Origin: Psychrobacter immobilis
GTDB taxonomy: Bacteria; Pseudomonadota; Gammaproteobacteria; Pseudomonadales; Moraxellaceae
DNA: 64,000 nucleotides
Assembly (NCBI GenBank): GCA_904846145.1
Contig: CAJGZL010000001.1
Coordinates: 2,852,001-2,916,000 of the forward strand
Reading direction: 5' to 3'
The translations under genes and the position numbers were made by a program. The notes below the pieces were generated by a model. The model did no database searches and was not told where the DNA came from. It saw only the letters and a list, made by a program, of their open reading frames with translations. Of the stretch, positions 1 to 64,000 are shown piece after piece (position 1 is the stretch's first letter; every line of letters begins with the position of its first letter).

Positions 1-471
1 ATTAATCCGCGTATGACCGTGATGCAAATTGTCGAGGAGGGGTTGCTAGTACAAGGTATTGAAAAAGTGGCGCGCGAAGATGCCGTTATGCAGAGCTTAA
101 CCACGGTGCACCTACCGACTGACTTTGTCCATCGTTATCCGCATGAGCTATCGGGTGGTCAGCGTCAGCGCGTGGCGCTCGCAAGAGCATTGGTGATGCA
201 GCCACGCTTGATTATTCTTGATGAACCAACCTCAGCTCTCGATAGTACCACTCAAGTTACCATTGTTAATTTGCTACGTGAAATACAGCAAAAATCTAAT
301 ATCAGCTACGTGTTTATCAGCCACGATCTAAAAGTAGTTCGCGCGCTCTGTCAGCATATTATGGTGCTAAAAGAAGGCGTATGTGTGGAGTCAGGCGCAA
401 CAGAAGCTATCTTTGATAATCCCCAGCATCCTTATGCGCAACGATTGTTACAGGCAAGTATGCAGCCATAA
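1..471 (+). CDS. ABC transporter ATP-binding protein, C-terminal part (YejF / oligopeptide type)
   Basis: The gene enters from the left edge: the frame is open from base 1 (I-N-P-R before the first ATG at 13), so this is only about the last 156 residues. It carries the ABC signature LSGGQRQRVALARAL, the Walker B run LIILDEPTSALD, and the switch histidine in FISHDLKVVRALC. The final region resembles the oligopeptide/nickel-type ATPase C-terminus (NPQHPYAQRLL). The opening INPRMTV and overall spacing resemble YejF, the double-ATPase subunit of the microcin C/peptide importer, but OppF/DppF-type proteins are alternatives. It would energise peptide uptake from the cytoplasmic side of the inner membrane. 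Partner permease genes would lie upstream, outside the window. Confidence 0.85.
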   Translation: MNPRMTVMQIVEEGLLVQGIEKVAREDAVMQSLTTVHLPTDFVHRYPHELSGGQRQRVALARALVMQPRLIILDEPTSALDSTTQVTIVNLLREIQQKSNISYVFISHDLKVVRALCQHIMVLKEGVCVESGATEAIFDNPQHPYAQRLLQASMQP

Positions 472-489
472 AATAGCCTAAGTAAGGTT

Positions 490-517
490 CATAACTTGAT
501 TCAGATATCAAGTTATG
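490..517. repeat. Inverted repeat downstream of the ABC gene
   Basis: An 11-bp perfect stem (CATAACTTGAT paired with ATCAAGTTATG) with a 6-base loop starts 18 bases after the stop codon of the ABC ATPase gene. There is no run of T after it, so it may be a weak terminator or an mRNA-end stabilising hairpin. The rest of the gap to 719 is AT-rich with no gene that I can see. Confidence 0.5.
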
Positions 518-719
518 ATGCCGATATCCAAACTATATTTTACTATGAACGTTTAATTTTACTTCAAGGTCATTAGTCATTAGTAATGTATTCTTAAGGT
601 AACTGTCAGCTATAAATTGGCTATTATTAGGTAAATAAGCTACACAGTAAAAATATTTCGGTGATACCTAAAAGATATAATAGGACTATAAATTACTAGA
701 AAATCATTAGGAGCTTCTT

Positions 720-1943
720 ATGGACTTCAAAATACAAGCCAAAGTCATTGGTATGGCGATAGTAGCCAGCAGTGCACTATACGCAGGTTGTACCGCTACT
801 GACAATAGCACTACCGTCAAGAACCCAACCGCTGTCAACCCTTATGCACCAACGGATCCAAACTTAGCCGTAGCGACGGTAGCTGGTGGCTGTTTTTGGT
901 GCGTGGAAGCTGGATATGAGAAGATACCTGGAGTGATTGAAGTAGTCTCAGGCTATGCTGGTGGTGATACGCCAAACCCAACTTATAATACCGTATCAGC
1001 AGGGGGCACAGGCCATACTGAAGCGGCGCAAATCTATTATGATCCTACTCAAATTACTTATAATGGCATAGTGCAAGCATTGTGGCGGATTGCTGATCCC
1101 ACTGATGCTGATGGTCAGTATGTCGATCGTGGTACTCAATATCGTCCTGCTATTTTTTATCATAACGAACAAGAAAAGCAAATCGCAGAAACCGCTAAAC
1201 AGGACCTACAGGCCTCAGGCGTCTATGAGAAGCCAGTAGTGATTGAGATCGTCCCTGCTACGATGTTCTATCCAGCCGAAGAGTACCATCAGGACTATTA
1301 TAAAAAGAACCCACTACGCTATAAAGCCTATACCTTTAACTCTGGTCGCTATCAGTTTATTGAGAGCGTCTATGGCAAAGACTACGAGCTGGACTTTAAC
1401 CAGTTCAAACCTACTGCTGCCGATATTGCTGCGCAGTCAAAGGCAAGTGAGAATACAACAAGTAGCGCTATATCGAGCAAAGGCTTTAATCCAGCTACCT
1501 TTGTTAAACCTTCACAAGATGAGTTAAAAAAATCATTGAGTAGTATTCAGTATAAAGTATCGCAAAAGGATGGTACCGAACGCGCTTTTGATAATGAATA
1601 TTGGGATAATAAACAGCCAGGACTTTATGTCGATATCGTATCGGGCGAGCCGTTATATTCCTCGCGTGATCAATTTAAGTCTGGCACAGGCTGGCCAAGC
1701 TTTACTCGTCCGCTAAACGCTGAGATGGTGGTTGAAAAAGCCGATCCAGGTATCTTTGGTACTCGTACCGAAATACGCAGTCGTTATGCAGACTCGCATA
1801 TTGGCCATGTGTTCGATGATGGTCCAGCACCGACTGGCAAGCGTTATTGCATGAACTCGGCGGCGATGCGCTTTATACCACTAGCTCAGATGGAAGCGGC
1901 GGGCTATGGTAATTGGATCGATGAGGTAAAAACCGCTAGCTAA
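720..1943 (+). CDS. msrAB: Fused peptide methionine sulfoxide reductase MsrA/MsrB, exported
   Basis: This 407-residue protein repairs oxidised methionine: the MsrA half reduces the S form and the MsrB half the R form. The N-terminus (residues 1-24) is a signal sequence ending LYAGC, which looks like a slightly off-consensus lipoprotein box, so the enzyme probably acts in the periplasm attached to a membrane. MsrA covers about residues 50-205 with the catalytic GGCFWC. A low-complexity linker follows, then MsrB from about residue 270 with SGTGWPSF and the catalytic cysteine in RYCMNSAA. The MsrB zinc-binding CxxC pairs are absent, so it is the non-zinc type. The ATG at 720 follows an AGGAGC ribosome site. 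The domain order A then B is the common one. Its exported thioredoxin-like reductant is not in this window. Confidence 0.93.
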
Positions 1944-2053
1944 GTTTGATCACTTTTTTTATATTTAAACAAATCGCTCACTGATGGTTAGGCATCGCTA
2001 TAGTGAGTGATTCTTATTGAGTGGTTTTCTGTTCAGGTTTGAATATTTTTATA

Positions 2054-2090
2054 ACAAAAAATGCTGACTTTATTGAGTCAGCATTTTTGT
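2054..2090. terminator. Bidirectional terminator between msrAB and folE
   Basis: AAAATGCTGACT and AGTCAGCATTTT form a perfect stem flanked by A-rich and T-rich runs, with a 6-base loop. It lies between the 3' ends of the converging msrAB and folE genes and can serve both strands. Confidence 0.85.
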
Positions 2091-2109
2091 TTTAATGGAC
2101 GTACAATAT

Positions 2110-2706
2110 CTAAAACGCAGGCTGACGTCTAGGTAGTGCGTTTAAAAACTCATTACGCGCTTGATTATCGTGCATATACTCACCAAGCATCGCAGTACTA
2201 CGAGTAGTCGAATGCTGCTTGCTCACCCCGCGCATCATCATACACATATGGGCAGCATCCATCACCACGGCAACCCCGCGACAGCCTGTTACATCCATAA
2301 TGGTTTGCGCCACTTGCTCGCTAAGATTCTCTTGGATTTGCAAGCGACGAGCGAACATATCGACAATACGAGCAAACTTAGACAGACCTAATACGTGTCC
2401 ATTAGGCAAATAACCGATATGAGCGATACCATGAAAAGGCAGCATATGGTGCTCACAAAGGGAGTAGAACTCGATATTTTGTACTAATACTAGCTCACGA
2501 TTGGTCGAGGGAAATACGGCATCATTGACGACTTCCTCTAGGTTTTGATGATAGCCTTGAGTTAAATGCGCAAACGCTTTTGCTGCGCGCTGAGGCGTGT
2601 CCTCTAGACCTGGACGCTCTAAGTCCTCGCCCGTTGAGCTGATTAGCTGACGATAGGACTCAATACTTTGCTGATAATCAGAGATTACGGTTGGAGTGTT
2701 ACTCAT
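2110..2706 (-). CDS. folE: GTP cyclohydrolase I
   Basis: The enzyme opens GTP to 7,8-dihydroneopterin triphosphate, the first step of folate/pterin synthesis. Family motifs are clear: [15 protein letters not shown], containing the zinc-binding Cys-His pair, then [17 protein letters not shown], and the second zinc cysteine and active-site segment near the end (HMCMMMRGV). The length of 198 residues is usual for the bacterial type I enzyme. I take the ATG at 2706 (MSNTPTV) as the start. An in-frame TTG six codons upstream is less likely, although no strong ribosome site supports either. It stands alone on the minus strand, convergent with msrAB and divergent from fabI. Confidence 0.95.
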
Positions 2707-2940
2707 AAGGGGGCAGCCATCCAAAATGTGGGTATAGCATAACGCTAAATCTTAGGGTTTTAATCATAGTGAACCAAGCACGATGAACCAAGATTTTATA
2801 AAGTGTTTGCAAGCTGAAAAGGACTGTGATTATACTTGAAATTCACCTAGTTTCATACCGCTATAGGCAAAGCAATATAGCAGTGCTTTTTCAACAGACC
2901 CGAATAAAGATCAATTCTTTAATTCGCTATCAGTTTACGT

Positions 2941-2969
2941 CTGTTTACTTAATTAAATTGCTGTATAAT
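2941..2969 (+). promoter_or_regulatory. Possible fabI promoter
   Basis: A consensus -10 box TATAAT lies at 2964-2969, about 62 bases before the fabI start. The hexamer 17 bases upstream (CTGTTT) is a poor -35 match. The preceding folE-fabI gap from 2725 holds no other feature I recognise except a short motif TCAACAGACCC (2891-2901), which recurs elsewhere in the window. Confidence 0.35.
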
Positions 2970-3031
2970 GAGCCATCTGATTGCTCGATTTAAAATACCC
3001 TAATAGCTTAACTATTTAATAAGGATTTATT

Positions 3032-3841
3032 ATGCTACTACAAGGACAACGTTTTGTCGTAACTGGCATCGCAAGCAAACTCTCTATCGCTTGGGCGATC
3101 GCTGAAGCGCTGCACCGTGAGGGTGCTTCACTGATCTTGACCTATCCTAATGATAAAATAAAAAAACGGGTAGATATGGCAGCCGAAGCGTTTGAAGCGG
3201 ATCTTGTCCTTGAGTGTGACGTAGCCTCTGATGAGTCTATCGCTGCTTGCTTTGAGCAAGTAACGGCTCATTGGGGTGACGGAATTGACGGTGTTGTTCA
3301 TGCCATTGGCTTTGCGCCGATGGATCAGCTCGATGGTGATTTTGTCAACGCGACCACTCGCGAGGGTAGTCATATTGCTCATGATATCTCAAGCTATAGC
3401 TTTGTAGCACTCGCCAAAGCGGCGCGCGAGCTACTAGCGATGCGTCATGGCTCAATGTTGACGCTTACTTATGAAGGCAGCATCTCGGTACTGCCCAACT
3501 ATAATGTTATGGGTATGGCAAAAGCTAGCTTAGAGGCCAGCGTGCGCTACCTTGCCACTTCTATGGGCGGTGAAGGTATCCGAGTTAATGCTATCTCAGC
3601 AGGTCCTATCCGCACGCTAGCAGCAAGTGGTATCAAGTCATTCCGTAAAATGCTTGATATCAGCGAAAAGATAGCACCTCTACAGCGTAACGTGAGCCAA
3701 ATGGAAGTTGGTAATGCTGCATTGTTCTTGTTATCGCCATGGGCCTCAGGTATCACAGGCGAGATTATGTTCGTTGATGCCGGTTTTAACACCGTCGCTA
3801 TTAGCGAGCAGCTCATGACGTTGGGTGATACTGAAAAATAG
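3032..3841 (+). CDS. fabI: Enoyl-[acyl-carrier-protein] reductase (NADH), FabI
   Basis: FabI carries out the last reduction in each cycle of fatty-acid elongation, converting trans-2-enoyl-ACP to acyl-ACP. The 269-residue protein has the short-chain dehydrogenase fold with the FabI-type nucleotide-binding start ([16 protein letters not shown]) and the catalytic Y-x6-Y-x6-K pattern seen as [22 protein letters not shown]. The substrate-loop segment [13 protein letters not shown] is also present. Length and motifs match the classic triclosan-target enzyme. The ATG at 3032 follows AAGGA by 9 bases. It is a single-gene unit, closed by the hairpin at 3892. Confidence 0.97.
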
Positions 3842-3891
3842 TCTCAGCAAGGTTATATAACTTAAGTGATAATAGTTTAAATAAGTTTCAG

Positions 3892-3917
3892 AAGGCGGCC
3901 AACGGGCGGCCTTTTTT
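3892..3917 (+). terminator. Terminator after fabI
   Basis: AAGGCGGCC and GGCGGCCTT form a GC-rich 9-bp stem with one mismatch and a short loop, followed by a run of six T. This is a standard Rho-independent terminator on the plus strand. Confidence 0.85.
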
Positions 3918-3964
3918 GGTTATACTAAGGGCATTTTTGAGCGACCAGCTTATAGGCAATAGCT

Positions 3965-4666
3965 ATGATAACCAGACTTCCAAGGTGGATATTGTGGGGC
4001 GGGGCAGTATTGGCATTTAGCGCAGGCTGTCTGAACACTGCCGCGCTAATGGGCTTTACTAACTTATCCGTATCGCATGTCACAGGGAACGTAAGCTTAT
4101 TTTCAGCCGCTATTGCTCATTTTGATGGACGTAGCATTCTCTATATTAGTGCGTCTTTATTGGCCTTTTTGGCAGGCTCTATACTTAGTGGCTTTGTGAT
4201 CGGGCAGACCTCTCTAAAGTTGGGCCGGCGCTACGGTAACGCGCTATATATAGAGGCGGCTTTACTGCTGCTCAGCTATTTTCTCTATCAGCAGCACGAT
4301 TATTTAGGTCAGCTTACCGCTGCTATGGCTTGCGGGTTACAAAACGCTATGGTTGCCACTTATAGTGGTGCGGTCATTCGCACCACGCACTTAACAGGCT
4401 TGACCTCAGATATGGGTGCTTCAATCGGCAACTGGCTGGCAGGACGCTCTATTAGTAAACCGACGCTTGGCTTTCAAGCTATCATTTGGTATTGCTTTTG
4501 CGGCGGCGGGGTAGTCGGGGCTTTTTTGTATGCAAGAATCGGCTACGGATCATTATTTGTGCCTATTACTATCGTATTGATAGCAGCATTTGTTTATAAC
4601 AAAGCTTCTGATAGATTACCAGAGAGACGACAACCTAAACGCAAAAAGCGCTTATCACAGTTATAA
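3965..4666 (+). CDS. DUF1275 (YoaK-like) integral membrane protein
   Basis: The 233-residue hydrophobic protein has about six predicted membrane segments and the DUF1275 hallmarks: an N-terminal SAGCLNTAALMGF, a following SHVTGNVSLFSAAIA, and a mid-protein CGLQNAMVATYSGAVIRTTHLTGLTSDMG. The function of the family is not established; a transporter role has been suggested. The C-terminal tail is very basic (RRQPKRKKRLSQL), and the DNA encoding it forms the left arm of the gene's own terminator. The ATG at 3965 is preceded by a weak TAGG. No operon partner is visible. Confidence 0.85.
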   Translation: MITRLPRWILWGGAVLAFSAGCLNTAALMGFTNLSVSHVTGNVSLFSAAIAHFDGRSILYISASLLAFLAGSILSGFVIGQTSLKLGRRYGNALYIEAALLLLSYFLYQQHDYLGQLTAAMACGLQNAMVATYSGAVIRTTHLTGLTSDMGASIGNWLAGRSISKPTLGFQAIIWYCFCGGGVVGAFLYARIGYGSLFVPITIVLIAAFVYNKASDRLPERRQPKRKKRLSQL

Positions 4667-4691
4667 ATATAAACAGTGGTAAGCGCTTTTT
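4643..4691 (+). terminator. Terminator whose left arm lies inside the DUF1275 gene
   Basis: AAAAAGCGCTTATCAC (4643-4658) pairs with GTGGTAAGCGCTTTTT (4676-4691) with a single wobble pair. The left arm encodes the last residues of the DUF1275 protein, so the stop codon sits in the loop region. The symmetric A/T flanks would allow it to work for the minus-strand gene at 4733-4894 as well. Confidence 0.8.
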
Positions 4692-4732
4692 GTAATATAC
4701 AGCTTTTACAGTGGTAGAGCTGTTAGATCAGA

Positions 4733-4894
4733 CTATTCGTCTTCAGCGTCTTTGTGGTCTTCATGCTCATGCATAGCTTGCATCATACCTAATGCTGAAT
4801 CATCAGTACGTTGCTGATCCTCTTTGGCTAAATCGTCTTGATTAATATCTTTCGGTGCCAGCTTAGTGGTTGGGTCAACTTTATTACGTGTCAT
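4733..4894 (-). CDS. Small acidic hypothetical protein, 53 residues
   Basis: A short frame begins MTRNKVDPTTKL and ends HEHEDHKDAEDE, rich in Asp, Glu, Gln and His with no hydrophobic stretch, so it should be a soluble cytoplasmic peptide. The ATG at 4894 is well placed behind a GGAG ribosome site 7 bases away, which is the main reason for calling it real. It converges on the DUF1275 gene and shares its bidirectional hairpin. I do not recognise a family. The His/Asp-rich tail could bind metal, but that is only a guess. Confidence 0.65.
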   Translation of the reverse strand: MTRNKVDPTTKLAPKDINQDDLAKEDQQRTDDSALGMMQAMHEHEDHKDAEDE

Positions 4895-5239
4895 AGTATG
4901 CTCCATTTAGTTATTATTATATAACGATGTCTTAACTCTTTAATTATGAATTAATATTGATACCATTAATAGAGTATCATTACATCTCTTTGGTATCTGT
5001 GTGTAAAGAGATACCTGCTGATAAAGATATTGTACAGAGGATATTTAATAAGTACCTAAGTACTTATTTCTAAGATAATGTCCAACATGCTCTATTATAA
5101 TGGTTTTATGTACTTTGCACATTCTTGTGTTTCTATAGATAAAAGTCTGTTACTATCATTTTTTTAGATAGAAACGGACCCTAATTAAAAAATTAACTTT
5201 CTATTATCTACTAGGTCTCTTATGTAATGAGGGTGAGTC
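4895..5239. other. AT-rich intergenic region, 345 bp
   Basis: This spacer separates the small acidic gene from the SLC13 transporter gene and must carry promoters for both, since they diverge. It is very AT-rich with several TATNAT-like runs, but I cannot single out a convincing -35/-10 pair. I see no RNA gene or repeat. Confidence 0.4.
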
Positions 5240-6661
5240 ATGCCAGAACAAAGATTAGATAGCCATATTCCTGATGATGGCAATGAGTATTTATTTACGG
5301 ATACTTTTCCCAAAGGAACAGGTAAAGGACTAATTGTGGTCGCTATAGCCGCGATTATCAGTGTCATTATCTATAACGTATTGCCTTATGATATCAATGC
5401 TAATAAAGGTCTAGCAGTGCTATTTTTTATAGGCGCATTATGGTTGACTGAAGCCATCCACGTGACGATTACTGCTATATTGGTGGTAGTCGTCGGTGCC
5501 TTAGTAGGTATACCAGAGTTTGATGCCAAAATAGGTTTAGAGAGTTTCGCCAACCCTATTATCTATTTATTTTTCGGTGGTTTCGCTTTGGCAGCCGCCC
5601 TACATGTACAGCAATTAGATCGAAAAATTGCTCTAAAAATTCTATCGATGTCAGGTGGTAAGCTTGGCACGGCAGTATATTTAATATTTGGCGTTACCGC
5701 TTTTCTATCGATGTGGATATCGAATACTGCTACGGCTGCGATGATGCTACCACTAGCTCTAGGTATTCTTACCCAAGTGGATCGTGAAAAAGATAGAGGG
5801 ACTTTTGTTTTTGTGCTTCTAGGTATTGCTTATTCCGCAAGTCTTGGCGGTTTAGGGACTATCGTCGGCTCACCGCCAAATGCTATTGCTGCCGACGCTT
5901 TAGGTATTGCCTTTATCGATTGGATGAAGTTTGGTATTCCAATTATGCTAGTGCTATTGCCCTTGTTATTGGGTGCCATGTACTTTGTGCTTAAACCTAA
6001 CCTTAATCGTAAAGTAACACTTGCCCAAGACGACTCTATCGAGTGGAACAAGCCACGGATAGTCACCATTGCCATCTTCATTTTGACTGCGCTTAGCTGG
6101 ATATTTTCTAAGCAGCTTGGTGCCGCGCTTGGTATTACCGATACCGATGCTGTGATTGCATTGACAGCGGCGGCAGCTGTCGTTAGTTGTGGACTGGTGT
6201 CATGGAAACAAGTTTCAGACAATACTGACTGGGGCGTACTCATGCTTTTCGGTGGCGGTATCGCATTATCAACGGTACTTAAAGTGTCTGGCGCCTCTTT
6301 AGTGCTAGGTCAAACAGTGGCTAATGCTTTATCAACTGCGCCACTAATCTTAGTGATGATTGCTGTATCGGCCTTTATTATCTTCTTGACAGAGTTTGCC
6401 TCTAACACGGCATCTGCTGCATTGCTAGTTCCTGTATTTGCCGCGATTGCAGAGCAAATGGGCGTACCGACTGAAGTCTTGGTATTGGTTATTGGTATTG
6501 GTGCTTCTTGTGCCTTTATGCTGCCTGTTGCAACACCACCAAATGCTATTGTATTTGGTACAGGGCTCATAAAACAATCGGAGATGATACGAGTTGGAGT
6601 CGTGCTCAATATTATTGCTATGTTCGTCGTTGGTTTGTGGGCGTATTTCTTTTTACTATAA
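5240..6661 (+). CDS. SLC13/DASS family sodium-coupled carboxylate transporter
   Basis: The 473-residue protein resembles the divalent-anion:sodium symporters that import succinate, malate, citrate or related anions. It has about 11-12 membrane segments. Two copies of the family's S-N-T sodium/substrate motif are visible: WISNTATAAMMLPLA at about residue 165 and EFASNTASAALLVPVF at about residue 390. The family's second motifs follow each repeat (GTIVGSPPNAIA and MLPVATPPNAIVFG). The ATG at 5240 has a GAGG site about 9 bases upstream. The exact substrate cannot be read from sequence. The gene stands alone and ends at a strong hairpin. Confidence 0.9.
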   Translation: MPEQRLDSHIPDDGNEYLFTDTFPKGTGKGLIVVAIAAIISVIIYNVLPYDINANKGLAVLFFIGALWLTEAIHVTITAILVVVVGALVGIPEFDAKIGLESFANPIIYLFFGGFALAAALHVQQLDRKIALKILSMSGGKLGTAVYLIFGVTAFLSMWISNTATAAMMLPLALGILTQVDREKDRGTFVFVLLGIAYSASLGGLGTIVGSPPNAIAADALGIAFIDWMKFGIPIMLVLLPLLLGAMYFVLKPNLNRKVTLAQDDSIEWNKPRIVTIAIFILTALSWIFSKQLGAALGITDTDAVIALTAAAAVVSCGLVSWKQVSDNTDWGVLMLFGGGIALSTVLKVSGASLVLGQTVANALSTAPLILVMIAVSAFIIFLTEFASNTASAALLVPVFAAIAEQMGVPTEVLVLVIGIGASCAFMLPVATPPNAIVFGTGLIKQSEMIRVGVVLNIIAMFVVGLWAYFFLL

Positions 6662-6686
6662 CGGCTTATTAACTTAACGATATATC

Positions 6687-6726
6687 AAAAAAACCGCTGT
6701 CTAAATGAGTTAGATAGCGGTTTTTT
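6687..6726. terminator. Bidirectional terminator between the SLC13 gene and the ribosomal oxygenase gene
   Basis: AAAACCGCTGTCTA and TAGATAGCGGTTTT form a stem with one G-T wobble and a 7-base loop, flanked by A and T runs on both sides. It separates two converging genes. Confidence 0.85.
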
Positions 6727-6742
6727 CAACAGACCCTAGACT

Positions 6743-7915
6743 CTAGCCAATATAATCCAGCCATATCCAACCGTTTTCAAGCCATTCCATTAGCTCATCA
6801 GGATCGATATCTTCAATATCACCTTGCTGGATTTGCTCGCCATCAGCAAAGCGCTTTAAAAGCGCAGTTGCGGTATTATCCAATCCGTCTAGTCTTTGTC
6901 CATTAGCATATAGAGTAGTGTTGCCATCATACTGATTATAAAGCAGGCGATTGCTATAATCGGCTTGCAAAGTAGCACCCTCAGCCAAAGCTTGCATCAG
7001 CTCATCAGTGCTTATAGTCTCTTCTGGCATTAATGCATCGTACTGGCGCTTACTAACGACTTCACAAACCGCTTGACGAATAATATCAGCGCCTTGCTCA
7101 GATTGCAGTAGCTGTAATAGCTGAGAGGTTATCGCGTCAATACTGTTCCCTTGCAGCTCGCCTGATACTTGAGACGTTTGTGGTAGTAGCATCGGGATGA
7201 ATAGGCGACTATCATTGGTCGCCACATCGGCCAGACTATCGATAACTTGCATTAAATTAGGACGACGACAGCCAAATGAAAAGGTCAAACAATCATCCTG
7301 CGCTAAGCCAAAATGCGATAATTTAGGGGGCACGTATAGTACATCACCAGCTTCTAATACCTCATCAAAGATGATCTCGCCCATATCATCAAAGAGTCGT
7401 ATTGGCTCACCTTCAACGAACTTGGTGCTCTCATCACACATTTTGCCAAGCTGCCAGCGCCGTGAGCCGTATCCTTGGGCTAAAAAGACATCATAATCAT
7501 CATAATGCTTACCGACTGAGCCGCCTTTTGGGGCGTAGGACACCATAATATCATCGCGCTGCCACTGTGGAACAAAGTCAAAAGCTTGCCATAATTGCCC
7601 GAGCTCGGCTGACCACTGTTCTAGATTCTGTACTAGCACCGTCCATTGTTCTTGTAGATTATCAAAGTCACTCTCTGCCAATGGACTTTTTTTGACTTGC
7701 CATTGTGGCTCATTGTTTTGTTTAGCAGTTGACTGAGTCAATAATCTAGCGCTAGCGTCTTCATCTAACGCTAAGGCCAAGATATCTTCTGGTTCAAACA
7801 TGCCAATGAGCTGAGGTAATCCTTGTCTAATCAACAACGGCTTTTTTTGCCAGTATTCGCTCAAAAATTGCTCAGCAGAGAGTGATTCAGGTAAACAAAG
7901 GGGTATAGCGCTCAT
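6743..7915 (-). CDS. JmjC/cupin ribosomal protein arginine hydroxylase (YcfD/RoxA family)
   Basis: This 390-residue protein matches the 2-oxoglutarate/Fe(II) oxygenases that hydroxylate an arginine of ribosomal protein L16. The N-terminus has the characteristic FLSEYWQKKPLLIRQGL. The iron-binding facial triad begins with the HxD-type pair in GKHYDDYDVFLAQG, and the distal histidine is in PKLSHFGLAQDD. The C-terminal part (after about residue 240) is the dimerisation/winged-helix region and is acidic. The ATG at 7915 begins MSAIPLCLPES; no strong ribosome site is present. It is monocistronic and converges on the SLC13 gene. Confidence 0.88.
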   Translation of the reverse strand: MSAIPLCLPESLSAEQFLSEYWQKKPLLIRQGLPQLIGMFEPEDILALALDEDASARLLTQSTAKQNNEPQWQVKKSPLAESDFDNLQEQWTVLVQNLEQWSAELGQLWQAFDFVPQWQRDDIMVSYAPKGGSVGKHYDDYDVFLAQGYGSRRWQLGKMCDESTKFVEGEPIRLFDDMGEIIFDEVLEAGDVLYVPPKLSHFGLAQDDCLTFSFGCRRPNLMQVIDSLADVATNDSRLFIPMLLPQTSQVSGELQGNSIDAITSQLLQLLQSEQGADIIRQAVCEVVSKRQYDALMPEETISTDELMQALAEGATLQADYSNRLLYNQYDGNTTLYANGQRLDGLDNTATALLKRFADGEQIQQGDIEDIDPDELMEWLENGWIWLDYIG

Positions 7916-8069
7916 AGGGTAGATCCGTATGTTTATAAAAATTAAATAATGGAAGGGTGCGTTTTATCATTGATAGAAAGGCACATCATTAGTAAATGGC
8001 TTTAGTAATGCTGTTTAATAGTTTATGATAAGCGACTGCTTACCCGTCTAAACCTAATTTGAGAAACTT

Positions 8070-8255
8070 ATGAAAAAACTACAGATCATCGCTATTATTA
8101 CGAGTCTCTTTTTCTTGCAAGCTTGTGTACACAAACTCGTCACCGTACCTGTAAAAGTCGCTTATAAAACCACAAAGGGGATTGCCAAAGGCACAGTAGC
8201 AGTCGGCAAAGCCATTATACCTGGTGATAGTGATGACGATAAAAAAGACGATTAA
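8070..8255 (+). CDS. Small lipoprotein, 61 residues
   Basis: A signal peptide with a lipobox (FFLQAC, cysteine at residue 19) is followed by a short mature part rich in Val, Lys and Gly (TKGIAKGTVAVGKAI) ending in the acidic tail DSDDDKKDD. Short lipoproteins of this pattern are common in Acinetobacter and Psychrobacter and have no assigned function. The ATG at 8070 is followed by Lys-Lys, a typical signal start. It converges with the DUF2238 gene only 15 bases away. Confidence 0.75.
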   Translation: MKKLQIIAIITSLFFLQACVHKLVTVPVKVAYKTTKGIAKGTVAVGKAIIPGDSDDDKKDD

Positions 8256-8270
8256 TCCTACTAAATAAGC

Positions 8271-8924
8271 TTACTTAATAGGTAAAACTTGCTGCTTGTG
8301 CTTGTTATTTCTATCAAAAAAGACAGTCATTGCAGCAGCAATAATGCCACCGATCAATGCTAGCGCCATATCTTGGTGCGCATCCCACATATCTCCTTGC
8401 TGACCATTATAAGCTTCTGCCGCCTCAGGTGATAGCGTGGTAGCAATACCCCATTCAAATAACTCGTAGAGTAGGCTGGTTGACATATTCAGCATTAATG
8501 TTAATACGATCAACTGCTTAGTCGACTGAATTTTTAGCACATAATTTAAGCCCTGATACATGACGCTAAATATCAATAATCCATAGCTAAAATGCACGAG
8601 CCGATCATACATATTGCGTTGCCAGCCAAATACTGTACTTAATCGTACACCGAATAATTGCTGCGTCCAATCGTCGTAGGGCACATAAGAATATAAATAG
8701 CGTGCTCCAATGATATGGATGAATAAAAACAGAGTTGCGAGTACGTACGCCTTAGCGCTAATATGCCAGTAACGATACAATGCTACTATTACTGCCAAAA
8801 ATATCAGCGTGCCCGCTTGGTGCAGTAGATAGCTTGACCATTCTAAAGGATTTATGCTGGCAAGTATCATGACAATTAGCACAATAATAGTGCTAATAAA
8901 TACAGGATTAAAGCGCTTACTCAT
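8271..8924 (-). CDS. DUF2238 (YjdF-like) membrane protein
   Basis: The protein has 217 residues and about six membrane segments. The conserved family core is visible: WQRNMYDRLVHFSYGLLIF, LLYELFEWGIA, and GDMWDAHQDMALALIGG, with charged residues (R, H, E, D) in the membrane that suggest a transport or enzymatic role. No function is established. The ATG at 8924 is preceded by AGGC. The DNA upstream (8925-9107) is AT-rich and then meets the left end of the IS982-type element. Confidence 0.82.
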   Translation of the reverse strand: MSKRFNPVFISTIIVLIVMILASINPLEWSSYLLHQAGTLIFLAVIVALYRYWHISAKAYVLATLFLFIHIIGARYLYSYVPYDDWTQQLFGVRLSTVFGWQRNMYDRLVHFSYGLLIFSVMYQGLNYVLKIQSTKQLIVLTLMLNMSTSLLYELFEWGIATTLSPEAAEAYNGQQGDMWDAHQDMALALIGGIIAAAMTVFFDRNNKHKQQVLPIK

Positions 8925-9114
8925 ACATAAGCCTAGCCTTGATTAACATGACTTAAGAATTAAGACGTAAAAGAGTCGTATCATAGCAGTCACTAGCAAA
9001 AATATCTAAATATTGCTGTAATTAGTCTATTTTATAATAACAATGACTCTCATCATAAAAATTGCTAACACCCAGCTATTGATAATAAATTAAAGACTTA
9101 TTAACGGTTATTTA

Positions 9115-10093
9115 ACCCCACTCTCAACTTCGAAAGTGATTGAAAAAAGAAGAGCACCTCACTAATCTATTGTTTTCGACCAAGAATACAATGGAGTTGT
9201 GAGATGCCCATAGACGAATTTATCATCAATATCTATTTAATGGTAGAGCAATATTACAAAATAGTCGTCACCAAACCCTTGCGAAGTGCAGGTTACGCGC
9301 CAAAGCTAAGTGATCCTGAGGTTATTTGCATGGAGATGGTCAGTGAATTTTACACCTTGATCAAGACAAACAAATTTGGCAATACTTTACCCAGCATTGG
9401 CAAGACTGGTTTCCAGCCATCGGCTCATACCCTAACTTCGCAAAGCACTGCGCCAATCTGTGGCAAGTCAAACAGCAGATACAAGATAACGTCAGTCAAA
9501 TTGAAGGCCGTGACAACATTCATTTTATGGATGGCTTTCCGATACCCGTCTGTCATTATGGACGCGCTTATCGGCATAAGAATTATCAAGACTTAGCAGC
9601 TTTTAGCTACTGTGCCGCTAAGCAAGAGAGGTACTATGGCTTTGAAGGCCATTTGCTTGTTAACTTATCGGGCATGATTAAAGGCTTTACCTTTGCTCCT
9701 GCCAATGTTGATGAAAGAGCGGTTGCCCCAGAAATCACCACTCATATTCATGGGCTACTTGGCGCTGATAAAGGGTATATCAGCCCTAGTCTGACATCGT
9801 ACTACGACGCTCAAGGCGTGGATTTACAAACGCCACTCAGAGCCAACATGAAAGAGGATAGACCCAAACCTGTGGTAAGGCGGCTAATGAAAGCCCGCCG
9901 TATCGTTGAAACAGTCATTGGTCAGCTATCAGAACGATTTAATATACAAAGGGTACGAGCAAGAGATTTATGGCATTTGTCTCATCGATTGATTCGTAAG
10001 ATTCTGCCGCATAATCTGTGCTTTGTACTCAACAAAAAACTTGGTAATCCGCCTCTTCAGTTTGAATTGCTTATTTCAAGTTGAGAGTGGGGT
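9115..10093 (+). mobile_element. IS982-family insertion sequence (979 bp) with 7-bp target duplication
   Basis: Terminal inverted repeats ACCCCACTCTCAACTT (9115-9130) and AAGTTGAGAGTGGGGT (10078-10093) match perfectly over 16 bp. The host sequence TTATTTA occurs immediately outside both ends (9108-9114 and 10094-10100), a 7-bp target duplication of the size expected for IS982 elements. The single transposase gene fills the element but is frameshifted. The right end lies 71 bases before the start codon of the wavE-like gene, so it has probably displaced that gene's promoter. Confidence 0.93.
9204..10084 (+). pseudogene. IS982-family transposase, frameshifted
   Basis: The N-terminal piece (from 9204, MPIDEFIINIYLMVEQ) carries the family opening with LSDPEVICMEMVSEF. 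The catalytic remainder, in the -1 frame, includes FMDGFPIPVCHYGRAYR, LLGADKGYIS and RRIVETVIGQLSERFN, which contribute the acidic active site. Reading continues correctly if one T is restored in the run at 9348-9351, giving SEFLHLDQDKQIWQYF. No slippery heptamer is present in the zero frame, so I read this as a one-base deletion rather than programmed frameshifting. The stop codon lies within the right inverted repeat. An element with an intact copy elsewhere could still be mobilised in trans. Confidence 0.9.
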
Positions 10094-10859
10094 TTATTTA
10101 CTATAAATTCATAATATTTTTTTGCTAATATAATAAGTCAATGACTACATATTTTGAGGGCAATATGATTAAAAGTAAAAAAATAACCGTGGTTTATCAA
10201 GGGTATGTTGACCCTGACAAGCTAGGATTAGGAAATTCCGATGGTACTGATTTTTTATATAACTTAGCCCAGACTAAAGCGGCGCTACCTGATGCCAAGA
10301 TTATACTATCGACTTGGAATAGCTTTGAGTTTCCAGCTCAGTATAACACTGCGCAAAAGCTTGGCGTCGATAGCTTGATTTTGAACGAAGACCCAGGTGG
10401 ATTACCTAATATTAGGTTCGGTTTTGATGCGCCAAATAACGCCAATCGTCAAATTACCTCAGCAGCCGCCGGTATGGCATTAGTAGATACTAAATATGCG
10501 TTAAAACTGCGCGCCGATAGTTACTTAACCAACGCCAACCTACTAAGTATTTACGATCAGTATTTAGAAGCCGTTCAGCGTGGCGCACCGCAACGAGATA
10601 GCAATACTTTAACCTCAAAGAATAAGTCTAAAGCTAAATCCAAAAAAGCCACTGCTAAAGCTAAAAAGTCTGGCAAGAAAACCAATAAAAAGTACTCGCC
10701 AATTGCGGTCGCTAATTTCTTTACTATTGATCCTAGTATCTATCAGCATATGGCCTATCATGTTAGTGACTGGCTGCAATTTGGCCGCCGCAAGGTGTTG
10801 CAAGAGTACTGGTCAGTGAAACCTATGACGACCAAAAATGCGACTTATTTTGAAAATAA

Positions 10860-11923
10860 GGTGTAATGGACATTATTCATGCTAGAAAGTAGAACGTAGT
10901 CGCTAATGGACATAATTCATGCTATTTGAGTGACTTTGACCCTAGAAAGTCTTTAATAAACCGTAACTTACGATGCTCATTTAGACCATGATGACTGTGT
11001 AATTGTCGCTTTAATTCACTAAATAACCCTTCAAGAGAATTTGTGGTGTTGGGCACGTCCAAATGCTCATATTCTCGATAAGTGAATAGCCAATCGCTAT
11101 TGGTTCTGAGGCTTCGATAAGCACTTCTAAGACGCTTATGTGTGTACCACGTTTTACCCGTATCTTCATTAGTACTACGTTCATCAAGATAGTCTTCATG
11201 AGTTAAACACCACTGATCTAAGCGCTCTACGAAGTCGGATTTATCGAGCTGTGTTAAGTTTGAAGTGAGGTATCTAAGCTCAATACTAGCGATGTTCTTA
11301 GGACGACGAGTTAAATAACGAGTCACTATTTGTACTTGATGGAACTGGCACATCTGACAAGGGATGCTGCTAAACAGGGCTCTCAGTCCTCGTCTTCCAT
11401 CACAGGTGATGCTTTGTATATCAACGCCTGACGATGCTAAAGAGATCAATCCCTTGCTTGTAGGCACTGTTGGTTTCATGACTCACTATCGCGTAATAAA
11501 GTACGGTTCTAGTCGTGTTATCCATAAAGACCATCAAACCAAACTTGCGACCAAAGTAAGTGGTGTCCATGATGACATTAGCAGTCTCAGGACGTTTAAT
11601 CTGATACTCAATACTGACTTTATCTAACCGCCTTTGTATGGTTTTAACACTACAGTGGTACTTATCAGCCAGTTGTTTGTAGGTCTGTTTACCTTGAGTA
11701 TATTGAGTCCAAAGCGTTTGATTATTTAGTCTGATACCACCTAAAAACTGCCGCCTGCAAGCTAGACATTGATACTGCTGTTTGCCAAGCTTACGTCCAT
11801 TCTTCTTGGTATGTTTATCACTACAAAAAGGGCAGTTTTTTGATTCATGGTGTTGATTCCTTGCAAATCCAGACAGTATATAGCTTTAGACCCTATTACA
11901 GCATGAAAAATGTCCATTACACC
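10860..11923 (-). mobile_element. IS256-family (IS1249-like) insertion sequence, 1064 bp, with 8-bp target duplication
   Basis: The ends are near-perfect inverted repeats of 24 bp (GGTGTAATGGACATT-A/T-TTCATGCT; 10860-10883 and 11900-11923). GAAAATAA flanks both ends (10852-10859 and 11924-11931), the 8-bp duplication typical of the IS256 family. It interrupts the wavE-like gene in the opposite orientation. The left end is odd: a second copy of the terminal sequence TAATGGACATAATTCATGCT lies 40 bases inside (10904-10923) in direct orientation, abutting the transposase stop codon. Confidence 0.9.
10922..11848 (-). pseudogene. IS256-family transposase, zinc-ribbon variant (IS1249-like), frameshifted
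   Basis: The N-terminal region encodes a zinc ribbon (CPFC then CLAC) and a helix-turn-helix (KQTYKQLADKYHCSVKTIQRRL), followed by IMDTTYFG with the first acidic residue. The rest, in another frame, has SITCDGRRGLRALF, CQFHQVQIVTRYL and the C-terminal VPNTTNSLEGLFSELK. The frames join as KQGIDLLASSGVD if one T is removed from the minus-strand TTT at 11439-11441. The ATG at 11848 would lead directly into NCPFC if the A6 run just after it had seven bases, suggesting a second one-base loss. I therefore call it broken at one or two points. Confidence 0.85.
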
Positions 11924-12414
11924 GAAAATAACGCCCACGATATGGAGGCGACTTTTTATGATGATCAGTTCCGTACGCGCTTAGCTGTCGAACAACATAT
12001 CATGCAGTCAACTACGCTAAATCTCGCGGCTATAAAGTACCGAACCTGTATAACCAAACCGATGAGACTATATTGGCAGGTCATGATCGCTTTTTGGCTG
12101 AGCATTTTATGGTGCTCGATATCGATCAGTTGGGTCTAAGCTTTCCAAAATACGATTGGGTAAAAAATGATGAGTTTGCCGTACTTAACTGTGTCAATCA
12201 CGAAGACTGGTATCGTCTGTTTACTGACTATTGGCAAGTAAGATCGCCTAATCAAGCGCTACTGCGGGCAGGTGATGAGCGTCAAGCCCTAAAACTTAAA
12301 GCTTCTGCATCTATTGCCACAGATCAAATCTCAATAAACCAGATTTATCCTCAATAGTATTGTTGACTCAAGTGCTCTGATAGCAAGTGTTTTGACCATA
12401 AGCGATTAACTAAT

Positions 12415-12448
12415 AAAAGCGGCTAGTTAACTTTAACTGGCCGCTTTT
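12415..12448. terminator. Bidirectional terminator between the wavE remnant and the nucleotidyltransferase gene
   Basis: AAAAGCGGCTAGTTAA and TTAACTGGCCGCTTTT form a 16-bp stem with one mismatch, flanked by A/T runs. It sits between converging reading frames. Confidence 0.8.
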
Positions 12449-12477
12449 ATTGTTTTACAAAGCTATTAACTATCAAG

Positions 12478-13206
12478 TTAATCTGTTTTTAATCCTTTTC
12501 GTAATAGATAGTTATACTCATCAGGAGTACCACAAAAATCAATTTCATCAGCGTTGATACAGTGATAACATACTTCTTTGCCTTGTTCAATTAATAAGTT
12601 ATAAATAGGAGCAATGTATAGCTCGTTGTTGACCAGCATATTTTGCGCTTTTGCTTTGACTATCAAATCGATATATAGCGCTTTGCTCGCAAAATAGTAC
12701 AAGCCATCACTACACAAATCTGAGATGCGCTGTTTTTCCGTGGTACGACTGACTCTATCGTTATCGTCTATTTCAATGAATGACCAGTGCTCACCATGAC
12801 CGCGAAACACTTCTAAATAGCCTGCGCAATCATTGATGAAGTCAGGTTTTTTAAAGTCATAACGAAAGGTGTCTATATTAAAGATAAATAGTGGTTCATC
12901 ATCATTAATACTAGAATCCTTAATTCCTAACAGCACTGTTTCAGCTTGCCCTTGCGTCTCAAAATCTAAGACTTTGATGAGGTAATGCTTAATATTAAGC
13001 GCTTGCAACCGCTTTTCAACGAATTGCCTAGTATCAAAGCAATCTCGCAAGACAATAACAAACAGCTCTGATTCAAAATAGCACCCAAAGGACTTAAGCG
13101 CTAAATCAAATACATACTCGTCATCGACAGTTAACTGATATTTTGGCACCTCAAATCCTGCCTTAAAAAAGCGACTACTAAGTCCCGCCATAGGAATCAC
13201 GATCAT
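12478..13206 (-). CDS. Nucleotidyltransferase (sugar/polyol-phosphate NTP-transferase type)
   Basis: The protein has 242 residues of the Rossmann-like nucleotidyltransferase fold. The start has the pyrophosphorylase signature MAGLSSRFFKAGFEVPKYQL, which binds the NTP phosphates, and FIFNIDTF supplies a metal-binding aspartate. It probably joins a nucleotide to a sugar- or polyol-phosphate made by its neighbours. The upstream fusion gene ends exactly where its ATG (13206) begins, so the two are translationally close. It is the last gene of a three-gene minus-strand unit (HAD, kinase fusion, this gene). The substrate cannot be inferred from sequence alone. Confidence 0.75.
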   Translation of the reverse strand: MIVIPMAGLSSRFFKAGFEVPKYQLTVDDEYVFDLALKSFGCYFESELFVIVLRDCFDTRQFVEKRLQALNIKHYLIKVLDFETQGQAETVLLGIKDSSINDDEPLFIFNIDTFRYDFKKPDFINDCAGYLEVFRGHGEHWSFIEIDDNDRVSRTTEKQRISDLCSDGLYYFASKALYIDLIVKAKAQNMLVNNELYIAPIYNLLIEQGKEVCYHCINADEIDFCGTPDEYNYLLRKGLKTD

Positions 13207-14856
13207 TTAACTCTCCAAAATATTGTCAGTTTGCTCAGCATCGACTAACTGGTTACTGATGCCACTATGCTCAATAGGATTGATATGCACATATTCTTTG
13301 TATAAGCGAAAAGCGTTAATAAGCATGGCTTGCTGCCGATCTGGTCTATCAGCGTGAAGAGGTAGCATCGATAAAAACAATAATACTACTGCTGGCATGA
13401 TATCGATCACCTCTATACCGTCAACAGAGTGAAATTGTAAAAATTCCGCTTGAATACGCTCTAAGCGCTCATCCATATCAAAATGAATAATATGTCCTGC
13501 ATGATCAGCCTCATGACTGGCAATAATCTCAAAGCGCCCAGCAATAATGAAGTCATACATACCAACTACTGAGTGAGCAAGCTTAGCCAAATCATAAGAC
13601 ATATCACCAAAAATACTAAAGTTGTCATAGCAATCGAGACCACGCGGGTCGATTAATTTTAATCGACGACCACGAGTATCAAATAGCATATTACTAAAAC
13701 ATAAATCACCGTGCATAATAACGGGACGTTTGGGCAATTTAAGCATTTTAGTTATGCAATCTTGGGTAATATCATGTATGGGGCCCAGCTCAATCCCTTG
13801 ATAAAAAACTGGAGAGTGTAGATCAATTTGAGACGATTTTTGATAGGCTTTTAGACGGCTAAGTGTTTTTTTGCAATATAGACTGTCTCGGCATTCATCA
13901 ATATCGCTAGCATCAAGTGTATGGATATATTCTTTACTTGCAGCATGACCAAAATAATCTTTTATTAGATCAAATGTATTGCGCCAAAACCAAATAGGAT
14001 TACGCCCATGAACATACAGCTCGTTCAATGGTAATAATGGCAAAAACTCCAAGCAGTAATAGGTCGTAATGCCGTCTTGCAAACGTCCATTATCAATAAA
14101 TTGCGGCGTAAAACGTCGAAGTTTTGGTGGCAAATGAGAGAACCAGTAGATTTCCGCTTGAATCTTAATATCATCATTGCTCGTTTTAGTGACGATACCT
14201 GACTTTATAATTAAAGCATTAAAAGAGCGTTGAGTGGTGATACTAGATCTGGCATCAAAGTAACTTCTAAAATGACTGCAATTGTACCAATCTGTTGGCT
14301 GAACTTCGCTTATAGCAATACTGTTTTGATAATAAGCAATCGCTTCAGGAAAGCTCTTTGTAAAAAGTGCTAAAGCCTTTACCAAATCAGCTTTGGAAGA
14401 AAAACAGTAGTAGCCAAGCCAGCGTGATTCATTATCTTGACGCTGATATCTATCATACCAGTCGCCTTGTCTATTTTGATCAACGGTTGCGATACAATCA
14501 CTATCGGTTGGGATATCATTGAGTAGTCGATTACCTTGCAGAATTCGGATTGGCTCAGTAGGACAATCAATCTCAATGTTAAGAACATGCAACATTGATT
14601 CAGCAAAGCCAATAGTATCGCAAATACGTTGAATACTAATATTCAGCTGATTGATGACCATTTGCTCATTGATCGTGAGTTGGTAATGCTTCGGTAGTGT
14701 CACTATTATTTTTTCATCAGCAAAATAGCTACGAAAATTATTAACTTGTAGCTCCAGCATTTTCTTGTTGCCAATAGGCAGCATACAAGGTGGTATTGGA
14801 CCGACTTCTGCCTCAAGCTCAGCATTCACAAACTTTGAAGAATGAATAATAATCAT
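13207..14856 (-). CDS. Fusion protein: degenerate nucleotidyltransferase-like domain + APH/choline-kinase-like domain
   Basis: This 549-residue protein has two parts. Residues 1 to about 230 resemble a nucleotidyltransferase (PPCMLPIGNKKMLELQVNNF echoes the PKPLLPIGNKP motif), but the glycine-rich G-x-G-x-R loop is missing, so that half may not be catalytic. Residues from about 240 to the end look like an aminoglycoside-phosphotransferase/choline-kinase fold: HGDLCFSNMLF is the catalytic loop and LKLIDPRG the metal-binding DFG-equivalent. Its ATG overlaps the stop of the HAD gene as ATGA, indicating translational coupling. With the HAD phosphatase and nucleotidyltransferase on either side, it likely phosphorylates a small molecule for activation and attachment to a surface polymer. 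That role is inference. Confidence 0.7.
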   Translation of the reverse strand: MIIIHSSKFVNAELEAEVGPIPPCMLPIGNKKMLELQVNNFRSYFADEKIIVTLPKHYQLTINEQMVINQLNISIQRICDTIGFAESMLHVLNIEIDCPTEPIRILQGNRLLNDIPTDSDCIATVDQNRQGDWYDRYQRQDNESRWLGYYCFSSKADLVKALALFTKSFPEAIAYYQNSIAISEVQPTDWYNCSHFRSYFDARSSITTQRSFNALIIKSGIVTKTSNDDIKIQAEIYWFSHLPPKLRRFTPQFIDNGRLQDGITTYYCLEFLPLLPLNELYVHGRNPIWFWRNTFDLIKDYFGHAASKEYIHTLDASDIDECRDSLYCKKTLSRLKAYQKSSQIDLHSPVFYQGIELGPIHDITQDCITKMLKLPKRPVIMHGDLCFSNMLFDTRGRRLKLIDPRGLDCYDNFSIFGDMSYDLAKLAHSVVGMYDFIIAGRFEIIASHEADHAGHIIHFDMDERLERIQAEFLQFHSVDGIEVIDIMPAVVLLFLSMLPLHADRPDRQQAMLINAFRLYKEYVHINPIEHSGISNQLVDAEQTDNILES

Positions 14857-15224
14857 GGCGACATTCCCAATAGTTTGCAGATATCATCATAAGACAAGTC
14901 CAAAAATTCTTTAGGGCGAATAGCTTTATCATCGATATAAAACCCTTCAAAACCGCACCAAGGTTTACCGACATAAATCTCATCATAAGGAACATCATGT
15001 CTGGCCAGCCACTCAATAATAATAGGCAGGGTGTTTTTATTAATTTCGCCAACATTGCCTGAATAGGTGCGCATGTTGCGACTGGTATTTAAAACGATAG
15101 TAAAGCCTTGGCTATGGTATTCGCGAAGTTTTTCTACCATCGCAAGGATAGGTTTGGCATTCGTATAATCAGAATTCTGTGTGTTACATAAAGTATCATC
15201 TATATCGAAAATAAGACGTTTCAT
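14853..15224 (-). CDS. HAD-superfamily phosphatase of a capsule/glycan cassette
   Basis: The 123-residue protein begins MKRLIFDIDDTLCNT, the HAD motif I with its nucleophilic Asp. NTSRNMRT is motif II, and GFYIDDKAIRP supplies the motif III/IV acidic pair. The lack of a large cap domain is typical of small phosphatases in capsule loci. It would remove a phosphate from the intermediate made by the adjoining kinase fusion. I start it at the ATG at 15224 because the HAD motif begins at once; there is only a weak upstream AAGAA. It overlaps the next gene by four bases and is the first gene of the cassette. Confidence 0.78.
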   Translation of the reverse strand: MKRLIFDIDDTLCNTQNSDYTNAKPILAMVEKLREYHSQGFTIVLNTSRNMRTYSGNVGEINKNTLPIIIEWLARHDVPYDEIYVGKPWCGFEGFYIDDKAIRPKEFLDLSYDDICKLLGMSP

Positions 15225-15409
15225 AAGTATTTTTCTTAATAATAAAGTCAAAGTTAGTAACGCTATTGGGCTGCACTTCGATTATTATTATGAATTAATC
15301 ACTTATAAATCATGGTGGTAGTAGAATATAAATATCGTATTGTTGTTGTTTGTCTAAGCAAGTTAAAATTACATAATACTACTCAGGATTAGTGTAAATA
15401 GACAAAAAA

Positions 15410-15438
15410 ATGACACCTAAAGAGGTGTCATGATGTTT
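15410..15438 (-). terminator. Terminator after purB
   Basis: ATGACACCT (15410-15418) and AGGTGTCAT (15423-15431) pair perfectly with a 4-base loop. On the minus strand the hairpin is followed by seven T, so it ends the purB transcript before the HAD cassette. The plus-strand side also has a weaker T run. Confidence 0.85.
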
Positions 15439-15471
15439 TTTGGATGATGTATGTATTACTGAGTTTGATAA

Positions 15472-17300
<1,829 letters not shown>

Positions 17301-18518
17301 TTAAATATTACAAGGCGCGTCGATAGATTCAATGACGCCGCCGCCTAAACAAATCTCATCGATATAAAATACCGCTGATTGGCCTGGCGTTACGGCACGC
17401 TGCGGCTCGTCAAACACCACGCGGACATCGCTTCCGTCAGCACTTGTCGCAAATACACGACACGCTTGATCAGGCTGGCGATAGCGTGCTTTTGCCATGC
17501 AGCGTAGACCGTCAGAGGTAAAGATATCTTTTGGTGGTAAACCATCGACCCAGTCCATTTTGTATGCAGTCAACTCGCCGCTTTGCATCATTGGATGTTC
17601 GTGTCCTTGACCAACGATGAGACGGTTATTGTCCAAATCTTTGGCCAGTACAAACCATGGCTCCTCTGGACGGTCTTTAACCCCGCCAATACCAATACCG
17701 CCACGCTGACCTAAAGTGTAATACATCAGCCCATCATGAGTACCGATGGTATGACCATCATCTGTGACGATATCGCCTTTTTGCGCGGGCAAGTACTGCT
17801 GTAAAAAGTCTTTAAAGCGGCGCTCACCAATAAAGCAGATGCCAGTAGAGTCTTTTTTGTTAGCCGTGATCAAATCGTGCTCTTCTGCAATCTGGCGTAC
17901 CACAGGCTTCTCTAATTCGCCAACTGGGAATAAAGTCTTGGCAATTTTGTCGCCGCCAACCGCGTGTAAAAAGTAACTTTGATCTTTATTATTATCAAGA
18001 CCGCGCAATAGCTGTGCAACTTCAGCGCCATTATCGTTTTTGTAATTAACACTGCGGCGCGTATAATGACCCGTAGCGATATAGTCCGCACCAAGCGTTA
18101 AAGCGTAATCTAAAAACGCCTTAAACTTAATCTCTTTGTTGCATAAAATATCAGGATTAGGCGTACGACCTGCCTTATACTCTGCTAAGAAGTGCTCGAA
18201 AACTCGATCCCAATATTCCATCGCAAAGTTAGCGGTGTGCAGCTTGATACCGATCTTGTCACAGACCGCTTGAGCGTCCGCCAAGTCGTCCATCGCCGTA
18301 CAGTATTCGCTACCGTCATCTTCTTCCCAGTTCTTCATAAACAAGCCTTCCACTACAAAGCCTGCCTGCTGTAATAACACGGCTGATACTGACGAATCGA
18401 CACCGCCCGACATGCCGACGATAACGCGTATGTCAGCAGGATTATCGATATCGCTAAGGGTTAGGGCAGTATGGGCACAAAAGTTTTGGGTCGTTGACAT
18501 TGCGAGCGTGGTTGACAT
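17301..18518 (-). CDS. mnmA: tRNA-specific 2-thiouridylase MnmA
   Basis: MnmA thiolates uridine 34 of tRNAs for Lys, Glu and Gln using sulfur relayed by the Tus proteins, which are encoded at 47.7-49.2 kb here. The PP-loop ATP site is [16 protein letters not shown] near residue 40. The two catalytic cysteines are in [11 protein letters not shown] and [12 protein letters not shown]. The family segments [12 protein letters not shown] and YFLHAVG are present. I prefer the ATG at 18518 ([11 protein letters not shown]) because AAGAGA lies 8-9 bases upstream; an ATG at 18557 would add 13 residues. The N-terminus is about 25 residues longer than in E. coli either way. Confidence 0.95.
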
Positions 18519-18709
18519 AAGAAGTCTCTTAACAACTTGTGGTAAAATAAGCGTCATATTATAACAGCTAATGACGATCCGTTGGCGCGACTAATGAGTT
18601 GCGTAAGTTAATCAGCATGGATTGAAAACGTCGTTAGTGACCTTAATAAATTTAATTTACTTTGGACACTGTTTAGGGTCTGTTGGTTACTTACTTTTGG
18701 AAAAATATA

Positions 18710-19204
18710 ATGATAAAGATTGGTCAAGGTGTCGATGTTCATGCTTTTCATAACAATGGCGAGCAACAGCAGTATGTCATTCTAGCAGGTGTCGCAATCG
18801 AGCATACCCATAGCTTGCTAGCGCATTCTGACGGTGATGTGGTATTACATGCACTCGCCGATGCTTTGCTCGGCGCATTGGCACTGGGAGATATAGGTCA
18901 GCATTTTCCTGATACTGATGCCGCGCATGCAGGGCTGGATTCACGAGTATTACTGCGTTACGTCTATGGCAAAATTCAAGCAGCGGGATATAAGCTAGGT
19001 AATGCTGATATCACTATTATGTGTGAGCGACCAAAGATTGCCCCTCATAATGAGGCTATGCGTACTAATATTGCTAACGACTTGCAAACAACGATTGATA
19101 ATATTAGCGTTAAAGCCACTACTACCGAAAAGTTGGGGTTTACCGGTCGTCAAGAGGGCGTTATGGTCAATGCCGTGGTGTTGTTAGTTAAAGCTGAACA
19201 CTGA
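18710..19204 (+). CDS. ispF: 2-C-methyl-D-erythritol 2,4-cyclodiphosphate synthase
   Basis: IspF forms the cyclic diphosphate intermediate of the MEP isoprenoid pathway. The protein begins [13 protein letters not shown], with the metal-binding Asp and His, followed by [18 protein letters not shown] with the third metal ligand, then [11 protein letters not shown], and the C-terminal [17 protein letters not shown]. Its 164 residues match the usual length. The ATG at 18710 fits the family start and has GGAAAA upstream; an upstream ATG-less extension to 18683 is unlikely. It is divergent from mnmA. A motif TTTAGGGTCTGTTGG (18673-18687) just upstream recurs in the window. Confidence 0.96.
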
Positions 19205-19385
19205 TAACTGACAATGAACGCTAATAACTGGAAATGAGCACTAGTATTGATTATAAAAATAGCAAGTCTACTTGATTTACACTTGTAATAAAGTACGGAT
19301 TGCCCCATGTATCATCCACATGTCGTTTGAAAATCATTTTTGATATAACTATTTTTAACAAGCCATTCAACAAATAGGAGCTTTT

Positions 19386-19736
19386 ATGAGCGAGCAAACC
19401 CCAAATACCGCTGCCAATGATGTCGAACAGTTGATCCGTGATCAAATCAAAGATAACAAAGTTATTTTATACATGAAAGGTACGCCACAATTTCCACAGT
19501 GTGGATTTTCAGCAAAATCTATTGAAGTATTGACCCAAATTGGTCGTCCTTTTGCCTTTGTAAACATCTTAGAAAACCCAGAAATTCGTGCTACTTTACC
19601 AAAAGTCGCGAACTGGCCGACTTTTCCACAGTTATGGATTGATGGTGAGTTGATGGGTGGTTCTGATATTATTCTGCAAATGTACCAATCAGGTGAGCTT
19701 AAGCCTTTGGTTGAAGCCAATAGCCCAGCGGCATAG
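19386..19736 (+). CDS. grxD: Monothiol glutaredoxin, Grx4 family
   Basis: The 116-residue protein has the monothiol CGFS active site in TPQFPQCGFSAKSIEVL, the preceding KGT glutathione contact, and WPTFPQLWIDGELMGGSDI, the TVP/GGxD-type glutathione-binding segment. Members bind [2Fe-2S] clusters as glutathione-ligated dimers and deliver or sense iron-sulfur clusters in the cytoplasm. The ATG at 19386 is preceded by AGGAGC. The gene is followed by a strong terminator, so it appears monocistronic. Confidence 0.95.
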   Translation: MSEQTPNTAANDVEQLIRDQIKDNKVILYMKGTPQFPQCGFSAKSIEVLTQIGRPFAFVNILENPEIRATLPKVANWPTFPQLWIDGELMGGSDIILQMYQSGELKPLVEANSPAA

Positions 19737-19810
19737 TTTTTTAATACATTGTTTTTTGATGCATTAGCAATCAGCACCTATTTATAGCTAATGCGTTTAG
19801 CTCAATACTC

Positions 19811-19852
19811 AAAAAGCTCGAATAGTCTAATACTGACTGTTCGAGCTTTTTA
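19811..19852 (+). terminator. Terminator after grxD
   Basis: AAAAAGCTCGAATAG and CTGTTCGAGCTTTTT form a stem with one mismatch and a loop of about 9 bases, followed by a T-rich stretch. Confidence 0.8.
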
Positions 19853-19943
19853 TTGTTTTATAGGTCTTAAGCTTAGGTTTTAATTTTAGGCTTTGACCCC
19901 ATGTAGGGCACAAGTTTCAAAAGTTTAATAATAAGAGAGTTCT

Positions 19944-20465
19944 ATGACTAATCAATCTATTGACCAACAAGCCATTGAGCGTCGCCGCGAAAAATTAACC
20001 ACAGATTCAGCGCGTATCATTGATATTGCTGATAATGAATCACACTCAGCGCTGAGATGTATTCATCAGCTTAGTGTCGCAGGCGGCGCAACGGAGGCAA
20101 CCTATTTAGCCATCGAGCGTCGTATTGTCGCTGATCAAGATATAGCTGGAGCTTATCATTTGGCGCTGCTCGCGCAAGGAACCTCAGACTTGCCTATCGA
20201 TGTCCGTCAACTTATCGAAATGGTAGTAGAAAAGGGCGACAATCAACAGCGCTTGGCGCTACTTAAGAACTTACCTCATCCTCCTGTGGATAGTATCAAG
20301 TCACAGATTTTGATTAGTGATGATGGGGAGGCGATTGGGCAGATGAATGCTTATTTACAAATAAATCCTGAGGGTTATGGTAGCCAGCATGTACTTAGTG
20401 CTCAGCCTGATACGGTTGCAACAATGAGTACAGGTTTTAACAATGCCGATGATGACAGTAAATAG
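19944..20465 (+). CDS. Hypothetical protein, 173 residues, upstream of mnmG
   Basis: I do not recognise a family. The frame from 19944 has an AGAG ribosome site and codon use like its neighbours. The N-terminus is polar (QQAIERRREKLT), residues 25-125 are mostly helical in appearance with alternating Leu/Ala and charged residues (ATYLAIERRIVADQDIAGAYH), and the C-terminal 45 residues are low in hydrophobics (NNADDDSK end). No signal peptide, membrane segment or cysteine-rich motif is visible apart from one Cys, so it is probably cytoplasmic. It sits between grxD and mnmG, separated from mnmG by about 245 AT-rich bases. Confidence 0.7.
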   Translation: MTNQSIDQQAIERRREKLTTDSARIIDIADNESHSALRCIHQLSVAGGATEATYLAIERRIVADQDIAGAYHLALLAQGTSDLPIDVRQLIEMVVEKGDNQQRLALLKNLPHPPVDSIKSQILISDDGEAIGQMNAYLQINPEGYGSQHVLSAQPDTVATMSTGFNNADDDSK

Positions 20466-20709
20466 TCTAAATATACTGTTGCTGATCTAATTTTGGATTA
20501 AAATTTTTTGAGGTAAATATTCTTATACTACTCAAAAATTGCTATAATTACCGGTTACATCTTTATTATTAGTCGTTTATATCATTAGTCATTTATTCCA
20601 GTCATTGCTGGTTTTTTACATGCGATTGTCAATTATTCGTTTTGTAAGTTATTTTTAGCTAATTAATGACTTGCAGTGCGATAGTTATCATCAATCAAGC
20701 GAGGCAAAT

Positions 20710-22605
20710 ATGCAATATCCCAAAATTTACGATGTGGTCGTTATCGGTGGTGGTCATGCTGGTACAGAAGCCGCACTTGCCGCTGCGCGTATGGGTGCGC
20801 AAACCTTGCTATTGACGCATAATATTGAGACGCTTGGGCAGATGAGCTGTAATCCTGCGATTGGCGGTATCGGTAAGTCACACTTAGTGCGTGAGATTGA
20901 TGCGCTTGGCGGGGCGATGGCGCTGGCGACTGATAAATCAGGCATTCAGTTTCGGGTATTGAACAGTCGTAAAGGCGCAGCAGTTCGAGCTACGCGCGCG
21001 CAGGCGGATCGTATTCTTTACAAAGCCGCTATTCGCCATACTTTAGAGAACCAACCAAATTTAGATATATTCCAGCAAGGTGCGGATGATATTTTAGTCG
21101 AGAATGGTCGCGCCACTGCGGTGGTCAGCTCAACGGGTATCATCTTTAAGACTGAAACGGTGGTGCTAACCTCAGGGACATTCTTAGGCGGCGTTATTCA
21201 TATCGGCCTTGAGAACTCAAAAGGTGGCCGAGCAGGGGATCAACCCTCTATTAAACTTGCCGATCGCTTACGTGAGCTCAAGCTACCAGTCGGTCGATTA
21301 AAAACAGGCACGCCCGCGCGTATTGATGCGCGTACGGTGGACTTTAGTGTGATGACCATACAGCCAGGCGATACGCCATTACCAGTGATGAGCTATATGG
21401 GTAATGTCGCTATGCACCCTGAGCAGATCAATTGCTATATCACGCATACCAATGCGCGCACGCATGACATTATCCGTGAGAATTTAGATCGTTCGCCGAT
21501 GTTCTCTGGCAAAATCGAAGGCGTAGGCCCGCGCTATTGTCCGTCTATTGAGGACAAAATTCATCGTTTTGCTGATAAAGACAGCCATCAGATATTTATT
21601 GAGCCGGAAGGGTTGACCACTCATGAGCTATATCCTAATGGTATTTCAACCAGTCTGCCATTTGATGTACAGCTTGAGTTTATCCATAGCATGAAAGGGC
21701 TTGAAAATGCTCATATTACCCGTCCAGGTTATGCGATTGAATATGATTACTTTGATCCACAAAGCCTCAAGCCAACTTTAGAGACTAAGTCGATTGATCG
21801 GCTGTATTTTGCAGGTCAGATCAATGGTACGACCGGTTATGAAGAGGCTGGCGTGCAGGGTCTATTAGCAGGTACTAATGCCGCCTTAGTCACGACTAAT
21901 AACAGTGAATTTGACACTTGGACACCGCGTCGTGATCAGGCTTATTTGGGCGTACTGGTCGACGATCTAATCACGCATGGTACTGATGAGCCGTATCGCA
22001 TGTTTACCAGTCGCGCTGAATATCGCCTGCTATTACGTGAAGATAACGCCGATCAGCGCTTAACCGAAATCGGTCGTAAATTAGGCTTAGTCGATGACAC
22101 GCGCTGGCAAGCCTTTGAGCAAAAAATGGACGCTATTAGTACCGAGACTGCGCGTCTACAAGATATGTGGGCAACGCCGATCAACGAGCTTGGTAAGCAA
22201 GTCGCTACCCAAACAGGTGAAGTGCTCTCTAAAGAGTCTACTGCTTATGATTTGCTCAAACGTCCACAAATTCACTTTGCTGATATTGCAGCTATTACTG
22301 ATTCCAAAGTTGATACACTCGTTGGCGAGCAGATTGAAATATCTGTCAAATATGCAGGCTACATTGACCGTCAGCAGGAAGACATCGAGCAGATGAAGCG
22401 CCTTGAGAATACATTGCTACCTGTAGACTTTGATTATAGCGTAGTATCTGGTCTATCAAATGAAGTAGTGCAAAAGCTCACTCAAGTGCGTCCAGCAACG
22501 CTTGCGCAAGCCAGTCGTGTCAGTGGCGTAACGCCCGCTGCAATCCAGCTACTCGCGATGACGGTCAAAAAGCATAAAAAAGCAAAAGCTGCCTTAGAAT
22601 CCTAG
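20710..22605 (+). CDS. mnmG: tRNA uridine-5-carboxymethylaminomethyl modification enzyme MnmG (GidA)
   Basis: With MnmE, MnmG installs the cmnm5 group on wobble uridine 34, using FAD, NADH and methylene-tetrahydrofolate. The N-terminal FAD dinucleotide motif is [21 protein letters not shown] (shown here in two parts: [10 protein letters not shown] and [11 protein letters not shown]). The family signature segments are [17 protein letters not shown] and GEEAG-like [17 protein letters not shown]. The C-terminal helical domain ends near [12 protein letters not shown]. The 631-residue length is normal. I pick the ATG at 20710 ([11 protein letters not shown]) behind GAGGC rather than a TTG at 20671. 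mnmE is not in the window. Confidence 0.97.
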
Positions 22606-22686
22606 TTTTGCTATGTATTCCAACGATCATTTTTTGTATTACTTTGTGTTTGAATCGCTTGACCTCATGTTAACTTGAGTCTATCT

Positions 22687-23646
22687 ATGACCGCTGCTAT
22701 TATCTTCGCCATTACCATTGTACTGCCCAACCTTTTCTTGATGGGGTTGGGTTTTTTTATGAAAAGACGCGGCGAGGCCAGCAAAGAATTTATCGATCAA
22801 GCGTCAAGCTTTGTCTTTAATTATTGTCTGCCAGCATTGCTATTTTTTAGCGTCGTCGATAGTGAAGTCGATTACGGCAAGCAAATAGTGCTGATAGTCG
22901 CTGGTATAGTGGTCACTTTTATTTTATTTATCGGCTCTGAACTCTACGCCAAGCGTTTCGTGAGTGCGCCTGCTGATCAAGGCGTCTTTGTCCAAGGTGT
23001 GTTTCGCAGTAATATGGCAATTATCGGGCTGGCGACCGTCGCCAACGCTTATGGCGATATTGGACTTAGTATTGGCGCGGTCTATATGGGTATCGTGACC
23101 ATATTATTTAACGTGTTAGCGGTTATTACTTTGAGCCGAGTGTCCAAAAGTGTTGATGATACTTGGGTTAGCCGTAGCCTGATGATTGTCAAAAAGCTAT
23201 TGACCAATCCACTGATTTTGGCGCTATTGGCCGCTTTTGCCTACAAAGCTTTGCCATTACCGCCACTCACTGGCGTCATTCATACTACTGGTGATTTGCT
23301 CGCAGCGGTCGCTTTACCCTTGGCGCTGATATGTGCGGGTGCTAGTATTGATCTGAAGTCGATGCTACATCCTTCTGGGTTATCGATGCAGGCGAGTATC
23401 GGTCGCATTATTATTGCGCCTATCTTAGCGATTGCCATTGGTTTAGCTTTTGGCTTGACAGGTGTACACATGGGTGTGCTGTTCTTGATGGTCGCGTCCC
23501 CTACGGCTGCTGCCAGCTATGTAATGGCAAAAGCCATGGGCGGTAATGATGTGTTAGCGGCTAATATCTTAGCGTTTACCACCGTAGTAGGATTGTTTGG
23601 CATGGCGATTGGCGCAGCGCTATTACGTGGACTAGGGCTAATGTGA
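22687..23646 (+). CDS. AEC family (auxin efflux carrier-like) transporter
   Basis: The 319-residue protein has about 8-10 membrane segments in two repeats. The N-terminal repeat contains DQASSFVFNYCLPALLFFSV, with the polar break typical of the family, and the centre has FVQGVFRSNMAIIGLATVANAYG. The C-terminal half ends LFLMVASPTAAASYVMAKAMGG-, NDVLAANILAFTT. Members export or import carboxylates such as malate. The substrate is not deducible. I take the ATG at 22687; a TTG at 22675 is possible but no strong ribosome site supports either. It follows mnmG by 81 bases and may be read through from it. Confidence 0.88.
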   Translation: MTAAIIFAITIVLPNLFLMGLGFFMKRRGEASKEFIDQASSFVFNYCLPALLFFSVVDSEVDYGKQIVLIVAGIVVTFILFIGSELYAKRFVSAPADQGVFVQGVFRSNMAIIGLATVANAYGDIGLSIGAVYMGIVTILFNVLAVITLSRVSKSVDDTWVSRSLMIVKKLLTNPLILALLAAFAYKALPLPPLTGVIHTTGDLLAAVALPLALICAGASIDLKSMLHPSGLSMQASIGRIIIAPILAIAIGLAFGLTGVHMGVLFLMVASPTAAASYVMAKAMGGNDVLAANILAFTTVVGLFGMAIGAALLRGLGLM

Positions 23647-23857
23647 GTGCTGATGTTGTTTTTACTTACCCATACTTAAACAAAAGCTAACCAATATGGC
23701 CTCAGCATCGCGTATTTACCAAGATAGAAATATGCGGGTCAGGGCTCAACATTCTGTAACGACTCGCCTCAGCGCTCGTCCCTCACGCAAAAGCTAGCAG
23801 CATTGAGCTAATAAATCCTAGATTAGGATATTTCGATACTTTTAAAACAGCCTGAAA

Positions 23858-23937
23858 TTTAGCAAATATTTTAGCGTTTACTACCTTTGTAGAACTATTT
23901 GGCACGACATCTGATGCGATCATACTACATAGCTTTG
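23858..23937 (+). pseudogene. Remnant of the 3' end of an AEC-transporter gene
   Basis: About 210 bases after the intact AEC gene, the plus strand encodes LANILAFTTFVELFG, closely matching ANILAFTTVVGLFG near the end of the intact protein. The DNA match is visible too (TTAGCGTTTAC is shared). No upstream part of a second gene is left, so this is a small decayed duplicate or a recombination scar. The intervening 23650-23855 has no gene I recognise. Confidence 0.6.
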
Positions 23938-23942
23938 AGTCG

Positions 23943-23979
23943 AAAAAAATCCAGTAATGCGATTGCATTACTGGATTTT
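23943..23979. terminator. Bidirectional terminator downstream of the AEC gene
   Basis: AAATCCAGTAATGC and GCATTACTGGATTT form a perfect 14-bp stem with a GATT loop, with A and T runs on each side. It separates the AEC region from the converging small gene at 24002. Confidence 0.85.
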
Positions 23980-24001
23980 AATGAAACTTAATACTAGTTA
24001 C

Positions 24002-24166
24002 TTACTTACGCCTTTCACGTTTTGCTGCACGACGGGCTTTTCCCTTAGGGCTGATACGATAAGTCAGATAGCCAAAAAACCCTAAAACCACTAAGAGTGC
24101 CACGATATAAGCAAATATAGTGGAGCCAATGACTAATGATGCGCCGATGATAGGAGTAGTATCCAT
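24002..24166 (-). CDS. Small single-span membrane protein, 54 residues
   Basis: The frame begins MDTTPIIGASLVIG, contains one long hydrophobic stretch (about residues 5-35, through YIVALLVVLGFFGYL) and ends in a strongly basic tail (KGKARRAAKRERRK), so the tail should face the cytoplasm. The ATG at 24166 is 6 bases from a GGATGA ribosome site. The terminator at 23943 fits its 3' end. It lies upstream-to-downstream of the LLM oxidoreductase gene (24235) on the same strand with 68 bases between and could share its transcript. I do not recognise a family. Confidence 0.65.
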   Translation of the reverse strand: MDTTPIIGASLVIGSTIFAYIVALLVVLGFFGYLTYRISPKGKARRAAKRERRK

Positions 24167-24234
24167 AATGATCATCCATTTATTAATAATAATTATCGAT
24201 TAGCTTGCGTTAACAAACCTTTATCTATCAATAA

Positions 24235-25272
24235 TTATGCAAGGGCGCTAGCTGATTGTAAAGTAAACAAATTTAACTGTGATGTAAGTTCTAGTGAACG
24301 CAGGCGCGCTACTTGATCATAAATATTAGCAGTCACGATCAATTCATCAGGCTGATATCGCGCTATAAAGGTAGCAAGCTTAGGCTGCACAGTGTCAACT
24401 GAGCCAATAAACGATACTGACAACGCACTATCGACCATCGCCTTTTCGCTCGAATTCCAGATACTGTTCATATCCTCGACAGGTTTTGGCATTTGTCCTT
24501 TTTCACCTCGTCGCAAACGTACAAAACTCTGCTGGGCTGAGCTAAAGTGATAGTTCGCAGTCGCATCATCATCAGCAAGTAGTAAGTTTGCTGCTAGCAT
24601 GACATAAGGCTTGTCTAAATAAGCCGAGGGTCGAAACTGCTCACGATAAGTGCTGATAGCGTGCTCTAACATCTGCGGAGCAAAGTGTGAGGCAAACACG
24701 TAAGGCAAGCCTAAATGTGCCGCTAGCGTTGCGCCAAATAGCGATGAGCCTAGTATCCAAATCGGTACGTTTGAGTTAGCACCGGGGAATGCTTGCACAG
24801 GACTAGAATTTGTATCATTTCCTAAGAAGTACATCAGCTCTTGAACATCTTGTGGAAAGCGCTCAGCATCACTCATCTGTCGACGTAATGCCTGAAAGGT
24901 CGCGCCATCAGTACCAGGGGCGCGGCCTAGACCTAAGTCAATGCGATCACCATAAAGGGCTTGTAGCGTACCGAACTGCTCAGCGACTACTAAAGGCGCG
25001 TGATTGGGTAGCATAATGCCGCCTGCACCGATACGGATGCGATCCGTTTGACTACCGATATGCGATAGCAATACCGAGGTCGCTGCACTAGCGATACCTG
25101 CCATATTATGGTGTTCTGCCATCCAATAGCGATTAAATCCAACGTCTTCTGCCTTTTGCGCAATCTCTACGGTTTGAGCGATACCGTCAGCGATAGTGCT
25201 ACCCATGGGTACGGGCGCTAAATCTAAAAAGGATAATGGGATTGTATTAATGTCAGTCTCAGTATTTTTCAT
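24235..25272 (-). CDS. LLM-class (luciferase-like) flavin-dependent oxidoreductase
   Basis: This is a 345-residue member of the bacterial luciferase-like family. Recognisable blocks are [13 protein letters not shown] at the N-terminus, [23 protein letters not shown] (given here as [10 protein letters not shown] then MAGIASAA), [24 protein letters not shown], and [11 protein letters not shown]. The pattern is that of the MsnO8-like group, probably FMN-dependent with unknown substrate. The ATG at 25272 has AGGTGAC at proper spacing. It ends with the small membrane protein gene downstream. Confidence 0.9.
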
Positions 25273-25679
25273 AAGTCACCTATTATTTATTGATTTATAA
25301 GCATTGAAAAACTCTCTAACAGTCTTGTTTTATAAGTTCTAACGGCTATTTATAGAAAGTCTTAAATGCTTGATAGGTAATATAATGGGGTAGAATATAG
25401 GTTTATAAAGGGCTATGTTAATGAGGGTAACAAATCTTGGTGTTGCGTTATACTCAATCATTTGATCTGTGTAGGCTGAATTTTCAACCCAGCTTTAAGA
25501 CTCTACAAAGTTTTAATATTGAGATAGAATTCTATATGTATTGTGGGTGGTAACCCATGGATTGAACGTAGTCTGCTACTCGTGAGCCGACACACTAAGG
25601 ATTGCCATCTATATAAGAATGAAACTAGACGTAAAGATATCGTTATCAACGAACAAAGTAATTAGTTATAGAGAGCAAA
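25273..25679. other. Intergenic region, 407 bp, upstream of two unknown genes
   Basis: The region lies between the LLM gene (minus) and the small membrane gene (plus). It includes a partly symmetric stretch GGCTGAATTTTCAACCC (25473-25489) and a GGGTGGTAACCC mini-palindrome (25543-25554). I could not assign a promoter, RNA or coding frame. The composition and these palindromes suggest repeat-derived DNA. Confidence 0.35.
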
Positions 25680-25913
25680 ATGATAGAAGATGTCTTCGAA
25701 GGTATGTTCAGAGTTATCGGTCGCTTGATTGGATATTTTGTAATTGAAATAGTGTTTGAGATACTATTAAAGGGAACTGGTTATTTCATCACTAGATTAT
25801 TTACCAAAAACAACCCTAATCCAGAAGGCTTATTAGTAGTTTTTGTAGGAGCAGTGTTTTGGATAATTATATTTACTTTAGCATATAGTATTCACATCAA
25901 TGCTAATTGCTAA
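25680..25913 (+). CDS. Hypothetical small membrane protein, 77 residues
   Basis: The protein is very hydrophobic with two likely membrane spans (about residues 12-32 and 52-72). Between them is a short basic/polar loop (FTKNNPNPEG). The N-terminus is acidic (MIEDVFEGMF). The ATG at 25680 follows GAGAGC. The codons for its last residues (HINANC) and its stop lie within a perfect 18-bp inverted repeat (25890-25934), which is unusual. It is followed by the unknown 25958 gene 44 bases later, so both are probably co-transcribed. No family is recognised. Confidence 0.6.
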   Translation: MIEDVFEGMFRVIGRLIGYFVIEIVFEILLKGTGYFITRLFTKNNPNPEGLLVVFVGAVFWIIIFTLAYSIHINANC

Positions 25914-25934
25914 GCTATTAGCATTGATGTGAAT
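25890..25934. repeat. Perfect 18-bp inverted repeat over the stop codon of the small membrane gene
   Basis: ATTCACATCAATGCTAAT (25890-25907) and ATTAGCATTGATGTGAAT (25917-25934) are exact reverse complements around a 9-base spacer that contains the TAA stop. There is no T run after the right arm on the plus strand, so it is not a classical terminator. It may act as an mRNA-processing or attenuation hairpin between the two genes. Confidence 0.8.
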
Positions 25935-25957
25935 ATGAATTTATTAGGTATCTAGCC

Positions 25958-26461
25958 ATGAACACAGTAAAAATCGAGTTTGGTGTACCAGTTGAAGGTT
26001 GGTTAGAGCTTACTATTAGTAATCAAAGCCAATGCATCATATTAGATATCTCTGACGTTTCATGTGATTCAATTAGCGAGCTAGCTAAAGCAGTTATTAA
26101 TCTGCAATTTGGCAGCAAAACTGAAGAAGTTGAATTTTCATTAGAGCCTGATTTTGCATTATGGCGTTTTATAAGCTTTACAGATGAACTTCAAATTCAG
26201 GTATTTCCGAATTCTAGTTGTGGTAAGCCGTTCATATTTAAAGGCACTAGAGAAGAAGTGCTTGATAATCTATATGAAGCTTTGAAAGATTTTGAAACTG
26301 AATCATTTAGGCAGAGTCCTGACGATATGATGCATGTTTGGTCGTGGGACTTTCCAAGCACAACATTGAATAAATATAGTAGACGTAGGGTGCTCTCCAG
26401 CGCACCAATAATGACGCTATTGCCGACCATCGGTGCATGGAATGCACCCTACAAAAGATAA
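25958..26461 (+). CDS. Hypothetical protein with a repeat-derived C-terminus, 167 residues
   Basis: The body (residues 1 to about 142) is a soluble acidic protein (VKIEFGVPVEGWLELTI; EALKDFETESFRQSPDDM; HVWSWDF) of no family that I recognise. The size and composition resemble the many small lone proteins of accessory islets. The last 25 residues are encoded by a REP-like palindromic element (26385-26452), so the native C-terminus was probably lost or extended when it inserted. The ATG at 25958 follows TAGGTATC weakly. It is in a unit with the small membrane gene. Confidence 0.6.
   Translation: MNTVKIEFGVPVEGWLELTISNQSQCIILDISDVSCDSISELAKAVINLQFGSKTEEVEFSLEPDFALWRFISFTDELQIQVFPNSSCGKPFIFKGTREEVLDNLYEALKDFETESFRQSPDDMMHVWSWDFPSTTLNKYSRRRVLSSAPIMTLLPTIGAWNAPYKR
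26385..26452. repeat. REP-like palindromic element, about 68 bp
   Basis: The element starts GTAGGGTGC and ends with the reverse complement GCACCCTAC. Inside are two hairpins: GGTGC...GCGCACC (26389-26406) and GGTGCATGGAATGCACC (26432-26448). Such paired hairpins with GTAGGGTGC ends are typical of REP/REPIN-type elements scattered between genes. Here it lies inside the 3' end of a reading frame. Confidence 0.7.
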
Positions 26462-26511
26462 ACTTGTTAGACACTGTCAATTATACTTTTCGGTTTGGTG
26501 TAAATTGACGT

Positions 26512-27456
26512 CTAAACCAAATCACTATGATGATCGAACTGCTTTTGACATAATTCCATAAAGGCGCGTCCGTATTGACGTATTTCTGCATCATCTCGTA
26601 CCGCCATCCAACTAGTAAAGCGGCCAAAATGATCGACAGGTATCGCCACTAAGTTGTGATAATTGCTAGGATCATAAGCCATTTCAGCAATAATGCCAAT
26701 TCCTAGACCTAGCTCTACGTAAGTGCTAATCACATCCGCATCGAGTGCGGCGAGTACGATATCAGGCTCAAGCCCTGCCGCGTCAAAAGTCTTATCAATA
26801 GCTCCACGTCCTGTAAAGCCACCATGATAAGTAACGATAGGGTAGCTGGCAAGCGTTGGTAGATCAATGCTCTCTAGACCCGCCAGCTCGTGATCACTTG
26901 GCACGATAATACGATGTGTCCAGTCATAGTAGCGATAGCAGCGCAGATAGTTATTATGTAGTAGCGATTCGGTTGCAATACCGATATCAGCCTGTCCACG
27001 AATCACCATCTGTGCGATAGTTTCAGGATCCGCTTGCTGTAGGATTAGGTTTACTTTAGGAAAGCGCGCTTTAAACTCTTTGACGACTTGCGGTAATACA
27101 TAGCGCGCTTGCGTGTGAGTAGTTGCAATCGTGAGCGTACCTGTATTTGGATTATTAAAATCGAGGCTCAAATTCTCAATCGTACGAATCTCAGCAAAGA
27201 TAGCCTCGATATGCGGTAGCAGAGCCGTACCCATAGTGGTCAGCCCAGTCAAGCGCTTGCCTTGACGTACAAACACTTCGGTTTTGAGTTGGTTCTCAAG
27301 AGCGGCGATATGCTTAGAAAGACTGGATTGACTAGTGTGTAGCACTGTGGCTGCTTGGCTTAAATTATAACCATTAATGACGGTATGCCATACTGTTTCA
27401 AGCTGCTTGAGCTGAATTTGCAAGTGCCGCTGGTTTACCACCACATCGATTGCCAT
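26512..27456 (-). CDS. LysR-family regulator, CysB/Cbl-like
   Basis: The 314-residue protein has an N-terminal winged helix-turn-helix (NLSQAATVLHTSQSSLSKHIAALE) and a periplasmic-binding-like effector domain. The effector part matches CysB: TTHTQARYVLPQVVKEF, VTYHGGFTGRGAIDKTF, and LDADVISTYVELGLGIGIIAEM. CysB-type proteins control sulfate uptake and cysteine synthesis and respond to N-acetylserine or sulfate-related signals. The usual VTYHPGFTGR motif has Gly in place of Pro here. The ATG at 27456 has GGGA upstream. It is not next to sulfur genes, so its regulon is an inference. Confidence 0.9.
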   Translation of the reverse strand: MAIDVVVNQRHLQIQLKQLETVWHTVINGYNLSQAATVLHTSQSSLSKHIAALENQLKTEVFVRQGKRLTGLTTMGTALLPHIEAIFAEIRTIENLSLDFNNPNTGTLTIATTHTQARYVLPQVVKEFKARFPKVNLILQQADPETIAQMVIRGQADIGIATESLLHNNYLRCYRYYDWTHRIIVPSDHELAGLESIDLPTLASYPIVTYHGGFTGRGAIDKTFDAAGLEPDIVLAALDADVISTYVELGLGIGIIAEMAYDPSNYHNLVAIPVDHFGRFTSWMAVRDDAEIRQYGRAFMELCQKQFDHHSDLV

Positions 27457-27744
27457 TATTTAGTCCCTGTTATCTACTATATTTATTTAAAGCTATTTAC
27501 TGAAAACTACTGTTTAAAAGCTACTTTAGAACTGTCTTATATTTTTATAAGCATTTCAAACGCCAAAGTTTGGCAAGCGCCTAGTTTAATTCAAAGCTAT
27601 TATTCTTGTATATACTAGATAGGTATCTATTTATGATATTTTGGAATATAGAGAGATTGTTGGCTTAATCCTGACGATCCTTTGTGTCATGAACAACAAA
27701 CAATGAACACCTCAATTATTTGGCTAACTTAATATCAGTCACCA

Positions 27745-27781
27745 CAAAAAACGGCCACCTTATAATAGGTAGCCGTTTTGA
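27745..27781 (-). terminator. Terminator after katG
   Basis: AAAACGGCCACCT and AGGTAGCCGTTTT form a stem with one mismatch, about 43 bases after the katG stop on the minus strand. A/T flanks are on both sides. The remaining gap 27457-27744 is AT-rich without other features. Confidence 0.75.
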
Positions 27782-27823
27782 TAATGTTAAACAATAGAAA
27801 GTGTTAATAACTAGCGCTCAAGT

Positions 27824-30646
<2,823 letters not shown>

Positions 30647-32320
30647 ATGTCCGCTGTCAAATCTGTACCGCCTTCTACATCATCAAAGTCGCCTATTGCC
30701 AAGAAGTCATTGAGTGAGAGCCTAAAAGCTTATCTCGATCGCCGCGCGATAATTATGTTGCTTTTGGGCTTTGTCGCAGGCATTCCCATTTTATTGATTT
30801 TCTCAAGTCTTTCTTTGTGGTTACGTGAAGCGGGTATAGATCGTACTGTCGTGACGATGTTCAGCTGGGCAGCTCTTGGTTATGCCTTCAAGTTTATTTG
30901 GGCGCCCCTTATTGACGCTGTGCCACTGCCCATATTAACGAAGCTATTAGGTCGTAGGCGTAGCTGGATATTAGTATCGCAGATTATGATTATTGCGGCC
31001 ATTTGTATTATGGCAAGTGTTAATCCAGCGATTGAGGGTAGTTTGTTCTTAATGGCAGTGGGCGCGGTACTACTTGGCTTTTCATCCGCTACCCAAGATA
31101 TCGTCATTGATGCTTACCGTATTGAGCTGGCACCGCCAAGCTTGCAGGCAGTATTGTCGGCTATGTATGTTACGGGCTATCGCTTGGGTATGATTGTCGC
31201 TGGTGCTGGCGCGCTATACTTGGCAGATTATTTTGGCTCGACCGAAACATTTTATAGTTATGAGGCGTGGCGAAATACTTATTGGATCATGGCTGCGGTG
31301 ATGAGCGTTGGGGTTATTACCACTTTGGTTATTCATGAGCCTGTTAGCCAGCAGGTATTGGTCGAGCGTAAAACTTCGGAATATACTCGCTTAGTACTCG
31401 TATTTGCCATATCAGTCATAGGTTTTGTACTGGTATTTGCCAATATGGGACCGTTATTGCCTGAGACTGAAAGCGTGCTATTTGGCTTTTTAATTGAAGT
31501 AGTACGTATGGTATCGAGCTTGGCCGCCGCTATAGCGATTGGCTATGGCTTGGTTAAGGCCAACCTTGTAGAGCCAGAATTTGCAAGGACGACATGGGTT
31601 GAGCCTATTGCAGATTTCTTTCGTCGGTATGGTATGAAAGCTTTATTGTTATTGGCGCTAATTGGTCTATATCGTATCTCGGATATTGTTGCGGGTGTAA
31701 TCTCCAATGTCTTCTATCAAGATATGGACTTCACTAAGGTTGATATTGCCAACGCTGTCAAATTGGTTGGGGTCATTATGGCTATCGGTGGTGGTTTCTT
31801 AGGAGGCATATTAGCGCAGAAAATGCGTATTATGCGCGCTATGATGGTTGGTGCCATCCTTGCTTGTGTGACTAATTTACTATTTATTTTGCTGACCTAT
31901 CACCCCGGTAGTTTGCCGTATATGTATTTGGCGGTCATTCTTGATAATCTAGCAGCCGGCCTTGCCAGCGCCGTATTTATTGCCTTTTTATCAGCATTGA
32001 CCTCTATTCGTTTTACCGCTGTGCAGTATTCAATATTCTCCTCCTTGATGACCTTATTACCTAAGGTGATAGGGGGCTATTCAGGAGCTATCGTCGATAA
32101 TACCAGTTACCCGTTTTTCTTTATGTTTACCTTTGCTATTGGTATTCCTATATTGGTGCTGATTTATTTAGTCGATAAACACATTGTCATTGGCGGTCAT
32201 GATGATATTTATGGTGATGACGATGATAAGGGCAGTGGTAAAGGGAATGCAGGGCTTGAGCTAGCCAAAGCGAATCCTAGTCTGACCAATACAAAAGAGC
32301 CACCACGGGCAAGCGAATAA
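30647..32320 (+). CDS. ampG: AmpG-like muropeptide permease (MFS)
   Basis: AmpG imports GlcNAc-anhydroMurNAc peptides released from peptidoglycan for recycling, and indirectly sets AmpC induction where that enzyme exists. The 557-residue protein has about 14 membrane segments, with the family-typical FVAGIPILLIFSSLSLWLREAGIDRT near the start (residues 38-65; given as FVAGIPILLIF and LSLWLREAGIDR) and VFIAFLSALTSIRFTAVQYS and PKVIGGYSGAIVD near the end. The final about 45 residues are polar and acidic (YGDDDDKGSGKGN). The ATG at 30647 has GGTGAA upstream. prmC follows after 42 bases. Confidence 0.88.
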   Translation: MSAVKSVPPSTSSKSPIAKKSLSESLKAYLDRRAIIMLLLGFVAGIPILLIFSSLSLWLREAGIDRTVVTMFSWAALGYAFKFIWAPLIDAVPLPILTKLLGRRRSWILVSQIMIIAAICIMASVNPAIEGSLFLMAVGAVLLGFSSATQDIVIDAYRIELAPPSLQAVLSAMYVTGYRLGMIVAGAGALYLADYFGSTETFYSYEAWRNTYWIMAAVMSVGVITTLVIHEPVSQQVLVERKTSEYTRLVLVFAISVIGFVLVFANMGPLLPETESVLFGFLIEVVRMVSSLAAAIAIGYGLVKANLVEPEFARTTWVEPIADFFRRYGMKALLLLALIGLYRISDIVAGVISNVFYQDMDFTKVDIANAVKLVGVIMAIGGGFLGGILAQKMRIMRAMMVGAILACVTNLLFILLTYHPGSLPYMYLAVILDNLAAGLASAVFIAFLSALTSIRFTAVQYSIFSSLMTLLPKVIGGYSGAIVDNTSYPFFFMFTFAIGIPILVLIYLVDKHIVIGGHDDIYGDDDDKGSGKGNAGLELAKANPSLTNTKEPPRASE

Positions 32321-32362
32321 AGTGTTGGTTAAATAGTGTTAAATAGGTACTGAGAGTAGCTC

Positions 32363-33268
32363 ATGGAAACGTCTAAAGCAGAGAATATGACAGTACGGCA
32401 CATCAAGCAGCAAGCGCCACAGTTCGCTCAAACGTTTGGCGTACCGTCATTTTGGCTAACGGATTGGCTACTTTACGTTATTGATAAGCCGTCATCATTC
32501 TCAATAACAGATGAGAGTTATCAGCTGACGGCTAGCGAATTTGAGCGATTTAATATTGGCGTGGCTCAGATGCAGCAGGGCATGCCGCTAGCGTATTTAA
32601 CAGGTCGGCAAGAGTTTTGGTCGCTTGATTTTAAGGTAAACGCACATACGCTAATTCCAAGACCCGATACTGAGGTATTGGTTGAGCAAACGCTATCTTG
32701 GATTAAAGCTAATAAGTCAGAGTTTGAAAACAGTGATCAAAATAAGCGCCTACTAGATTTAGGTACTGGATCAGGCTGTATTGCGATTAGCCTAGCGTAT
32801 GAGCTGACTAATAATAAGTGCTACAAACAGTATAGCTGGCAAATTGTCGCTGTTGATTTGTCTAGCAAAGCGCTAGAAGTCGCTCGACATAATGCAGTGG
32901 CGAATAAGATTAATAACATTGAGTTTGTGCAAAGCAGTTGGTATGAGCAGTTGAGTGATGACGATAATAAGTTTGACGTTATCGTCTCTAATCCACCTTA
33001 TATCGATGAAACGGATAAGCATTTAACCAGTCTGCAAGCTGAGCCGATCAGTGCCTTGACTGCGCCCAATCACGGTTTGGCTGATATCGAGCATATTGTC
33101 CAGCAAGCACCACAATATTTGCAAGTAAGGGGTTTGTTGGCTATCGAACATGGTCATGATCAAGGGCAATCGGTGCGTCAATTATTTATCAAAAACGGTT
33201 TTGATAAAGTGCAGACGGTGCAAGACTTTGGTGGTAATGATAGGGTGACGCTTGGGCAGCTTCTTTGA
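32363..33268 (+). CDS. prmC: Release factor glutamine methyltransferase PrmC (HemK)
   Basis: PrmC methylates the GGQ glutamine of peptide-chain release factors. The 301-residue protein has the SAM-binding motif LLDLGTGSGCIAISLAY and the catalytic NPPY tetrapeptide in VIVSNPPYIDETDKHL, and the upstream RQEFWSLDFKVNAHTLIPRPDTEVLVE segment (RQEFWSLDF; LIPRPDTEVL) characteristic of HemK/PrmC. The ATG at 32363 is placed 42 bases after the ampG-like gene. prfA, the usual neighbour, is missing from the window, but moeB follows. Confidence 0.95.
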   Translation: METSKAENMTVRHIKQQAPQFAQTFGVPSFWLTDWLLYVIDKPSSFSITDESYQLTASEFERFNIGVAQMQQGMPLAYLTGRQEFWSLDFKVNAHTLIPRPDTEVLVEQTLSWIKANKSEFENSDQNKRLLDLGTGSGCIAISLAYELTNNKCYKQYSWQIVAVDLSSKALEVARHNAVANKINNIEFVQSSWYEQLSDDDNKFDVIVSNPPYIDETDKHLTSLQAEPISALTAPNHGLADIEHIVQQAPQYLQVRGLLAIEHGHDQGQSVRQLFIKNGFDKVQTVQDFGGNDRVTLGQLL

Positions 33269-33333
33269 CAATTAGTATCCCTAGAATTAGTGTCGCTAGA
33301 ATTTCTTTTTTACTATTAAGATAAGCTTTGGTA

Positions 33334-34134
33334 ATGAATATGACTCAGTTAACCGATAGCCAGTCACTGACCGATGATGAGCTACTGCTCTATGCGCGGC
33401 AGGTATTACTCGACGGTTGGGATATTGATGCTCAATTGCGCCTCAAATATTCTCGTGTGGTGATGATTGGCGCAGGTGGTTTAGGGTGTCCAGCATCAGA
33501 AGCTTTGGTGCGCGCGGGTCTTGGACAAGTACATCTGATTGACGATGACGTCATCGAAGCCAGCAATTTACAGCGTCAGACCTTGTTTTTACCACAAGAT
33601 ATCGGTCAGCCAAAAGCGCCTACTGCTGCTGCTATGCTGGGTAAAATAAATCCATTGATAAAGGCAAAGGGTAGCGTCGCTCGTTTAGATGAAAATAACG
33701 CCTATGAGCTGCTAGCAATGGAGTCGGGCAAGCCCAATTTATTACTGGACTGTACTGATAATTTTGCCACTCGCGATATGATTAACCGTATTAGCGTGCG
33801 CTACCAGATTCCGCTATTATCAGCTTCTGCTATAGCAATGGAGGGGCAGCTCGCGCTATTTGAACCGCACCTTAATACAGGCTGCTACCATTGTGTATTC
33901 GGCGAGACTCGTGTTGATGAAGCAGCTGATGCGCGCACCTGTGCCAATTCTGGCGTGCTGGCAAGTACGACGGCGGTTATGGGTAGCTTACAGGCCAATG
34001 CAGCCTTGCAATACTTGGGCTTAACCAAAAATCCACTGACAGGCAAACTGCTATTGTGGGATGGTAGCCGCATGCAGCAGCGGCTGATGGGTTATAGGCA
34101 AGATAAAGATTGTATCGTCTGTGCTAGCCGTTAA
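33334..34134 (+). CDS. moeB: Molybdopterin-synthase adenylyltransferase / ThiF-family protein (MoeB)
   Basis: The protein belongs to the E1-like adenylating family that activates the C-terminal glycine of MoaD or ThiS. The nucleotide motif is VMIGAGGLGCPASEALVRAGLG, the arginine finger is in ASNLQRQTLF, and the adenylate segment is LLLDCTDNFATRD. Two CxxC zinc pairs are seen: CYHCVFGE and CIVCASR at the end. A catalytic cysteine lies in ADARTCANSGVLAS, which fits MoeB/ThiF type. I start at the ATG at 33334, with a TTG at 33328 rejected; an ATG at 33340 is also possible. The prmC-moeB pair is a common gammaproteobacterial arrangement. Confidence 0.88.
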   Translation: MNMTQLTDSQSLTDDELLLYARQVLLDGWDIDAQLRLKYSRVVMIGAGGLGCPASEALVRAGLGQVHLIDDDVIEASNLQRQTLFLPQDIGQPKAPTAAAMLGKINPLIKAKGSVARLDENNAYELLAMESGKPNLLLDCTDNFATRDMINRISVRYQIPLLSASAIAMEGQLALFEPHLNTGCYHCVFGETRVDEAADARTCANSGVLASTTAVMGSLQANAALQYLGLTKNPLTGKLLLWDGSRMQQRLMGYRQDKDCIVCASR

Positions 34135-34245
34135 TCTTTTATATCGTTAAGTAAGCTCATTGATTTATTTTGTGACTGCCAAGCTCATTGAATATTCTGT
34201 TAACTATCCCATCTAACTCCTTTATTTTCGATACAGTTGTCTTTT

Positions 34246-35586
34246 ATGAAAATTCATCGCCCTCATTTATTAAAACATACCTTTAATGTGGTCAATCGCG
34301 TTCGTCAGACTGCCAGTGTTGCAGGACTGTCAGCTCTTAGAGTCGCCACTGGCGAAAAGCCTGATGCGCAACTACTAAAAGAAACCTTTGAGCAGCTAGG
34401 TACGACTTATATCAAAATCGGTCAGTTTATCGCTAGTACGCCTTCACTATTTCCACGCGAATACGTCGAAGCCTTTCAAAGCTGTTTGGATCAGACCACA
34501 CCCTTATCCTACGCTTATATTGAGCAAGTACTAAGGGCTGAGTTAGAAGTCTATGGTCAAACCTTAGAAGAAAAGTTTGCTCATATCGACAAAGAGCCGA
34601 TCGCCTCAGCATCAATTGCGCAGGTGCATGGTGCGCGTTTGCACAACGGCGATGAGGTGGTGCTAAAAGTACAAAAGCCTAATGTTGAGACTATTATGCA
34701 GACGGATTTAGGCGTCTTGCATATGGCAACCAAGCTATTAGAGCTGATAATGCCGTCGATGAAGTTTGCGAGCATTGCACCGATCATTGATGAGATTCGT
34801 TTGCGTATGCTCGCTGAGACTGACTTTATTGCTGAGGCGCAAAATATCCGCGACTTTCAGCAGTTCTTACAAGTCTCAGGCAATACGCGTGTTATTGCAC
34901 CGAAAGTCTATGATGATCTAACCACCAAGCGAGTGTTGACGATGAGTCGACTGCGTGGAGTATCTATGGTCGATGAAACTGCTATGCGTCAGTATTGCAG
35001 TGACCCTGCACAAGTGATGGCCGATACGCTCAACACTTGGTTTGCAAGCCTAATGCTCTGTAATAGCTTCCATGCTGATTTGCATGCAGGTAATCTGATG
35101 CTGTTGACCGATGGACGCATTGGCTTTATCGATTTCGGTATCGTGGGTAAACTCAAAGCCGAGAGCTGGCGTGCCTGTATGGGTATGATGCAAGCGCTGC
35201 AGGATAATAACTATCAGGCCATGGCGCAGTATATGATCGATATGGAAATGACAGGCGCTCGTGGCCAAGTCGATGTGGCGGCACTCGCTGAGGATTTACA
35301 GCGAATGATGCAGGTTGTCATGGCTGAAAATATTACCTTTACTAGTGGCGTACCTGTTAATGTCAAAGAGCAAGCGGATGAGCTGAATAAAATGATGCTG
35401 GAGATTGTCGAGGTTGGTAAACGTCATGGTATTCATTTCCCGCGCGACTTTGCGCTATTGACCAAGCAGCTCCTCTATTTTGATCGTTTTATGCGCACCC
35501 TTGCTCCTGATATGGATATGTTCAGTGATAAGCGAGTCGCTATCCTCGGGCAGGACGATACAGCGCTACCTTCTTTTGCCTCTTGA
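34246..35586 (+). CDS. ABC1/AarF-family atypical protein kinase
   Basis: The 446-residue protein is of the UbiB/ADCK type, though shorter than UbiB. The family motif KxGQ appears as YIKIGQFIASTPSLFP, ATP-site features are in PIASASIAQVHGARL with the AAS-type loop and EVVLKVQKPNV with the lysine, and the catalytic core is HADLHAGNLMLLTDGRIGFIDFG (HADLHAGNLM; IGFIDFGIVG). UbiB supports ubiquinone synthesis, but this may be a paralogue, because the C-terminal membrane segments of UbiB are not evident. The ATG at 34246 is chosen over a TTG at 34237. Confidence 0.88.
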   Translation: MKIHRPHLLKHTFNVVNRVRQTASVAGLSALRVATGEKPDAQLLKETFEQLGTTYIKIGQFIASTPSLFPREYVEAFQSCLDQTTPLSYAYIEQVLRAELEVYGQTLEEKFAHIDKEPIASASIAQVHGARLHNGDEVVLKVQKPNVETIMQTDLGVLHMATKLLELIMPSMKFASIAPIIDEIRLRMLAETDFIAEAQNIRDFQQFLQVSGNTRVIAPKVYDDLTTKRVLTMSRLRGVSMVDETAMRQYCSDPAQVMADTLNTWFASLMLCNSFHADLHAGNLMLLTDGRIGFIDFGIVGKLKAESWRACMGMMQALQDNNYQAMAQYMIDMEMTGARGQVDVAALAEDLQRMMQVVMAENITFTSGVPVNVKEQADELNKMMLEIVEVGKRHGIHFPRDFALLTKQLLYFDRFMRTLAPDMDMFSDKRVAILGQDDTALPSFAS

Positions 35587-35663
35587 TGTTACTGTTTTAT
35601 AATAATTGTTTGTAATAAGAGTAGAGTGCTGATGGCCACAATTAGCTATAAAAGAGCATGGTT

Positions 35664-36911
35664 ATGACCTCCAATCAGCGCTCTATCATTCCAATTATTA
35701 CTAGTCAAACTGCCATTGCTTGGATAGGTTTGTATTGTCTAGCAGTAGCAATGGGTTATGGGCGCTTCTTATTTACTGCGACACTACCTGACATTATGAG
35801 CGAGCTTATGCTATCGACTACGGTGGCTGGTTGGCTGGCGTCAGTTAATTACAGCGGCTATTTTATTGGTGCACTGATTTCGATGTTTGTGCCGCAGCGC
35901 CTTACCTATAGAGCGTTAATGGTAGGGATTATTCTTAGCATCGTGACGACTATTGCGCTGGTTGTGCCTGATATGCCTTTGAGCTTATGGTATATTATCC
36001 GCCTGCTAGCAGGTATTGCCAGTGGTATCGGTATGATACTGGGCTCGTCTTTTATTATTCAGCACTTTAGCGGCGCTCAGCGCTCGCTATTATCCACGGT
36101 GCATTATGCAGGTATTGGTACAGGGATTAGCGCTTCGGCTATTTTGACTTGGTGGTTATTGACGCTGGGTTTTCATTTTGAGGTGATTTGGCTAGTCGCT
36201 GGGATAAGTAGTTTGCCGCTGATAGTGTTGCTTTATGCTATACGGCCTATAAAATCAGACGCTACCCAATCAGATTCTAAAGTCAAATACCCTTCTATTA
36301 AGCAAACCTATATTAATTTTAAACGCTCATTATTCGAGGCGATGATCGGTCGTACGCGGGCGATTGCTCTATTGTCAGTCAGCTATCTACTGGCAGGATT
36401 TGGTTATATTACCTCAGCGACTTTTTTGCCGGTGATGGCGACTGGTCAGCTTACCGATCAGAATTATGCAGGGCTACTGATTTGGCTCATAGTCGGTCTT
36501 TTTGCGATGCTCTCTAATCCGTTATGGGGTGCACTTGCCAAACGCATTGGCGAGATTAAGACTTTGATGGGTTTGACGATATTGCAAGCTATGGGCATGT
36601 TTGCGCCTTGGCTATTCGACAGCGCGTTAGGTCTGTATACCAACGCTGTCATATTGGGATTGACCTTCGTTGGTATGGTGTCAATGACTCTTAATATCAT
36701 CAAAAGTATTAATCCTGCCTATTCTAATTTGCTTATGGGACTAGCGACTTTAGCTTATGCCGTAGGTCAGTTTATTGGACCCTTAATCACTGTAGCGTTA
36801 GCAGGCAGTAATGATAACTTTAATACTGGACTGATCGTGGCAGGTATTGGCTTACTAATCAGCCTAGTCTTACTATTGTTATTTCGTCGGCAGCCACAAT
36901 CGGCGAATTAG
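35664..36911 (+). CDS. YbfB/YjiJ-family MFS transporter
   Basis: The 415-residue protein has about 12 membrane spans with the family opening GLYCLAVAMGYGRFLFTATLPDIM and the segment AGWLASVNYSGYFIGALI that is typical of the YbfB/YjiJ group of MFS proteins. The substrate is unknown. The ATG at 35664 has AAGAGC at 8 bases, which is better than the ATG at 35658. Its 3' end is only 6 bases from that of the Lrp-type regulator on the other strand. Confidence 0.85.
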   Translation: MTSNQRSIIPIITSQTAIAWIGLYCLAVAMGYGRFLFTATLPDIMSELMLSTTVAGWLASVNYSGYFIGALISMFVPQRLTYRALMVGIILSIVTTIALVVPDMPLSLWYIIRLLAGIASGIGMILGSSFIIQHFSGAQRSLLSTVHYAGIGTGISASAILTWWLLTLGFHFEVIWLVAGISSLPLIVLLYAIRPIKSDATQSDSKVKYPSIKQTYINFKRSLFEAMIGRTRAIALLSVSYLLAGFGYITSATFLPVMATGQLTDQNYAGLLIWLIVGLFAMLSNPLWGALAKRIGEIKTLMGLTILQAMGMFAPWLFDSALGLYTNAVILGLTFVGMVSMTLNIIKSINPAYSNLLMGLATLAYAVGQFIGPLITVALAGSNDNFNTGLIVAGIGLLISLVLLLLFRRQPQSAN

Positions 36912-36917
36912 AGCGCA

Positions 36918-37400
36918 CTAAACCATACTCCGACTAAAAACTTCACGCAGCTCGAAGCTAGTATGGACTTGTGCGACCCCTTCGATACGATTGAGCCTAT
37001 GTAATAAAAACTCTTCATAATGTGCCATATCGCGCACACGCACCTTTAATAAATAATCCTCAGAGCGTCCTGTGACGATACTACAGCTAACTACCTCATC
37101 AAAGCCTTGTACCTTACGCTCGAACTGCTCGAATCGTTCTGCGGTGTGTCGATCCATGCTAACCGCAATAAAGATAGCCAGCGCAAGCCCGAGCTTTTGC
37201 GCATCCGTTTGAGTATGATAACCCATAATAACCCCTGTATCCTCCAAACGTTTGATACGCCTAGCGCAGGGCGTCGCTGAGAGATTGATGCGTTCGGCAA
37301 GCTCAGTAATACTCATACGAGCATCGACTTGCAGCAGGCGTAGTAACTTCTTATCAACCTCATCGATTGCTACTATTGCATTGTTGTCATCATTCATCAT
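36918..37400 (-). CDS. Lrp/AsnC-family transcription regulator
   Basis: The 160-residue protein starts with a helix-turn-helix (VDKKLLRLLQVDARMSITELAERINLSATPCARRIKRLE), then the RAM ligand-binding domain (LALAIFIAVSMDRHTAERFEQF; VTGRSEDYLLKVRVRDMAHYEEFLL). Members sense amino acids. The gene is divergent from leuA (201 bases apart), so it may regulate leucine synthesis or the neighbouring MFS transporter, but this is only context. The ATG at 37400 follows GTTATG with no strong ribosome site (MMNDDNN start). Confidence 0.92.
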   Translation of the reverse strand: MMNDDNNAIVAIDEVDKKLLRLLQVDARMSITELAERINLSATPCARRIKRLEDTGVIMGYHTQTDAQKLGLALAIFIAVSMDRHTAERFEQFERKVQGFDEVVSCSIVTGRSEDYLLKVRVRDMAHYEEFLLHRLNRIEGVAQVHTSFELREVFSRSMV

Positions 37401-37494
37401 AACTTACGCCACGTATAGTGATTTTCTCTAATTATATCGCTTAAACAAAGAATTATCACTAATATAGTTGAGAAATAAAGACAACTAAGGTGTT

Positions 37495-37523
37495 TTTCAC
37501 TTGATAAACTTTGCTATTATAAT
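37495..37523 (+). promoter_or_regulatory. Possible leuA promoter
   Basis: A consensus -10 TATAAT (37518-37523) is 79 bases before the leuA ATG. The hexamer TTTCAC 17 bases upstream is a weak -35 box. No leucine-rich leader peptide or attenuator is visible between it and leuA. The divergent Lrp gene lies immediately upstream. Confidence 0.4.
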
Positions 37524-37601
37524 GGTATAAACCTCTGTTATCTCGTATGATAAGCGCATCATTTAATCACTACAATTCGCTAAATTATTTAAGGATTGAT
37601 T

Positions 37602-39374
37602 ATGTCTCAACAAGCCAAAGCTAACACTGCCGATGCCAAAGTAACGCCTAAACACGCCGCTTTTGATTATAAAAAGTATCGCCCGTTTGCGTTTGCTCCA
37701 CTATTACCCGATCGTACTTGGCCGAGTAAAACGATTGAAAAATCGCCGATGTGGGCCAGTGTGGATCTACGTGATGGTAATCAAGCGCTCATTGATCCGA
37801 TGACTATTGAGCAAAAAATGCGCTTTTTTAAGACAATAGTAGGCGTGGGTTTTAAAGAAATTGAAATCGGCTTTCCGTCAGCGGCGCAAGTGGAATTTGA
37901 TTTTGCCCGTAAATTGATTGAAGAAGATCATGTTCCTAATGATGTGACCCTACAAGTATTGGTTCAAGCACGTGAGCATTTGATTGCTCGCACCTTTGAG
38001 TCACTTGCTGGTGCTCGTCGCGCTATCGTCCATGTCTATAACTCAACCTGCCGTATTCAACGCGAAAAAGTCTATGGCAAGAATAAAGAAGAAATTAAAG
38101 AGATTGCCATTACTGGGGCAAATCTATTAGTGAAATATGCGGCCAAATATCCTGAAACTGAATGGGTGTTCCAGTACTCCCCCGAGAGCTTTAGCCAGAC
38201 TGAGACCGAGTATGCCGTAGAAGTATGTGATGCGGTGTGCGAAGTATGGCAACCTGAGAATGGTCAAGAGGTTATCTTAAACTTACCTGCGACAGTTGAA
38301 GCGTCTATGCCTAATGTGTTTGCCGATCAAGTAGAATATTTCTGCCGTCACTTGGCTAAACGCGAGCATGTCACTATTAGTTTGCATACTCATAATGACC
38401 GTGGTTGTGCGGTTGCAGCTGCTGAGCTTGGCGTATTAGCGGGCGCTGATCGTATTGAAGGTACACTCTTGGGCAATGGCGAGCGTACAGGCAACATGGA
38501 TGTCATGGTCATGGCGATGAATTTGTTCAGCCAAGGCGTAGATCCAGAGCTTGATTTTAGTGATATGAGTGAGATTGTACAAGTGGTCAGTGAGTGTAAT
38601 AACTTACCTGTGCATCCACGCCATCCGTATGTTGGTGAGCTGGTCTTTACTGCCTTTAGTGGCTCGCATCAAGACGCTATCAAAAAGTCGCTTGATTATA
38701 ATGAGCAGCACAAAGATGAGACTGAAAATGTATGGGATGTGGCTTATTTGCCTATCGATCCGGCACATATCGGTCGCAGCTACCAAGATGTGGTCCGTAT
38801 TAATAGCCAGTCAGGCAAAGGCGGCGTAGCTTATATCCTACAGCGCAATTATGGCTTTAATCTGCCGCGTTGGATGCAAATTGACTTCAGTGGCGTAGTA
38901 CAAAAGCAAGCAGAAAGTAGCGCCCGTGAATTACAAAACGATGAAATCTTGCAGACCTTTGAAGATACTTACTTGCAGCAAGGTGACTATGATTTACTTG
39001 ATTATAGCGTCAATAACAAAGGCGGCGAGGTGTTCTTTAATGGTCAGGTACATATGAATAACGAGACTATCACCGTTGAAGGCTCAGGTAATGGCCCGTT
39101 ATCCGCATTTATTGATGGTTTGGCAAAGCATACCGGCAAGTCGCTACACATCATCAATTATGCAGAGCATGCGGTAAACCCTCAGCATAGTGACGTCGAT
39201 GGCAATAGCGTCGATAATGATAATAAAACCAATGCCAATGCTGCCGCCTATATTCAGCTTAATGTCGATGGTGAAGTATATTCAGGTATTGGCACCTGTA
39301 GCAGTACAGTATCCGCTATGCTAAAAGGGGCATTATCTGCTTTGGCTCAGGCAAAGACAGCGACTGCTGCTTAG
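37602..39374 (+). CDS. leuA: 2-isopropylmalate synthase
   Basis: LeuA condenses acetyl-CoA with 2-ketoisovalerate, committing carbon to leucine. The 590-residue protein has the HMGL-like barrel with VDLRDGNQALIDPM (metal/substrate Arg-Asp), SLHTHNDRGCAVAAAELG with the two metal histidines, and the C-terminal LeuA regulatory domain (from about residue 450; QLNVDGEVYSGIGTCSSTVSA) that binds leucine. It is the long form, with an N-terminal MSQQAKANTADAK extension and YRPFAFAPLLPDRTWP like type-2 LeuA. The ATG at 37602 follows AAGGA; a TTG at 37596 is less likely. Confidence 0.96.
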   Translation: MSQQAKANTADAKVTPKHAAFDYKKYRPFAFAPLLPDRTWPSKTIEKSPMWASVDLRDGNQALIDPMTIEQKMRFFKTIVGVGFKEIEIGFPSAAQVEFDFARKLIEEDHVPNDVTLQVLVQAREHLIARTFESLAGARRAIVHVYNSTCRIQREKVYGKNKEEIKEIAITGANLLVKYAAKYPETEWVFQYSPESFSQTETEYAVEVCDAVCEVWQPENGQEVILNLPATVEASMPNVFADQVEYFCRHLAKREHVTISLHTHNDRGCAVAAAELGVLAGADRIEGTLLGNGERTGNMDVMVMAMNLFSQGVDPELDFSDMSEIVQVVSECNNLPVHPRHPYVGELVFTAFSGSHQDAIKKSLDYNEQHKDETENVWDVAYLPIDPAHIGRSYQDVVRINSQSGKGGVAYILQRNYGFNLPRWMQIDFSGVVQKQAESSARELQNDEILQTFEDTYLQQGDYDLLDYSVNNKGGEVFFNGQVHMNNETITVEGSGNGPLSAFIDGLAKHTGKSLHIINYAEHAVNPQHSDVDGNSVDNDNKTNANAAAYIQLNVDGEVYSGIGTCSSTVSAMLKGALSALAQAKTATAA

Positions 39375-39421
39375 GTTTAAAGACATAAGCAAAAGCTCAA
39401 GCAAAGGTTTAAATAACAGCT

Positions 39422-39474
39422 AATAGCGCTATATCAAAAGCTTTAACAGGGCTTAAAATATAGCGCTATTTTTT
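39422..39474 (+). terminator. Terminator after leuA
   Basis: AATAGCGCTATAT (39422-39434) and ATATAGCGCTATT (39458-39470) are exact inverted repeats followed by a T run. The loop is 23 bases, long for a terminator but the T tract supports the assignment. Confidence 0.75.
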
Positions 39475-39609
39475 GCATAACAGATAATACAGCTGATATT
39501 TGAAGTCAATAACGCTAGGGTGATAGCATATTTTTACTTGTGTTTTTGGCGTCGAAGACTTACGCTGATAAGCTATACTATGATTATAAATAAAATAAAA
39601 AGGTGAATT

Positions 39610-40269
39610 ATGGAACCTATCTCATTTGCTTCATTTACCTTGGCAGGGATTTTGTCAACTCTTCCTGTTCCAGGCGAACAAGTCAGCCAAGCAGTCGTCA
39701 CGACTCATATTAGTCCTGCTATAGCAGGGCAGTGGCAGATAGATTTGGAACGTACAGAGGTGATGAGTAAACGGGTAGAAGAGCTGGCTTTTGCCGATGA
39801 ACAACGAGAACTAGGCTCAAGCTTAGACGATGAGACAGCGGTCACCGCCACCTCACTAGATGGCGTGTTAGATCAAAGCGAGCGTCGCTCTATAAAAACT
39901 TCATTGAGTGAAGACTTAGTTAGCAATGGTGCTCAAAAAGTGGCTGCACAAAATACAAGAGCTGCCTCAATTCGTAATAATCAATGTCGTGAGTTATATA
40001 ATTTTGCGGCAGACAATAAGATGCGAGCGGTTAGTGGTAAAGAGACAACTTTTGGTCGCTACTTAATCACGCATCGCGAAGAAGGCTTACCTATTATCGC
40101 TATGCAAACTACTTATGATAATAATGAACCTGACTGCTCAGGTAATCAAGTGGATCAAACAGGTGATGCCTTAGTAGCTTTCTTGAAGCATGACGGTAAT
40201 AATATGCAGTGGTGTGCAGATTCTGACGGTAATGAGTGCTTTATGGATTTCTATAAAGTATTACCTTAA
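39610..40269 (+). CDS. Hypothetical protein, 219 residues
   Basis: No family is recognised. Residues 1-20 are mildly hydrophobic (FASFTLAGILSTLPVPG) but not a convincing signal peptide. The middle is polar and Glu/Ser-rich with repeated SLDDETA, SLDGVLD patterns, and the last 100 residues contain five cysteines (NNQCRELYNF, DCSGNQ, WCADSDGNECFMDF), which could form disulfides if the protein were exported. The ATG at 39610 follows AAAAGGTGA at close range. It stands alone between leuA and accC. Cysteine content suggests a periplasmic fold, as an inference. Confidence 0.65.
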   Translation: MEPISFASFTLAGILSTLPVPGEQVSQAVVTTHISPAIAGQWQIDLERTEVMSKRVEELAFADEQRELGSSLDDETAVTATSLDGVLDQSERRSIKTSLSEDLVSNGAQKVAAQNTRAASIRNNQCRELYNFAADNKMRAVSGKETTFGRYLITHREEGLPIIAMQTTYDNNEPDCSGNQVDQTGDALVAFLKHDGNNMQWCADSDGNECFMDFYKVLP

Positions 40270-40323
40270 CTCTTTATGTTATAAATAATGTTATTTCAAA
40301 AATTTTTAATTTCAAAAATATCT

Positions 40324-40387
40324 AGGGCGTGTTGAACATTCATAAATAGTCACTGTCAGTGCCACGATCGAATGTTCAACACGCCCT
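40324..40387. repeat. 64-bp palindromic repeat with 18-bp arms
   Basis: AGGGCGTGTTGAACATTC (40324-40341) and GAATGTTCAACACGCCCT (40370-40387) are perfect inverted repeats around a 28-base centre. The element is not followed by a T run, and fragments of the same start (AGGGTCTGTTGAA) occur at several other intergenic sites in this window, pointing to a dispersed repeat family rather than a dedicated terminator. Confidence 0.7.
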
Positions 40388-40400
40388 AATCTTTAATCTT

Positions 40401-40431
40401 AAAAAACCGCTATCTGTAGAAGATAGCGGTT
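40401..40431 (-). terminator. Terminator after accC
   Basis: AACCGCTATCT and AGATAGCGGTT pair perfectly with a 5-base loop. On the minus strand the stem is followed by a run of T, so it ends the accBC transcript. Confidence 0.85.
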
Positions 40432-40471
40432 CCTTTGTAGTGCATCATATAATCGTAAATATTATGGAATA

Positions 40472-41833
40472 TTAAGAAACTTTTTTGTCTTTTTCTGGTT
40501 GGAGTAGCTCTTTTTCTAAGTAATGGATGTTCTGAGCTTCTTCGGTAAAGTTAGTATCCGCCAAAATAACATCACGATGCAGTGGAATATTGGTCTTGAT
40601 CCCTTCAATAATAAGCTCATCCAAGGCATGCAAAGTCTTTGAAATAGCTTGTTTGCGAGTTTGACCGTGACAGATAAGCTTACCGATCAATGAATCATAA
40701 TAGCTAGGTATCTCATAGCCTGGGTACAAATGAGAATCAAAGCGTACACCTGTGCCACTTGGCGCAAACAGTTGAGTTACTGTACCAGGAGAGGGTGCAA
40801 AAGTGGTTGGATCCTCAGCATTGATACGGCATTCGATAGCATGACCTTGAATCTCAATCTCATTTTGACGATAAGATAAGCCATAACCTGCGGCAATTTT
40901 TAACTGTTCAACCACTACATCGATACCAGTAATCATCTCAGTAACAGGATGCTCAACCTGAACCCGCGTATTCATCTCAATAAAGAAAAATTCGTCATTT
41001 TCAAATAAAAACTCAAAAGTACCTGCACCGCGATACTTGACTAGCTCGCAAGCCTTCACACAAGCATTTAAGATAGGTTGGCGTACGTCATCAGGAATAC
41101 CAGGCGCAGGCGCTTCTTCTAAGACTTTTTGATGACGACGCTGTAGCGAGCAGTCGCGATCATATAGATGAATAGCATTGCCATTGCCATCAGCCAATAC
41201 TTGAATCTCAACGTGGCGAGGGTTCTGCAAATAGCGCTCCATATAGACAGTATCATCGCCAAACCATAGCTCCGCTTCTTGTCTTGCTGCTTGAACTTGA
41301 CCGACCACCTCTTCAAAACGTTCAACGACGCGCATACCACGACCGCCGCCACCAGAGGCCGCTTTTATGAGCAAAGGAAAGCCAATATTACGGGCTTGCT
41401 CTTCGGCATTATGGATAGTCACTGCGCCAACTGAACCGGGTACAGTAGGTACGCCTGCTTTTTTCATCGCATTAATAGCAGAGACTTTATTACCCATTAA
41501 GCGGATATGGTCAGCATTAGGACCGACAAAGGTAAGACCTGCCTCTTCGACACGCTCAGCAAATTCAGCATTTTCAGCCAAAAACCCGTAACCTGGATGT
41601 ATAGCGTCAGCACCAGAGATTTCAGCTGCGGTTAAGATAGTGCTGATATCTAAATAGCTCTGATTGGCGTTAGGTTTGCCAATACAGATCGCTTCATCAA
41701 CAAAACGCAAATGCATCAAATTTTCATCAGCAGTGGAATAAACGCCTACGGTTTCGATACCTAGCGCTTTACAAGCGCGGACGATACGTAAGGCAATCTC
41801 GCCTCGATTGGCGATGAGCAGTTTTTTTATCAT
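40472..41833 (-). CDS. accC: Acetyl-CoA carboxylase, biotin carboxylase subunit
   Basis: AccC carboxylates the biotin carried on AccB using ATP and bicarbonate, the first committed step of fatty-acid synthesis. The protein (453 residues) opens [21 protein letters not shown], has the glycine-rich ATP loop [14 protein letters not shown], and the conserved [20 protein letters not shown] active-site segment. The ATG at 41833 follows AAGGATGA. It is downstream of accB with a 147-bp gap, longer than the usual few bases, so a second promoter may lie there. Confidence 0.97.
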
Positions 41834-41980
41834 GGGGTCATCCTTGTCAAAGCGGCAGTGACTGATAGGCCTATTATAAGACAGATATTACTTAGCAAAA
41901 TACTAATATAGGGTCTTACGCAAGGTAGTCGTAACTTGCTATCAGTCATAATTGTAGAGTGGGCAGGTATTATAAGCTCA

Positions 41981-42409
41981 TTAAGCTTTATAACGTACAA
42001 CAGGCTGACCAAACTGTACAACCTCTGAGTTCTCTACCAAAATCTCATCAATGATGCCGCTTTGAGTTGCCTCAAGTGGGTTCATGATTTTCATAGCTTC
42101 GATGATACCGAGAGTATCGCCTGCTTGTACTTGTTGACCAACTTTTACAAAAGGAGGGTCATTAGGGGTTGGGGCAGAATAAAAAACACCAACCATAGGT
42201 GAGTTTTCAACTTTACCCGCTTTGGCAGTGGCTTTTGCGCTAGCAGCAGCAGGCGCTACTCCAGCAGCGGGTGCGGCCATCATAGTCGGCGCAGGGGCTT
42301 CGTAATGGCGAGTTAAACTGATGTGCTCATCGTCAGAACTGACTTCTAGATTGACCAGTTCGTTTTCTTCCATGAGGGCGATTAGGGTGCGTATTTTTTC
42401 AATATCCAT
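41981..42409 (-). CDS. accB: Acetyl-CoA carboxylase biotin carboxyl carrier protein
   Basis: The 142-residue protein has the biotinylated lysine in the canonical EAMKIMNPLEA site, and the BCCP 'thumb' region (SPMVGVFYSAPTPNDPPFVKVGQ). The N-terminal MDIEKIRTLIALMEENELVNLEV is typical, and an Ala/Pro/Lys-rich linker (about residues 37-68) joins the two parts. The ATG at 42409 has AAGGTCTC upstream. It forms the accBC unit with accC downstream. Confidence 0.97.
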   Translation of the reverse strand: MDIEKIRTLIALMEENELVNLEVSSDDEHISLTRHYEAPAPTMMAAPAAGVAPAAASAKATAKAGKVENSPMVGVFYSAPTPNDPPFVKVGQQVQAGDTLGIIEAMKIMNPLEATQSGIIDEILVENSEVVQFGQPVVRYKA

Positions 42410-42625
42410 AATTTTTATGAGACCTTATACTAAAGTTTAGAAAAAAAGTACTGGCTAGGAATAGTACTAACTGATGTAACAAAATATTGATTAGGTATTC
42501 GCTCATGATACCTATATTCACTGCAATGAGCAATCAATGTACATCTGTTAACTGGATTTTTTACATATTTTTAGCTTAAGTTGAACGTCATTTTATAATT
42601 AAGTACTTATTTAGGCGTAAAACTC

Positions 42626-42654
42626 AGCTTCAATTGCAAGGTTCAATTGAAGCT
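42626..42654. repeat. 11-bp inverted repeat downstream of the MATE gene
   Basis: AGCTTCAATTG (42626-42636) and CAATTGAAGCT (42644-42654) pair perfectly with a 7-base spacer. There is no T tract. It lies in the 376-bp gap between the accB start (42409) and the MATE gene stop (42786), which otherwise contains the tandem repeat at 42698. Confidence 0.5.
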
Positions 42655-42697
42655 GGTGGTTAAATAATGAATTTATATAAATTGTTTCAAGTCTTAT

Positions 42698-42751
42698 CAC
42701 AGCCTTGAGCCTGATTACAGCCTTGAGCCTGATCATAGCCTTGAGCTTTAT
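42698..42751. repeat. Three tandem 18-bp repeats
   Basis: The unit CACAGCCTTGAGCCTGAT is repeated three times head to tail (42698-42715, 42716-42733, 42734-42751), with the last copy slightly degenerate. It lies between the MATE gene and accB. An 18-bp unit keeps codon frame, but no gene covers it. Confidence 0.7.
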
Positions 42752-42785
42752 CATAGTATAACCAGTCGAGTAGCGCCAGTACTGA

Positions 42786-44153
42786 TTAGCCCCACTGCGC
42801 TTGCAAGCGTTTTTGCTGGAAGCGCAGGCGTAGTGTGAGTAAGATAGACGCTAAGAATAACCCTGTAATAAGTGCCATCCAAAATCCTTGTGCGCCTACA
42901 TTAGTATAGCGTACCAGATAGATACCTAATGGCAAGGCTACGATCCAATAACAGAACAGCGTCACCCACATCGGTACAGTAGTATCCTGCATGCCACGCA
43001 AAATACCAGCAATATTAACTTGCCAGCCATCAAACAATTGGTAGGCAAGGGCAAAAATAAGTAAATGCATCGCTTGCGCTCGTACTTCTATATTATCTGT
43101 AAACGCCGCTGCCACTTGTGGCCGAAATAACCAAATACCAAGCATGCAGACAATGGCAATGAGTATCGTCCAAATAAGACCAGTCACTTGCACTTGTTTT
43201 AGCGCTACTAGGTTCTTTTCACCATAGCGATTAGACACCATAATGGTCAATGCCATAGCCACTGATATGGGAATCATAAAGAGCTGACCGGTCACTGACA
43301 AGGCGACTTGATGCGAGGCCGTTGCAATCTCACCTAAGGGACTGATAATGATGGCGCCTAAGCTAAATAGACTGGCCTCAAAGAATATTGAGACACCAAT
43401 AGGAATACCAAGCTTAAGCAGCTTAGTAATTTGCGCCCGATTTGGTGCTGTAAAATTCTGAAAAAACCGAGTTTCAGCGATCTGCTGACGTTTGGTAAAG
43501 GCAGTATAAGTCGCTAGTAATATGACCGTAATCCATAACACTATAGCAGTGGCCACCCCGCAACCTGCGCCGCCCATCTCAGGCATCCCAAACAGCCCAT
43601 GAATAAAAATATAGTTCAGCGGGATATCAGCTAATAAGCCTACGATACTGATAATAGTCACAGGCTCAGGGCTGCCCAAGGCTTCGCAATAACTGCGCAG
43701 CACGGCATACACTGCCATAGCAGGAAAACCAAAAGAGACGCCATGTAAATACTGAGCGGCAATAGGCTGAATGTTAGCAGGCACACCCATAATATTGAGC
43801 ACGCCTGGCATGAGATTGACAATAATAAACCCTAAAATGCCAATCACGCTTGCTGTCCAAAGCGACTGCTGAGTGATATGGGGCACTTCGCTGTGCTTGT
43901 TTTGACCTATCGCCTCGCCAATCAGTGGCGTGGTGGCAATTAAGATACCTGTCGCCAGCAAAAACAGCGGCAACCAAATACCAGAGCCGACTGCGACTGC
44001 TGCTAAGTCAAGCGCTGAGACTTGTCCTGCCATAATGGCATCAACGACACCCAATGCCGCCTGACAAAATTGAGTGACTAAAATAGGGAGCGCTAGTACA
44101 CCTAAGCGTAAGCTATAGCTCTTAAAATCGGTAAAGGATATTGGCAAAGCCAT
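42786..44153 (-). CDS. MATE-family multidrug/toxin efflux transporter (NorM-like)
   Basis: The 455-residue protein has 12 membrane segments. It opens with ALPILVTQFCQAALGVVDAIMAGQVSALDLAAVAVG and contains GFPAMAVYAVLRSYCEALGSPEP between the N- and C-lobes, as well as LPLFLLATGILIATTPLIGEA; these match NorM-type Na+/H+-coupled exporters of cationic drugs. I take the ATG at 44153 (MALPISFTDFKS), since the upstream TTG gives only three more residues. It is separated from neighbours by AT-rich DNA on both sides. Confidence 0.9.
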   Translation of the reverse strand: MALPISFTDFKSYSLRLGVLALPILVTQFCQAALGVVDAIMAGQVSALDLAAVAVGSGIWLPLFLLATGILIATTPLIGEAIGQNKHSEVPHITQQSLWTASVIGILGFIIVNLMPGVLNIMGVPANIQPIAAQYLHGVSFGFPAMAVYAVLRSYCEALGSPEPVTIISIVGLLADIPLNYIFIHGLFGMPEMGGAGCGVATAIVLWITVILLATYTAFTKRQQIAETRFFQNFTAPNRAQITKLLKLGIPIGVSIFFEASLFSLGAIIISPLGEIATASHQVALSVTGQLFMIPISVAMALTIMVSNRYGEKNLVALKQVQVTGLIWTILIAIVCMLGIWLFRPQVAAAFTDNIEVRAQAMHLLIFALAYQLFDGWQVNIAGILRGMQDTTVPMWVTLFCYWIVALPLGIYLVRYTNVGAQGFWMALITGLFLASILLTLRLRFQQKRLQAQWG

Positions 44154-44473
44154 GATGAGCAACTTTTTATTATTTAAGGAAATTATTGTTAATAGAAAAA
44201 TGATGCTATCAACAAAAATAGTAACGAAAAAATAGTAGCAAAATAGTCAAAGAGGAAGTTTTAAAAATGCTTATCTAAATAAAAATAACCTGTCAACTCA
44301 AAGTATAAGTAGACAGGTCAAAAGCTAAGTTTTTTTCAAGGGTATAGCCAAGCGTGATGGTAAACAAGCCAAGCTATGATGTCAATATTTTCAAGCTATC
44401 GCTTATGTCCTAATAGGATTTATACAACGCTGCAATAATGATCGTGGATTTGTCTAAAACCTGCTGAAATCTA
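44154..44473. other. Intergenic region with weak hairpin, 320 bp
   Basis: Between the MATE and EVE genes, ACCTGTC (44289-44295) and GACAGGT (44313-44319) form a 7-bp stem with a 17-base loop. A T run (44331-44337) follows on the plus strand at some distance, but the flanking genes are both on the minus strand. I see no gene. Confidence 0.35.
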
Positions 44474-44947
44474 TTATCGTAGATCTAAATCCTCAGCCAT
44501 ATCCATAATCGCTTGCCAGTGTTTGGGTTCAAGCGGAATAATGGTTAACTGCTGGCAGCCTTTTCTGAGTAATAATGAGTCTTCAAGCGCTGGTATAAAC
44601 TTAATAGCAGATAAGGGCAGAGTTTCCTTAAACGCTTGCTCAAAGGTGACGTCGACCATAAACCATCTTGGGGCATCTTCAGTCGCCAAAGGATCATAAT
44701 GGCGATGCTCAGGATGAAACTGGGTAGGATCAGCGTAGCCTGCGCGGCTAATGGTCATAACTCCTGCAACTCCTGAAGGCTTAGCGCTTGAGTGATAAAA
44801 AATAACTTGATCGCCAACTTGCATATCATCGCGCATAAAATTGCGCGCGCGATAATTGCGTACCCCTTCCCAAGTGTCTGTTCCTAAATGTTGTAAATCA
44901 TCAATACCAAAAAATTTTGGATTAGATTTCATTAGCCAATAAGCCAT
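44474..44947 (-). CDS. EVE-domain protein (YTH-like, THYN1 homologue)
   Basis: The 157-residue protein matches the EVE fold: YWLMKSNPKFFGIDDL at the start, WEGVRNYRARNFMRDDMQVGDQVIFYHS with the conserved binding-pocket tryptophan and arginines, and the PTQFHPEHRHYDP segment. EVE domains recognise modified bases in RNA or DNA and often pair with restriction or RNA-modification systems, but here the neighbours are housekeeping genes. The function is unknown. The ATG at 44947 has GGGACA upstream. Confidence 0.9.
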   Translation of the reverse strand: MAYWLMKSNPKFFGIDDLQHLGTDTWEGVRNYRARNFMRDDMQVGDQVIFYHSSAKPSGVAGVMTISRAGYADPTQFHPEHRHYDPLATEDAPRWFMVDVTFEQAFKETLPLSAIKFIPALEDSLLLRKGCQQLTIIPLEPKHWQAIMDMAEDLDLR

Positions 44948-45148
44948 AATTACTTGTCCCTAATGTTTATTAATTATTTTTATGTATAAAACTTTGTATA
45001 TAGTGCCTGTAATGCGTTCAAAGTAATATTAGCATTCGTTACTGATTTTGTTATTGCTGTCGATTGTTTATAATACTGGTTTTTAGCATTGCTGTTTATG
45101 CTGTCAGTCACCATCAACACTTGATCTTTATGTCAATAAGTTTACTTT

Positions 45149-46441
45149 ATGTCACAGCTCCAAATAAGCCCAATCAATAGCAATTTTAATACTATGGACG
45201 CACAAGCAATTCCGCTTGCCCTCTATATTCACATACCTTGGTGCGTAAAGAAGTGTCCTTACTGTGATTTTAACTCGCACGAGTTGCCCTCTATTAGTCA
45301 ACCATCGATGCACGATACCTATAGTCAGTATGTAGATGCGTTGCTCATGGACGCGCAGATGCAGCAGCCATTGACGCAGGCTCGGCAAATCAGCTCGATA
45401 TTTATCGGCGGTGGTACGCCATCACTACTGCCTATTGATCAGTATCAGCGCCTATTCGCAGGACTGCGCGCTTGCTTTGACTTTGCTGATGATATTGAAA
45501 TTACCATGGAGGCCAATCCTGGGACGCTCGAACATGCGCCATTTTCCCAATACTTAGACGTGGGTATCAATCGCTTGTCTATAGGAGTGCAAAGCTTTGC
45601 TGCTGATAAGCTTGTAGCTTTGGGACGTATTCATGATCCCAAGCAAGCGATAACGGCAATTAAAGCGGCGCGTGAAGCAGGGTTTAGCCGAGTGAACGTG
45701 GACTTAATGCATGGGCTGCCGCAGCAAAGCTTAGTTGAGGCGCTACATGATATTCAGCTGGCCCATGATACTGGTGCCACTCATATCTCATGGTATCAGC
45801 TGACTATTGAGCCTAATACGGTGTTTTATCGGGATCAGCCTGTACTACCAGATGAGGATAGCTTGGCAGATATTGAGCAGGCAGGCCAAGCATTACTACA
45901 AAGCTTGGGCTACAACAATTATGAGGTATCGGCGTGGGCGGGCAGGTTAGATACGCCCTGTCGGCATAATATAAATTACTGGCAGTTTGGCGATTACTTA
46001 GCGATTGGCGCAGGGGCGCATGGCAAGATAACTATTAGTAACGATGAGTCAGAGCGGTTACAAAATCAGGAGTCAAATCAGAATTATTCAACGACTGCTG
46101 GTATCTATCGCTTTAGCAAGTCACGTCTACCAAAAGATTATGTCGCATACAGCGCTTCTAAAAGTGAGTCAGCAATAGCCAAAGCTGCACCGAAGATGAT
46201 TGGTTGGCATCCTATCGCTGATGATGAGCTGGTCAGTGAGTTTATGCTTAATGCGCTACGTCTGCACAAGGGAGTGACATGGGCGCTGTTTGAAGCGCGT
46301 ACTGGGCTAAATTATGAGCATGTTGCTAAGCAAGTCACAAAGCTCGTAGCGCAAGGCTTACTTATGGACAGTCAAGACAGGTTGCAACCGACTAAGCTGG
46401 GACTACGTTATCTTAATCAGATATTACGAGAGTTTTTGTAA
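45149..46441 (+). CDS. hemW: Heme chaperone HemW (radical SAM, oxygen-independent coproporphyrinogen oxidase-like)
   Basis: The 430-residue protein has the radical-SAM cluster motif CxxxCxxC in IPWCVKKCPYCDFNSH, the conserved FIGGGTPSLLP, TMEANPGTLE, NRLSIGVQSF, and the C-terminal HemN-like domain. HemW binds heme and donates it to heme proteins rather than acting as a true HemN; the lack of the HemN-specific N-terminal extension and second-SAM features fits HemW. The start at 45149 (MSQLQISPINSN) could be replaced by a later ATG at 45194. A terminator-like hairpin follows at 46502. Confidence 0.92.
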   Translation: MSQLQISPINSNFNTMDAQAIPLALYIHIPWCVKKCPYCDFNSHELPSISQPSMHDTYSQYVDALLMDAQMQQPLTQARQISSIFIGGGTPSLLPIDQYQRLFAGLRACFDFADDIEITMEANPGTLEHAPFSQYLDVGINRLSIGVQSFAADKLVALGRIHDPKQAITAIKAAREAGFSRVNVDLMHGLPQQSLVEALHDIQLAHDTGATHISWYQLTIEPNTVFYRDQPVLPDEDSLADIEQAGQALLQSLGYNNYEVSAWAGRLDTPCRHNINYWQFGDYLAIGAGAHGKITISNDESERLQNQESNQNYSTTAGIYRFSKSRLPKDYVAYSASKSESAIAKAAPKMIGWHPIADDELVSEFMLNALRLHKGVTWALFEARTGLNYEHVAKQVTKLVAQGLLMDSQDRLQPTKLGLRYLNQILREFL

Positions 46442-46501
46442 TTGCTCTCAGATTCTAAGTTTCTAGTTTTCTAAAGCATTAGTGCTGACAAAACTGACAG
46501 C

Positions 46502-46534
46502 AAAAAAAGACCTACCAAATGGTAAGCCTTTTTT
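46502..46534. terminator. Terminator between hemW and the entericidin-like gene
   Basis: AAAAAAGACCTACC and GGTAAGCCTTTTTT pair with two mismatches around a short loop, with A and T runs at the ends. Positioned between two converging genes. Confidence 0.65.
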
Positions 46535-46553
46535 AAATCTAACAATGAATAGC

Positions 46554-46694
46554 TTAGATTTTTTTCTGAACTTCTGATGCAGTACCGGTAACAGCATCAC
46601 CAGCGCTTGATACGTCTTGGCCAAAGCCTTTAAAAGTGTTGCAACCAGTCAATACAAACATAGCGGTCAAAGATGCGATGATTACTTTTTTCAT
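46554..46694 (-). CDS. Entericidin-like small lipoprotein, 46 residues
   Basis: The protein begins MKKVIIASLTAMFVLTGCN with a clear lipobox (LTGC, lipidated Cys 18) and the mature part FGQDVSSAGDAVTGTASEV resembles entericidin A/B, small envelope lipoproteins. The ATG at 46694 is preceded by TGAGGAAAT, a strong ribosome site, which rules out the longer frame with an upstream TTG. It is monocistronic on the minus strand. The role in the envelope is not defined. Confidence 0.85.
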   Translation of the reverse strand: MKKVIIASLTAMFVLTGCNTFKGFGQDVSSAGDAVTGTASEVQKKI

Positions 46695-47042
46695 AATAAT
46701 TTCCTCAATAATAAGTAGGTTAAAGCTAACAAAATAAATGACGTTAAGCACTTTGCTCAAACGTCATCTATCAAATATTGGATAGACAAATAAAAATTTA
46801 GCTTTATGACATAAGCACAACTTTGTCTTGCTATCCGACAAAGATATAATAGTGAAAGTTAAATTCCATGCACAGTATCAAAATGTAACTATCACTAATA
46901 AACTGTAACTTTTGATTACGAGTTATCTATAATCATTAAGCACTCTGTTAGTTTGCTTATAAAAATTGACCAGTTGCTAAAATTAAAATAGAGAGCGTTT
47001 TCCCTTAACGCCTTCACATATACCAAGTTTTATGGAAATATT
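46695..47042. other. Divergent spacer between the entericidin-like gene and trmL, 348 bp
   Basis: This AT-rich region should carry both promoters. Several A/T-rich -10-like boxes exist (for example TATAAT at 46845-46850, in the plus direction), but no well spaced -35 partner is evident. I find no gene or repeat. Confidence 0.35.
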
Positions 47043-47603
47043 ATGACTATTCATATCGTATTAGTGGCCCCTAAGATGCCTAGCAATACAGGTAATATCA
47101 TTCGCTTATGTGCTAACACTGGTGCGCAGTTGCATTTAGTTAAGCCCTTAGGGTTTGAGCTTGATGATAAAAAACTGCGCCGCGCAGGACTTGATTATCA
47201 TGAGTATGCCCATCTGCAAATTCATGAGGATTGGGTCGCCGCCAAGCAGGCGTTAATAACAGCAGACTGTCATACTATTACCGCGCTGACCACTAAACTT
47301 AGCAAGTCGTTTTATGGGTATGATTTTTTTGATCACACGCCTGCTGGGCAAGCTCATAGTGAGAACAGTGCTAATATTGCGCTTGTTTTTGGCTCAGAAA
47401 CCGCAGGACTTGCCGATGAGATACGTGCAGATATTGGTCAGGATAATTGGCTCAGGCTACCGATGTTGCCAGATTCGCGTAGTTTAAATCTATCAAATAG
47501 CGTGGCAATATGTCTTTATGAAGTCTGGCGTCAGCAGGGGTTTGGCGGGGATCAAGGTCGTAGTACAGGTTATGAGACTTTAACGGTCTATGATCCGAAG
47601 TAG
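47043..47603 (+). CDS. trmL: tRNA (cytidine/uridine-34 2'-O)-methyltransferase TrmL
   Basis: TrmL is a SPOUT methyltransferase acting on the wobble ribose of leucine tRNAs. The knot motifs are IVLVAPKMPSNTGNIIRLCANTG (motif 1, in parts VAPKMPSNTGNIIRLCANTG), LVFGSETAGL (motif 2) and RLPMLPDSRSLNLSNSVAICLYE (motif 3). It has 186 residues, longer than the 157 of E. coli, with the extra sequence in the middle (DHTPAGQAHSENSA) and a C-terminal tail. The ATG at 47043 is a weak-site start. It ends 73 bases from the converging tus cluster. Confidence 0.93.
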   Translation: MTIHIVLVAPKMPSNTGNIIRLCANTGAQLHLVKPLGFELDDKKLRRAGLDYHEYAHLQIHEDWVAAKQALITADCHTITALTTKLSKSFYGYDFFDHTPAGQAHSENSANIALVFGSETAGLADEIRADIGQDNWLRLPMLPDSRSLNLSNSVAICLYEVWRQQGFGGDQGRSTGYETLTVYDPK

Positions 47604-47676
47604 TTGTCTTTTATAGTTACCATTCTCTGAGAGCTATAACTCTTTAAAAGTTATGAATTTCTAAAAGTTATGAAAG

Positions 47677-48036
47677 CTATAGACAGTTTGGTGGCTTAGG
47701 CAACCCAGCAAGGCGATTGACATGGCGAGCGACTAAGCCTGTATTAAACAGCTGTTGTAGCTTTTGATTGCTAACATCGTGCTCAGGTAGCGTCTGCTGT
47801 AGCCATTTTATTAATGGGCGCGTAGCTGGCGAGTGGTTAAACTTATCAAAAAATGCCCTAACTTGTTGCAAGATAACCAAGTGCTCGTCATTTAGCACAA
47901 CTGCCAAAGTATCGGCAAGTTGCTGGGCGATAGCAGGTGTCCACAAGGTGTGATCACACAGATGCCCGTCTTGATCTAAGGCGATGACGGGTGTGTTAGC
48001 TTTTGAATAAGTAGCCGCTAGATTCTCATTACTCAT
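47677..48036 (-). CDS. tusE: TusE/DsrC-family sulfur relay protein
   Basis: TusE receives persulfide sulfur from TusBCD and hands it to MnmA for 2-thiouridine synthesis. The 119-residue protein has the DsrC fold and the conserved C-terminal cysteine in PKPPNCL, the sulfur-carrying residue; the other DsrC cysteine (as in sulfate reducers) is absent, as expected for TusE. Its ATG at 48036 overlaps the tusB stop as ATGA. The cluster order is tusD-tusC-tusB-tusE on the minus strand. Confidence 0.9.
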   Translation of the reverse strand: MSNENLAATYSKANTPVIALDQDGHLCDHTLWTPAIAQQLADTLAVVLNDEHLVILQQVRAFFDKFNHSPATRPLIKWLQQTLPEHDVSNQKLQQLFNTGLVARHVNRLAGLPKPPNCL

Positions 48037-48362
48037 AAGGCAATCGTCACTACTTTGTCAAACGCATCGTCTTGAGTTAACGCTACCCATTCATTATCTG
48101 TCAACAACGCCTTCAGCTTAGCGCTTAGACTAAGTTTGGCAGTAGTATTTACGCCCAATGCCGCGATATCATCAGCCAGAGCATAGATTGCTTTGATGTC
48201 TTCTATATCTGCATCATTCAGATAAGCGTTGAGCCAGTCAATAAAAGCGACGGTTGACCCTAGTAAAATAATGCTATCACCTGCGCGCCAAGTCATTGCC
48301 ATGTCAACAGTAGCGCTTCTAAGGTTATCCATTGTACTGTGTAACTGGTAGAGCGTTGCCAT
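48033..48362 (-). CDS. tusB: TusB (DsrH-like) sulfurtransferase subunit
   Basis: The 109-residue protein begins MATLYQLHST and has the DsrH fold features RAGDSIILLGSTVAF and IYALADDIAALG. With TusC and TusD it forms the heterohexamer that accepts sulfur from TusA. It overlaps tusE by four bases and is separated from tusC by 110 bases that contain short tandem repeats. TusB sequence is poorly conserved, so the call depends on its place in the cluster. Confidence 0.85.
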   Translation of the reverse strand: MATLYQLHSTMDNLRSATVDMAMTWRAGDSIILLGSTVAFIDWLNAYLNDADIEDIKAIYALADDIAALGVNTTAKLSLSAKLKALLTDNEWVALTQDDAFDKVVTIAL

Positions 48363-48400
48363 ATAGATATCCGTCTTTGCAAATTATGCATGCTAAAATT

Positions 48401-48448
48401 ATTAAAACAGTAAAGTATTAAAACAGTAAAGTATTAAAATAGTTAAGC
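48401..48448. repeat. Three tandem 16-bp repeats between tusB and tusC
   Basis: ATTAAAACAGTAAAGT occurs twice exactly (48401-48416, 48417-48432) and a third time with changes (48433-48448, ATTAAAATAGTTAAGC). It sits in the tusC-tusB spacer and could alter transcript spacing or structure between the two genes. Confidence 0.7.
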
Positions 48449-48472
48449 TTTGAAGATTTTTAAATTAAAGGA

Positions 48473-48796
48473 TCAAAAGGTTAATAATTGCTCGAAGTCT
48501 TGTGAATGGACTACTTCAGGGACAAGGGTTAACTGCGCGGCTAAATCAGTAGGCACCATGCCAGTCAGCCAGCCACTAAACACATCATCAGGTAGCCAAG
48601 CGGCTGGCATATCGTATAGTTCAAGGGATTGAATCATGCCATGTAGACGCGACTTAGGCTGCATAATCAAGCCAAAGACGGGCGCATCGATATAAAGCTG
48701 CACATGATGACCAAATGTCGCTAGCGTCAAAGCCAGCGCACAGCCTTCATAACTTGCCATTTCAGTAGGGGTACGCAGTTGAATCAAAAGCTTCAT
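48473..48796 (-). CDS. tusC: TusC (DsrF-like) sulfurtransferase subunit
   Basis: The 107-residue protein has the DsrF-like core (LALTLATFGHHVQLYIDAPVFGLI and LELYDMPAAWLPDDV). It lies 35 bases downstream of tusD and 110 bases upstream of tusB. The N-terminal LIQLRTPTEMASYEGCA is like TusC start RTPPHGT-type segments. The ATG at 48796 follows TAAGGTT. Function is assigned by cluster position and fold similarity. Confidence 0.85.
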   Translation of the reverse strand: MKLLIQLRTPTEMASYEGCALALTLATFGHHVQLYIDAPVFGLIMQPKSRLHGMIQSLELYDMPAAWLPDDVFSGWLTGMVPTDLAAQLTLVPEVVHSQDFEQLLTF

Positions 48797-48831
48797 TATT
48801 TAACCTTATAAGTTTTACTAACAGCCTAGAT

Positions 48832-49242
48832 CTAAAATTGTACTAAACGACAATCGCCTTGCATCATCATCGCCAGCTCACTAAGGCCAACCAGCTCAAA
48901 ACCTTGGGCTAGATTATCGCCTTGCAATTGATGACGAGCGCTGTTATCAGTATCACTGATACCGCGACTAAGGGCGGTACTGACGCATACAGGTAAGCTG
49001 ATATTGTGTTGTGCTGCGAGTGCTTGCCACTGCTCAGTTAGATTGATCTGATCAGCCGATTGCCAACGCAAGCGATTAGCAATATGCGCGGCGTCCGCAT
49101 AAAAGAACAGTTTTAAAGAGTCGCTATCCATCGTAGCCGCCTGCTCAAAATAGGCTTGTGCATAGCGCAATGCCAAATGAGCAAGGGGATGGCTTGGATC
49201 TTTGGTGATAAGTAATAGAGGCGTGATCATAGCAGTAGTCAT
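48832..49242 (-). CDS. tusD: TusD (DsrE-like) sulfurtransferase subunit
   Basis: TusD carries the catalytic cysteine that accepts sulfur from TusA. The 136-residue protein has it in LPVCVSTALSRGI, preceded by KLFFYADAAHIAN, and has the C-terminal FELVGLSELAMMMQGDCRLVQF-type ending (LSELAMMMQ). The ATG at 49242 may be replaced by MITPLLLITK at 49230. It is the first gene of tusDCBE. tusA itself is not in the window. Confidence 0.9.
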   Translation of the reverse strand: MTTAMITPLLLITKDPSHPLAHLALRYAQAYFEQAATMDSDSLKLFFYADAAHIANRLRWQSADQINLTEQWQALAAQHNISLPVCVSTALSRGISDTDNSARHQLQGDNLAQGFELVGLSELAMMMQGDCRLVQF

Positions 49243-49657
49243 AGAAGTAGCATTTATAAAGTTAATAATTATAAAGTCAGTAGTTATAAAACAAGCATCA
49301 TAAACGATGTTAACGATGACTATAATAACAAATTCTAGCCGTCGCTAACATCAGCAACTTTAATCATTTGCTTACTTGTGTTGTCGCCTTCAAATAAGTC
49401 TTTGTAGGGTCAAGATTTGACGCCAGCTTATTTAATTTTTATTAAGCTTTTATGCTACCATAAAGTCGATTGAGTCTTAGTTTAGCTAGGTTATTAATAG
49501 TAATTTTATGCTAAACACTATTGCTACGAACGAGTAGCTATGGATATTAACTTAAGTACTGAGATTTAAGTACTAAGCTTTAAGTACTAAGATAACAGTA
49601 TTAAAATAAGAATTTTGATGGTCACCTTTATTTATCTCATAAGGAGATTTTCTCGCT
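49243..49657. other. Divergent spacer between tusD and glnE, 415 bp
   Basis: AT-rich with a 14-bp triple repeat at 49552-49593. The glnE ribosome site AAGGAG lies at 49641-49646. No clear promoter pair for either direction and no gene visible. Confidence 0.35.
49552..49593. repeat. Three tandem 14-bp repeats upstream of glnE
   Basis: TTAAGTACTRAGMT is repeated three times (49552-49565, 49566-49579, 49580-49593) with changes only at two positions. It lies 65 bases before the glnE start. Because the unit contains the palindrome AGTACT, each copy could bind a protein or influence the glnE 5' leader. Confidence 0.6.
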
Positions 49658-52516
49658 ATGCCCAACCTTAAAGACTATCAACCAACCAGCCATCAGTTGC
49701 AAGTATTACAAACGGCAAGCGAATTTGCTTATAACATTTGGGAAAGTCGCACGATCTCTTGTCAAACCTTTCTGCGCAGTTATCCTCTTGATCAGACTTT
49801 GACTCGCCAGCAGATTGATGATCTTATTCAAGATTATACTTTGGATGATAACTATCAGCTGGCAGATGAGCCCAAAGTGATGAGCGGTTTGCGTCATCTG
49901 CGCAATCTATTGATGATGCGCTGGATTTGGCAGGACGCACTGGGTGATATCGAGCTTGAGCAGCTAACCGATGAATTATCAGAGTTTGCGGATGGCTGTA
50001 TTTTATTTGCCAAAGACTATACCTATGGGCAGCTGATTACCCAATATGGACAGCCGACGTTCATCAATGCGAAGGGCAATAAACAAACCGACAGTATGGC
50101 TATTATGGCGATGGGTAAGCTTGGCGCACATGAGCTGAACTTATCGAGCGATATCGATCTGGTATTTATTCATCAAGCACGCGGCGAGACTGATGGTGAT
50201 AAGGCAAAGGGCACGCGTAGTATCGACAATAAACGTTTTATGACGCGTTTAGGACAAGGTATTATTAAATTGCTCGATAATAATACTGCTGATGGCTTTG
50301 TATTTCGAGTCGATATGCGTCTACGACCTTGGGGTGATGGCAGCGATCTGGCGATTCATCTATCGGCACTACAAAAATACTTTAGCAATCACGGTCGCGC
50401 TTGGGAGCGCTTTGCTTGGTTAAAAGCGCGAGTGGTTGGACAGGTTGAGTCATCGTTCTACCGTGACTTGCAGGCGATGATCAAGCCATTTGTATTTCGC
50501 TATTACGTCGATTATAGTGCGTTTTCAGCGCTACGTGAGATGAAGTCTTTGATCCAAAATCAAGTCGCCCAGCGTGAAGATTTAGATAATATAAAGCTCG
50601 GGGCGGGTGGTATTCGTGATATTGAGTTTATTGTACAGGCGTTTCAGCTGATTTATGGCGGTCGTCATCAGCAGTTACAAGTCAAGTCTTGCCTGCAAGC
50701 TATGCAAGCGCTATCTCAGCTGAAATACCTAAAGCTGCCAACGTATGAGAAACTACAAGCGGCTTATCGCTTTTTGCGTCGGCTAGAGCATGGCATTCAA
50801 GCGATCAACGATCAGCAAACCCAGCGACTGCCACAGGACGAGTTTTGGCAGCATAATTTGGCGACTACTTTAGGCTTTACAGACTGGCAAGCGTTGCTCT
50901 TAACCTTAAATGAGCATCGAGAGCAAGTCAACGTGCCGTTTGAGCGTATGGTCACTGAGCGCAAAGTGGCAACTCAAGAAGACACGAGCATTGTACCTGC
51001 CAAACTTGATGAGCAAATAGCGCAGTTAGACACGGTATTGAGCGAACAGAATCGCGAGCAGCTAGAAGCTTTTTGGCAATCAAAAATGATAGTCAATTTA
51101 AGCCCAGAGGCAAGGGCTCGGTTGGATGCTGCTTATCCTATAATCTTGCATGCCTTGCTTGCGCACCAAAAGCAGCAGCAATTAGCAAATAAAGCGTTAC
51201 CCCGACTCATTACCTTACTAGAGGCGATCAGTCGGCGCTCGATCTACTTAGTGATGATCGCTGAAAACCCTAACGCAACGGTTGAGCTGATTCCGATGCT
51301 GTCAGCCAGTCCTTGGATCGCAGGTGAGCTGGCACGCTATCCTGTCCTGCTCGATACGTTTTTGCAGCAGCGCTATCGCCATCTGCCTGATAAGCCTGAG
51401 CTGCGCGATATTTTGCGTCAGCGTCTTTTGCGAGTTGAGCCTGATGATGAAGAAGAGCTGTTAAGCGTACTGCGCCTGTTTAAGAAAAACCAAGTGCTTG
51501 CAGTAGCAGCCAGTGATGTGTTAGCCGAAAGACCGATTATGAAAGTATCCGACTCGCTCACTTATATCGCAGCGGTGGTATTAGAGGCGGCTCTTGAGCG
51601 TGGCTTTAGTGAGCTGGTCAAGCGTTACGGTTATCCTATCGGCAAAGGTGGCGATCCTGTCACCGAGGCCGATTGCGGCTTTGCGATCATTGGATATGGT
51701 AAGCTTGGTGGGCTTGAGCTGTCCTATTCCTCTGATTTGGATCTAGTATTTTTGCATCAGATACAAGAGCAGGGCATGACCACAGGCGAGACCTCAGTGA
51801 GTGGCATGAAGTTTGCCGCGCGTTTGGCACAAAAGCTGATGACTTACCTAAATACCCAGACCCGTGATGGCCGTGCTTATGAGTTCGATATGCGCCTGCG
51901 CCCCTCAGGCAATGCTGGCATGATGGTGGTGTCCTGTCATGCGTTTGAAACCTATCAGCTGAGTAAAGCTTGGGCGTGGGAGCATCAAGCCTTAGTACGC
52001 GCGCGCGCCATCTGCGGCGATAAGCGAGTGACTACAAATTTTTGTGATATTCGCCGTGAAGTTCTATCTTTGCCACGCACCCTTGACGAAGTGCGCGTTG
52101 AGGTGACGAGCATGCGTCTCAAAATGCAAAAGCATCTTGGCACTAGCGAGAGGGAGCAAGAAAAAGGTAAGTTTCATCTTAAACAAGACGCTGGTGGTAT
52201 TGTCGATATTGAGTTTTTGGCACAATTTGCGGTATTGGCTTATTCTCACCATTATCCCAGCTTGACCAAATGGAGTGATAACGTCCGTATCTTTGAGGAG
52301 ATGGCGCTACTTGAGATATGGGACACACAAATTTGCCAAGATTTGACCGATGCCTACTTACGTATTCGCGCTGCCACTCATCAATTAGCGCTATCTGAGC
52401 AGTCGCTATTGGTCGATGAGACGCTATGGGTTGACACTCGCGCGCTAGTACAGGATCAGTGGCAGCGCTTGATGGGTGGCAGCGATGACGGCTATACGGA
52501 CGAAGGGACAAACTAA
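49658..52516 (+). CDS. glnE: Bifunctional glutamine synthetase adenylyltransferase/deadenylase
   Basis: GlnE switches glutamine synthetase off by adenylylation and on by removing AMP, under PII control. The 952-residue protein has two nucleotidyltransferase domains, each with the GS-x-DxD motif: MGKLGAHELNLSSDIDLVF at about residue 150 and YGKLGGLELSYSSDLDLVF at about residue 680. Each is followed by the arginine-rich RVDMRLRPWG / EFDMRLRPSG. The helical regions ARALxxxGGIRDIEF and DAGGIVDIEFLAQF are characteristic. The ATG at 49658 is 11 bases from AAGGAG. It is a single-gene unit. Confidence 0.97.
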   Translation: MPNLKDYQPTSHQLQVLQTASEFAYNIWESRTISCQTFLRSYPLDQTLTRQQIDDLIQDYTLDDNYQLADEPKVMSGLRHLRNLLMMRWIWQDALGDIELEQLTDELSEFADGCILFAKDYTYGQLITQYGQPTFINAKGNKQTDSMAIMAMGKLGAHELNLSSDIDLVFIHQARGETDGDKAKGTRSIDNKRFMTRLGQGIIKLLDNNTADGFVFRVDMRLRPWGDGSDLAIHLSALQKYFSNHGRAWERFAWLKARVVGQVESSFYRDLQAMIKPFVFRYYVDYSAFSALREMKSLIQNQVAQREDLDNIKLGAGGIRDIEFIVQAFQLIYGGRHQQLQVKSCLQAMQALSQLKYLKLPTYEKLQAAYRFLRRLEHGIQAINDQQTQRLPQDEFWQHNLATTLGFTDWQALLLTLNEHREQVNVPFERMVTERKVATQEDTSIVPAKLDEQIAQLDTVLSEQNREQLEAFWQSKMIVNLSPEARARLDAAYPIILHALLAHQKQQQLANKALPRLITLLEAISRRSIYLVMIAENPNATVELIPMLSASPWIAGELARYPVLLDTFLQQRYRHLPDKPELRDILRQRLLRVEPDDEEELLSVLRLFKKNQVLAVAASDVLAERPIMKVSDSLTYIAAVVLEAALERGFSELVKRYGYPIGKGGDPVTEADCGFAIIGYGKLGGLELSYSSDLDLVFLHQIQEQGMTTGETSVSGMKFAARLAQKLMTYLNTQTRDGRAYEFDMRLRPSGNAGMMVVSCHAFETYQLSKAWAWEHQALVRARAICGDKRVTTNFCDIRREVLSLPRTLDEVRVEVTSMRLKMQKHLGTSEREQEKGKFHLKQDAGGIVDIEFLAQFAVLAYSHHYPSLTKWSDNVRIFEEMALLEIWDTQICQDLTDAYLRIRAATHQLALSEQSLLVDETLWVDTRALVQDQWQRLMGGSDDGYTDEGTN

Positions 52517-52592
52517 CCTTTATATCCTAATTTGATATAAATAAAAGTCTAATTTAGGATAACTAAAAGATTTCATTTATTCAGAGCGCTGG

Positions 52593-52601
52593 TGCTATAA
52601 T
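52593..52601 (+). promoter_or_regulatory. Extended -10 promoter upstream of ilvE
   Basis: TGCTATAAT is a perfect extended -10 (TG-n-TATAAT), which can function with a poor -35; the -35 position upstream (TCATTT) is weak. It precedes the ilvE ATG by 124 bases. No attenuator hairpin is obvious between. Confidence 0.45.
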
Positions 52602-52724
52602 CTCTCGCAGCTTACATCGATTCTTTAATTATCTGTATCGCTTATAAGACAATATAGTCAATAAACCAAAATCTAAAACTCAACAAAAAAGTTAGGCATC
52701 AGCACTAACGTTAAGGATGATTCA

Positions 52725-53654
52725 ATGAGCATGGAAACACAAGACGGTAAGCTTTGGATGAATGGCACAATGATCGAACAGCCTGATGCCAAAATTCATG
52801 TGCTGACTCATAGTCTACATTACGGTATAGCGGTATTTGAAGGGGTACGTGCTTATCAAACGGATGATAAGCGCACTGCTATCTTTCGTCTAAAAGACCA
52901 TACTGAGCGTCTATTAGGATCAGCGAAAATATTTCAGTTAGAGGTACCCTTCGATGCGGCAACCTTAGAGCAGGCGCATAAAGATGTCGTTAAGCAAAAT
53001 AATTTAGCCGAAGCTTATCTTCGTCCGTTGATATGGATAGGTGCCGAAAAACTGGGCTTGGCGGCTCATAATAATAGCGTTAATGCTATGGTTGCCGCTT
53101 GGCACTGGGGTGCTTATTTAGGCGAGGAAGGTATTCAAAAGGGGATCCGTGTCAAAACCTCTTCTTATACTCATCATCTGCCAAACGTCACCATGTGCAA
53201 GGCAAAAGCCTCAAGCAACTATCCCGTATCAATCATGGCCAATCGCGAAGTCACGCGTAATGGTTATGATGAGGCGATTATGATGGACTCACAAGGCTAT
53301 GTCTGTCAGGGCTCAGGAGAGAATTTATTTTTGGTCAAAAACGGCGAATTACATACTCCAGATTTGGCTGGTGGCGCGCTAGATGGCATTACCCGTCGTA
53401 CTATTATTCAGTTCGCTAATGACTTAGGCATAAAAGTCACTGAGCGCCGTATTACTCGTGATGAGTTCTATCTTGCGGATGAGATATTTATGACCGGTAC
53501 GGCAGCTGAGGTCACCCCGATTCGTGAATACGATGATCGTACTATCGGCAATGGTGGCCGTGGCCCCTTAACTGAAAAGCTGCAAACTTTGTACTTTGAC
53601 GTGGTGCATGGTCGTAATGAGCAGTACATGGACTGGTTAAGCTTTATTGATTGA
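52725..53654 (+). CDS. ilvE: Branched-chain amino acid aminotransferase
   Basis: IlvE performs the last transamination in valine, leucine and isoleucine synthesis. The 309-residue class IV aminotransferase begins KLWMNGTMIEQPDAKIHVLTHSLHYGIAVFEGVRAY (in parts LHYGIAVFEGVRAY), has the PLP lysine in VTMCKAKASSNYP, the GSGENLFLVKNGEL block and EIFMTGTAAEVTPIREYD. The ATG at 52725 follows AAGGATG. It may be regulated together with leuA by the same amino acid signals but stands 14 kb away. Confidence 0.97.
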   Translation: MSMETQDGKLWMNGTMIEQPDAKIHVLTHSLHYGIAVFEGVRAYQTDDKRTAIFRLKDHTERLLGSAKIFQLEVPFDAATLEQAHKDVVKQNNLAEAYLRPLIWIGAEKLGLAAHNNSVNAMVAAWHWGAYLGEEGIQKGIRVKTSSYTHHLPNVTMCKAKASSNYPVSIMANREVTRNGYDEAIMMDSQGYVCQGSGENLFLVKNGELHTPDLAGGALDGITRRTIIQFANDLGIKVTERRITRDEFYLADEIFMTGTAAEVTPIREYDDRTIGNGGRGPLTEKLQTLYFDVVHGRNEQYMDWLSFID

Positions 53655-54395
53655 TTAGTCTTAGTATGTTTTACAAGAATTGTTAAGTTCAATGATTGAC
53701 ATTGCAGCTACTTTCAATTTCTCTTTTTACCTATCTTTTAAATGATACAAAAAGGATAAGAATTCTATTTTCTTAGCCTTTTTTAGTATAAATAATTAGC
53801 ACATGAGTTATTTGTATTTAGTCACTGTGCTATAGTCAATTCAATATAGAAACGATACAGCGTAACAGAAATTTATTTTTTGCAGGCTTGAAGCAGCGTA
53901 GACACAGCAAGCAAGAAAAATGAATACTAGCTACGCGGCTTTAAGATCCGTATCTTTTTTATTGCAAACCGGCTACAGACTAATTTGTATGTATGTCATC
54001 GGAGTAAAGCCGTAAGAGAATAACTCAGTTTAATGCTTATAGTAATAAGCGCATTAGATTTTTAGAACTAAAGCATATCAAGGCTAAGTATAAGCCCTTT
54101 AAAACGTGAATAGGTTAATCAGGTTTTATCCTTTTTAAATAGTAATAAACTAAAGAAAGATTTTATATAAAATACTACTGTGTGTTATGAATTCAATTAA
54201 GATAACAAAAGACTATCTAACTTTTCTTGTTCTAAATAGACGTTAGACCTCTTGTAAAAGCACCAGTTCATTGACTTCCACTAACGTAGTCATAAGAGCT
54301 AGCGATGACTTATACAAGAGGAGGTCTATTAGTAAGTAGAACATTTAAACGATATTGAAGTCAGTTCGAATTACTCTAATAAAGTGAGAATAGGT
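53655..54395. other. 741-bp intergenic region before galE, with a possible MITE
   Basis: There is no gene with a convincing start. A candidate mobile scar is an inverted repeat at about 54246-54325 (GACCTCTTGTA...TACAAGAGGAGGTC, arms of about 11 to 14 bp with a 3-base insertion in the right arm) resembling the ends of IS5-type elements, but no clean target duplication is present. No JUMPStart sequence for polysaccharide operons was found. Confidence 0.4.
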
Positions 54396-55376
54396 ATGTT
54401 GTTAGTCACTGGTGGGCTCGGTTATATTGGTAGTCATTTTATTGTGTTAGCTCTGCAATGTGGCTATAAGATTGTCTCTATCGATAATCTCTCTAATAGC
54501 CACATTAATATAAAAACTAATATAGAAACTATTTCTACTAAGACATTTGAATTTATTGAAGGTGATATTCGAGACGAGGTATTATTGACAAAAGTATTCG
54601 ATGAATATCCAATTGATACCGTAGTACATTTCGCTGGTTTAAAGGCAGTGGCAGAATCAGTCGCATTGCCACTACGTTACTATGACAACAACGTACACGG
54701 CAGTGCCATTTTATTAAAAGTCATGCAGCAGTTCTGTGTCGAAAAAATTATTTTTTCATCATCTGCTACGGTTTATGGAGAGCCTATATATTTACCGTAT
54801 GATGAGAAACATCCTACGAAACCGATCAATCCTTATGGTCATACTAAACTTCACGTTGAACATATGCTAAATGATGTTTGTAAAATGAATGAGAAATTTT
54901 CTGCTATCACTTTACGTTATTTCAATCCTATTGGTGGACATCCTTCAGGGAGTATCAGCGAAAATCCTAAAGATACTCCTAATAACTTAATGCCATACCT
55001 TATAAAAGTAGCACGAGGTGAATTACCCTATTTGCAGGTGTTCGGTGATGATTATGATACGCGAGATGGAACGGGTGAGCGTGATTATATTGATGTCATG
55101 GACTTGGTCGAAGGGCATTTAGCCGCCCTTAAATATTTGGAAAATAAAGGTTTTTATAAATTTAACTTGGGTACAGGTCAAGGTATTACAGTGCTAGAGC
55201 TTGTACAGGCATTTGAGGACATTAATAATATTAGAATTGAAAAAAATATTGTACCAAGACGAGAGGGGGATCTGCCAACATTTTGGGCAAATGTAAGCCT
55301 TGCTGAACAAGAGCTGAAATGGCGAGCTACCGTGCCTTTATCTACTAGTTGCCGATTAAATCCAATATTGCGGTGA
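54396..55376 (+). CDS. galE: UDP-glucose 4-epimerase, with a replaced C-terminal tail
   Basis: GalE interconverts UDP-glucose and UDP-galactose for surface glycan synthesis. The protein has the NAD loop GGLGYIGSH, the SSSATVYGEP and YGHTKLHVE catalytic Ser/Tyr/Lys region (Y-x3-K), LRYFNPIGGHPSG and NLMPYL. E. coli GalE has 338 residues; this one has 326. After LKWRATVPL the usual 25-residue end is gone and the reading ends in SCRLNPILR, so about the last 15 residues come from foreign sequence next to the glycosyltransferase. The active-site residues are intact. The ATG at 54396 is preferred to a GTG at 54384. Confidence 0.88.
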   Translation: MLLVTGGLGYIGSHFIVLALQCGYKIVSIDNLSNSHINIKTNIETISTKTFEFIEGDIRDEVLLTKVFDEYPIDTVVHFAGLKAVAESVALPLRYYDNNVHGSAILLKVMQQFCVEKIIFSSSATVYGEPIYLPYDEKHPTKPINPYGHTKLHVEHMLNDVCKMNEKFSAITLRYFNPIGGHPSGSISENPKDTPNNLMPYLIKVARGELPYLQVFGDDYDTRDGTGERDYIDVMDLVEGHLAALKYLENKGFYKFNLGTGQGITVLELVQAFEDINNIRIEKNIVPRREGDLPTFWANVSLAEQELKWRATVPLSTSCRLNPILR

Positions 55377-55381
55377 AATCA

Positions 55382-56470
55382 ATGAGAGTTTTACATTTTG
55401 TCACAGGCGGCTTTTCAGGAGCGACAAAGGTTGCCGTAGAACTGGTGGTCGCACACGACCAAATCGTAGGAACTGAGAATCTACTAGTACTGCGCCAAAA
55501 AAAAACGACTACTCTAGAAAAGCTTGCTGAGCTTGCTGATAAAAAAATTAGTTATCAAGTTGTTACTGGTGTCGCGCACATGGCGACTATTTATGAGCTA
55601 AAAAAAATATGTGAGCAGTGGCGACCTGATATATTGGTAGCCCATGGCTTTCCTGAGCATTTATTAGGACGGCGCGCAGGAATTTTAGCCAAAGTACCTT
55701 ATTTGGTGCAGGTTGAGCATAACTCTAAAGAGCGCTATACGCCGTGGAAGTTGTATCAAACACGTAAGCTAAGTAAGTCTACTACCTGTATTGTAGCGGT
55801 CTCTGAAGGCGTTGCCCAAGTTTTGTCTGAGCAAGGTCTTCATGCGCCTATTCAAGCTATTCCAAATGGTATTGATACCACTAGATTTGGCGGTGCAGAC
55901 CTATCACCTATCCATGTGCGACCACAAGATCTGATTATGGTGGGAAGATATGCTAAAAGCAAAGATCACGTTACTTTGATTAAAGCACTGTATCAGTTAA
56001 AGCAAAAAGGGATAAATCCCTCGCTGACCTTGGTTGGCAGCGGACGTAAACACTATCAAAAAAAAGTCCATGATCTGATTGAGAGTTATAAACTGCATAA
56101 TAAAGTGACATTTGTAGAATATAGTAGCGAAGTTGATAAGCTATTACTGCAACATAAAGTATTCGTCATGTCGAGTCGTTTTGAAGGACTAAACCTAGCG
56201 GTCTTGGAGGCTATGGCAAGTGGGTGCATCATAGTGGGAAGTACTGCAATGGGCGTGAAAGAATTAATTGATGACAAAAAGGATGGCTTTTTGTTTTCTA
56301 TCGGAGCAGTAACAGAGCTGGCAGATATCATCGAGACTGTTCTATCTAACCCATCAAACTACCAAGAGTTTACAGTGGCGGCTAGAAACAAGGTCTTAAA
56401 CCATTACGATAAAAAACAAGTCACTCAAGCATATTATGAGCTGTTTCAGAATTTATTATCAAACAGTTAG
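55382..56470 (+). CDS. Glycosyltransferase family 4 protein
   Basis: The 362-residue GT-B enzyme begins MRVLHFVTGGFSGATKVAVEL. The donor-binding half has IPNGIDTTRFGG, IMVGRYAKSKDHVTLIKAL and the E-x7-E motif in FEGLNLAVLEAMASGC. It resembles capsule and LPS mannosyl-/glucosyltransferases, but the substrate is unknown. The ATG at 55382 follows GGTGA; it starts five bases after the galE stop, consistent with co-transcription. The DNA upstream, including the tail of galE, suggests a recombination junction. Confidence 0.88.
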   Translation: MRVLHFVTGGFSGATKVAVELVVAHDQIVGTENLLVLRQKKTTTLEKLAELADKKISYQVVTGVAHMATIYELKKICEQWRPDILVAHGFPEHLLGRRAGILAKVPYLVQVEHNSKERYTPWKLYQTRKLSKSTTCIVAVSEGVAQVLSEQGLHAPIQAIPNGIDTTRFGGADLSPIHVRPQDLIMVGRYAKSKDHVTLIKALYQLKQKGINPSLTLVGSGRKHYQKKVHDLIESYKLHNKVTFVEYSSEVDKLLLQHKVFVMSSRFEGLNLAVLEAMASGCIIVGSTAMGVKELIDDKKDGFLFSIGAVTELADIIETVLSNPSNYQEFTVAARNKVLNHYDKKQVTQAYYELFQNLLSNS

Positions 56471-56471
56471 G

Positions 56472-56513
56472 GCATGTCCTCATTTTATTACTATGTATAG
56501 AATGAGGACATGC
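56472..56513. repeat. 13-bp inverted repeat between the GT4 and GT2 genes
   Basis: GCATGTCCTCATT (56472-56484) and AATGAGGACATGC (56501-56513) pair perfectly with a 16-base centre. Its left end AGGGCATGT resembles the AGGGCGTGT end of the 40324 palindrome. Lying just 1-2 bases after the GT4 stop codon, it could be a terminator without a T tract, or a repeat insertion. Confidence 0.6.
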
Positions 56514-56548
56514 TCCAGTAATCAATTAGATTTAAATGTGGGTGTGTT

Positions 56549-57511
56549 ATGAATCAAAGTAATATAACAATTAATATTTTAATACCTGTGTATAACGTTG
56601 AAGATTATGTAGAGGAATGTATCGAGTCAATCCTTGCTCAAATAGATATTAGAGCATCAGTCTTAATTATGAATGATGCGGCGACAGATAACAGTGCAGC
56701 CATCATAGAAAATTATAAGAAACATCCTCAAATAGATGTTTTTGACGCACCTCATAACAGAGGGCTGTCAGCAACCCGTAATGCTCTTTTTAATATGGCT
56801 AAAGCAGATTATGTATGGTTCATAGATTCTGATGATGTTATGTATGAAGATGCTTATTCATCTGTTATAGCTCAACTAGAAAAACTGAATTCGGATGTGT
56901 TGTGTGCAGACTATGTATCATTACGTGGAGAAAAAGAAGTTAAGAAAAAGGCGTTTATAGGCAAGGCTAATAGAAATTTAGCTAATAATAACAATAACTT
57001 CTTAGACAATATTATTGCAAATAACAGCAATCATGTTTGGAATAAAGTCTTCAGAAGACAGTTGATACAAGATGTAAAATTTAAAGAAGGATTGAATTTT
57101 GAAGATATCTTGTTTATGACTGATCTTTCGTTGAAGGATTTTAAATATAGCTATTTGAAGTATCCAGTCATAAAGTATCGTGAGCGTGAGGGTTCTATTC
57201 TAAAAAACCTAGACAAAAAATACGTAGATGATTATTTATTTGCTTTCACTTATCGCGTTGAAAACTATCAAAGAGATGGGAAAAAAGACGGCTATCATTA
57301 TTTACAGTATAAGATCTATAAGCGTTATATAGGGTTGTTAAATAAAATAGCTAAAAACAATCAGAAAGATTTACTAAAAGATACCTATGATCAATACAAT
57401 AATTTCTTTTCAGAGCTCTACCTAACTGCTAGTAAAGAGCTACCATTACATCAAAAAATAATACTTGATATTAAGAATTTTAAACTAGATAAAATTTTGA
57501 AAGAGATATAG
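56549..57511 (+). CDS. Glycosyltransferase family 2 protein
   Basis: The 320-residue GT-A enzyme begins NILIPVYNVEDYVEECIESIL with the donor-binding start, then ATDNSAAIIENY, and the DxD-type motif in WFIDSDDVMYED at about residue 93. The C-terminal part is basic and hydrophilic with no membrane segment. The coding region is clearly more AT-rich than the flanking core genes, with many AAT/AAA and ATA codons. It is 79 bases after the GT4 gene and 3 bases before the next gene, with which it must be co-translated. Confidence 0.87.
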   Translation: MNQSNITINILIPVYNVEDYVEECIESILAQIDIRASVLIMNDAATDNSAAIIENYKKHPQIDVFDAPHNRGLSATRNALFNMAKADYVWFIDSDDVMYEDAYSSVIAQLEKLNSDVLCADYVSLRGEKEVKKKAFIGKANRNLANNNNNFLDNIIANNSNHVWNKVFRRQLIQDVKFKEGLNFEDILFMTDLSLKDFKYSYLKYPVIKYREREGSILKNLDKKYVDDYLFAFTYRVENYQRDGKKDGYHYLQYKIYKRYIGLLNKIAKNNQKDLLKDTYDQYNNFFSELYLTASKELPLHQKIILDIKNFKLDKILKEI

Positions 57512-57514
57512 ACC

Positions 57515-58525
57515 ATGGGAAATATTTTTCACGTTATCAGTAATAAACCTTTTAAGATTTTCTATAATGGTCTAGTGCCTAGAAGTAAAAGAAAGGAGTG
57601 GGGCTTTCGATATTCAGAACTTCCAGTACAAGCTCAAGTAGCCACATACTGGAATCGTATTATAGAAGCTTACTTTAATGGTGAAATCGAAAAGTACAAT
57701 ATTCAACCCAAAAAAGATTTTAAAAATAAAAAAATTATTTGGCAGTACTGGGCCCAAGGCGTAGAGAATGCTAAAGATACTGCTAAATTATGTTTTGCAT
57801 CAGTTGATAAGTATAAAGGTGATTATGAGGTAATACGTATTACAGATGCAAACATAGATGAGTATCTTGATTTACCTGAGTTTATAAAAGAGAAAAGAAA
57901 AAATCCTGAGTTTCGTCCAGTGTTTTTTTCTGACTTATTAAGGGTTCTTTTAATAAACGTCTATGGAGGTATATGGTTAGATGCATCAATATTACTCACC
58001 GCTGATATTCCTACTAAGTACGAAGATTATGACTTTTTTATGTTTTCAAGAGATGTTAATTCTGTTAATAAAAATTGGGGCAAAGGCGACCAACATTTTT
58101 ACTTTAGTTGGCGTGAAGATTTTAAAGTCAAACACTTGAGTAGTATCATGTATGGTCATAAAAAAAGTGAACTATCTTCAGTGATGTTAGATTTATTATT
58201 ATACTTCTGGAAAAATGAGGAGGAAATCCCTCATTACTTCTTCTTTCAGATAATGATTAATGAATTAAAAGATATGAATGTTATTGATTTTAATTTTCCA
58301 GCAGCGGATGACACACTACCTCACTTACTTCAGACTAAAATGAATAAAAAATTTAAATTAGAGGAATATAAGTTTATTACAACCCAAGCCTGCTTGCACA
58401 AGCTGAGCTTACACGAAGAATTGAAAGAAAAAGATATCTTTGGAAATCTAACTTACTATGGTTTCTTTAATGAGAATCTTTTTAAGCCTACTGCCAATAC
58501 TCCTGCAACCAAGGACTTGGTTTAA
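57515..58525 (+). CDS. Capsular polysaccharide synthesis glycosyltransferase-like protein (PF05704 type)
   Basis: The 336-residue protein has the Caps_synth / OCH1-like features: KIIWQYWAQGVENA, RPVFFSDLLRVLLINVYGGIWLDASILLT with the DxD-type acidic pair, and the later SKR-type MFSRDVNS. The predicted product is cytoplasmic-facing. It is strongly AT-rich. Its last 12 residues (NTPATKDLV end) are read from the antisense of the converging glycosyltransferase gene (58488-59288), so the natural end of the protein appears lost at the junction near 58488. Confidence 0.82.
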   Translation: MGNIFHVISNKPFKIFYNGLVPRSKRKEWGFRYSELPVQAQVATYWNRIIEAYFNGEIEKYNIQPKKDFKNKKIIWQYWAQGVENAKDTAKLCFASVDKYKGDYEVIRITDANIDEYLDLPEFIKEKRKNPEFRPVFFSDLLRVLLINVYGGIWLDASILLTADIPTKYEDYDFFMFSRDVNSVNKNWGKGDQHFYFSWREDFKVKHLSSIMYGHKKSELSSVMLDLLLYFWKNEEEIPHYFFFQIMINELKDMNVIDFNFPAADDTLPHLLQTKMNKKFKLEEYKFITTQACLHKLSLHEELKEKDIFGNLTYYGFFNENLFKPTANTPATKDLV

Positions 58526-59288
58526 CGTGACGATACCATTTTCCACCGCTGCCCGCTATAGCATCTGGCGGATTGATCTCGCCATGAAAAATAACTATCT
58601 TAGCCCTGTCAGGCAGATTTGGCGTGCGAATAAAGTTAAAAGGAATAGGGGCGATGCATTGATACTTAAAGCTGACACACCAGGTTTTATCCCAATACTC
58701 TAAATGATGATGCTCGCGCAAATAGTTAGATAAATAGGCTTGCTCATGACGCACCTGCTGACGTATTGTTTCAAAGTTTCGCTCAAAGTTCGCTAGCAGG
58801 TCAGGGTAAGTGTTCATACCAATGTTAAAACGATATACAGAGCTATTACCGATCATCCGCCAAGGCTTTTTCCAATCACGAATAATCACCACGCTATCCT
58901 CATGCGCCGCTTCATAAGTAAAAAATCCATCCATGTTAGCAACGATAACAATATCAATATCTAAAAATAGCGCCACGCCCTTTAGATCATATAATTCAGG
59001 TTTAAACGTCGTAAGCTTCTTCCAGCCACGTTCAGGCCCTGCGGGCAAATCCATTTCAGGTATCGGATAGCACTGCACCGCTGCATTAATACCGCTGCTA
59101 TCATCTGTTAAGCAAATCATCTGAAAGTCTAAAGTGAGGTGCCGTGTGACCATATTATAGAGACGATTGACATACTCGGCACCGTACTTATCGCCCCATT
59201 TCATACAGATAATATAGCGCTGTTCTACTTTATCAGTATTAGTGTCAGTCTGATTGGGCAAGGTAGTTAAAGTTGTATCAGTAGCCAT
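58488..59288 (-). CDS. LPS-type glycosyltransferase with DID motif
   Basis: The protein of 266 residues has the GT-A style DxD in VALFLDIDIVIVANMDG and IICMKWGDKYGAEYVNRLYN near the N-terminus, with HGEINPPDA near the end; this is a group of glycosyltransferase-like proteins frequent in LPS-core loci of Acinetobacter and Psychrobacter. The N-terminal about 20 residues are Thr/Asn/Asp-rich. It overlaps the end of the converging 57515 gene by 38 bases. Its own C-terminus (SPWLQEYWQ) looks native. It is followed upstream on the minus strand by the acyltransferase gene (59377), 88 bases away. Confidence 0.78.
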   Translation of the reverse strand: MATDTTLTTLPNQTDTNTDKVEQRYIICMKWGDKYGAEYVNRLYNMVTRHLTLDFQMICLTDDSSGINAAVQCYPIPEMDLPAGPERGWKKLTTFKPELYDLKGVALFLDIDIVIVANMDGFFTYEAAHEDSVVIIRDWKKPWRMIGNSSVYRFNIGMNTYPDLLANFERNFETIRQQVRHEQAYLSNYLREHHHLEYWDKTWCVSFKYQCIAPIPFNFIRTPNLPDRAKIVIFHGEINPPDAIAGSGGKWYRHVKPSPWLQEYWQ

Positions 59289-59376
59289 AAAATACTCACA
59301 TAGAGGTTAGAGAATACTCATATCAGTGATATCAATATAAAGTTGAATAAAGCATATCACCCATGATCATAAAAAT

Positions 59377-60390
59377 CTAACTAGAGGGTTTGTCAGTTTT
59401 ATTAACTTCATTGGTATTGGTATCAGTGGTGAGCCTAGTATTTGTAGCTATAGTCTTTGCAGTTTGAGTCGTGCGCCTACGAGCGGTGTTCATTTGAATA
59501 AACGCTGTCAATTTATGCTTATCAGCGCGATAGGGGTTACCTAGTTCAGGGATATGCTTAAAGCGCCTATAGCCCCACATATAGTGGCTACAGTGTGGCT
59601 TTATGATACTCTCCATAGCTTGGTTGAGCGCATGGGTTGAGACATTAGCATTGCGATCATACAAGTCGGGATTATCAAGCCGATAACAGTGAATATCAAA
59701 GCCAAGCCCATCACTGCGACGAATACAAGAGAGACCTACCAAGGCACATTTAGTTTTGCTAGCCAGCTTAGAGGCCAAAGTGCTTGTCAAAGTCTCAATG
59801 CCAAAAAACGGCACTACCACACCACCTGAGGGCTCAGGTACATGATCGGGCAGTATCATACTGAAGCCGCCTTGCTTTAAAGCCTTTAATATAGCTTTGA
59901 CACCACTACCGTCAGTTGGAACTAAAGTAGCGCTAAGGCGTTGACGACCTTGCAATATAAACTCATTGGTCAATCTACCCTTGACGGGCTTGTACATAAT
60001 AGTCGGCGCGCCAATTTGATTGATCCACGCATTCATCATCTCCCAAGTCCCTAGATGCGGCAAGATAGCAATCATACCGTTGGGATTGGCTAAACCTTCT
60101 AAAAGAATCTCTTTATCATAGATCTCAATGATCTGATCTATGCTCCACTGCGGCGACATCGCCCAGCTTTTAATAGACTCTACGCTACTCAAGCACTGAT
60201 TGAGCACAATCTGCTTAGTGAGAGTATGCTTTTGCATATCAGATAAGGTAGGATCTATCAAAAGCATGTTGATGCGAATCGTGCGCAGCAAACTGGCGTT
60301 TGGCATACGCATAATGATCCAAGCAATGCTACGTGCCAAACCGCGTAAAAGCGATAAAGGCACATATTTGAACAAATGATAAGGGTTCAT
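59377..60390 (-). CDS. Lipid A biosynthesis acyltransferase (LpxL/HtrB-like)
   Basis: The family transfers a secondary acyl chain to Kdo2-lipid IVA at the inner membrane. The 337-residue protein has a hydrophobic N-terminal segment (YVPLSLLRGLARSIAWIIM), the HX4D/E active site in ILPHLGTWEMMNAW, and the FSMILPDHVPEPSGGVVVPFFG segment conserved in this family (parts ILPDHVPEPSGG and VVVPFFG). The C-terminus (about residues 305-337) is an unusual Thr/Asn/Lys-rich tail. The ATG at 60390 has a weak GTGAA site. It likely belongs to the same LPS locus as the neighbouring glycosyltransferase. Confidence 0.88.
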   Translation of the reverse strand: MNPYHLFKYVPLSLLRGLARSIAWIIMRMPNASLLRTIRINMLLIDPTLSDMQKHTLTKQIVLNQCLSSVESIKSWAMSPQWSIDQIIEIYDKEILLEGLANPNGMIAILPHLGTWEMMNAWINQIGAPTIMYKPVKGRLTNEFILQGRQRLSATLVPTDGSGVKAILKALKQGGFSMILPDHVPEPSGGVVVPFFGIETLTSTLASKLASKTKCALVGLSCIRRSDGLGFDIHCYRLDNPDLYDRNANVSTHALNQAMESIIKPHCSHYMWGYRRFKHIPELGNPYRADKHKLTAFIQMNTARRRTTQTAKTIATNTRLTTDTNTNEVNKTDKPSS

Positions 60391-60430
60391 AACTATTCAC
60401 AGAACAGTAGCTAAGACTGTATAAGATAAT

Positions 60431-60461
60431 AGGGCCTGCTTGTGAATGATCAAGCAGACCC
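60431..60461 (-). terminator. Hairpin after aspS
   Basis: AGGGCCTGCTTG and CAAGCAGACCCT pair with one mismatch around an 8-base loop, just 20 bases after the aspS stop on the minus strand. There is no strong T run, so termination is likely but not certain. The ends AGGG / ACCCT resemble the recurring AGGGTCTG motif. Confidence 0.55.
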
Positions 60462-60480
60462 TAATACATTATCGAGTAAT

Positions 60481-62370
60481 TTACTGTGCAGGTTGTTGTT
60501 TATTCGCATCAGCATCCGCTTGTGCTTTTTCGCGCACTCGAATACCTAGATCACGTAACTGTTTGCTATCGACACCAGCAGGTGCTTGAGTCAGAGGACA
60601 TTCAGCGGTCTTAGTTTTTGGGAAAGCGATCACATCACGAATAGAGTCTGCGCCAACCATCAACATAATCAGACGATCCAGTCCAAAGGCCAGACCACCA
60701 TGCGGCGGCGCACCGAATTTGAGGGCATCTAACAAGAAGCCAAATTTGTCTTCGGCTTCTTGTTCGCCGATACCCAAAGCTTCGAGCACTGCTTGCTGCA
60801 TGTCATAGGTATTGATACGTAAGCTACCACCACCGACTTCAGTACCGTTTAGCACCATATCATAAGCGATAGATAGGGCAGCAGCTGGATCTGTTTTTAA
60901 TGCTTCAACTGAGCCTTTAGGTTTAGTAAACGGATGATGCATGGACGTCCACTTGCCATCATCAGTCTCTTCAAACATTGGAAAGTCAGTGACCCATAAC
61001 GGTGCCCACTCGCAAGTTTGCATCTCAAGGTCGAGGCCGATTTTCTGACGTAGCGCGCCCATCGCATCATTGACGATACTAGCTTTGTCCGCACCGAAGA
61101 AGATGATATCGCCATCTTCTGCTTGTGTGCGCTCAATAAGACTATTAAGTACTTCATCGGTCATGTTTTTGATGATAGGGGATTGTAGACCTGAGTCTTT
61201 ATCGACACCATTATTGATGTTGCTTGCATCGTTGACTTTGATATAAGCCAAACCGCGCGCGCCGTAGATACCCACAAACTTGGTATAAGCATCGATCTGC
61301 TTACGGCTTAGCGCGGCACCATTAGGAATACGTAGTGCGGCAACGCGACCTTTTGGATCGTTAGCGGGACCAGCAAATACTTTGAAGTCAACATCCTTCA
61401 TCAAGTCGGCAACGTCTTGTAGTTTCAATGGGATACGCAAATCTGGCTTGTCGGAGGCATAATCACGCATTGCCTCAGCATAAGTCATACGTGGGAATGT
61501 CTCAAAATCAACATCCAACATCGTCTTGAATACATGCTTGATGAGACCTTCGTTGATACTCATGATCTCCTCTTCATTCAAAAATGAAGTCTCGATATCC
61601 ACTTGGGTAAATTCAGGTTGACGATCGGCACGTAAATCTTCATCACGGAAGCACTTCGCGATCTGATAGTAGCGATCAAAGCCTGACACCATCAATAACT
61701 GCTTAAATAGCTGCGGCGACTGTGGTAGCGCAAAAAAGTTACCTGGACGCGTACGTGACGGTACAAGGTAGTCACGCGCACCCTCAGGAGTGGCACGAGT
61801 TAAGATAGGCGTTTCAACATCTAAGAAGCCATGATCATCTAAATAACGACGAATGGCAGAGGTGGCGCGAGCACGGAAAACCATACGCTCTTGCATCTGG
61901 GGGCGACGCATATCAAGGTAGCGATATTTTAGGCGTAGATCTTCAGAGACGGTCATATTCTCATCATTGAGCGGGAAAGGCGGGGTTTCAGACTTTGCTA
62001 ACACCTCAATCTCTTTGCCCAATAGCTCTACTAGACCACTGGTCATGTTTTTGTTTTCAGTACCTTCGTAACGACGACGCACACGGCCTGTTATTTTGAG
62101 GACATATTCAGGGCGAACCGCGTCAGCGGTGGCGAAAGCTTCAGGAGTGTCTGGATCGACAACCACTTGTAAGATACCTGCACGGTCACGCATATCTAAA
62201 AAGATAACGCCACCATGATCACGGCGACGATGCACCCAGCCGACGATAGTGATCGTTTGCTCAAGTAAATTTTCATTTACTGCGCCGCAATATTCATCGC
62301 GATAGCTACTATGTACGCTCATTTCACTTTCGGTAATAGATTTAGGTTGCTCAATGCTGCTGTCGGTCAT
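60481..62370 (-). CDS. aspS: Aspartyl-tRNA synthetase
   Basis: AspRS charges tRNA-Asp. The protein shows the class II anticodon-binding domain ([21 protein letters not shown]), the motif 2 region [20 protein letters not shown], the bacterial insertion domain (residues about 290-430), and motif 3 at [13 protein letters not shown]. The C-terminal tail [15 protein letters not shown] is polar. I start at the ATG at 62370 ([11 protein letters not shown]); another ATG at 62322 ([13 protein letters not shown]) is also close to the normal N-terminus and could be used. It is divergent from sohB, with the 7-bp repeat tract upstream. Confidence 0.95.
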
Positions 62371-62603
62371 AATAATAGTTATCCAGTTGTCTGCCCAATT
62401 CAAAAAACAATAATGCAGCCATCGTTAAGAGATTTCAACCAATTCAACAGTAACTAGCGCCAGTGATAGGCCTAGTGTGTTTGAATTAACTCGTTTATCG
62501 ATAAATTCTAACGATTGGTTATATACAAAAACGATAGGTTACATAAAAATAAATGTAAACGCATATTATGCCTAATGTGCTTTTGTTATACAACTATACT
62601 TAT

Positions 62604-62666
62604 AGAACATAGAACATAGAACATAGAACATAGAACATAGAACATAGAACATAGAACATAGAACAC
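62604..62666. repeat. Tandem heptamer AGAACAT, eight perfect copies plus one degenerate
   Basis: AGAACAT is repeated eight times without a mismatch from 62604 to 62659, followed by AGAACAC (62660-62666). The tract lies in the gap between the divergent aspS and sohB genes, about 230 bases from aspS and 180 from sohB. A tract of pure short repeats of this kind is prone to slipped-strand changes. It can be neither coding nor CRISPR. Confidence 0.95.
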
Positions 62667-62699
62667 ACCTCAGCTTTTTATTTAGCGAGGTTTTATTTT
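62667..62699 (+). terminator. Terminator-like hairpin with no gene upstream
   Basis: CCTC-A-GCT and AGC-GAGG form a bulged 7-bp stem with an 8-base loop (62668-62690), followed by TTTTATTTTT. It has the form of a plus-strand terminator, yet no plus-strand gene lies before it; the repeat tract and aspS (minus) precede it. It might end a short untranslated RNA or attenuate a transcript that starts upstream of the repeat. Confidence 0.45.
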
Positions 62700-62728
62700 T
62701 ATTCGTTCGCTAAATATTGGTGCGGTGC

Positions 62729-62757
62729 TTGAAACTCTGTGACATCGTGCACATATT
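62729..62757 (+). promoter_or_regulatory. Possible sohB promoter
   Basis: TTGAAA (62729-62734), a 17-base spacer, and CATATT (62752-62757) form a plausible sigma-70 promoter 86 bases upstream of the sohB ATG, downstream of the terminator-like hairpin. The -10 box is only a partial match. Confidence 0.35.
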
Positions 62758-62842
62758 AGGCTGAAGGTAAGCAGTTCTTGCTAAGAAATCTTCCAAAAAT
62801 TATTATTATCTTAAATCTTATTTATATTAAGGAATACCGTTT

Positions 62843-63817
62843 ATGCTATTTCATCCTCCCAAGAACCCTGTTGAGCTCAAAGTGCTCCATCTCAATAAAG
62901 CCCGAGAGCAACGCCGCGAAGATTTACTTGAGGCAACTCAAGGCAAGGTGGCATTAAAACAGTTCAAAAAAACGATGGCAAAAAAAGCCAAGCAAGCTCT
63001 AAAAGTCAAAAACAAACGTAAAAGTAAGAATGACAGCCAGCAAGTATTTGTACTGGATTTTGACGGTGATATAAAAGCCTCAGCGGTCAAGCATCTACGC
63101 GAAGAGATTAGCACCTTAATCAGCACGGCGGATGCAGGTGATGAAGTTATCATCCGTTTAGAGTCGCCAGGTGGCATCGTCCATGGTTACGGGCTGGCCG
63201 CCGCGCAGCTAGTACGTCTAAAAGAAGCCGGTCTAAAGCTGACGATATGTGTGGACAAAGTTGCAGCCAGTGGTGGTTATATGATGGCTTGTGTCGCTGA
63301 CAAAATTGTCGCAGCCCCTTTTGCGGTTATTGGTTCAATTGGTGTGGTATCACAGCTACCAAACTTCCATAAATGGCTCAAAAACCACGACGTTGATTAT
63401 GAGCAATTTACCGCAGGTGACTATAAGCGCACCGTGACCGTATTTGGTGAAAACGATGACGAAGATCGCGCCAAGTACCAACAAGAGCTTGAGCAAACCC
63501 ATGAGCTGTTTAAGCATTTCGTCAACACTTATCGCTCTCAGCTTGATCTTGACAAAGTCGCTACGGGTGAGCATTGGTATGGTGAAGATGCGCTAAAATT
63601 AAAACTAGTGGATAAACTACAAACCTCTGATAGCTATATTTTAGAGCTAATGGCAGATAATGAAGTCTATGCGCTGCATTCTCGTCAAAAACCAACCTTA
63701 GCCGAAAAATTAGGCTTAGCACAAGCGGCAGAGGCAACGCTTAATATAGCAGTAGATAAACTGCCTGACGCCCTAGCGCGTTTGGACTTTAATAATCGAT
63801 TCAATATTTTAAAGTAG
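62843..63817 (+). CDS. sohB: Peptidase S49, SohB-like, without N-terminal membrane segment
   Basis: The 324-residue protein has the S49 protease core. The catalytic serine is in KVAASGGYMMACVADKI, LESPGGIVHGYGLAAAQL is the ClpP-like front segment, and the lysine of the Ser-Lys dyad is in TAGDYKRTVTVFG. The C-terminal part ends RFNILK. Known SohB proteins begin with a membrane anchor; here the start MLFHPPKNPVELKVLHLNK is soluble and a TAA stop lies in frame five codons upstream. The ATG at 62843 has AAGGA 9 bases upstream, so the anchor really seems absent. A terminator follows. Confidence 0.88.
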   Translation: MLFHPPKNPVELKVLHLNKAREQRREDLLEATQGKVALKQFKKTMAKKAKQALKVKNKRKSKNDSQQVFVLDFDGDIKASAVKHLREEISTLISTADAGDEVIIRLESPGGIVHGYGLAAAQLVRLKEAGLKLTICVDKVAASGGYMMACVADKIVAAPFAVIGSIGVVSQLPNFHKWLKNHDVDYEQFTAGDYKRTVTVFGENDDEDRAKYQQELEQTHELFKHFVNTYRSQLDLDKVATGEHWYGEDALKLKLVDKLQTSDSYILELMADNEVYALHSRQKPTLAEKLGLAQAAEATLNIAVDKLPDALARLDFNNRFNILK

Positions 63818-63927
63818 CGTTGTTTACAGTAGCATTCATTAAAGTGGCACTTGTAAAAGTAGATTTATGCAGCAGTAATCCAATTTTTATTAAAGGCATT
63901 TGAAGGCAGCATCTGTTCTTATTTTGT

Positions 63928-63959
63928 AAAGGCGTGACCTAACTAGTCGCGCCTTTTTT
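63928..63959 (+). terminator. Terminator after sohB
   Basis: AAAGGCG-t-GAC and GTC-g-CGCCTTT form a stem with one mismatch and an 8-base loop, followed by a run of T. Bases 63960-64000 contain nothing I can recognise. Confidence 0.8.
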
Positions 63960-64000
63960 GCTGTTTATTAGTAGGTGCTATGTTATAAATAAGTCTGCAA

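Follow-up and report, generated by a model that had tools for sequence, protein, structure and literature searches.

Does a perfectly repeated heptamer in the gap between two genes that are read away from each other act on those genes, or has it merely accumulated there? The window, which is the whole stretch of 64,000 nucleotides from Psychrobacter immobilis analysed here, raises this question between aspS and sohB. We approached it through the sequence and length of the array, its occurrence in related genomes, and its position relative to the promoter-like sites on either side.

The array and its length in two genomes

The array and the genes that flank it are as follows:

62602..62665, no strand assigned: perfect heptamer array (ATAGAAC)9.1 (sequence, Tandem Repeats Finder and chance test)
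60481..62403, minus strand: aspS, aspartate--tRNA ligase (NCBIfam, 868.7 bits)
62843..63817, plus strand: sohB, protease SohB (NCBIfam, 461 bits)

The longest aspS frame opens with TTG, and an in-frame ATG is found at 62370. The array lies in a non-coding setting, within the gap between the divergent aspS (minus strand) and sohB (plus strand). This arrangement is general in the genus: sohB is present in 105 of 105 genomes, aspS stands beside it in the DNA taken from 102 of the 105, and the two genes are divergent in all 102. The aspS start and leader (62366-62422) are conserved, with about 77-94% identity to relatives among the matches listed, and no known RNA family (Rfam) matched 62250-62950 up to an E value of 0.5.

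Tandem Repeats Finder reported the array with a period of 7 and 100% matches. Read directly in the AGAACAT register, the tract consists of eight AGAACAT units at 62604-62659 followed by AGAACAC to 62666; the repeat finder and the direct reading thus both confirm the perfect heptamer tract described by the first-pass annotation. The run of period-7 matches extends over 57 positions, against a longest run of 9 in bases 1-62500 and of 7-10 in 20 first-order Markov simulations, and about 1e-29 such runs are expected by chance in 64 kb. The array therefore shows one mark of a variable-number tandem repeat (VNTR), short units joined head to tail, perfectly or nearly so, to a degree beyond chance. 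No hairpin was found in the array on either strand.

No stop codon interrupts the minus strand within the array, where the translation repeats VLCSMFY, and three minus-strand frames of 22-26 amino acids span it; a change of three units would also preserve the frame. It is nevertheless barely conceivable that the array encodes a small peptide, since these frames consist mostly of the array itself and lie upstream of the predicted aspS starts, relatives lack the array, and TAG recurs every 21 bases in each frame of the plus strand.

The array differs in length between the two genomes that make up the strain comparison within the species. It has 9.1 copies in the genome analysed here and 6.4 in the other (G027), and the alignment contains one gap of exactly 21 bp, that is, three units fewer in G027. 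The constant copy number in related strains that the first-pass annotation set against its idea of a length-changing tract was accordingly not what these genomes showed. Because the gap is exactly three units and no point difference occurs in about 570 bp to the left of the array, we regard the array as a true VNTR, its whole-unit copy difference between strains being observed in two genomes. The presence of the same array at another length in the second genome also argues against an assembly artefact.

The array was altered while the neighbouring bases on its left were unchanged, as slippage predicts. Outside the 21-bp gap there are no substitutions at all between 62033 and 62707, possibly a trace of recent recombination. 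Six substitutions fall between 62707 and 62775, and the whole 5.5-kb piece around the array contains 250. A recent strain-to-strain exchange of the left flank could add to the contrast between array and flank. Length change is not special to the aspS-sohB locus: of the 21 tandem repeats in the window that could be measured in both genomes, 17 were the same and four differed, by -21 bp at the array and by +15, -16 and +3 bp at three of the 20 others.

Distribution and origin of the array

Three consecutive AGAACAT units, with up to two mismatches allowed, were found in only two of the 105 genus genomes, the one analysed here and G027, the only other genome of the species; the other 103 lack such an array. 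An exact three-unit match occurred in one of 149 family genomes, again the present one (41 of these 149 belong to the genus, and G027 is not among them). The orthologous aspS-sohB place in the 100 other genomes that have both genes contains no AGAACAT array. When any perfect array between the two genes was counted (period 4-12, at least about three copies), three of 102 genomes had one: the two of P. immobilis and one with a short AAAT run (L220, genome G043). The array is so far confined to one species among the genomes compared.

It is also alone in its own genome. The six exact three-unit matches there (seven with up to two mismatches) all fall inside the single array, and no further AGAACAT array of three units was found elsewhere; many arrays of one unit in one genome, the pattern of a genome-wide heptamer family, is not seen. 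A sample of 372 kb (the 64-kb window and a further 308 kb) contains two heptamer arrays, taken as perfect runs of at least 20 bp, and their units are unrelated. A perfect 8-bp array, (TTTGAGTA)9.2, was noted at L256:4985-5058 (G000 contig C2), on a 42-kb contig with plasmid matches.

The perfect identity of the units and their location between two promoters would suit clustered sites for a regulator that binds AGAACAT. We consider such a cluster most improbable, since no other three-unit array exists in the same genome, in the other 103 genus genomes or at the 100 orthologous places, and a regulon would not be expected to consist of one species-specific set of sites at one locus. Moreover, AGAACAT arrays occur in unrelated bacteria among the matches listed, as expected of recurrent independent expansions. 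In at least 120 distant stretches with AGAACAT arrays, 253 of 300 arrays (period 4-12, at least three copies) had a period of 7, and 125 of these 253 were built of other units; since the stretches were selected for holding a heptamer array, these counts only indicate that heptamer-rich genomes exist.

The relatives offer a view of how the array may have begun. After G027, the best intergenic matches were G101 and G076, which have CTGATAGAATCCTC where P. immobilis has CTTATAGAACAT and so on. Both carry a single unit-like heptamer, ATAGAAT, at the start of the array's place and no array; the array therefore most likely originated from one such heptamer. In G029, the closest relative when SohB proteins are compared (89% identity), CTGCAATC stands at this place rather than ATAGAA, which means that not every close relative shows the seed unit. 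The G029 sequence includes CAATC, as do 61 of the 95 genomes aligned there. Slippage from a pre-existing heptamer is the most likely explanation of the array's origin, on a ranking of relatives by intergenic match and SohB identity.

Promoter-like sites and the spacing between them

Whether the array could influence its neighbours depends on where it lies relative to their promoters. The sites considered were:

62588..62593, minus strand: predicted aspS -35 box TTGTAT, 8 bp from the array (conservation)
62565..62570, minus strand: predicted aspS -10 box CATAAT, 17-bp spacer (conservation)
62729..62734, plus strand: predicted sohB -35 box TTGAAA, 63 bp from the array (conservation and consensus scan)
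62752..62757, plus strand: predicted sohB -10 box CATATT, 17-bp spacer (conservation and consensus scan)
62410..62438, minus strand: TTGAAA-17-CATTAT, a second aspS promoter candidate, closer to the gene and more distant from the array (consensus scan)
62605..62609, no strand assigned: position of the NAATC motif in relatives, occupied here by GAACA of the first array unit

The block 62555-62594, in which the predicted aspS site lies, is conserved across the genus (95 of 102 genomes pass 70% identity). TTGTAT-17-CATAAT is exact in 94 of 102 intergenic regions and agrees at 11 or more of 12 bases in 101, against a mean of 0.14 in shuffles and none on the opposite strand. The predicted sohB site is looser: TTGAAA-17-CATATT is exact in 18 of 102 and agrees at 11 or more bases in 93, only 58 of 102 pass 60% identity over the whole block, and the relaxed pattern TTGAAA-16/17-[CT]ATA[AT]N occurs in 98, against a shuffle mean of 0.54 and 4 on the opposite strand. 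These counts are to be read with the fact that the TTGTAT and TTGAAA patterns were chosen after viewing the alignment and that the shuffles preserve base composition only.

A consensus scan gave six sites where 1.9 were expected, including the sohB site and missing the conserved aspS site, whose -35 box agrees with the textbook hexamer at only half of its bases; the aspS assignment therefore relies on conservation. As a control, the six scan sites agreed at 11 or more of 12 bases in 35, 4, 4, 93 (sohB), 2 and 63 (second aspS candidate) of 102 regions, and the conserved aspS site in 101. The second aspS candidate is exact in 35 of 102. A weak minus-strand match from the same scan, at 62830-62802 (11 or more bases in 4 of 102), would, if used in this species, transcribe through the array.

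From these positions we infer that transcripts of the predicted aspS and sohB sites start outside the array. The first-pass annotation had proposed that copy number changes would shift the spacing between promoter elements. The simple form of this proposal, promoter spacing within the tract, was rejected: both conserved -35/-10 pairs lie outside it with their spacers intact, and copy number changes only the distance from one -35 box to the other, which measures 135 bp in the present genome and 114 bp in G027. The same annotation held that start sites well outside the tract would speak against a role for it; the predicted sites point that way, as predictions rather than mapped starts.

A subtler role can still be formulated, in which copy number alters the distance or helical phase of the array's surroundings to the aspS and/or sohB promoters and gives graded expression in the population. 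Its supports are that copy number differs between the two genomes, that the array comes within 8 bp of the predicted aspS -35 box on its upstream side and covers the NAATC place, and that the distance between the -35 boxes has a mode at 90-91 bp (61 of 91 genomes); the last three also count against neutrality. Contacts of the alpha-CTD or of activators usually fall just upstream of a -35 box, and 71 of 95 aligned genus genomes have NAATC 11-15 bases past the aspS promoter block. If copy number does affect aspS, the most promising route left is through the NAATC place under the array. There is a precedent in the 7-bp repeats of Haemophilus influenzae hmwA, where more copies are reported generally to mean less transcript (PMC8262952, PMC2424069); those repeats, however, share bases with promoter boxes (PMC8262952), whereas the conserved sites here lie outside the array.

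The spacing data tell further against such a role. Among the 91 genomes with both patterns, 23 different distances between the -35 boxes occur, from 10 to 234 bp (five of the 91, at 10, 10, 10, 10 and 22 bp, may be chance pattern picks), and this range indicates that no single value is needed throughout the genus. Other distances in the genus (105, 118, 149, 159 and 234 bp) do not share the helical phase of 91 bp. The 21-bp difference between the two P. immobilis genomes equals two helical turns and would preserve phase; a multiple of three units arises by chance about once in three. In addition, neither aspS nor sohB is a surface or antigen gene. Graded tuning through distance or phase is accordingly unlikely. 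Still less likely is a heritable, slippage-driven tuner that, by covering the conserved motif beside the aspS -35 box and stretching the 90-91-bp distance, would set aspS and sohB expression and produce growth-rate variants.

The frequent 90-91-bp distance, measured over 62593-62729 and the orthologous spacers, is an observation in its own right and possibly means that, in part of the genus, the promoters are coupled or share a site for a regulator. Among pairs with 60-70% spacer identity, spacer length agreed within 1 bp in 78% of 287, whereas in the same identity band length was kept in 7% of 249 for the sohB leader and in none of 89 for the aspS leader; in the 70-80% band, spacer and sohB leader kept their length alike (93% of 294 and 95% of 62, respectively). 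Drawn from 1500 random pairs, with phylogeny ignored and with identities that drop when lengths differ, this comparison gives a hint of a constraint on spacer length in part of the genus. Since six array-free relatives already have distances of 111-115 bp, any real constraint had probably loosened before the array arose.

A perfect 10-bp inverted repeat (TATTTAGCGA/TCGCTAAATA, 62679-62688/62707-62716, 18-nt loop) was also found beside the array. Nine of its base pairs are retained in G027, and it is possibly an operator.

Taken together, we judge with a probability of about 0.8 that the array is a young, near-neutral heptamer VNTR that grew by slippage in a poorly conserved spacer between promoters; slippage, the promoter assignments and neutrality are the inferred parts of this reading. 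A pre-existing ATAGAA(C/T) heptamer between the divergent promoters would have expanded by local slippage, and array length would keep changing through slippage or unequal recombination. The conserved promoter-like sites and the transcripts predicted from them appear not to include the array, which is, for that reason, probably close to neutral. Harmless drift, which the first-pass annotation had offered as its alternative, is thus the best reading of the locus, and a modest effect of copy number on aspS is possible.

Significance and comparison with known heptamer repeats

As the probable product of expansion from one existing unit between divergent promoters, the array is a clear example of its kind, and it might be used for strain typing. 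Its importance would grow only if copy number proved to tune aspS, since contingency loci are as a rule described next to surface genes rather than translation genes. By title and the start of the abstract, none of the papers listed on Psychrobacter repeats and aspS promoters deals with the aspS-sohB array.

Heptamers are reported to be over-represented among bacterial simple repeats, and polymerase slippage has been offered as a cause (PMC4692102). Intergenic heptamers include GGGAATC in Xanthomonas and GGGGA(T/C)T in Nostoc, the Xanthomonas arrays varying between close relatives (PMC4692102, PMC6749651), and heptamers are also described as a source of abundant bacterial satellite families such as the GATAGRA satellites of Chloroflexus (PMC6749651). 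The present array resembles the Xanthomonas and Nostoc repeats in its heptamer unit and intergenic position, and the Xanthomonas repeats also in its variable length among close relatives. Unlike these many-array families and that of Chloroflexus, it is one array of its unit, and the unit is not G-rich. The TAACTGA repeats of Beggiatoaceae occur as 169 sets within a single genome, for the most part immediately ahead of start codons, and have been proposed to be post-transcriptional signals (PMC4679880). They are likewise intergenic heptamer direct repeats, some of them beside presumably essential genes (PMC4679880), whereas here there is one array, upstream of both predicted promoters.

The closest parallel comes from the hmw1A and hmw2A promoters of H. 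influenzae, where the copy number of the 7-bp repeat (ATCTTTC)n varies among isolates (PMC8262952, PMC2424069, PMC2651432). The hmwA repeats overlap the P1 and P2 boxes by some of their bases and sit in the 5' leader of the P2 transcript (PMC8262952). An overlap with promoter boxes or a 5' untranslated region is not seen at the predicted sites here, the array being upstream of both. The P. immobilis array differs from that of hmwA in lying outside conserved promoter-like sites, in standing beside genes for an aminoacyl-tRNA synthetase and a protease, and in being known from sequence alone. It is like the hmwA array in being an intergenic heptamer array upstream of a gene with a strain-dependent copy number, and the hmwA array is its nearest functional precedent.
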